This document shows, piece after piece, positions 1 through 38,259 of a stretch of DNA of 38,259 nt. The position numbers and the translations under genes are program-made. The first letter of the stretch is position 1, and each line of letters starts with the position of its first letter. The notes under the pieces were generated by a model. The model had not been told where the DNA came from. It ran no database searches and worked only from the letters and a program-made list of their open reading frames with translations. Source of the stretch: Flavobacteriaceae bacterium (GTDB taxonomy: Bacteria > Bacteroidota > Bacteroidia > Flavobacteriales > Flavobacteriaceae); contig JAIUMH010000011.1 of assembly GCA_022565635.1 (NCBI GenBank), positions 1 through 38,259 on the forward strand. Direction: 5' to 3'.

Positions 1-257
1 GGGTATTTTGATTCTAAATAAAAACCTTAAAATACTTTTTAATTTGATAATGATTACATACTTTAACAGTATTAATTATCCTAAATAAGATCTTAAGCAA
101 TATACATATCATCCAATAAATGAAGTGTTTATTTCACACATCCTTAGAATATGATAAATTTAACAAAACAGACTCGTATGTAAGACCTTCTATATATAAA
201 AATGATTATGATTATGCCTATAACATTTAATAAATAAAAACAATAAAACTCAATCAG

Positions 258-757
258 ATGAAAAAAACAACTCAAGTATACGGCTATTAGCTTTCTTCTT
301 ATCAAGTCTAATTTTATTAAGCAGTTGTTCTAGCACAACAACAATCAACTCTAGCCCGAGTAATGCCAAGGTCTATTTAAATGGAGAATTTGTAGGTGAG
401 ACTCCTTATCTTCATAGAGACACAAAAATTTCAGGGGCAACCACCCACGTAAAATTAGAAAAAGAAGGCTACAAAGATTTTGAAAATTCTTTTTCAAGAG
501 ATGAAGAAACTGACGTAGGTGCAATTATTGGTGGTTTGTTTTTTTTATTCCCATTTTTGTGGACAATGAAATATAAGCCTTCAAGAACTTATGAAATGAC
601 TCCTCTTGACGGGCAAAGTAGAGAAATAAGCAAAGAAGAAGAAAAATCTTTATTATCAAAAGCTCAGCAATTAAGAGAGCTAAAGGCAATGTACGAAGAA
701 GGCTTAATCACCAAAGAAGAATATGAAAAAGAACGAAAACACATTTTAGAAAATTAA
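258..757 (+). CDS. PEGA-like / SHOCT-domain lipoprotein, apparently frameshifted in an A7 run just after the start codon
   Basis: ATG at 258 gives MKKTTQVYGY*; adding one A to the A7 run (261-267) gives MKKNNSSIRLLAFFLSSLILLSSCSSTTTINSSPSNAKVYLNGEFVGETPY..., a lipoprotein signal (LLSSC) plus PEGA-like repeat, continuous with the listed ORF 536-757 whose C-terminus (LRELKAMYEEGLITKEEYEKERKHIL) is SHOCT-like. Confidence 0.7.
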
Positions 758-820
758 TCACATCTGTTTAGCCCGTTAAGTTGAAAAACATAAATATTAG
801 GTTTCTCACTTCTATTTTAG

Positions 821-2479
<1,659 letters not shown>

Positions 2480-2540
2480 AACTTAATTAAAATTTAGATT
2501 AAGATTTGGCTCACCTTATCATCCAAACTACATTTACAAC

Positions 2541-3992
2541 ATGGTAAATGTGGTTTGGTTTAAACGCGATTTAAGGCTTGAGGATAACGAAGCGCTTCAT
2601 AATGCTCTATTAAATCAAGAGCCTGTTCTTCTGCTCTACCTATTTGAACCAATAGTAGAAAAAGACCCACATTATAGCCTGCGTCATTTTAGGTTCATTG
2701 ATCAATCCATCAAAGATTTACAAAACCAACTAAAAACCTGCCAAACAAAACTCATTTGTCTTCATGAAGAAGCCATAAAGGCTTTTCAGAAGATTGATGA
2801 AATGTTGGGTATTCAATCGGTTTTTAGCCATCAAGAAACAGGTCTATCTATTACCTATAAACGCGATAAAGAGCTTCAGCAATTCTTCTCAAAAAAAGGA
2901 ATTAAATGGAAGGAATCAATTAACAATGGAGTAGTTAGAGGCTTAAATAACAGAAAAACATGGATTAATTCCTGGGAAAACCACATGAACAAGCCTTGCT
3001 ATAAATTTTCTGCACAAAGCAATCAATTTATCAGCAAAAAACAAGCTGAAAGAATAACCAAAGAGTTACGAGTTTGGAATCCTATATTTAAGGAAGACAC
3101 AAATTTTCAACAAGGAGGAAGAAGTTTTGGATTAAGGTATTTAAAAAGTTTTTTAAATAATAGATACAGTAACTACCAAAACCATATTTCTAAACCCCTT
3201 TTGGCAAGAACCTCTTGTAGCAGAATCTCTCCTTACATTGCCTGGGGAAATTTATCCATAAGAGAAATTGTTCAAGAAATAGAAAAGCGTAAAAAAGAAT
3301 TTTCAAATAAAAATGCCATCCATCAGTTTTCTAGTCGCTTAAGATGGCAAGCACATTTTATTCAAAAATTTGAAATGGAAGAGCGTATTGAATTTGAAAA
3401 CTTCAACCCAGCATTTAATCATTTACAACAACAGAAAGATTCCTTCTATATTAAAGCTTGGAAAAAAGGACTAACTGGATTCCCTTTAGTAGATGCAAGC
3501 ATGCGCTGTTTACAACAAACGGGCTATATAAATTTTAGGATGCGTGCTCTGTTGGTTTCTTTTTTTTGTCATTTACTTTGGCAAAAGTGGCAATTGGCTT
3601 CTAATCATTTAGCTTCTTTATTTTTAGATTTTGAACCAGGAATTCATTACCCACAATTGCAAATGCAAGCCGGAACAACAGGAATTCATACGCTTCGTAT
3701 TTACAACCCCATCAAAAACTCTTATCAACATGATCCTAAGGGTGAATTTATATTAAAATACCTACCCGAACTTAGAAAAATACCCGTTGAGTTTGTACAT
3801 GAACCATGGAAATTAACTCCTATGGAACAGCGTATGTATGGATTTAAAATAGGTAAAGATTATCCCGAACCAATTATAGACTTAGAAAGTGCAAGGAAAT
3901 ATGCTTCAGACGAATTATGGAAGATTATTCAATCTCAAAAATCAAAAAAAGCAGGTAAAAAAATCCTTAAAAGACACACTTTAAGAGGTTAA
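2541..3992 (+). CDS. Deoxyribodipyrimidine photolyase / cryptochrome family protein
   Basis: VNVVWFKRDLRLEDNEAL N-terminus; C-terminal FAD-binding region (FPLVDASMRCLQQTGYINFRMRALLVSF...GTTGIHTLRIYNP). Confidence 0.9.
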   Translation: MVNVVWFKRDLRLEDNEALHNALLNQEPVLLLYLFEPIVEKDPHYSLRHFRFIDQSIKDLQNQLKTCQTKLICLHEEAIKAFQKIDEMLGIQSVFSHQETGLSITYKRDKELQQFFSKKGIKWKESINNGVVRGLNNRKTWINSWENHMNKPCYKFSAQSNQFISKKQAERITKELRVWNPIFKEDTNFQQGGRSFGLRYLKSFLNNRYSNYQNHISKPLLARTSCSRISPYIAWGNLSIREIVQEIEKRKKEFSNKNAIHQFSSRLRWQAHFIQKFEMEERIEFENFNPAFNHLQQQKDSFYIKAWKKGLTGFPLVDASMRCLQQTGYINFRMRALLVSFFCHLLWQKWQLASNHLASLFLDFEPGIHYPQLQMQAGTTGIHTLRIYNPIKNSYQHDPKGEFILKYLPELRKIPVEFVHEPWKLTPMEQRMYGFKIGKDYPEPIIDLESARKYASDELWKIIQSQKSKKAGKKILKRHTLRG

Positions 3993-4273
3993 CTTTTTGG
4001 TTTTAAAATTACTTCTTTTGAATCTTTCAATGTTCTCCTTTCAAATTGAAAAGCATCTTTATTAAATATCAATTCTTCTCCCCTTTCTTTAGTGTCTATT
4101 TTAAAATTTCCATCGGCATCAGAATATTCAAACAAATCGGTACCCATAACTTGTATCAACACTTCTTCCACAGGATTTCCTTCCTGGTCTAGTACTCGAC
4201 CTTCAATAATAGAATCATTCTGAGAACATGCCATGAGAAGAAAGACACTTAAGATGTAAATTATTTTTTTCAT
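3989..4273 (-). CDS. Small lipoprotein with carboxypeptidase-regulatory-like (beta-sandwich) domain
   Basis: MKKIIYILSVFLLMACS lipobox; EGRVLDQEGNPVEEVLIQVMGT..SDADGNFKI typical CarboxypepD_reg-like pattern. Confidence 0.7.
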   Translation of the reverse strand: MKKIIYILSVFLLMACSQNDSIIEGRVLDQEGNPVEEVLIQVMGTDLFEYSDADGNFKIDTKERGEELIFNKDAFQFERRTLKDSKEVILKPKS

Positions 4274-4365
4274 CTGTTTAAATTATTTGTTTTTTAGTTG
4301 TCAGATGTAACACCTATAATCATTCTCCTGTGTATAGAAAATTTTGTCATAGATGTTTCATCATT

Positions 4366-5256
4366 TTAATTTTTGATTTTTGAAAACATTCTTTCAATTA
4401 CAATTACGTGCGGAAAAGTCACTGCCGCTATAAAGGCAAACATAATACTTAAAAACATATTTTCACTGCCAAACAAATAATAAAGTACTACCAAACCAAT
4501 AACTGAAATGAGCCAAAATGGAAAAGCATTTTTGACATATAGGAGAAATTTTTGTTTTGATTGATTTTCAAACAGGTAGTTAATTTGGTCTCTTAAAGAG
4601 GGAATTGTATGCCAGAATACAAAATAAATTGCGAAGCCAAAAAGTAATTCTGAATAATAAAAAACTATAAAAATTAAAATTAATGATAGGATTTCTTGAA
4701 CAACCTGCAACGGTTGCAGTAGTTTTTTTATCAGCAAAAAAATAAAAACAAGAAAAGTAATTGATAAAGAGATAAAAAAACCTGATGTAAAATACACTTC
4801 AGGAATGTTGACTTTAATGAGGTCAAAAATAATCTCTCTTGTAAAATTTAAGTTGAAATAAAAAAGTCCTAAAAGTACAGAGAGTCCGTAGATAAAAAAT
4901 AATGTTTTGATTTTGCTACTAGCATGGAGTATCTTCTTGCTTATTTGAAGCTGTTGCTCTCCAAAATGATAGGCACTAATAAAAACAAAACCGGTTAAAA
5001 TTAACCAAGGAAGAAAGTAAAACAGCGCAAGTACTAAAACAACCATACTAACATAACCAAATGTGTATTTATTTAATTCATATGAATGCTTGTTTTTCTT
5101 GATTTTTTTTATGATTAATAAATCATTTGCCCCATGTGCAATACCAACCGTTAAAACAAGAATCAAGGCCAAAATATCAAGGTAATAATTTTTTAACAAA
5201 AAGTTTAACACTATCGCTAAAACACTAGAAAATATTGCTATTACGTAAATTTTCAT
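4366..5256 (-). CDS. blh: Blh/Brp-type beta-carotene 15,15'-dioxygenase (retinal synthesis)
   Basis: Multi-TM protein with AHGANDLLII, YHFGEQQL, FWHTIPSLRDQ, FPHVIVIERM His motifs; divergent from proteorhodopsin. ORF track start at 5280 is TTG within a TATATTTG promoter motif; ATG at 5256 preferred. Confidence 0.88.
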   Translation of the reverse strand: MKIYVIAIFSSVLAIVLNFLLKNYYLDILALILVLTVGIAHGANDLLIIKKIKKNKHSYELNKYTFGYVSMVVLVLALFYFLPWLILTGFVFISAYHFGEQQLQISKKILHASSKIKTLFFIYGLSVLLGLFYFNLNFTREIIFDLIKVNIPEVYFTSGFFISLSITFLVFIFLLIKKLLQPLQVVQEILSLILIFIVFYYSELLFGFAIYFVFWHTIPSLRDQINYLFENQSKQKFLLYVKNAFPFWLISVIGLVVLYYLFGSENMFLSIMFAFIAAVTFPHVIVIERMFSKIKN

Positions 5257-5277
5257 CCTCAAAAATTGATTTTTTAT

Positions 5278-5285
5278 CAAATATA
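5278..5285 (-). promoter_or_regulatory. Candidate Bacteroidota -7 element (TATATTTG) for blh
   Basis: Minus strand TATATTTG matches TAnnTTTG, about 22 nt upstream of the ATG at 5256; no clear -33 TTG at the expected spacing. Confidence 0.4.
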
Positions 5286-5331
5286 ATCAAAAATCTTTCT
5301 TAATAAGAATTTTTTTTGTTTAACTTTTGAC

Positions 5332-5339
5332 TACTTTTG
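5332..5339 (+). promoter_or_regulatory. Candidate Bacteroidota -7 element (TACTTTTG) for proteorhodopsin
   Basis: TACTTTTG matches TAnnTTTG, 26 nt upstream of the ATG at 5365; nearest TTG is at shorter-than-ideal spacing. Confidence 0.4.
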
Positions 5340-5364
5340 ATTAAACAAAAAAAATATAATAGCT

Positions 5365-6126
5365 ATGAGTAATTTTATGTATTTATTAGCCGACGTATCA
5401 CAAATCGCAAATGACGATTATACCGGCTTTACGTTTTTCATTGGTAGTATGGCTATGATGGCCGCCTCTGCCTTTTTCTTTTTATCACTTAGTCAGTTTG
5501 ACAATAAGTGGAGAACCTCTGTACTGGTTTCTGGTTTAATTACATTTATTGCCGCAGTACATTATTTTTACATGAGAGATTATTGGGATCAAGTTGGAGA
5601 ATCTCCTACTTTTTTCCGATATGTAGACTGGATTTTAACCGTACCATTAATGTGTGTTGAGTTTTATCTCATACTTAGAGTTGCAGGTGCTAAATTGTCC
5701 TTAATGTGGAAATTAATCTTCTGGTCTGTAGTAATGTTAGTTACTGGATACTTTGGTGAAGCAATGTCTATGGACAGTCCAACTATGCAATGGGTTTGGG
5801 GTCTAGTATCTGGAGTTGCTTACTTTATTATTGTGTACATTATTTGGTTTGGTGAAGCTAGAAAATTAGCAGAATCTGCTGGAGGAAATGTATTAGCCGC
5901 ACATAAAGTACTATGTTGGTTTGTGTTGGTAGGATGGGCCATTTATCCTTTAGGTTACATTTTAGGAACTGAAGGTGGTTTATTTGGACTTCAATTAGTT
6001 GAAGATATTGAAGCCGCACAGGGTGCTATGAATGTGGTTTACAATATTGGTGATGCTGTAAACAAGATTGGATTTGGTCTTGTAGTATATGCATTAGCAA
6101 CTAAATCTACTGCAGAAGCTAAGTAA
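5365..6126 (+). CDS. Proteorhodopsin, light-driven proton pump type (DTE motif, green-tuned M105)
   Basis: FRYVDWILTVPLMCVEF: D97/T101/E108 pump triad, M at tuning position 105; H75 in AAVHYFYMRDYW; Schiff-base Lys in GDAVNKIGFGLVVY. Confidence 0.97.
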   Translation: MSNFMYLLADVSQIANDDYTGFTFFIGSMAMMAASAFFFLSLSQFDNKWRTSVLVSGLITFIAAVHYFYMRDYWDQVGESPTFFRYVDWILTVPLMCVEFYLILRVAGAKLSLMWKLIFWSVVMLVTGYFGEAMSMDSPTMQWVWGLVSGVAYFIIVYIIWFGEARKLAESAGGNVLAAHKVLCWFVLVGWAIYPLGYILGTEGGLFGLQLVEDIEAAQGAMNVVYNIGDAVNKIGFGLVVYALATKSTAEAK

Positions 6127-6159
6127 TTAGTTTTTTGAAAAAAAATTGCTATGAAATTA

Positions 6160-6189
6160 AAGGCTACCATTTTGGTAGCCTTTTTTTTT
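6160..6189 (+). terminator. Rho-independent terminator after proteorhodopsin
   Basis: AGGCTACCA-TTT-TGGTAGCCT followed by a T-run. Confidence 0.9.
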
Positions 6190-6348
6190 ACAAGATAGTT
6201 ATAAATTATAAAATAAAGATATGCCCCTTATTTTAATTGAGTTTATTTTTTATTAGTCCACAATAAGATATAAGTAAAAATTAATCATAGCGTCAACTAA
6301 TAAAAAAAATTGTATTATTAATGATATATATTAGTCAAACGAGTTTAA

Positions 6349-6942
6349 TTAAAATGGAATAATATGTTCATTTAAGTCCAATTCAAAATTCCCAACCACC
6401 TCAACTACATCCTCTGTATTTGGTCTTCTCGCTTCAAATTGATAAGAGCCAGATAAAGCCATATCACTTACCTGGTCATAAACAATAGTTCCAGAAACAT
6501 CCTGGTTATAATTCGCTTGCTGCCCTGGTTCATCGCTTCCAGGAATAAAGCGCCACAAAAATCTTGCGGTAACTTGTGGAGCTTCACCGGTAAAATCAAC
6601 AATTGGGTAAGTCACCCCTTCTTCTAAATTTTCGCGTGGGGGATTTTCAGCAATAAAATCAATAACTACGTTAATGGTATTCACAGAATTTCCATCATTA
6701 TTTTGAGCAAACAAACGCATAGCAAACTCTTCATCAGTATCGGATTTGCCTTCCTGTAAACGCATGTGTGTTTCAAAACTTCCTGACCTAGAATTGCTCA
6801 CGCTTGCTGTAGAATTGGGTGTATCACTCACCCACATGCTTAAATCTTCAATTAAATCGGCAATCATATCATCATCAATTTCACAAGAAGAAATGGTAAA
6901 CACAATCAATAAGCAACTCATTAGATAAATACATCTTTTCAT
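6349..6942 (-). CDS. Hypothetical lipoprotein
   Basis: MKRCIYLMSCLLIVFTISSCEIDDD lipobox; no recognised domain. Confidence 0.7.
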   Translation of the reverse strand: MKRCIYLMSCLLIVFTISSCEIDDDMIADLIEDLSMWVSDTPNSTASVSNSRSGSFETHMRLQEGKSDTDEEFAMRLFAQNNDGNSVNTINVVIDFIAENPPRENLEEGVTYPIVDFTGEAPQVTARFLWRFIPGSDEPGQQANYNQDVSGTIVYDQVSDMALSGSYQFEARRPNTEDVVEVVGNFELDLNEHIIPF

Positions 6943-7244
6943 AAAACAAAAATTTAATTGGAAACAAATTATATAAAAAGACGCATATAATGCTTCATAA
7001 ATTGTATCAATAACAAAATAATTATGTAAAAACCCAATTGAAAGCCCCTACTCATTAAAAGAGGCCATATTGCTTATTTATTTATCCTTTACATGATCAA
7101 ATCCAAATTTATCCATAGAGTTCTTAAGTATCGTGTAATGCCGTCTTATTTGCCTTCGTATTTCAGGAGCTTGCATAATATTGGACGCTCAGTATGCGTA
7201 TTTGATAAAATTACCTCGATACTTCCTATCAAAATAATCTGTCT

Positions 7245-7472
7245 CTAATTGACCATTTTTGAACACTTGCTTTTTTTTTGGTGACGCATCATCGCTTTTC
7301 TTGGTGCTAAATCTGAACAGTACTCTCCACTACGCCCATCTGAATTACGACGTATTTCACGACTAACAACAGATTTGTCTTTATCAATAGTTCTGGCTAT
7401 TGAAGATTGAGAATGCCCAAGCTTTAGCATTCTAGAAATTGTGTATCTTTGTTCTACGGTAAGGTGTGCCAT
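7245..7472 (-). pseudogene. IS30-family transposase, N-terminal remnant
   Basis: MAHLTVEQRYTISRMLKLGHSQSSIARTIDKDKSVVSREIRRNSDGRSGEYCSDLAPRKA is the IS30 N-terminal HTH; no DDE catalytic region follows. Confidence 0.85.
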
Positions 7473-7657
7473 TGCAAAATTATTTTTGGCAATTTGATGA
7501 AGCAAAATAACACTTTTCCACCAAAACCAAGAAGGAGGTATATTTTACCTTTTTCGGTTTTGAAAAATATTATTTAGAAATCCTCAAATCTTAAAGTTGC
7601 ATTTATTTGTTGAATTTAAGAAAAAATAAAGCAACATCTTGAAAAAATGAGATTGGT

Positions 7658-8530
7658 ATGGAATTAATGAACCTAGAACATATTGAACATAAAATCTATA
7701 CCATTAGAAAGCTTCAAGTAATGCTAGACAAAGACTTAGCGCAACTATATCAAGTAGAAACAAAGGTTTTAAATCAAGCCGTAAAAAGAAATATAGATCG
7801 ATTTCCAGATTCGTTTAGATTTCAATTAACAGATATTGAATTTAATGACTTGAAGTCACAATCTGTGACCTCAAGTTCATCGCATGGTGGTAGAAGATAT
7901 TTGCCATTTGTTTTTACAGAACAAGGTGTGGCCATGTTGTCTGCAGTGCTAAGAAGCGATACCGCTGTTAAAGTGAGTGTTCAAGTTATCAAAGCTTTTG
8001 TAAAAATGCGCCTACTCGTCAATCATAGTAGGTTACTTCAGGAACGTTTGCTTCATCTAGAAATGAAGCAACAAGACCACGAAAAGAATTTTGAAAAGGT
8101 GTTTAAAGCATTAGAAAAAGCAACACCAGAACCTAAGCATGGAATTTTCTTTGAAGGACAAATATTTGATGCCTACACCTTTGTTGCTAAACTCATTAAG
8201 TCTGCCAAAAAATCGATTATTTTAATTGATAATTACATCGATGAAAGTGTATTGACTTTACTTACAAAACGTTCAGAAAGTGTAAAAGCGACTATTTACG
8301 CCGCAAAAATAACCCAACAACTACAATTAGATTTAAAAAAACACAACCAACAATATCCGCAAATCGAAGTAAAACGACTAAAAACCAGTCACGATAGATT
8401 CTTAATTATAGACGATACCAAACTTTACCATATTGGTGCATCGCTAAAAGATTTAGGGAATAAATGGTTTGCCTTTTCTCAAATAGACAGTTTAGCAAAT
8501 GAAATCTTGAATAAATTAGATGAAAATTGA
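7658..8530 (+). CDS. ORF6N-domain DNA-binding protein with PLD-like C-terminal region
   Basis: N-terminus (IRKLQVMLDKDLAQLYQVETKVLNQAVKRNIDRFPDSFRFQLT...RRYLPFVFTEQGVAMLSAVLRS) is classic ORF6N; C-terminus SHDRFLIIDDTKLYHIGASLKDLGNKWFAFS resembles a degenerate phospholipase-D-like HxD/HDR motif. Confidence 0.85.
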   Translation: MELMNLEHIEHKIYTIRKLQVMLDKDLAQLYQVETKVLNQAVKRNIDRFPDSFRFQLTDIEFNDLKSQSVTSSSSHGGRRYLPFVFTEQGVAMLSAVLRSDTAVKVSVQVIKAFVKMRLLVNHSRLLQERLLHLEMKQQDHEKNFEKVFKALEKATPEPKHGIFFEGQIFDAYTFVAKLIKSAKKSIILIDNYIDESVLTLLTKRSESVKATIYAAKITQQLQLDLKKHNQQYPQIEVKRLKTSHDRFLIIDDTKLYHIGASLKDLGNKWFAFSQIDSLANEILNKLDEN

Positions 8531-8554
8531 AACTAAAAATAACAAAACAAATAA

Positions 8555-10483
8555 ATGACCAGAGACCAACTTAAAGAACTTGAAAATAGATTATGGCAAG
8601 CCGCAGACGATTTGCGAGCCAATAGTAAATTAACCGCTTCTGAATACAGTTTTCCTGTGTTGGGGCTTATTTTTTTACGCCACGCCTATAGCCGTTACAA
8701 CAGAGCTAAAGTTGAAATAGAAAAAGAATTACCCGTTCACCCTCAACGCGGAAAAAGACCTGTCAACAAAGCTGATTTTGATTCGGTAAATGCTTTATTT
8801 TTACCTGAAAACGCACAATGGGCTACCATCAACACCTTGCCCGAAAGCACCCCTATTGGCGAGTATTTAGACGAAGCCATGAGAGGCATTGAAAATGAGT
8901 ACGAAGTTTTACAAGGGGTTTTACCTAAGGATTACACTTTGTTTGAAAACGATTTGTTGTTTCGTTTGATACGCATTTTTAACGACCCCATGTTAGACCA
9001 AGTTGAAGGCGATGTTTTTGGTAGAATTTATGAGTACTTCTTGAACAAATTTGCCATGTCTGGTGCTCAAGAAGGGGGTGAGTTTTTTACACCGCCAAGT
9101 TTGGTAAATACCATTGTAAAAATTATTGAGCCCAACCACGGAAAAGTATTCGACCCCGCTTGTGGAAGTGCAGGTATGTTTGTGCAAACGGCTCATTTTA
9201 TTGAAGAAGAAACCCAAGAAGATGCCTCCCGAAAAGTCACTTTTTACGGACAAGAAAAAGCCGATACCAACACTAAATTGGCTAAAATGAACATGGCGGT
9301 TCATGGTCTTGAAGCCAATGTCATGCAAGGAAATTCCTTTTATGAAGATCATCATGAATTGGTAGGTGAATGTGATTTTGTGATGGCCAATCCACCCTTT
9401 AATGTAGATGGTGTAGATAAAAACAAAGACAGTGTAAAAAACGATGCGCGTTTACCCTTTGGCTTACCCAAAAGCGACAATGCCAATTATCTTTGGATAC
9501 AGTATTTTTATGCGTATTTAAATAAAACAGGACGAGCTGGATTTGTCATGGCGTCTTCTGCTTCAGATGCAGGACATTCTGAAATGCTTATACGGAAAAA
9601 ATTAGTAGAAACGGGAGCGGTTGATGTCATGGTTTCTATTGGCACAAAATTCTTTTACACTCGTTCTTTACCCTGTTCGTTGTGGTTTTTTGACCGAGAA
9701 AAAGAACAAGACGAAAAACGAGCTGACCAAACCCTGATGCTGGATTTACGGGATGTGTACCGAAAAGTCTCCACCAATTTGCACGACTTTACCGAAGAAC
9801 ATTTACAAAACATTCATGCTATTGTGGCTTTATACCGTGGTAATCCTTTGGTATATAACAATGCCATAGCTTCTTACCAAAGCAAAGCAAAATCTTATCT
9901 AAATGAAGCACAATTAGTAATTAATGATGTGCTTACCTACCTAAGCAAATCTGAAGAAGAAGCTAGCAACCACTACTTACAAGTAGCCGAAGCGAAAACA
10001 CTCTACCAAAAAACCTTAAAAGCTGACAATGCCAAGGAAGATAAACGTAAAATTAATTTACAAATCAAGCAACATATTGAAAGCATAAAAACAAGATTAG
10101 CTGAAGAAAAAGACAAAGCTAAAAAACGAGATTTACGGGAAGCTATAGGTCGTTTGGAAGATTTACAACACAGCTTTACCGAAGCTATGGACCAACACTT
10201 GTATTTTGTAAAAGAATACCATTGGTTGCACAGCCGTTTTCCTGAGGGCAAGTACAAAGATGTCCCTGGACTTTGTAAAATTGCACACAGAGATGAGATT
10301 GCTGAAAACGATTACAGCCTTACCGCAGGACGTTACGTAGGCGTTGCCCCAATAGAAGAAGATGAAAACTTTGACTTTGATGAACGTATGCTAGAAATTA
10401 AAAACGAGCTACAGACGCTTAACACCGAAGCCAACGAACTCGCCCAACAAATACAACAGGATTTAACGGATTTAGGGATATGA
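8555..10483 (+). CDS. hsdM: Type I restriction-modification N6-adenine methyltransferase subunit
   Basis: FDPACGSAGMFVQTA (SAM motif), MANPPFNVDG (NPPF motif), GRIYEYFLNKFA, EGGEFFTPPSLV. Confidence 0.96.
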   Translation: MTRDQLKELENRLWQAADDLRANSKLTASEYSFPVLGLIFLRHAYSRYNRAKVEIEKELPVHPQRGKRPVNKADFDSVNALFLPENAQWATINTLPESTPIGEYLDEAMRGIENEYEVLQGVLPKDYTLFENDLLFRLIRIFNDPMLDQVEGDVFGRIYEYFLNKFAMSGAQEGGEFFTPPSLVNTIVKIIEPNHGKVFDPACGSAGMFVQTAHFIEEETQEDASRKVTFYGQEKADTNTKLAKMNMAVHGLEANVMQGNSFYEDHHELVGECDFVMANPPFNVDGVDKNKDSVKNDARLPFGLPKSDNANYLWIQYFYAYLNKTGRAGFVMASSASDAGHSEMLIRKKLVETGAVDVMVSIGTKFFYTRSLPCSLWFFDREKEQDEKRADQTLMLDLRDVYRKVSTNLHDFTEEHLQNIHAIVALYRGNPLVYNNAIASYQSKAKSYLNEAQLVINDVLTYLSKSEEEASNHYLQVAEAKTLYQKTLKADNAKEDKRKINLQIKQHIESIKTRLAEEKDKAKKRDLREAIGRLEDLQHSFTEAMDQHLYFVKEYHWLHSRFPEGKYKDVPGLCKIAHRDEIAENDYSLTAGRYVGVAPIEEDENFDFDERMLEIKNELQTLNTEANELAQQIQQDLTDLGI

Positions 10484-11661
10484 GTTGGAAAATAACAAAA
10501 ATGCAGGATGTTACAACTAGAATTGGAGATGGGCTTCATGGTACTCCGAAATATGATGTGAACGGAGAGTATTATTTTATAAATGGTAATAATTTACAAA
10601 ATGGTAAAATTGAAATTAAATCATCAACGAAAAAAATCACTTACGAAGAATATTTTAAAATAAAAAAGGATTTAAACGATAGAACAATCCTTGTATCTAT
10701 AAATGGAACCTTAGGAAATATAGGTATTTACAATAATGAAAAAATAGCTTTAGGGAAAAGCGCATGTTATTTAAATATTAAAGAAAATATCAGCAAATTA
10801 TTTATAAGATATGTTCTTGAAAATGAACCCTTTCAAGGTTATGCTTTTAGATTTGCAACAGGATCAACAATAAAGAATTTAGGACTTAAAGCTATTAGAG
10901 AATTTAGTTTCAATCTCCCCCCACTCCCCACCCAACAAAAAATAGCCTCCATTCTTGGGGCGTATGATGATTTGATTGAAAACAATTTAAAACGCATCAA
11001 GTTATTAGAAGAAGCCGCTCAAAATTTATATAAGGAATGGTTTGTCAATTTTAAGTTTCCAGACCATGAAAACCATCCAATGGATGAAGAAACGGGATTG
11101 CCTGAGGGGTGGGAAAAGAAAGAGTTAAAGGAATTATGTCACTTGACTATGGGACAAAGCCCAAAATCAGAATTTTATAATGATGAAAAAAATGGGTTGC
11201 CTTTTCATCAAGGTGTTTCAGATTTTGGATTAAGATTTGTAAAAAACTCCACTTATTGCACAAATGAAACAAGACTAGCTTATGAAGATGATATTCTTTT
11301 TAGTGTTAGAGCCCCCGTTGGTCGTTTAAATATTAGTCCTGAAAAGATCATTATTGGTAGAGGGTTATCATCGATTAGGAATAAAAAAGATTTTCAGTCA
11401 TTCCAATTCTATCAGCTTAAAAATCATTTTTACCAAGAAGATATGATAGGTGGTGGAGCTATTTTTAATTCAGTGACAAAAAAAGTTCTAGAAAGTCAGA
11501 AATTAATTTCCCCTGATGATGAAACTTTAAATTTATTCGAAAGTAAAGTCGAAAAGATTGATAAGCAAATTAAAAATTTAGACATTCAAAATCAACAACT
11601 CCAGGAAGCCCGAGATTTATTGTTGCCTAGATTGATGAATCAAGAGATTAACGTAACATGA
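10480..11661 (+). CDS. hsdS: Type I restriction specificity subunit
   Basis: Two TRD halves separated by LPPLPTQQKIASILGAYDDLIENNLKRIKLLEEAAQNLYKEWF; ATGA overlap with hsdM. Confidence 0.94.
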   Translation: MSWKITKMQDVTTRIGDGLHGTPKYDVNGEYYFINGNNLQNGKIEIKSSTKKITYEEYFKIKKDLNDRTILVSINGTLGNIGIYNNEKIALGKSACYLNIKENISKLFIRYVLENEPFQGYAFRFATGSTIKNLGLKAIREFSFNLPPLPTQQKIASILGAYDDLIENNLKRIKLLEEAAQNLYKEWFVNFKFPDHENHPMDEETGLPEGWEKKELKELCHLTMGQSPKSEFYNDEKNGLPFHQGVSDFGLRFVKNSTYCTNETRLAYEDDILFSVRAPVGRLNISPEKIIIGRGLSSIRNKKDFQSFQFYQLKNHFYQEDMIGGGAIFNSVTKKVLESQKLISPDDETLNLFESKVEKIDKQIKNLDIQNQQLQEARDLLLPRLMNQEINVT

Positions 11662-11668
11662 AAATAAA

Positions 11669-12805
11669 ATGAAAAAGTTCACAACCAGAAGTACATCACT
11701 TTACTCTCAAAATGTAAACGAACCTATAATTATTGAAGAAAAGGAAACGACTAGAAAAATTTTCTTAGCTGAAATTAATGATAAAAAATTACAATCTGGT
11801 GAAACTGTAAGTGGAACTATAATTCATCAAAGGAAAAGCAAAAATGATAAATGGGAGGACATAAAATCAATTAACCTAAATACACTTAAAGCAGGTGAAG
11901 GAGTAAAACTAAAATTAAGAAGTACCCAAATAAAAAAATTATATGATGGTTTGACAGAATTGTACGCTTTAAGTAAAAAAGGGGTTAAGAGTGGTGAAAA
12001 TGAATATATAGTTGGAACTTCAGATGAAACTATTAATGTTCCAAAAAAGAGAAAAGAATATATTGAAAAATTACTACAGGAAGATTATGGTCAAGAAATT
12101 TGGGATGAACTGGTTGATAATAATCCTGATTTAGCTACTAAATTATCAAACTCAAGAATTCAAAATAATAGATTACTTGCACTAAAAGAATTTGAAAATT
12201 CAATTTTGGATGCATCAAAAAATGAGCAATATTGGCAAGATTTCTTTACAAATAATGAGTGGATATTTGGCTATGGTTTAAATTATCAGTTCTTATCTAT
12301 AAAATCAGATCAACCTAATTATGGCGGTCAAAATTATGCTGGTAAAGGAAAACAAAAGGGTGATTATCTTACAAATACTAATTCTGATGATGTTAAGTTT
12401 ACAGTTTTAGTTGAAATTAAAAAACCATCAACTGATTTAATAGCTAAATCAAAAAATGGAGAAGGTAGAAAGTATAGAAATGGTGCGTGGTTATTGGGGA
12501 GCGAAGTTTTAGGAGGTGTTGCACAAGTGCAAGCAAATTGTAAATCTTGGCAGAGAAATTCGGAAATATTAGAAAATAGAGAATTAATGTATGAGCATAT
12601 ATATACTGTTCAACCAAAAGGGATTCTATTGATAGGTAACACAGAACAGTTCAAAAACGATATGACCAAATTAACTACTTTCGAACTATTTAGAAAAGGG
12701 CTAAACTCGGTAGAAATTTTAACTTATGATGAGCTTTTAGAAAGAGCAAAATTTATTCTAGGACAGAAAGAAAAACCATTAGAAGAAGAAAAAAACGACC
12801 TATGA
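11669..12805 (+). CDS. Shedu-type immune nuclease (SduA, DUF4263)
   Basis: EQYWQDFFTNNEWIFG; GDYLTNTNSDDVKFTVLVEIKKPSTDL (D...ExK nuclease core); EVLGGVAQVQ; PKGILLIGNTEQF...ELFRKGLNSVEILTYDELLERAKFIL. Starts 7 nt after hsdS stop. Confidence 0.87.
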   Translation: MKKFTTRSTSLYSQNVNEPIIIEEKETTRKIFLAEINDKKLQSGETVSGTIIHQRKSKNDKWEDIKSINLNTLKAGEGVKLKLRSTQIKKLYDGLTELYALSKKGVKSGENEYIVGTSDETINVPKKRKEYIEKLLQEDYGQEIWDELVDNNPDLATKLSNSRIQNNRLLALKEFENSILDASKNEQYWQDFFTNNEWIFGYGLNYQFLSIKSDQPNYGGQNYAGKGKQKGDYLTNTNSDDVKFTVLVEIKKPSTDLIAKSKNGEGRKYRNGAWLLGSEVLGGVAQVQANCKSWQRNSEILENRELMYEHIYTVQPKGILLIGNTEQFKNDMTKLTTFELFRKGLNSVEILTYDELLERAKFILGQKEKPLEEEKNDL

Positions 12806-12870
12806 GCAAAGCCTATTCAGAAGATTTATTAATAGAAGCCACCGCCATGCAATTGTTGGAAGGTTTAGGC
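12798..12870 (+). repeat. 73-bp direct repeat, copy A (matches 15020-15092)
   Basis: acctatgagcaaagcc...ttggaagGtttAggc; 3 mismatches to copy B by manual alignment. Confidence 0.95.
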
Positions 12871-12888
12871 TTTGTTTTTAGTTCTTAA
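12802..12888 (+). pseudogene. 5' remnant of hsdR (first ~23 codons, then stop)
   Basis: MSKAYSEDLLIEATAMQLLEGLGFVFSS*; first 23 codons match the start of hsdR at 15024 (MSKAYSEDLLIEATTMQLLEDLGW...). Start overlaps Shedu stop as ATGA. Confidence 0.92.
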
Positions 12889-12940
12889 GTGTTCGAACTA
12901 TTTTTTTAGCTAAAATTTACTTTAATTCAATTTTAAGCTC

Positions 12941-12948
12941 TATTTTTG
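12941..12948 (+). promoter_or_regulatory. Candidate -7 element (TATTTTTG) upstream of the RloA-like gene
   Basis: Matches TAnnTTTG, 29 nt upstream of the ATG at 12977; weak -33. Confidence 0.35.
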
Positions 12949-12976
12949 TAAAAATATTACAAATACCAACAATAAA

Positions 12977-14230
12977 ATGGTTTTAGAAATCAAGCTAAGT
13001 AACTTTTTCTCGATAAATGATGAAGTGATTTTAGATTTACGTGCGGGAAACATCAACACTGCAAAATCAAAAACATTAGCTAAAAACACCTTTGATTACG
13101 AGGGTACAGAAGTATTAAAAAATGTGGCCATATATGGAGCTAATGCATCAGGTAAATCCAACATTATTAAAAGCATTCGTTTTTGTAATGCCATGGTTTA
13201 TGAATCTCATAAGCATAATGAAAATACAGTTTTTAATTTTAAACCTTTCAAATTCAATAAATACTCAAATAAGCCTTCAAAATACGCCATACGTTTTGTG
13301 ATTAACGGCATTGAATACAAGTATGCCTTTTCGTTAAATAGAACGCAAATACTCACAGAGAGTTTATACTACTATCCCAAAGGCAGAAAAGCAAAAGTTT
13401 TTGAGCGGGATGAAAACGCAGGAAAAACCAAAAGAGAAAAATACTCATTTGGTACTTCTGTTATAAAACGCCCCTTTGATGTTGCAGAAAATACGTCCAA
13501 TAAGACCTTATACATTTCTCGTGCAAGCCAAATGGATAGGGAAATACCCAAAGCCATGTTCAATTTCTTTCACAGAGATTTTATTCTTCATCATTCAAAT
13601 TACAGCAAGAGCAATCTTAATTTCTTAGTTAATTCATACAAAAATCAATTACTTACAGCCTTACAATACGCAGATAGTGACATTATAGATTTTAAAATTA
13701 ACTTTAGTAAAGAAAAAGGGAAAAGCTTAAAAGCCAATTTAGATACAGAAGAAGCTTTTTTTGTAGAAGAAGAGATGGAGAAGGTAGAATTAAAAACCTT
13801 CCATAGATTCTCCCCAAAAGTAGCCTTCGATTTTAATGAAGAATCATTGGGTACACAAAAATTATTTTTTATGATGTTGACCATTATAGATATAGTAAGA
13901 AATAATAAAACCCTTTTAATTGACGAAATAGAAGACAGCCTTCACCCAAAAATTGTGGAATACATTTTAGAATTATTCAACGCCAGCGCAAAAGCTCAAC
14001 TGATATTCTCGACGCATAATACTAACCTTTTGGATCTTAATAAATTTAGAAAAGACCAAATTTGGTTTGTAAACAAGAAAAAAGACGGAGGTTCAGATTT
14101 ATATTCACTTTATGATTATAGCGATTTTAGAGATACTATGGACTTAGAAAAAGCATACCTTCAAGGCAGGTTTGACTCTATCCCAATTATAAATGATGCT
14201 GTTGAAAATTTGCATTCTATTATAGATTAA
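12977..14230 (+). CDS. AAA family ATPase, RloA / AbiLi-like
   Basis: Walker A GANASGKSN, Walker B LLIDEIEDSLHP, STHNTNLLD; 4-nt gap to an RloB-like gene. Confidence 0.88.
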   Translation: MVLEIKLSNFFSINDEVILDLRAGNINTAKSKTLAKNTFDYEGTEVLKNVAIYGANASGKSNIIKSIRFCNAMVYESHKHNENTVFNFKPFKFNKYSNKPSKYAIRFVINGIEYKYAFSLNRTQILTESLYYYPKGRKAKVFERDENAGKTKREKYSFGTSVIKRPFDVAENTSNKTLYISRASQMDREIPKAMFNFFHRDFILHHSNYSKSNLNFLVNSYKNQLLTALQYADSDIIDFKINFSKEKGKSLKANLDTEEAFFVEEEMEKVELKTFHRFSPKVAFDFNEESLGTQKLFFMMLTIIDIVRNNKTLLIDEIEDSLHPKIVEYILELFNASAKAQLIFSTHNTNLLDLNKFRKDQIWFVNKKKDGGSDLYSLYDYSDFRDTMDLEKAYLQGRFDSIPIINDAVENLHSIID

Positions 14231-14234
14231 AAGT

Positions 14235-14780
14235 ATGTCTAGAAAGAGAAGGGAGCCAAAAGGTAAAAAGATAAATCCAACATTGTTTGTATTCTGTGAA
14301 GGTGATACAGAAGAAGCCTATGTAAATTTCTTGAAATCTCTCTATAGATTGCCTTCTATTCAAATTCGTTCAAAAATAGGAGGAAACAATATCACATCTG
14401 AATTCATCTCAAATTATAAAAAGGGAAAACCGACACATGAAAAAGACTTAGATTTTTTAATGTATGATGTTGATGTTCCTGAAATTGTAGAAAGACTTCA
14501 AAAAATAGAAAAATCAACACTACTTTTATCTAATCCTTGCATCGAGCTTTGGTTTTTGCTTCATTATAAAAACCAAACAGCTCACATAAATAGTGCTAAA
14601 TGTTGTCGCGAAATGGCAAACCGAAATAGAGTTTATAAAAAAGGTATAATTGATAATAAACTAAAAGAAAAACTTATTTCCAAAAAGGAAGTTGCAGTAA
14701 AAAGAGCTAAAGAATTAGCAGAAAATAATAATCCAAGTTCAACCGTTTACAAATTTATTGAAACACTTGAGCAGTTATAA
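14235..14780 (+). CDS. RloB-like protein (Toprim-like nuclease, AbiLii-like)
   Basis: TLFVFCEGDTEEAYVNFLKS (Toprim-like EGxTEExY), LMYDVD, LLSNPCIELWFLLHYKN (RloB hallmark). Confidence 0.88.
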   Translation: MSRKRREPKGKKINPTLFVFCEGDTEEAYVNFLKSLYRLPSIQIRSKIGGNNITSEFISNYKKGKPTHEKDLDFLMYDVDVPEIVERLQKIEKSTLLLSNPCIELWFLLHYKNQTAHINSAKCCREMANRNRVYKKGIIDNKLKEKLISKKEVAVKRAKELAENNNPSSTVYKFIETLEQL

Positions 14781-15019
14781 GTTTTAATTATACGGAATTT
14801 ATTATTTTCATTACATTTGATAAGATTAAACAAATTTGGTGTCGTTACTGCGAAAGTAAATCAAATATCAAATTACTGCTTTTAATAAAACTTATGGTTA
14901 TTTTTACAAGCAGGTGAATTCTTTGTTAATAACAAACTAAAGCATTCATAAGCGAAATTTATATTATTAGATTTATAAAGACAAGACGATGCTACGATTT
15001 AAAAAAATAATTCCAACTT

Positions 15020-15092
15020 ACCTATGAGCAAAGCCTATTCAGAAGATTTATTAATAGAAGCCACCACCATGCAATTGTTGGAAGATTTGGGC
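15020..15092 (+). repeat. 73-bp direct repeat, copy B (matches 12798-12870)
   Basis: Start of intact hsdR; see copy A. Confidence 0.95.
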
Positions 15093-18000
15093 TGGCAAGG
15101 AGCCAACGTCCATCATAACGAACAATTTGGTGAGCAGGGTTGTATTGGCAGGGATAACCAACAGCAGGTTATACTCAAACATCGTTTTTTAACCGCCATA
15201 AGGCATCTCAACCCCAATTTACCAGAAACAGCTTATCTCAATGCCTATGATAGCATAGCGCAAAGTGATATTACCAAAACACTGGTGCAACTCAATTTTG
15301 AAAAACACCACCAACTCACCGAAGGTATTCCCGTCAATTATAAAGATGAAAAGGGAAAATTAGTTAGAAATAAAAAAATACAGGTCTTTGATCACCAAAA
15401 CCCAGAGGAGAATAACTTTTTAGCCGTTCAACAACTTTGGGTCAAAGGAAGAGCGGGCATGTCCAGAAGACCAGATGTCGTTGGTTTTGTCAATGGTATT
15501 CCATTGGTGTTTATAGAACTCAAAGCCCACCATATCCCTATCAAGTCGGCATACAGCGATAATTTAAGCGATTACAAAGATGCCATTCCACATTTATTGC
15601 ATACCAATGCTTTGGTGATTTTAAGCAATGGTTTACAATCTAAAGTAGGTTCTGTAACTTCCAAATTCGAGCATTTTAATGAATGGAAACGCATCAACGA
15701 AGAAGATGAAGGAGCCGTCCAATTGGAGACCATGATTAAAGGGGTTTGCAATAAAACCAATCTTCTGGACCTACTTTTCAATTTTACCCTATTTGATGAT
15801 TCCTTAGGAAAACCCATAAAGTTAGTCGCCAGAAACCATCAATTTTTAGGGGTAAATAAGGCGATAGCACATTTTAAAACCAAAAAAGAAGCCTACCAAA
15901 ACCATAAAATATCAAAAGAAGAAGCACAACGCTTAGGAGTATTTTGGCATACCCAAGGAAGTGGAAAATCCTATTCCATGGTATTCCTAACCGAAAAGAT
16001 TTTCAGAAATTTAGGAAGCAACTATACATTTATATTGGTGACTGATAGAAATGAACTTGATAGTCAAATTTACGGAACCTATCGTGGTGTTGGAGCCGCA
16101 CATGATAAAAATGCTAAAGCCAAAAGTGGTGAACATTTAAGAGAGTTGCTACAAACCGATCATCGGTATATTTTCACCTTAATTCACAAGTTTAATTTTG
16201 AAGAAGAAATAAGTCAGCGAGACGATATTATTGTTATCTCAGACGAAGCCCACCGTACCCAAGGCGGTAGTTTGGCCATGAATATGCGCAAAGCTTTACC
16301 CAACGCTTCATTTATTGGTTTTACAGGCACACCCCTGTTCAAAGACGATGAATTGACCAAACGTATTTTTGGGGATTATGTGTCCAAATACGATTTCAAG
16401 CGCTCTATTGAAGATGGAGCAACAGTTCCTTTGTACTATGAAAATCGGGGTGAAAAATTAAAATTAGAAAATCCGCAAATCAATGAAGACATCAAATCTA
16501 AGATTGAAGAATTTGATTTGGATGATGATCAAACTGAAAAACTAAAACGCCTTTTTGCTCAAGAATATCCAATTTTAACGGCTAAAAAACGATTAAAATC
16601 TATAGCTAAAGACGTTATTTCCCACTTTAATGAAAGAGGTTACAAAGGGAAAGCTTTGTTTATTGCCATAGACAAAGTAACGGCAGTACGCATGTATAAT
16701 TACATGACAGAAGCCTTAAGTGAGTATATAGTAGCGCTAGAGCAAAAGGTGAAATCTATTTCAGATGAGCAAGAACAGCTCATTGCCCAACGTGAACTTA
16801 ATTGGGTAAAAGAAACTGAAATTTCTGTAGTGGTAAGTTCAGAGCAAAATGAAATCAAAAAATTTAGAGATTGGGATTTAGATATTCTTCCACATCGGGA
16901 GAAAATGAATACACGTGATTTAGAAAAAGATTTCAAAGACGAAGAAAATCCGTTTCGAATTGCCATTGTTTGCGCCATGTGGATTACAGGTTTTGATGTA
17001 CCAAGTCTTTCCACTTTGTATATAGACAAGCCTTTAAAATCGCATACCTTAATGCAAGCCATTGCCAGAGCCAACCGTGTAAAAGAAGGCAAAAACAACG
17101 GTTTAATTGTAGACTATATTGAAACGTATAGAGCTTTACTCGATGCATTAGCGGTTTATGGAGGAGGAAAATCAAACGGAAACGGAACTGATACAGACGG
17201 TAAAGATGAACCTCCAGTAAGGCCATTAGAAGAGCTAGAGGAAGACCTAAAAGAAACCATTGATGCCACTGCATCTTTTTTAAAAAATGAGTGTGATTAT
17301 TTACTCTCCAAATTAGTAGAAACTGAAGATGGTTTACAACGTCTAGGGCTAATTCAACTAGCTTACGATGCCGTTTGTAAAACCATTGACACCCGAAATA
17401 AATTTAATGTATTGGCCAGGGAAGTATTTAAAAAATACAAAGCATTAATGCCAAATACCTTGGTATATAAATACCAAGCACAAAGAGACGCTATTAACGC
17501 CATTTATAACCTCATCCAAGATAAAGTAGAAGATGCAGACATTACTTATGAAATAAGGCAAGTTCAAGAGCAGGTTAATGAGTCTATTGCCACGTATCAA
17601 ACCGCTTTAGAAAAAGCGGAGGATTACGGTAAAAAAATTGATTTGAGTAAGTTGGATTTTGATAAAATCAAAGAAGAGTTTGATAAGCTAAAGTCAAATA
17701 AAAATATAGTCGTTAAAGATTTACAGGAACGAGTTCGTAAAAAGCTAGAAAAAATGCTCAAAAATAATCCCTTACGTATAGATTACTACGAACGCTACCA
17801 AGAAATTATAGATGCTTACAATGATGGGAAAGAATATACTTCGGTAAAAGAAGTTTTTGATGAGTTGATCAAATTATTTGAAGACCTAACTCAAGAAGAC
17901 CAGCGTGCTACTCAAGAGGAGCTTTCTGAAGAAGAGTTGGCAGTTTTTGATTTATTAATGAAAGGAAAAAAGATAACAGATAAGGAGCGAATTAAGTTAA

Positions 18001-18227
18001 AAAAAGCCGCTCGGTCATTGCTAGAAAAGCTACAATCCAATGAATTTAAAGTTGAAAATTGGACACAAAAAAATCAAACAAAAGCCGCCGTTAGAAGAGT
18101 GATTAATGACTACTTATATACTAAACTTCCTTACCCCACCTATGAAGATGGGGACATAGCTGTAAAAACAGAATTGCTATATAACTTCTTTGAAAACCAT
18201 TACGGTGATTATGGGAGGGTTGGGTGA
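15024..18227 (+). CDS. hsdR: Type I restriction endonuclease subunit R
   Basis: RPDVVGFVNGIPLVFIELK nuclease motif; FWHTQGSGKSYSM Walker A; VISDEAHRTQGG DEAH box; GFTGTPLF; long coiled C-terminus. Confidence 0.96.
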   Translation: MSKAYSEDLLIEATTMQLLEDLGWQGANVHHNEQFGEQGCIGRDNQQQVILKHRFLTAIRHLNPNLPETAYLNAYDSIAQSDITKTLVQLNFEKHHQLTEGIPVNYKDEKGKLVRNKKIQVFDHQNPEENNFLAVQQLWVKGRAGMSRRPDVVGFVNGIPLVFIELKAHHIPIKSAYSDNLSDYKDAIPHLLHTNALVILSNGLQSKVGSVTSKFEHFNEWKRINEEDEGAVQLETMIKGVCNKTNLLDLLFNFTLFDDSLGKPIKLVARNHQFLGVNKAIAHFKTKKEAYQNHKISKEEAQRLGVFWHTQGSGKSYSMVFLTEKIFRNLGSNYTFILVTDRNELDSQIYGTYRGVGAAHDKNAKAKSGEHLRELLQTDHRYIFTLIHKFNFEEEISQRDDIIVISDEAHRTQGGSLAMNMRKALPNASFIGFTGTPLFKDDELTKRIFGDYVSKYDFKRSIEDGATVPLYYENRGEKLKLENPQINEDIKSKIEEFDLDDDQTEKLKRLFAQEYPILTAKKRLKSIAKDVISHFNERGYKGKALFIAIDKVTAVRMYNYMTEALSEYIVALEQKVKSISDEQEQLIAQRELNWVKETEISVVVSSEQNEIKKFRDWDLDILPHREKMNTRDLEKDFKDEENPFRIAIVCAMWITGFDVPSLSTLYIDKPLKSHTLMQAIARANRVKEGKNNGLIVDYIETYRALLDALAVYGGGKSNGNGTDTDGKDEPPVRPLEELEEDLKETIDATASFLKNECDYLLSKLVETEDGLQRLGLIQLAYDAVCKTIDTRNKFNVLAREVFKKYKALMPNTLVYKYQAQRDAINAIYNLIQDKVEDADITYEIRQVQEQVNESIATYQTALEKAEDYGKKIDLSKLDFDKIKEEFDKLKSNKNIVVKDLQERVRKKLEKMLKNNPLRIDYYERYQEIIDAYNDGKEYTSVKEVFDELIKLFEDLTQEDQRATQEELSEEELAVFDLLMKGKKITDKERIKLKKAARSLLEKLQSNEFKVENWTQKNQTKAAVRRVINDYLYTKLPYPTYEDGDIAVKTELLYNFFENHYGDYGRVG

Positions 18228-18278
18228 AAATATGATTTTAAAAAAAATAAAATTGTAAACCCAAATTGTCACCTAAAA

Positions 18279-18310
18279 CAAAAAAACCTTGTAAACAGAA
18301 GCTTACAAGG
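18279..18310 (-). terminator. Rho-independent terminator of ssrA
   Basis: Minus strand CCTTGTAA-gcttctgt-TTACAAGG-TTTTTTT. Confidence 0.85.
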
Positions 18311-18318
18311 GTATAATG

Positions 18319-18715
18319 TGGAGTCGGGGAGACTCGAACTCCCGTCCAAACAAGCAATTCAACAGCTTTCTACACGTTTAGTTTTTACTTAGGTTTTCGA
18401 CTTTAGGCTGGCCAAAAACAACCTACCTAAAACTTATCCTCAATCAATTTCAAAAAAGCATCAAGGCCCTACTTTTCCTAGATTTACTTTATCGGTGCCT
18501 CTATATGGAACGCCGCAAATCAAGGCTTTCCAGAGACATCATGGCCCACTACCTTGTAGCGGTTAAGCATTCCTACTATAATTCGGATTATGCAGCCATG
18601 GCGTAGTTATTCTCGCCGTTTAAAAAAGTATGAAACATGAGATTAACGAGCTGTATCCCAGCGCTCGACGTGCTTACTATTCAATTGATCTCGCTGTCAA
18701 AACCAAATCGACCCC
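18319..18715 (-). ncRNA. ssrA: tmRNA (transfer-messenger RNA), tag peptide GENNYAMAA
   Basis: Minus strand 5' GGGGTCG pairs with 3' CGACTCC (acceptor stem); GGACGGGAGTTCGAGTCTCC T-arm; GGCGAGAATAACTACGCCATGGCTGCATAA encodes GENNYAMAA*; CCA is not encoded in full. Confidence 0.96.
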
Positions 18716-18777
18716 AGTAATTTTCAATTCCAATTCAAAATTTTTCATCAATTTTAAAATCCAAACCTTAATTGGAC

Positions 18778-18807
18778 TTGCAAAAGTAGATAATTCAGTT
18801 ATATTTG
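18778..18807 (+). promoter_or_regulatory. Bacteroidota-type promoter: TTG-N19-TATATTTG
   Basis: TTG 18778-18780, 19-nt spacer, TATATTTG 18800-18807; 36 nt upstream of the ATG at 18844. Confidence 0.6.
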
Positions 18808-18843
18808 AAGAAGTTTTTTACAAAAATTAATAAAGTATATTTT

Positions 18844-20052
18844 ATGAAATTCGGAATAATCAAAGAACGCAAAAATCCACCCGATAGAAGAGTGGTATTT
18901 TCTCCTGAAAAAATTAGTCAACTTCAAAAAAAATACCCCCAATTAGAGTTTGTGGTTGAAGCTTCAGACATTCGAATTTTTAAAGATCAAGACTATCAAG
19001 ACTTAGGCATACCTGTGGTTCAAAACATGGAAGATTGTGATGTTTTATTAGGCGTTAAAGAAGTACCTAAAACCGCTTTAATCCCCAACAAAAAATACTT
19101 CTTTTTTTCTCATACCATCAAAAAACAAAGCTATAACAGAGATTTACTCAAAGAAATTTTAGCTAAAAATATTGAATTATATGACCATGAAGTCATCACC
19201 AAAGAAAACGGTGCACGGCTTATTGGTTTTGGTAGATACGCCGGTTTAGTTGGTGCGTATAATGGATTTCGACTAATGGGGCAAAGAGACCAGCTGTTTG
19301 ATTTACCCAAAGCAGAAAATTTACCTGACTTAGAAGCAATGAAAGCTGCATTAAATGAGATTCAACTTCCTGCCGATTTAAAAATTTGCCTAACCGGACT
19401 AGGTAAAGTAGCTAAAGGCGCTAAAGAGATACTAGACCACCTCAACATTAAACAAGTTACTCCTGAAAATTACCTACAGCAAAATTTTGCAGAAGCCGTA
19501 TATACACAAATTGATGTGCTTGACTACAACAAAAGAAAGGACGGGAAATCGGGTAACAAAAAAGAGTTTTTTAAAGATCCTTCAGGTTATATTTCAGATT
19601 TCATGAGGTTTGCAAAAGTAACCGACTATTTTATTGCTGGTCATTTTTACGGTGACGGAGCTCCTTACTTATTTACAAGAGAAGACGCTAAAAAACCTGA
19701 TTTTAAAATTAACTTGGTGGCTGATGTTAGCTGTGATATTGATGGACCCGTGGCTTCTACTATAAGACCTTCTACCATAGCTGACCCATTTTACGCCTAT
19801 CATCCTACAACCGAAAAAGAAGTTGAAATTGGAGCACCAAACAGCATAGCCGTAATGGCAGTTGATAATTTACCTTGTGAATTGCCTAAAGACGCCAGCG
19901 AAGGTTTTGGTGAAATGTTTGCACAACACGTAATTCCTGCTTTTGTAAATGGAGACCAAGACGGAGTTTTAGAACGTGCTCTCATGACCAAAAATGGTCA
20001 ACTGACTTCAAAATATGCTTATTTACAAGATTTTGTAGATGGAAAAGAATAA
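18844..20052 (+). CDS. Saccharopine dehydrogenase-like / alanine dehydrogenase N-domain oxidoreductase
   Basis: MKFGIIKERKNPPDRRVVFSPEKISQLQKKYP; ENGARLIGFGRYAGLVGAYNGFR; LTGLGKVAKGAKEIL. ORF track start at 18805 is upstream of the likely ATG. Confidence 0.82.
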   Translation: MKFGIIKERKNPPDRRVVFSPEKISQLQKKYPQLEFVVEASDIRIFKDQDYQDLGIPVVQNMEDCDVLLGVKEVPKTALIPNKKYFFFSHTIKKQSYNRDLLKEILAKNIELYDHEVITKENGARLIGFGRYAGLVGAYNGFRLMGQRDQLFDLPKAENLPDLEAMKAALNEIQLPADLKICLTGLGKVAKGAKEILDHLNIKQVTPENYLQQNFAEAVYTQIDVLDYNKRKDGKSGNKKEFFKDPSGYISDFMRFAKVTDYFIAGHFYGDGAPYLFTREDAKKPDFKINLVADVSCDIDGPVASTIRPSTIADPFYAYHPTTEKEVEIGAPNSIAVMAVDNLPCELPKDASEGFGEMFAQHVIPAFVNGDQDGVLERALMTKNGQLTSKYAYLQDFVDGKE

Positions 20053-20848
20053 GCCCGTTGTACTCATTACCGGCGCTTCTTCTGGTATTGGAAAAGCTAC
20101 AGCTCAACGCCTTGCTCAAAAAGGTTTCCGAGTTTTTGGTACTAGCCGAAATCCAAAGCCAGAAAGCGTCCAGCAATGGACTATGATTGCTTTGGATTTA
20201 AATCAACCACAAAGCATTACAAAAGCTGTTGAAAGTGTGATTCAACAAGCAGGAAAAATTGATGTTCTGATAAATAATGCTGGATTGGGGATTACAGGAC
20301 CTGCAGAAGAAACCCCATTAGAAGAAGTTCAAAAAATATTTCAAGCCAATGTTTTTGGAGCTTGTCAACTAATGAACGAAGTAATTCCGCACATGCGAAA
20401 AAATAAAAAAGGTAAAATTATTAATATTACTTCGGTGGCAGGTTATATGGGTTTGCCTTACCGCGGTTTTTATTCGGCTTCTAAAGCGGCGTTTATGCAA
20501 GTTTCTGAAGCTTACCGTATGGAAGTTAAAGACTTTGGTATTAATATTAGTTGCCTTGCACCAGGAGATATTGCTACGGATATCGCTTCAAGAAGATACC
20601 ACTCCCCTGCCCTAGAAAATTCACCTTATTTCAACTATTACAAACCTACGTTAGATTTGATGAATACACATGTGGACAAAGGAATGTCTGCCATGAAAGT
20701 AGCCATACAAATTGAAAAAATCATTCGTAGCAGACAACCCAAAGTTCATTATTTGGTAGGTGCGTTCTTAGAAAAATTTTCTATTTACTTAAAACGTTTC
20801 CTTCCTCAGAAAGTTTTTGAAAAAATGCTGATGAACCACTACCGCTAG
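20039..20848 (+). CDS. SDR family NAD(P)-dependent oxidoreductase
   Basis: VLITGASSGIGKATAQRLA; LINNAGLGITG; YSASKAAF. Confidence 0.93.
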   Translation: MEKNKPVVLITGASSGIGKATAQRLAQKGFRVFGTSRNPKPESVQQWTMIALDLNQPQSITKAVESVIQQAGKIDVLINNAGLGITGPAEETPLEEVQKIFQANVFGACQLMNEVIPHMRKNKKGKIINITSVAGYMGLPYRGFYSASKAAFMQVSEAYRMEVKDFGINISCLAPGDIATDIASRRYHSPALENSPYFNYYKPTLDLMNTHVDKGMSAMKVAIQIEKIIRSRQPKVHYLVGAFLEKFSIYLKRFLPQKVFEKMLMNHYR

Positions 20849-20850
20849 GG

Positions 20851-20887
20851 TAAACGTTGGGGCGAATGCGATTCGCCCCAACGTTTA
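20851..20887. repeat. Perfect 17-bp inverted repeat (3-nt loop), REP-like palindrome
   Basis: TAAACGTTGGGGCGAAT-GCG-ATTCGCCCCAACGTTTA; no adjacent T-tract. Confidence 0.9.
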
Positions 20888-21232
20888 TTAAATATCATCA
20901 AAATTCACATCCGTGAATTTTTCTGCCCCCTTATCTGCGTTTTGAAAATCGGGATTATCATTAATCACCTCCTCCCCTTTTTCATTAATAATAAACTCGG
21001 TTGCTTCGTTTAAGGCCTCTTTAAAATTATTAAAATCTTCCTTATATAAATAAATCTTGTGTTTTCTAAAATGAAATGAACCGTCTTCGTTAGTAAACTT
21101 TTTACTTTCAGTAATGGTTAGGTAATAATCGTCTGCTTTAGTAGATCTTACATCAAAAAAGTAAGTTCTTCTTCCAGCGCGAATAATCTTCGAGTAAATA
21201 TCATCTTTCGTCATCATGCCTTGATCGCTCAT
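20888..21232 (-). CDS. DUF3276 / PUR-alpha-like nucleic-acid-binding protein
   Basis: MSDQGMMTKDDIYSKIIRAGRRTYFFDVRSTKADDYYLTITESKK..; internal ATG at 21232 preferred. Confidence 0.8.
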   Translation of the reverse strand: MSDQGMMTKDDIYSKIIRAGRRTYFFDVRSTKADDYYLTITESKKFTNEDGSFHFRKHKIYLYKEDFNNFKEALNEATEFIINEKGEEVINDNPDFQNADKGAEKFTDVNFDDI

Positions 21233-21307
21233 AGTGTCTAAAATTAAGATTTCTTTATAGGGTTCAAAAATCTTAAAAAAAACCACAATGACAAAAAAAA
21301 CCTGTGT

Positions 21308-23059
21308 TTATTTTTCAGTAAGTTGTTCCCGGTATAGGTCTTTGTAGTAGCCTTCAGCTTCAATTAAATCCTCGTGTTTACCTTGCTGAATTATTCTTCC
21401 TTCATCAAGAACAATTACTTGATCGGCATTTCTAGCTGAAGAAATTCGGTGGCTAACAATAACGGCAGTTCGGTTAGAGGAAATTTCTTCCATTTTTTGA
21501 AAAATAGCCTCTTCTGTTTCTGTATCTACGGCAGAAAGACAATCGTCAAACAACACGATTTTTGGCTTTCTAATAATGGCTCTTGCAATAGAAACTCGTT
21601 GTTTTTGTCCACCAGATAAAGTGATGCCTCGTTCGCCTAAAACAGTTTGATAGCCTTGTTTAAAATTTAAAATATTTTCGTGAACCGCCGCGTTTTTCGC
21701 TGCTTCTTCAATTTTTTCTTGACTTGCATCTGCATCTCCAAATTTAATATTATCGGCTATGCTTTCAGAAAATAAAAACGAATCCTGAGGAACGTAACCG
21801 ATGCTTTCACGAAGCAAATTTAAATTAATTGAATCAATTTTTTGTCCGTCAATCAGCACTTCACCAGATTGCACATCATAAAGTCTAGAAATAAGTTCAA
21901 GAATAGTTGATTTTCCTGAACCGGTTTTTCCTATAATCACAAAGTTTTCGCCTTTTTTCAGCCGAAAAGAAACGTCTTGTAATGCTTGGATACCCGTATC
22001 ATCATACGTAAAACTTACATTTTTGAATTCAATTTCACCTTCTATTTGTTGAATGAGATTAGAGTGATTTTGAATCTCAGGCTGAACACTCAAAAATTCA
22101 TTGATCCTTTTTTGTGAAGCTGACGCCTGTTGCACCATAGATGTAATCCAACCCACGGAAGCTACTGGCCAAGTAAGCATATTTACATACAATAAAAATT
22201 CTACAATGGTTCCTAAATTTTCAATTTCACCACTAATATAACGCGTTCCTCCAATGTATAAAACCAAAAGATTACTACAGCCAATTAACAAAATCATTAG
22301 CGGAAAGAAAAAGGCTTGCACCTTAACTAAATCAATGTTTTTTTCTTTACTTTCATTAGATAAATTGACAAAATCGCCATTGATTAAGCCTTCAGTCCCG
22401 TAAGACTTAATCACAGCAATACCGCTAAAACTCTCTTGTGTAAAGCTATTCAATTTAGAGAGAACTTGTTGCACAACGGTGCTTCGTTGATTGATGGCTA
22501 CACTAAGTTTGTAAATGGCAAAAGACAAAATAGGAAAAGGCAGCATGACATAAAAGGTAAGTACTGGGGCAATGTAAAGCATGTACGAAATGGCCACCAC
22601 AAACAAGGTGAGCGTCATGACTCCATACATCAGCGCTGGTCCTACATACATTCTAACCTTAGACACATCTTCGCTAATCCTATTCATCAAATCGCCTGTT
22701 CTGTTTTTTTTGTAAAAATTTAGCGAAAGACGTTGGTATTGTTGGTAAATTTCATTCTTTAAATCGAATTCTATTTTTCTAGAAGCCACAATAAAGGTCT
22801 GCCTCATCAAGAACGTAAGAATAGCAGAAAGAGTTGCCGCACTAATAATAATGATGATATTGAGCATCAATTCATCTTTCACCGCTTGGTAATCGGTAAC
22901 TTCTCCGTTGATGTAAGCTTCAATAACGTTGGTAGATTCACCAATAAATTTAGGTGTTACTAAAGTAAAAACCCGAGCGCCAACGGTAATAATGAACCCT
23001 AAAATTAAGTGCCATTTATATTTTACAAAAAACTTATTTAAATAAGCTAACTCTCCCAT
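21308..23059 (-). CDS. ABC transporter, fused permease and ATPase (MsbA/MdlB type)
   Basis: 6-TM region then IGKTGSGKSTIL, LSGGQKQRVSIARAI, IVLFDDCLSAVD. Confidence 0.93.
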   Translation of the reverse strand: MGELAYLNKFFVKYKWHLILGFIITVGARVFTLVTPKFIGESTNVIEAYINGEVTDYQAVKDELMLNIIIIISAATLSAILTFLMRQTFIVASRKIEFDLKNEIYQQYQRLSLNFYKKNRTGDLMNRISEDVSKVRMYVGPALMYGVMTLTLFVVAISYMLYIAPVLTFYVMLPFPILSFAIYKLSVAINQRSTVVQQVLSKLNSFTQESFSGIAVIKSYGTEGLINGDFVNLSNESKEKNIDLVKVQAFFFPLMILLIGCSNLLVLYIGGTRYISGEIENLGTIVEFLLYVNMLTWPVASVGWITSMVQQASASQKRINEFLSVQPEIQNHSNLIQQIEGEIEFKNVSFTYDDTGIQALQDVSFRLKKGENFVIIGKTGSGKSTILELISRLYDVQSGEVLIDGQKIDSINLNLLRESIGYVPQDSFLFSESIADNIKFGDADASQEKIEEAAKNAAVHENILNFKQGYQTVLGERGITLSGGQKQRVSIARAIIRKPKIVLFDDCLSAVDTETEEAIFQKMEEISSNRTAVIVSHRISSARNADQVIVLDEGRIIQQGKHEDLIEAEGYYKDLYREQLTEK

Positions 23060-23246
23060 TAAAAAAAATTGTCCTGCAAATGTAATTAAAAATTAATCTG
23101 AAGTTGTCAATATTTTACCAAATAAATGGACTGACTTCTATTGACAATTTGAGTTTATAAAGATAAAGGATTACAAACTAGTATATCTGCTCAAAAGCAA
23201 TTTAACCATATAATTACAATTAAAATATGTGGATAATAAGTATTTT

Positions 23247-23705
23247 TCACAACCCAATTCTTGTAAATTTTAAATCTTTCTGAGTTTGTGGAATTTTTAC
23301 TATATGGTAAGGTCGCGTATTTCTGATTTCTCCATCAACAGATTTTTTATACTCAACTACAATTTCCACATGCAATGCTTTTTCTGTAACTGATTGGATA
23401 GTTACATCATAACCTGTTGTTGTTCTGATGTGATCAACACAAACAATCACAAAATCATCATCAAAATTAACATCAGCTTCTGGTGGTGGATTTGGAATTT
23501 GCCAAGTATTTTCAACAAAAAACAACCAGAAATCTTCATTATCTATAAAGCTATTTATGGTGGTATTGGGCTGGAAATCCAAATTAAAAACATTACCCTT
23601 GGCTATCTCTACAGGAGTAATTTCAACATCTTCAAAAGCCATATCATCATCCGAGCTGCAGGATATGAAAACAATCGACAAAAGCAATAAATAGTAAAAT
23701 TTCAT
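23247..23705 (-). CDS. Hypothetical lipoprotein
   Basis: MKFYYLLLLSIVFISCSSDDD lipobox at the internal ATG. Confidence 0.7.
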   Translation of the reverse strand: MKFYYLLLLSIVFISCSSDDDMAFEDVEITPVEIAKGNVFNLDFQPNTTINSFIDNEDFWLFFVENTWQIPNPPPEADVNFDDDFVIVCVDHIRTTTGYDVTIQSVTEKALHVEIVVEYKKSVDGEIRNTRPYHIVKIPQTQKDLKFTRIGL

Positions 23706-23857
23706 GATATATATTTTTATGTTCCACAATTTAGAGATTTTGGAAAACATAATTCATTAATTAATCACTAATTAACCAAATTTTTGAATATTATTTTATT
23801 CTAAAACAACATTCAAAAATAATTAACACATCATGATTTTTACTCAATAACTACTTA

Positions 23858-23873
23858 TGTAACTCTAGTTACA
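23858..23873. promoter_or_regulatory. 16-bp dyad TGTAACT-CT-AGTTACA, candidate CRP/FNR-family operator for cydAB
   Basis: Perfect palindromic arms directly upstream of the cydA promoter. Confidence 0.5.
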
Positions 23874-23874
23874 A

Positions 23875-23902
23875 TTGCACTTTTGAAGCTTGTTTAACTT
23901 TG
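23875..23902 (+). promoter_or_regulatory. Promoter for cydAB: TTG-N17-TAACTTTG
   Basis: TTG 23875-23877 and TAACTTTG 23895-23902, just upstream of the ATG at 23913. Confidence 0.6.
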
Positions 23903-23912
23903 TAAAAAAACT

Positions 23913-25286
23913 ATGGACGTAGAAATCCTCTCTCGAATCCAATTTGCTTTTACTGTAGCATTTCATTACATCTACCCTCCGCTTAGCATAGGTTTAGGAC
24001 TGATTATGGTTGTTTTTGAAACTATCTACATCCGAACCAAAAAGAAAGAATATGAAGTATTAGCTAAATTTTGGACAAAAATTTTTGCTATTACATTTGG
24101 TATTGGTGTGGTAACTGGAATAGTAATGGAATTTGAATTTGGAACCAATTGGGCAACTTACTCAAGGTACGTTGGTGATATTTTTGGTAGCGCCTTAGCC
24201 GCTGAAGGCATTTTTGCTTTTGCACTAGAAAGTAGCGCACTGGGTATTTTGCTTTTTGGCTGGAACCGAGTAAAGCCTTGGGTTCATTTAGTAGCTACTT
24301 GGGCTGTATTTCTGGGGTCAATGTTTTCTGCAGTTTGGATTGTTATTGCCAATTCTTGGCAACAGACACCTGCAGGATATCATATAGTTGGTGAGGGAAT
24401 GCAAGCCAGAGCTGAAATTGTAGATTTTTGGGCTATGGTTTTTAATCCTTCTTCTGTTGACCGACTTACCCATGTCTGGATTGGAGCTTTTTTAGCAGGG
24501 ACTTTTTTAATTTTAAGCGTACATGCTTACTATATTTTAAAAGGAAGACATGTTTTGCTCTCTAAAAAAGCTTTTAAAATAACGCTTGTTGTGGCAACTA
24601 TAAGTTCATTAGCTCAATTATTTACAGGGCATAATTCTGCTGAAGGTGTTGCAGAAAATCAACCCGCAAAACTGGCTGCTTTAGAAGGACATTATGAGGC
24701 TAATGCTCCTGCTGACTTATATTTATTTGGTTGGGTTGACCAAAAAAATGAAGAAGTCTATGGATTAAAAATTCCTGGTGGATTATCATTTATGCTGTAT
24801 CAAGATTTTGATACTCCTGTTACTGGCCTTGATGAATTTGCAAAAGAGGATAGACCCTCTCAGGTGAATGCTGTTTTTCAATTTTATCATATAATGGTAG
24901 CTATTGGAATGTTTTTAATTGGACTTAGTTTATTTGCTTTATGGCAATGGAAAAAAGGCAAACTGTTTACTCAAAAATGGTTGCTATGGACATTTGTTTT
25001 TACTGCTATTCTTCCTCAAATTGCCAATCAGGTGGGTTGGTTTGCGGCAGAAATGGGTAGGCAACCTTGGGTGGTTTATGGTTTGTTAAGAACATCTGAT
25101 GCACTTTCAAAAAGTGTTCAAGCTAATCAAGTTTTATTTTCACTAATCTTATTTTTTATTGTTTATACCATTTTATTCTTGCTCTTTGTTTACTTAATGA
25201 ACAAGGCTATTCAAAAAGGACCAGAAAGCGATATTGATTTTGATGAAGGAAGCCTCAACAAAGAAATAACAAAAGTAATTTCATAA
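23913..25286 (+). CDS. cydA: Cytochrome bd ubiquinol oxidase subunit I
   Basis: [75 protein letters not shown]. Confidence 0.97.
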
Positions 25287-25296
25287 ATTAAAAAAC

Positions 25297-26334
25297 ATGG
25301 ACACATTATTTGGTTTAGATTATCCAACTTGGTGGTTTTTAGTAGTTGGTGGCTTGTTTTCTGGATACGCTATTTTAGATGGCTTTGATTTTGGTGCTGG
25401 CGCTTGGCATTTGTTTTTCAAGAAAAATAAAAGTAGAGAAACTGCACTAAAAGCTATTGATCCTACTTGGCATGGTAATGAGGTTTGGTTAGTTATTGGC
25501 GGTGGTACTTTGTTTGCAGGGTTTCCTGTGTTTTACGGTACCTTATTTTCTGCCATGTACACTCCTTTTATCCTGTTTTTACTTTTTATTATTTTTAGAG
25601 GCATTTCAATTAAGTTTAGAAATATGGAAGAAATGCCTTGGTGGAGAAAAATGTGGGATTGGAGTTATTCTATTTCTAGCATAATGCTTGCTTTTTTGTT
25701 GGGTGTGGTCTTAGGTAACATTCTTAACGGCATGCCTTTAGATGAAAATTTTGAATACACCGGTCGTGGTTTCTTTGAGTTCTTAAACCCTTTTTCTATA
25801 TTAGTTGGTATAACTAGTCTTGCTTTATTTATGATGCATGGCGCTATTTATCTATTACTAAAAACAGAAGGAAGCTTATACAAGCGTATACAAATATTTT
25901 TAAAAATTGGAATGCTGTTTTTTATAACTTCGTACATCGTTACTACAGCCTATGGAATCTTTAACTTAAATCACTTGTTAGAAGTTTTTACTGATCATAA
26001 AGTTTTGTTGATTGTACCATTTTTGGTTTTTTTAAGTATTGCCAATGTGCCTAGATTAGCCAGCAAAAGGAAATATGGATGGGCTTTTGTTTTTACTAGC
26101 TTAACTATTGCTTTACTTCTTGTTATAGTGGCGTTTGAATTATATCCACGTTTATTACTTTCTAACTCAAATATTGAAAATAGCATTACAATTTACAATG
26201 CAGCTGCTTCTACTAAAACCTTAAAAATTATGATGGGTTTTGTTGCTGTAGGTGGCCCATTAGTTCTGTTTTATAGTTATGTAGTTTATAGAACTTTTTG
26301 GGGGAAAGTAAAAATGGATAGTGATTCGTATTAA
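25297..26334 (+). CDS. cydB: Cytochrome bd ubiquinol oxidase subunit II
   Basis: GYAILDGFDFGAGAWHLF; DPTWHGNEVWLVIGGGTLFAGFP. Confidence 0.96.
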   Translation: MDTLFGLDYPTWWFLVVGGLFSGYAILDGFDFGAGAWHLFFKKNKSRETALKAIDPTWHGNEVWLVIGGGTLFAGFPVFYGTLFSAMYTPFILFLLFIIFRGISIKFRNMEEMPWWRKMWDWSYSISSIMLAFLLGVVLGNILNGMPLDENFEYTGRGFFEFLNPFSILVGITSLALFMMHGAIYLLLKTEGSLYKRIQIFLKIGMLFFITSYIVTTAYGIFNLNHLLEVFTDHKVLLIVPFLVFLSIANVPRLASKRKYGWAFVFTSLTIALLLVIVAFELYPRLLLSNSNIENSITIYNAAASTKTLKIMMGFVAVGGPLVLFYSYVVYRTFWGKVKMDSDSY

Positions 26335-26425
26335 AACTGATAAATATTTGATAAAAACGTCAACTTTAAGAAAATTAAAATAAATTACAATAACAAATTA
26401 AATACTTTAGTAACAAAAAACAATT

Positions 26426-27103
26426 ATGAGAAATTACTTTTTAATATTTAGCTTTATTTTTGCTTGCTTTAGTGCACAAGCACAATTTGAATTACCCAAA
26501 CTAGCCTATGCTACTGATGCGTTTTCTGATATTATTGATCAGGAAACAATGGAGATACATTATGGTAAACATCATCAAGGCTATACAAAAAATCTAAACG
26601 AAGCAATTAAAGAAGAAAAAGCGGTTAATCTTGAAATAGAACAAATTTTAAATAAAATCTCACGCTTTTCAACCAAGATGAGAAATAATGCAGGAGGATA
26701 TTACAATCATCAACTATTTTGGGATATTTTGACACCTCATCAAACTAAGCCAAGCCAGTCATTGATAACGGCTATAAAAAATGAATTTGGTTCTTTAAAT
26801 GAAATGATTGAGGAGATGAATACAAAAACAGCTAGTCAATTTGGTTCTGGCTGGGGATGGCTCATTGTTACCAAAAGTGGAAGTTTAAAAATTGTGACTA
26901 CAGCCAACCAAGATAACCCATTGATGGATGTAGTACCAACAGAAGACCAAGGAATTCCTATCATAGGAATTGATGTTTGGGAACATGCTTATTATTTAAA
27001 ATACCAAAACAAACGTGGAGCTTACCTAGAAAATATTTGGAATATTATCAATTGGGATAGTGTTAATGAACGATATAAAATAGCATTACAGACAAAAGGA
27101 TAA
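26426..27103 (+). CDS. Fe/Mn superoxide dismutase with N-terminal signal peptide
   Basis: MRNYFLIFSFIFACFSAQAQFELPKLAY; EIHYGKHHQGY, NNAGGYYNHQLFW, GIDVWEHAYYLKYQNKRGAYL. Confidence 0.93.
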   Translation: MRNYFLIFSFIFACFSAQAQFELPKLAYATDAFSDIIDQETMEIHYGKHHQGYTKNLNEAIKEEKAVNLEIEQILNKISRFSTKMRNNAGGYYNHQLFWDILTPHQTKPSQSLITAIKNEFGSLNEMIEEMNTKTASQFGSGWGWLIVTKSGSLKIVTTANQDNPLMDVVPTEDQGIPIIGIDVWEHAYYLKYQNKRGAYLENIWNIINWDSVNERYKIALQTKG

Positions 27104-27114
27104 TTTTTAAAAAA

Positions 27115-27149
27115 AATCCGTTTCTAATTTAGAAACGGATTTTTTTTGA
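27115..27149. terminator. Bidirectional rho-independent terminator between SOD and asnB
   Basis: AATCCGTTTCTAATTTAGAAACGGATT flanked by A- and T-runs. Confidence 0.85.
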
Positions 27150-27159
27150 TTTAGTTTGA

Positions 27160-28734
27160 TTAATCAGCTTGATAAATAGAAAGTACCCTAGCTGAAGGAT
27201 CTGTCACTTCTCCACACCATTTAGGCAACCACTGGTAAGGAGTAAGTTGAAAGTGATTTATATAATTTTTCTGAAACAGTTTCATGTAATAATAAGCCTC
27301 TTTACTGGTTGGTTGAATATCAAATTCGTTGCCTCTCCTTTTAAATTCGTCATCAGAAATTAACAAATCTACATGCTCTTGTATAATTGTGCTCCATGAT
27401 TTGTTTTGACTACTTACACTATCTGAAAATCCATTTTTTCTTCGCCATAAAACCTCATCAGGAATAATTTGAGCATTAGCAAAAGCTTTTCTAATCAAGT
27501 ACTTTTCAATCTTTGTTGAATCAAACATTCTGTATTTTGCAGGAATAGACATATAATATTCAACAAAATCTTTAGCGGCAAATGGCACACGTGCCTCCAG
27601 ACCTGCATTAGAAATACAACGGTCTCCTCTTTTCATATCAAAAAACTGTATATCTCTCAATAAGCGTTTTGCTTCGTCCTGAAAGTCTGTAGACGATGGA
27701 GCGTTTTGAAAATACAAGTAAGATCCCATTTCATCTGCCGTTTCTCCAGAAAAAAGCACTTTTATAGATGTGTGTTGACGCACGTATTTAGCCACCAACT
27801 GATGACCAACAGAAGCCCTAATAGTGGTGACGTCATAACTTCCTAATAAGTAAACAGTTTGTTCTAGCTCACTTAAAAACTCTTCCTCGGTTGCGGTGAT
27901 AGAATGATGAATGCTACCTACATAATCGGCTACTTTTTGCGCGGCAATTAAATCTGGGCTTCCCTTTAATCCTATTGAAAAAGTAGTGAGTTTTTTACCT
28001 TGTTGATGTAATTCTTTAGCCAGAATTCCAGCAATCAAACTACTATCTAAGCCTCCGCTAAGTAAACAACCAATAGGACGCTCACTCATCATACGCTCCT
28101 TGACCGCATGCGTTAATTTATTTCTAATCTGATAAAGATAATCTGCTTCTGTAGCTTCTATTTCTTCAAAATTATGTTCATCATAAGCTATGATTTTATC
28201 CATTTTTGAAGACCAATAATGATGGGGAGGAAACTGCTTCAACTGCGCGCAAAAAGTTAAGGCTTTAGCTTCAGAAGCAAAAAATAGCTCGGTATCATCT
28301 GTCCCCATATACATCCCTCTGATGCCTAAATGATCTCTGGCGGCAAAGTATTCATTTGATGACTCGTCATATAAAACTAATGCAAATTCTCCATTTAATT
28401 CCTTCAAGGCTTGTTTTATGCCTACTTTTAAATATAAATCAATAATAACTTCGCAGTCAGATCCTGTTTTTAACTGAAAATTGTACTTATTTGCAATCTC
28501 TTTGTAGTTAAATATTTCAGCATTAGCGACTAACCAAACACCTTTTTTATACATGGGTTGATTGCCTTTTTTACTTAAGCCGTTAATTGCTAAACGGTGA
28601 AAGCCAAAATATGAATTTGTATTGACTTGTTTAAATTCTGTGGCATCTGGTCCACGGTGCTTAATCTTCATGAAAGATTCCATTAAAAATGAAATTGACT
28701 TCTTAGTTTGAATTGCTGTAAATATTCCACACAT
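27160..28734 (-). CDS. asnB: Asparagine synthase (glutamine-hydrolysing)
   Basis: MCGIFTAIQ (Cys2), HRGPDA, HRLAING, CLLSGGLDSSLIAG (PP-loop), GLEARVPF. Confidence 0.92.
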   Translation of the reverse strand: MCGIFTAIQTKKSISFLMESFMKIKHRGPDATEFKQVNTNSYFGFHRLAINGLSKKGNQPMYKKGVWLVANAEIFNYKEIANKYNFQLKTGSDCEVIIDLYLKVGIKQALKELNGEFALVLYDESSNEYFAARDHLGIRGMYMGTDDTELFFASEAKALTFCAQLKQFPPHHYWSSKMDKIIAYDEHNFEEIEATEADYLYQIRNKLTHAVKERMMSERPIGCLLSGGLDSSLIAGILAKELHQQGKKLTTFSIGLKGSPDLIAAQKVADYVGSIHHSITATEEEFLSELEQTVYLLGSYDVTTIRASVGHQLVAKYVRQHTSIKVLFSGETADEMGSYLYFQNAPSSTDFQDEAKRLLRDIQFFDMKRGDRCISNAGLEARVPFAAKDFVEYYMSIPAKYRMFDSTKIEKYLIRKAFANAQIIPDEVLWRRKNGFSDSVSSQNKSWSTIIQEHVDLLISDDEFKRRGNEFDIQPTSKEAYYYMKLFQKNYINHFQLTPYQWLPKWCGEVTDPSARVLSIYQAD

Positions 28735-28844
28735 GTTCTTTAAATTTTAAACAAATTAGGTGATTATGATTTAATATATCAATATTAATAACTAAATTGA
28801 TTGAAAAATTATACTATATTTGAGTTTTAATTAAAATTATTAAT

Positions 28845-29291
28845 ATGATTGATTCTACGGATCGAAAAATCTTAAACATTTTAAGTAAAGACGCAAAAGC
28901 TTCTTTAAAGTGGATTGGAAACGCTTGTAATTTAAGTGGTGCAGCGGTACACTTGAGGATAAAAAAACTAGAAGAACAGAAAATTATTACAGGTTCTAAG
29001 TCGGTTATAGACAACTACAAATTAGGGTACCAAACCCAGAGTTTTATAGGTATTTACTTTGATCGTGCTAACATGTATAAAAAAGTAAGCAAAGCTTTAT
29101 ATACAATTCCAGAAGTAGTTGAGTGCAATTATACAACAGGTAATTTTTCTTTATTAGTAAAAGTTGTTTGTAAGGATAATCAACATCTTACTCAGGTGTT
29201 GAGCGAAAAGATACAGGTAATAGAAGGTATTGCAAGAACTGAAACCTTCATATCACTTGAGCAAACCTTTAGCAGAAGCGTAGAGTATTAA
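28845..29291 (+). CDS. Lrp/AsnC family transcriptional regulator
   Basis: MIDSTDRKILNILSKDAKASLKWIGNACNLSGAAVHLRIKKLEEQKIITG plus RAM-like C-terminal domain. Confidence 0.93.
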   Translation: MIDSTDRKILNILSKDAKASLKWIGNACNLSGAAVHLRIKKLEEQKIITGSKSVIDNYKLGYQTQSFIGIYFDRANMYKKVSKALYTIPEVVECNYTTGNFSLLVKVVCKDNQHLTQVLSEKIQVIEGIARTETFISLEQTFSRSVEY

Positions 29292-29459
29292 TGGAACGCT
29301 AATTCATACAAATTTACGCTACAAGTATGCTTGCTAAACTGAAGCTTGTTTAAAAAGCAAAATTGCTTTTTTTAGTGATGCTTTAGAAAATTTGTATTCT
29401 GAAAGTATTTGGAAGAAAAATGAATGACCTAAATAGCAATATAAATTTATTGATCAAAC

Positions 29460-29500
29460 TAAAAAAGCCTTCTAAGTTTTATTCCTTAGAAGGCTTTTTG
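29460..29500. terminator. Rho-independent terminator
   Basis: AGCCTTCTAAG-TTTTATTC-CTTAGAAGGCT flanked by A6 and T5. Confidence 0.85.
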
Positions 29501-29521
29501 TATGTTTTACGGTAAAACTAA

Positions 29522-31834
29522 TTAATCTTTAGATTGTTTAAATTCATCAAATTCTGATTTATTTTCATCTGTTGGCCAAGCATTATTACTTAAATCAACA
29601 TCTGCTGTTTCAAGATCAGGATCTAGATTAATTTCAACAATTCTTTTGTTGGTTGCCAAAGTTTTAGAAACCTCTTTATCATTTAACCTCCAAACCTGAG
29701 CTGGGTAGGTAACTTTTTCTGATGTTCCGTCCTCATACGTATACTCTACAATAATTGGCATTACTAAACCTCCGGGTTTTTCAAAAACAATTTCATAAAA
29801 GTAACTAGGAATTTCCATGTTTCTTCTTTCCGCTTCATTGAAGTTATCTAAAATAAATTCATTTAACTTTGGAGCGTTTTCAAGCGGGTTATCTGTTAAC
29901 ATTGACTCATCAAAATCTTCACTACCAATTTCAAGAATATATACCGCATCTGCAGTTCCAGGGTAATTTTCTGGATCTGTAATGCCATACTGAGCTAACA
30001 ATTCTTTAGCTTCTTTTGTAGGTGTATTGGTTGGAATGTACGTTTTCACCCCTTTAATTCCAATATCTACATAATCTGTAGAATAAAACCATCCACGCCA
30101 AAACCAGTCTAAATCTACAGCAGAAGCATCTTCCATTGTTCTAAAAAAGTCGTCTGGTGTAGGATGCTTAAACATCCAACGCTGTGCATAAGTTTTGAAA
30201 GCATAATCAAATAAATCGGGTCCCATAATAGTTTCCCTTAATATATTAAGAGCAGTTGCAGGTTTACCGTAGGCGTTATTTCCTAATTGATAAACATTTT
30301 CTGGATTAGACATAATTGGAGATATAAAATCCTGATTTCCTTTCATATAATCTACAATTTGGCTTGGTTTTCCTCTTCTTGAAGGATAATTATCATACCC
30401 TTTAATGGCTTCTGGGTGTTTTTCTCCAAATTCTTGCTCAGTTAAATACTGCATGAATGTGTTCAAACCTTCATCCATCCATCCCCATTGGCGTTCATCA
30501 GAATTTACAATCATAGGGAAATAATTGTGTCCAACCTCATGAATAATTACGCTAATCATTCCAAATTTAACTCGGTCAGAATAATTGCCTTGTGCGTCTG
30601 GTCTTCCATAATTCCAACAAATCATTGGGTATTCCATACCTTGATTTTTGGCATGAACAGAAATGGCTTTGTGGTAAGGATAATCAAACGTATATTTACT
30701 GTAGGTCTCTAAAGTAGCGGCAACTGCTTTAGTTGACCATTCTTCCCAAAGAGGATTACCTTCTTTTGGATACAATGAAATAGCCATAACCTCACGATCA
30801 CCAACCTTAACATTCATAGCGTCATAAATAAACTTTCTAGAGGTAGCAAAAGCAAAATCTCTTACCATTTCTGCTTTCCACTGCCAAGTTTTTGTTTCTT
30901 CTGCAAATCCTTTCTCTGCTTTTTCTGCTTCTTCTTGAGTAACAATCATTACTGGCTCATCAAATGAAGATTGAGCTTCTTTATAACGATTCATCATTTC
31001 TTTGGTAAAAACCTTTTTACGATTGGCTAATTCTCCTGTAGCTTCCATTATGTGATCTGCAGGAACTGTAATGTTTACCTCATAATTTCCAAAAGGAAGC
31101 GCCCATTCACCATTCCCCCAAAATTGGTAATTTTGCCAACCTTCTACATCATTATAAACCGCCATTCTAGGGAAAAATTGAGCAATTACATAGGCGTTAT
31201 TTCCATCTTCTTCAAAATGTTCATATCCTGATCTTGCACGATTAGTAACGTGATTATTCACTAAATAATTCCATTCAATTTCAAAAGTATAACTTTCTCC
31301 GGGTTGAAGGGGTTCTTCCATATCAACTCGCATCATAGTCCAATTAATTTTATGAGGCAAAGGAGATCCGTTTTTAGTAACAGAACTAATTGTAAAACCA
31401 CCATCAAACTCTTCGCCCAAATAGGTTTCAACAAAATTATCTGGCATCATTAAAGGGTCATATCCTTTACCATCTTTTTCTTTGGCTATACTACCTTTTT
31501 CTCTAATATTTTGATCCAACTGCATCCATAAATATTCAAGTACGTTGGGAGAATGATTGGTATAAGTTATAGTTGCCTTACCTTCAATGCGTTGAGTTTT
31601 ATCATCTAAAACTATGTCCATTTCATAATCTGCCGTGTTTTGGTAATATTCATGTCCTGGCGCTCCTGAGGCAGTTCTAAATGAATTAGGCGTTGCCAAT
31701 AAGTCATACATTTGTCTAAACTTATTTTCATTCATTTTTCCTTGCTGTGGCTCATCTTTATCCTCTTGAGCAAAGTTTGCTTGAACTGCAAACAACAAAA
31801 TAAATGATGATAAAAGAATACTTAATTTATTCAT
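29522..31834 (-). CDS. M1 family metallopeptidase, secreted
   Basis: Signal peptide; HEVGHNYFPMIVNSDERQWGWMDEGLNTF (HExxH...E). Confidence 0.93.
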   Translation of the reverse strand: MNKLSILLSSFILLFAVQANFAQEDKDEPQQGKMNENKFRQMYDLLATPNSFRTASGAPGHEYYQNTADYEMDIVLDDKTQRIEGKATITYTNHSPNVLEYLWMQLDQNIREKGSIAKEKDGKGYDPLMMPDNFVETYLGEEFDGGFTISSVTKNGSPLPHKINWTMMRVDMEEPLQPGESYTFEIEWNYLVNNHVTNRARSGYEHFEEDGNNAYVIAQFFPRMAVYNDVEGWQNYQFWGNGEWALPFGNYEVNITVPADHIMEATGELANRKKVFTKEMMNRYKEAQSSFDEPVMIVTQEEAEKAEKGFAEETKTWQWKAEMVRDFAFATSRKFIYDAMNVKVGDREVMAISLYPKEGNPLWEEWSTKAVAATLETYSKYTFDYPYHKAISVHAKNQGMEYPMICWNYGRPDAQGNYSDRVKFGMISVIIHEVGHNYFPMIVNSDERQWGWMDEGLNTFMQYLTEQEFGEKHPEAIKGYDNYPSRRGKPSQIVDYMKGNQDFISPIMSNPENVYQLGNNAYGKPATALNILRETIMGPDLFDYAFKTYAQRWMFKHPTPDDFFRTMEDASAVDLDWFWRGWFYSTDYVDIGIKGVKTYIPTNTPTKEAKELLAQYGITDPENYPGTADAVYILEIGSEDFDESMLTDNPLENAPKLNEFILDNFNEAERRNMEIPSYFYEIVFEKPGGLVMPIIVEYTYEDGTSEKVTYPAQVWRLNDKEVSKTLATNKRIVEINLDPDLETADVDLSNNAWPTDENKSEFDEFKQSKD

Positions 31835-31886
31835 AGGTTAAAATTTTGATTGCTAAAATACTTAATTGATGCAGGTATTTAAAATG

Positions 31887-32393
31887 TTAATTAAACTTTA
31901 ACAATGCTTTTGGGTCTGATTTTACAATTATGGCGCTTTTGGTTTTCCCGTCTTTTTTAAAATGAATTAAATTTTTTTGGTCGTCAAACAAATCGGTTAG
32001 AATAAGATTGCTAATTTCTACTTTATTAAAATCTTCAACATCATTCACTTCAACAAAAAAATGTATTTGATCATGCACGTATTTTTTACCTATATAGGTA
32101 AGTTTTTGCTTTTCATCATCTAATTGAAGTTTAAATTTGGCGTAGATATATTTTTCAATTAATCGGTCTGCATTAGCTGTTTCGCTTTCAGGAGACAAAA
32201 TAACCTCTTCTTGGTACCGTAGTTTTAAAATATCTTCAAAATCATCAGCAAATACCTTAGAAATAATTTGAACACTTTTTAAATCCTCCCGGTATTCAAA
32301 ATTTGTAACACTAACGTAAAATTTATGCATTATAAAAGAACAAACACCAAAAAACAATAAGGCAATCAAGAAAAATTTAAAAAATCTTTTCAA
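31887..32393 (-). CDS. DUF6702-like membrane-anchored/secreted protein
   Basis: N-terminal TM/signal then HKFYVSVTNFEYREDLKSVQIISKVFADDFE, typical of this flavobacterial family; M1 peptidase neighbour. Confidence 0.65.
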   Translation of the reverse strand: MKRFFKFFLIALLFFGVCSFIMHKFYVSVTNFEYREDLKSVQIISKVFADDFEDILKLRYQEEVILSPESETANADRLIEKYIYAKFKLQLDDEKQKLTYIGKKYVHDQIHFFVEVNDVEDFNKVEISNLILTDLFDDQKNLIHFKKDGKTKSAIIVKSDPKALLKFN

Positions 32394-32395
32394 AA

Positions 32396-33181
32396 TTAAT
32401 TTTTATTTAAATTTTTAAACATTACAGATTTGGTAACAAGAAATTCTATAAGTTCTAGCTCATGCTTTTCTTCTAACATGGTTTGTGAAAGCCCGTTGTC
32501 TTGCGCAAAATAAATAAACTGATTAATTTTGCTTCGCTCTATATTAAGGTATTCATTAAAAAACTCGTCATCATACATTTTTCTAATGGTAACATCTAAA
32601 TCTTCGGGCACCTCTTTATTGTTTTTAGTTCGCTTAAAAATAGCTCTAAAAACATTTGCCACATCTAAACCATATTCTACAAATTGCTCATCTACTACAG
32701 CTTTAGTTATAGGACTTCTACTATCCTTAGCAAAGTCTCCTTCATAGGCAAAAATCGCTTTTTTTGCATCTTCGCTTACTCCCTGAAAATCGGTAATTTT
32801 TACACGTGCAACATCAACTTCAATATTTCCACTTAAATCATAAGGGCGAACGTAAACATCATCAAGAGGCTCAACTGACTCCCTTAAAGAGACGGTTATT
32901 TTTTTAGCCTCAACAATATTTTCATCAACCATAAGCTTAAAATCTTCATACTGTAAGGCAGAAAAAATTAATTCATCACCATTTTTTACTAAAATAGCAA
33001 ACTTTCCTATATCGTCTGTTAAGACACCTTTTCCCAAATTAACATTATATACATGAATGCCTTTAGCTTCAGCATCTAAAGGTACATTTACTTTTCCTTG
33101 AATAATAATTCTGTTTTCCTGGTTTTGTGCAAACAAGCCAAAAAAACTAAGTAAGCAAAGTAAGCTCAATATTTTCTTCAT
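32396..33181 (-). CDS. Carboxypeptidase-like regulatory domain-containing secreted protein
   Basis: Signal peptide (MKKILSLLCLLSFFGLFAQNQ) and IIIQGKVNVPLDAEAKGIHVYNVNLGKGVLTDDIGKFAILVKNGDELIFSALQYE. Confidence 0.78.
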   Translation of the reverse strand: MKKILSLLCLLSFFGLFAQNQENRIIIQGKVNVPLDAEAKGIHVYNVNLGKGVLTDDIGKFAILVKNGDELIFSALQYEDFKLMVDENIVEAKKITVSLRESVEPLDDVYVRPYDLSGNIEVDVARVKITDFQGVSEDAKKAIFAYEGDFAKDSRSPITKAVVDEQFVEYGLDVANVFRAIFKRTKNNKEVPEDLDVTIRKMYDDEFFNEYLNIERSKINQFIYFAQDNGLSQTMLEEKHELELIEFLVTKSVMFKNLNKN

Positions 33182-33349
33182 AAGTCTGATTTTATTAAAT
33201 GCAAAAAAACAACTTTAAAACCTAAAAAAACATTTATTTCATCAAATAAATTGCTTTGTTAAATATGCTTTAAATCATCAACAATATAAAACTTTTCATT
33301 TTAATTGCGGTTATGCAAACAGAAAATTAACTAAAAATATCAAATAGGT

Positions 33350-34051
33350 ATGAAATGTATCATTGCCAGCACATCTACCCTTCACGGTTCAAGTTATTTA
33401 GCTTATTTATTACCAGAAATTCAAAATTTCTTTTCTCTACCTAAGCAACTATTATTTATTCCTTATGCAAGACCTGGAGGTATCTCTTATACTGAATACA
33501 CCCAAAAAGCAAAAACCGCATTTCAACAAATTGGTGTAGATGTAAAAGGTATTCATGAATTTTCTTCTCCTCAAAAAGCCATTGAAGAGGCTCAATTTAT
33601 TTTTACTGGGGGAGGAAACACATTTTTATTGGTAAAAACACTTCATGAATTAAATGTAATGCAAACCCTCAAAAATGCCATTATAAAAGGTACTAACTAC
33701 TTAGGCACTAGTGCAGGAAGTAATATTTGTGGTGTAAATATGAAAACCACCAATGATATGCCTATTGTTTATCCGCCTTCATTCAACACATTACAAATTT
33801 TAAATTTCAATATCAATCCTCATTATTTAGACCCTCAGCCCAACAGCACACATAAAGGAGAAACAAGAGAAACAAGAATTATTGAGTTTTTACATCAAAA
33901 TACCACTCCAGTAATTGGATTAAGAGAAGGAAGCTGGATAGAAGTTAATCACAAAGAAATTCACCTTAGAGGAAAACTAAAGGCCCGTATTTTTGAATCG
34001 CCAAATCAAATTTACGAAATTCAACCCAATCACTCACTAAAAAATCTTTAA
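33350..34051 (+). CDS. pepE: Dipeptidase E / S51 peptidase
   Basis: FIPYARPGG; FTGGGNTFLL; GTSAGSNI (nucleophile Ser); NINPHYLDP. Confidence 0.9.
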   Translation: MKCIIASTSTLHGSSYLAYLLPEIQNFFSLPKQLLFIPYARPGGISYTEYTQKAKTAFQQIGVDVKGIHEFSSPQKAIEEAQFIFTGGGNTFLLVKTLHELNVMQTLKNAIIKGTNYLGTSAGSNICGVNMKTTNDMPIVYPPSFNTLQILNFNINPHYLDPQPNSTHKGETRETRIIEFLHQNTTPVIGLREGSWIEVNHKEIHLRGKLKARIFESPNQIYEIQPNHSLKNL

Positions 34052-34965
34052 TGGACTATCAAGGTATATTAAACATTATAGAAAAACAACTTCAACACAC
34101 CACTATTACAGGTAAAGTTGCAGATTACATTCCTCAACTAGCAAAAGTTGATCCTAATCAATTAGGTATGTATTTAAAATGCACAAACGGAGAGGAGTTT
34201 TACTTTGGCAACTATAACACCAATTTCTCTATACAGAGTATTTCTAAAGTTTACACACTTGCTTTAGCTAAAGAAATTGTTGGTGATGATTTATGGGAAC
34301 GCGTTGGTGTAGAACCTTCTGGCAATCCCTTTAATTCGCTAACTCAGCTTGAAAGCGAAAATGGCGTACCTAGAAACCCCTTTATTAACGCAGGCAGTAT
34401 TGTAGTTGCAGATTGTCTTTTATCTACCTTAGAAAATCCAAAAGAAGACTTTTTAAAATTTGTTCAAAAAATTGGCGAAGATGATAGCATACAATACAAC
34501 CCCAACGTTGCCCAATCAGAAAAAAAACATGGGTATAGAAATGTAGCCCTTATCAATTACATGAAATCACTCAATAACATAGAGAATGAACCTGAAAAGG
34601 TCTTAGATTTTTATTACGATCAATGTTCTTTAGACATGACCTGTGAACAATTGGCCAAATCCTTTATGTTATTTGCCAACCAAGGCAAATTGTTAGGTAG
34701 TGAAGAGCAGGTGTTTAACCCACAAAGCATTAAAAGAATTAACGCCATTATGCAAACCTGTGGGTTTTATGATGAGGCAGGAGAGTTTTCTTACCGCGTG
34801 GGTCTTCCTGGAAAAAGTGGAGTTGGTGGTGGTATTGTGGCCATACACCCAAACCATTACACCGTTGCCGTTTGGTCACCTCCACTCAATAAAAAAGGAA
34901 ACTCAGAACTTGGCATGAAGGCGTTAGAAGAACTCACCAGTCTTACGGGACTTTCAATTTTCTAG
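34051..34965 (+). CDS. glsA: Glutaminase A
   Basis: FSIQSISKVYTLALA; EPSGNPFNSLTQLE..GVPRNPFINAGSIV; GLPGKSGVGGGIVA; overlaps the pepE stop (TAATG). Confidence 0.95.
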   Translation: MDYQGILNIIEKQLQHTTITGKVADYIPQLAKVDPNQLGMYLKCTNGEEFYFGNYNTNFSIQSISKVYTLALAKEIVGDDLWERVGVEPSGNPFNSLTQLESENGVPRNPFINAGSIVVADCLLSTLENPKEDFLKFVQKIGEDDSIQYNPNVAQSEKKHGYRNVALINYMKSLNNIENEPEKVLDFYYDQCSLDMTCEQLAKSFMLFANQGKLLGSEEQVFNPQSIKRINAIMQTCGFYDEAGEFSYRVGLPGKSGVGGGIVAIHPNHYTVAVWSPPLNKKGNSELGMKALEELTSLTGLSIF

Positions 34966-34995
34966 CATCAAAAAACAAAATTGCAGATGGGTGTT

Positions 34996-35153
34996 GCTCT
35001 TATTTTATCTAAAAAATAAGAGCCGGGCTGTCCACTACAAATCCGCAGTTGTAAACCAAGATTTTTAGCCTTATTCAAGAGCTTCCTACCGGTCGCTTTT
35101 CATAAGCACAAAATCTAAGGCTTACAACTTTGCGGGTTTTCCGCTTCCATCCC
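34996..35153. ncRNA. Structured intergenic element: AT-rich 11-bp hairpin followed by a long imperfect stem-loop with conserved-looking flanks
   Basis: Hairpin GCTCTTATTTT/AAAATAAGAGC (34996-35006/35013-35023); AAATCCGCA/TGCGGGTTT (35039-35047/35131-35139), GTTGTAA/TTACAAC (35048-35054/35122-35128), AGATTTT/AAAATCT (35059-35065/35110-35116), outer GGGCTG/CATCCC. Confidence 0.55.
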
Positions 35154-35251
35154 TAACACAATTAGCGTTTACAACATTCTTCTTTGGTACTAAAATATCA
35201 TTTTTACTAATCTGTTTGAACTAAAAATCAACGCATCCAAAAACAAAAGCT

Positions 35252-35836
35252 TCATTCTAAGTTTAAAAAATTCTTAAGCAACACCTCTCCTACTACTCCG
35301 CTTTTTTCTGGGTGAAATTGGGTTCCGTAAAAATTGTCTTTCTTCAAGGCTGAAGCATAGTCTAATCCGTAGTTAGTGGTAGCAATGGCTTCTGCATTTA
35401 GCGGTACGTAATACGAATGTACCAAATACATAAAATCCTTTTCTTTGATCTCATTCATTAAATCTGATTTCAAATTAAAAATCTGATTCCAAGCGATCTG
35501 TGGCACTTTTAATTCCTTACTGAACTTTTTAACGGGAGTATCAAAAATCCCCAAACATTGTGTATCTCCTTCTTCAGAATATGCACACATTAATTGCATG
35601 CCTAGACAAATTCCTAAAACTGGCTGTTTTAACTCAGGAATCAATTGATCTAATCCTGTTTTTTGAAGTTGCCTCATGGCGTAATTAGCTTCGCCAACAC
35701 CTGGAAAAATAATCCGATCAGAGGCTTTTAACTCCTCCCAATTAGCAGTTAATTTTGCCTCTACACCCAAACGCTGAAAAGCAAACTGTATGCTTTTAAT
35801 ATTTCCTACTCCGTAATCTATAATTGATAATTTCAT
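35252..35836 (-). CDS. hisH: Imidazole glycerol phosphate synthase, glutamine amidotransferase subunit
   Basis: IIDYGVGNIKSIQFAFQRLG; GICLGMQLM; GTQFHPEKSG. Confidence 0.96.
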   Translation of the reverse strand: MKLSIIDYGVGNIKSIQFAFQRLGVEAKLTANWEELKASDRIIFPGVGEANYAMRQLQKTGLDQLIPELKQPVLGICLGMQLMCAYSEEGDTQCLGIFDTPVKKFSKELKVPQIAWNQIFNLKSDLMNEIKEKDFMYLVHSYYVPLNAEAIATTNYGLDYASALKKDNFYGTQFHPEKSGVVGEVLLKNFLNLE

Positions 35837-35849
35837 TGTGAACTTCGAT

Positions 35850-36995
35850 TTATAAAACCCCTTTAGTACTTGGTAAAATCATCTTGTCTGTATCTCTTTG
35901 GATGGCCATTTTAATCGCTTTAGCAAAGGCTTTAAAAATAGCCTCAATCTTATGGTGTTCGTTGGTTCCTTTGGCTTGAATATTCAAGTTGGCCTTTGCT
36001 CCATCGGTAAAAGATTTAAAAAAATGCATAAACATTTCAGTAGGCATTTTCCCAATCATTTCACGTTGAAAATCAGCTTCCCAAACCAACCAATTTCTAC
36101 CCCCAAAATCAATACTCACTTGGGCTTCACAATCATCCATGGGCAAACAAAAACCGTAGCGTTCTATTCCTAATTTATCTCCTAAAGCTTCTTTAAAGAC
36201 TTCCCCCAAAACAATAGCAGTATCTTCAATAGTGTGATGTTCATCTACTTGTAAATCGCCTTTTACATGAATATTTAAATCTACTTGTCCGTGTCTAGCA
36301 ATTTGGGCAAGCATGTGGTCAAAAAAATCAATTCCAGTAGAAATCTTAGATTTTCCAGTGCCGTCCAAATTCAATTCCATAGAAATTTCCGTTTCTGAAG
36401 TAGTTCTTTGTAATTTAGATATTCGGTTGCCAAATTTCAAAAACCGATAAATAGCTTCCCAAGATTGTGTTTCAAGCGCTATAAATCTAGAAAGATCAAC
36501 TTCAGTAGTTACTTCCTCATTTCCTAAATCTTGCCCCTCATTGATATAGATGGCTTTTGAATTCAGGTTTTTAGCCAACTCCACATCCGTTAATCGATCA
36601 CCAATAACAAAAGAATTGTTTAAATCATAAGCTTCAGAAAAATACTGCGTTAACAAACCTGTTCGTGGTTTTCTGTTGGGCGAATTATCGGCTGGAAAAC
36701 TTCGGTCAATAAAAACATCAGAAAAAGCAACGCCTTCATTTTTAAAGGCTTTAAGCACAAAATCATGTACTGGCCAAAAATTTTCTTCAGGATGTGAAGA
36801 AGTCCCTAATCCATCTTGATTGGTTACCATTACTAATTCAAAATCCAATTCTTTAGCAATTTTCCCTAGGAAAAATAGTGCTTGAGGGTAGAATTCTAAT
36901 TTTTCAAAACTGTCAATTTGAAAATCGGAAGGCTCTTTAATTAAAGTTCCATCGCGGTCTATAAACAGTACTTTCTTTTTAGGCTGTTTCATCAT
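35850..36995 (-). CDS. hisB: Bifunctional histidinol-phosphatase / imidazoleglycerol-phosphate dehydratase
   Basis: [12 protein letters not shown] motif; [44 protein letters not shown]. Confidence 0.96.
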
Positions 36996-36997
36996 AC

Positions 36998-38035
36998 TTA
37001 TTTAAGTCGTTTTATAATATCCATGAGGTATAAATTTTCATCGGGTGTTCCTATGCTAATTCGCAAGCAATTTTTACAGTTCACTTCATGGGTTCTGTTT
37101 CTTACCACAACTCCAAAATCAATAAGCTGTTGATAGCGCAAGTTGGCATCATCTACTTGAACTAGCAAAAAATTAGCATCAGAAGGAAAAACCTTAGCCA
37201 CCCAATTAATTTGGGTTAATTTATTGGCTAATAATTCTCTTTCTGAAACCAACATTTGAATTTGATTTTTATAAGTTGAGTGATTTTCTAACACCGCTAA
37301 AGCTTTTTCTTGAGTAAGCTGATTGATGTTGTAAGGAGGTTTAATTTTATTCATTAATTGGATTATGCTTTCTTGAGCAAAACACATTCCTAAGCGAATA
37401 CCAGCATGGCCCCAAGCTTTAGAAAAAGTTTGGATGATCACCAAATTAGGATAAAAATTCAACTCATTTGTAAAGGTGCTTCGGTCTGAAAAATCAATAT
37501 AAGCTTCATCAATTACCACGATTCCCGCAAAGGAAGTCAATATTTTTTTGATGGACTGAACGCTCATCAAATTTCCGCTTGGGTTATTGGGTGAGCAGAT
37601 AAAAATCATTTTAGTAGCTGATGTAACAGCCTTAAGTATGCTTTCAGTAGGAAGTTGAAAATCAACATTCAAATTAGCTTTTTTAAGTTCAATTGCATTG
37701 AGTTCAGCTAAAACCTGGTACATTCCGTAAGTGGGTGGTGTAATAATGACTTCATCTTTGTAAGGTTCACAAAACAAACGAAATAGCAAATCTAAAACCT
37801 CATCGCTTCCGTTTCCTAAGAGTATATTTTCTTGAGGTATTTGTTTGACTTCAGAAATTTTAGCTTTAAGATTTAAAGCGTATGGATCTGGATAACGATT
37901 ATATCCACTGTCAAAAGGATTTTCATTAGCGTCCATAAATAGCATTTCCTGAGCACTTTTAGTGAACTCGTCTCTAGCCGAAGAATAAGCCTTCATTTGA
38001 AGAATATTTTTCCGGACTAATTTTTCAATTTCCAT
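36998..38035 (-). CDS. hisC: Histidinol-phosphate aminotransferase
   Basis: [49 protein letters not shown]. Confidence 0.96.
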
Positions 38036-38259
38036 CGTTATTTTTTAAGAATTGAACACGTAAACTCATTGCATTTTTGTGGGCATACAAACCTTCAGCT
38101 TCAGCCATTATTTCTACGGCTTTTCCAATTTTATCAATGCCTTCAGGCTGGATTTCTTGAAAAGTAATACTTTTTGTAAAAGCATCCAAATTCACACCAC
38201 TGTATTGTTTTGCATAAGCATTGGTAGGCAAAGTGTGATTGGTTCCTGAGGCATAATCG
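38025..38259 (-). CDS. hisD: Histidinol dehydrogenase, C-terminal part (truncated by window edge)
   Basis: Reads DYASGTNHTLPTNAYAKQYSGVNLDAFTKSITFQEI..., the HisD C-terminal signature; open at the window end. Confidence 0.94.
   Translation of the reverse strand, partial: DYASGTNHTLPTNAYAKQYSGVNLDAFTKSITFQEIQPEGIDKIGKAVEIMAEAEGLYAHKNAMSLRVQFLKNNDGN

Follow-up and report, generated by a model that had tools for sequence, protein, structure and literature searches.

An AbiL cassette bracketed by a duplicated hsdR start in a Flavobacteriaceae type I restriction-modification operon, and a probable route for its acquisition

In a type I restriction-modification (R-M) operon of a Flavobacteriaceae bacterium, a two-gene AbiL cassette lies between a Shedu gene and an intact hsdR, and the first codons of hsdR occur on both sides of it. 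The left copy is a short stub, the scar of the old hsdR start. Similar stubs stand beside other cassettes in related hsd loci, and by analogy with these loci AbiL probably came by recombination with another hsd locus in which it already stood beside hsdR.

The AbiL interval and its repeat

The window is the whole stretch of DNA that was analysed, 38,259 nt of a contig from a 3.04-Mb draft assembly in 248 contigs. Open reading frames and Pfam matches gave the operon order hsdM-hsdS-Shedu sduA-hsdR stub-AAA ATPase-RloB-hsdR, all on the forward strand. The genes for the methyltransferase subunit (hsdM, 8555..10483; N6_Mtase, 3e-81, and HsdM_N), the specificity subunit (hsdS, 10480..11661; Methylase_S, 1e-28) and the restriction subunit (hsdR, 15024..18227, 1067 aa; SWI2_SNF2, HSDR_N and T1RH-like_C) are all open, which identifies a type I R-M operon. 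Behind hsdS lies the gene for the Shedu nuclease SduA (11669..12805; Pfam SduA_C and SduA_N; PADLOC SduA, 5e-61), which appears to have occupied the hsdS-hsdR slot before AbiL.

The interval between the two hsdR starts is filled by a gene for an AAA ATPase (AbiLi or RloA, 12977..14230; AAA_21, PF13304, 4e-36; PADLOC AbiLi, 5.8e-82) and, directly downstream at a distance of 4 nt, one for its RloB-type partner (AbiLii or RloB, 14235..14780; PF13707, 7e-24; PADLOC AbiLii, 5.1e-22). PADLOC calls the pair AbiL, and the family models predict that it acts by abortive infection. Judged by family membership, type I R-M, Shedu and AbiL are probably each an independent anti-phage system, here joined in one operon. 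AbiL itself is an independent cassette, as a DNA copy 76% identical to window positions 12913-14763 stands alone in another genome (G492). Homology to that standalone copy starts within the left junction and AbiLi leader (12872..12976), which contains a single TAnnTTTG box at 12941 and no TTG at the expected distance. With 64 such boxes in the window, the case for the promoter that an earlier note on this DNA had assigned to the ATPase/RloB pair is weak; the pair itself was borne out by Pfam and PADLOC. Downstream of AbiL, an AT-rich spacer (14781..15019; 24% GC) with a weak TAnnTTTG box at 14812 leads to hsdR. Neither the open reading frames nor Pfam revealed a recombinase within the interval.

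Alignment and translation confirmed the claim of the earlier note that the first 23 codons of hsdR occur twice, in a truncated copy after Shedu and in an intact copy from 15024. The direct repeat pairs the scar (12798..12871) with the working hsdR start (15020..15093); at 74 nt it is slightly longer than the spans of 12798-12870 and 15020-15092 given in that note, whose three mismatches (at 12844, 12863 and 12867) and spacing of 2222 nt are correct. It includes a 46-nt identical run and has abrupt edges, with 2 of 10 bases matching just upstream and 0 of 10 just downstream, and at the left end the sequence breaks off abruptly inside hsdR. Alignment of the copies by BLAST, the check suggested for them, gave E ~1e-29, far beyond chance, and in the whole assembly the repeat matches these two places only. 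The stub is an open reading frame of 28 codons (12802..12888) that translates as MSKAYSEDLLIEATAMQLLEGLGFVFSS followed by a stop; of the 24 residues at its N-terminus 21 agree with HsdR, and its start codon and the Shedu stop overlap as ATGA. Repeat, stub, intact genes and abrupt ends can thus all be read from the window directly. It is hardly credible that they are an assembly artefact of a draft in 248 contigs, given that the repeat is short, that its two copies differ both in sequence and in what flanks them, and that four other genomes have the same architecture, including the isolate genome of Parafilimonas terrae.

Joining the repeats in silico gave an uninterrupted hsdR in a locus 2222 nt shorter, in which Shedu, ending in EEEKNDL and a stop, overlaps the hsdR start ATG AGC AAA GCC by ATGA, just as the earlier note had anticipated for recombination between the copies. 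This Shedu-ATGA-hsdR arrangement is likely the pre-insertion state, which deletion between the repeats would restore, so that excision may be possible. Such a deletion would be ordinary homologous recombination, aided by the 46 identical nt, and no more than that, because repeat length varies among loci, stubs decay and the cassettes carry no recombinase. Excision of the defence module is therefore plausible as far as ordinary recombination goes, and an active module finds no support in these loci. A site-specific mobile element was ruled out, since the cassette brings no recombinase and the repeats, 35-108 nt among loci, have no fixed length of the kind expected of att sites. The stub likely has no function of its own; a general role as leader peptide was considered and rejected because the stubs of two other loci (L033 and L077, below) carry early stops.

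hsdR-start stubs in related hsd loci

Stubs of the hsdR start were found upstream of hsdR in 5 of 42 related hsd loci, a count that is biased, as two of the loci (L077 and L112) came from pattern searches listing both copies and the window was given beforehand; in the set found by HsdR homology alone the frequency is 2 of 31. Each stub stands beside a different cassette: AbiL in the window, and PsyrTA, a HipA-type pair, a DUF6577 gene and an HTH trio in the others. In the Parafilimonas terrae isolate (L040) the order is McrBC, stub (50 nt), PsyrTA and hsdR, and the stub stop overlaps the next ATG. L033, from a metagenome-assembled genome (MAG) labelled Chryseobacterium gleum, has PsyrTA, a stub (108 nt), three small genes (one HTH) and hsdR. 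L077 (genome G213) has McrBC, a stub (68-nt repeat), a pair labelled HipA-type from a reading of its sequence and not from Pfam, and hsdR; L112 (genome G672) has XRE-IrrE/DUF4411, a stub (35 nt), DUF6577 and hsdR. A further candidate, L026, was rejected as a scaffold gap filled with N. The recurrence of this architecture in four other loci agrees with the earlier reading of the repeat as the scar of an insertion.

The duplicated part is confined to the start of the gene. As a control, hsdR of each of the 42 loci was cut into 100-nt tiles, and every tile was compared with the 9 kb upstream. Five matches reached E ≤ 1e-10; all were to the first tile, against none for the remaining ~1,100 tiles. 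Relative to the hsdR ATG, the repeats run from −4 to +70 in the window, 0 to +50 in L040, 0 to +108 in L033, −7 to +61 in L077 and 0 to +35 in L112, so that in none of the five loci do they reach further into the upstream gene than its last bases. By our own calculation, the chance that all five starts lie within the first ~10% of the repeat is ~1e-5 if the start position is uniform. The window resembles the other scarred loci in architecture, in repeat size and in a repeat edge located at the ATG. A repeat that always begins at the hsdR ATG is expected if the incoming DNA is homologous only from the hsdR start onward.

Insertion with a long target duplication, as described by Nobusato et al. 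(2000), would involve a staggered break of ~35–110 nt and leave two copies, both from the recipient and initially identical. Repeats of 35–108 nt fit such an event, as do window copies that differ by 3 nt only, and the repeat-flanked R-M insertions with an empty-site allele in Helicobacter pylori (PMC1643837; PMC4978471) speak in its favour. After a staggered break, however, the repeat should extend into the end of the upstream gene no less frequently than into the start of hsdR, whereas the observed repeats begin 0–7 nt upstream of the ATG and barely enter the upstream gene. Plain target duplication is disfavoured for this reason and also by the donor-type bases, absent from the recipient, in the right copy of L033; we regard it as unlikely for the window. 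Far less probable still is that AbiL entered by ordinary illegitimate insertion and that the hsdR start was then duplicated locally. The standalone AbiL of G492 would suit this sequence of events, but it requires two of them, and the duplication would have had to hit the border of a different cassette precisely in each of the five loci.

Parental alleles, the chimeric junction and the proposed route

Two loci allow the junctions to be compared with their likely parents. L018 and L033 agree almost completely on both flanks (99.99% identity across 7472 nt and 99.90% across 5938 nt). What sets L033 apart is one additional cassette, accompanied by a second, 108-nt copy of the hsdR start (L018 positions 8986-9093). 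The left copy in L033 equals the L018 hsdR start, early TAG included. The right copy reads GATAATTTA, as in donor-type loci, and not GATTGTTTG, and continues with recipient sequence after ~36 nt. Where the two copies differ, the differences fall within ~40 nt of the beginning of the right copy, and most of them agree with the donor-type loci L015, L021 and L116, in which the same cassette abuts hsdR; two bases found only in the right copy agree with neither parent. Being donor-like at first and recipient thereafter, the right copy is a donor/recipient chimera of the kind that a homologous crossover within the hsdR start leaves behind. The comparison thus favours recombination with a cassette-hsdR locus over simple target-site duplication, which would draw both copies from the recipient, and the earlier suggestion that the two copies derive from different hsdR alleles fits this pair, the best of the comparisons. 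Both loci are on MAG contigs labelled as different families, and the L018 contig is only 18 kb, so mis-binning is possible. For these reasons, and because the hsdR start is damaged in both, the direction of change is not fixed; the pair is compatible with insertion or excision, with L018 as the ancestor of L033 or its excisant.

For the L033, L040 and L077 cases there are donor-type alleles, with the cassette directly against hsdR and without a stub, as well as recipient-type alleles, with the left-hand system in that position. PsyrTA stands directly before hsdR in L014, L016, L018, L020 and L039, the HTH trio in L015, L021, L116 and L023, and McrBC, the recipient type, in L007, L017, L078, L080 and L113; in L079 a HipA-type pair lies beside a decayed hsdR. 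The L077 stub carries GATGTATTA (part of QDVL), which it has in common with the McrBC-linked allele L080, unlike its own right copy, which is 98% identical to the hsdR start of another species. Cassette-less alleles, which the earlier note proposed to seek in related strains, were found for other cassettes, those of L033 (L018) and L077 (the L080 type). Recurrence of the scar, its confinement to the hsdR start, donor and recipient alleles and one chimeric junction are thus all present among the relatives.

For the window locus, the genomes searched yielded neither a close relative nor an allele of donor type (AbiL-hsdR), nor a sister with Shedu-hsdR and no AbiL. With the hsdR start as DNA query, 199 relatives gave this genome only, plus four short partial matches within the coding part; an RloB search of 400 genomes of the family gave the standalone AbiL of G492 and, in G477, a fragment, both away from hsdR. 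Searching the same family with Shedu gave no close neighbour; the arrangement hsdS-Shedu-hsdR without AbiL, which the earlier note had expected in relatives, occurs in a distant relative (G480; L134) and in no close sister. In the three closest HsdR relatives (L003, L004 and L009; 71–73% identical) hsdS overlaps hsdR by ATGA with nothing between. Viral contigs searched with HsdR and RloB gave no match, and plasmids two distant RloB matches. Around L077 and L112, genus-level searches yielded no cassette-less sister; G874 has a related hsdR beside a different neighbour. In an E. coli population comparison the slot was variable, and the differences seen leave no stub.

By analogy with these relatives we infer the donor, the order of events and the route in the window as follows. 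Incoming DNA from another hsd locus, with AbiL next to hsdR, would have met an hsdM-hsdS-Shedu-hsdR operon. At the right junction the incoming hsdR start would have recombined homologously with the resident hsdR, and at the left the other end would have joined illegitimately ~70 nt inside the resident gene. Shedu and one complete hsdR would thereby be kept, with AbiL between them and the first 23 codons of the old hsdR left as the stub. We hold this route to be probable and no firmer, given that the searches returned no close alleles for the window, that its 3′ mismatches may be drift, and that AbiL is an independent cassette.

Several observations count against the route. The three mismatches of the window sit on the 3′ side of the repeat, as opposed to the 5′ side in L033, and could reflect drift of a non-functional stub. 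The gap between AbiL and hsdR is ~240 nt, whereas most donor-type cassettes abut hsdR, and the spacer has no significant match among the hsd loci compared. The stubless E. coli slots and the lack of a close relative among those found weigh in the same direction. A donor in which the cassette already lay between a stub and an hsdR start could also have delivered AbiL, by two-sided homologous exchange or as a circle through a single crossover, which would make the insert a reversible, Campbell-like unit and the repeats a homology address that can be used again. The left copy would then combine a recipient 5′ part with a donor stub 3′ end, giving copies that are alike at the 5′ end and differ at the 3′ end of the stub. 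In both the window and L077 the copies are in fact nearly identical over the first ~34–46 nt, with differences toward the stub 3′ end, and L018/L033 is compatible with excision. Against such an exchange, no cassette recurs behind one and the same stub among the loci compared, each of the five stubs ends at a different point, and neither a circular form nor an excised junction was seen in the sequences examined. We consider it no likelier than long target duplication; both are live rivals for the window.

Under the preferred route, a homologous crossover at hsdR with an illegitimate left join, repeated events at the same spot would stack cassettes, with an hsdR scar between neighbours and the newest beside hsdR. 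More tentatively, the conserved hsdR start might be a general landing site at which type I R-M operons collect and swap whole defence systems, with the newest beside hsdR, a stub as the record of every earlier event, and each event reversible through recombination of stub and start. The hsdM end may be an equivalent landing site for the mlo slot.

Relation to known insertions in R-M operons

Payne et al. (2024, cited in PMC12255303) reportedly described defence systems embedded in such a slot under the term "guilt by embedding." In Campylobacter jejuni, open reading frames between hsdS and hsdR were named rlo and those between hsdM and hsdS mlo (2005 work cited in PMC5183652). There, too, foreign genes occupy the slot, and the names RloA and RloB fit the window pair, but hsdR-start scars such as that of the window are absent from the description in the part of that paper available. 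The hsdS-hsdR site has also been called a potential recombination hotspot for defence systems, with DarTG2 in the EPEC RRDM island as an example (PMC12255303). Slot and embedded defence systems are the same; the available part of that account includes no insertion scar or junction mechanism, whereas in the present loci repeats and a chimeric junction point to such a mechanism.

The H. pylori R-M insertions with long target duplication (Nobusato et al., 2000; described in PMC1643837 and PMC4978471) resemble the present loci in a block flanked by a long direct repeat, a single-copy other allele and the link to R-M. The present loci differ in what is inserted, namely other defence or toxin-antitoxin-like cassettes, in a repeat fixed to the hsdR start codon, and in one chimeric right copy. 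Homology-facilitated illegitimate recombination has been proposed for the T6SS immunity-gene arrays of Vibrio cholerae (Kirchberger et al., 2017; PMC5361080), likewise with a conserved anchor on one side, an illegitimate join on the other and successive insertions that give ordered leftovers. Those arrays leave whole immunity genes, whereas the hsd loci leave a short fragment of the anchor gene. A homologous anchor at one end is suggested by the chimeric right junction of L033 and, in the window, by position. The AbiL pair, both of whose proteins match the PADLOC models, differs from known AbiL in being enclosed in a type I R-M operon, with Shedu before it and hsdR behind. The slot (rlo genes, the hsdS-hsdR hotspot) and repeat-flanked R-M insertions are already known. 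A search of the open-access literature returned no description of an hsdR-start scar next to an embedded defence cassette, and the recurrent scar and the chimeric junction appear to be new detail.

Defence systems are known to be embedded often in type I R-M operons, which are tightly packed and must be entered without being broken. A scar with identifiable parental alleles offers a testable account of this entry, in which the conserved hsdR start would serve as a homology anchor, hsdR would survive and its former start would stay behind. The recurrence of the scar beside different defence genes suggests how type I R-M operons become loaded with them. If this is true, scars would let the order of acquisition in an operon be read from sequence alone, and would mark which genes of the slot arrived as separate units.

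Cassettes before hsdR and their genomic settings

The contents of the slot before hsdR differ by strain among the E. coli loci L142, L143, L144 and L145 and the Klebsiella plasmid locus L136, where the slot is either empty or occupied by YecA, alone or accompanied by a cold-shock-domain gene. Over its first ~18 nt, hsdR varies along with the neighboring gene. No hsdR stub, i.e., a truncated second hsdR start, was seen in these E. coli loci or in the Klebsiella plasmid locus. Across E. coli, 540 records contained 550 hsdR-start places.

A standalone AbiL cassette whose DNA is 76% identical to that of the window AbiL was located at 3080–4953 of L125 (G492; locus turned), not within any hsd locus. 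At 6977–8566 of L079 (G266), a HipA-type pair precedes the decayed 5′ part of an hsdR, and the remainder of the hsd operon is absent from its vicinity; this segment adjoins copies of a longer repeated element. In the window itself, an ORF6N-domain protein is encoded directly 5′ of hsdM (7658–8530).

Loci shared across MAG labels

L018 and L033, the main comparison pair for scar origin, have >13 kb in common at ~99.9% identity, and their MAGs are labeled Chitinophaga pinensis and Chryseobacterium gleum. This likeness across labels could reflect recent transfer, membership of the same population, or mis-binning.

Repeats of other gene ends

RhuM-like gene starts are doubled within the hsdS-hsdR slot of L114 (G646; 8032–8138 and 8805–8911, locus turned) and L118 (G701; 7718–7810 and 8026–8118) in the manner of the hsdR-start scars, each repeat beginning at the RhuM-like ATG or just before it. 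In L120 (G523), the final ~25 hsdM codons and adjoining spacer are present three times (4470–4679, 5753–5947 and 6984–7193; locus turned, hsdR on the + strand), and the copies set apart two DUF1016-like genes lying between hsdM and hsdS. The hsdM-end repeats are a scar pattern in the mlo slot, the mirror image of that at the hsdR start.
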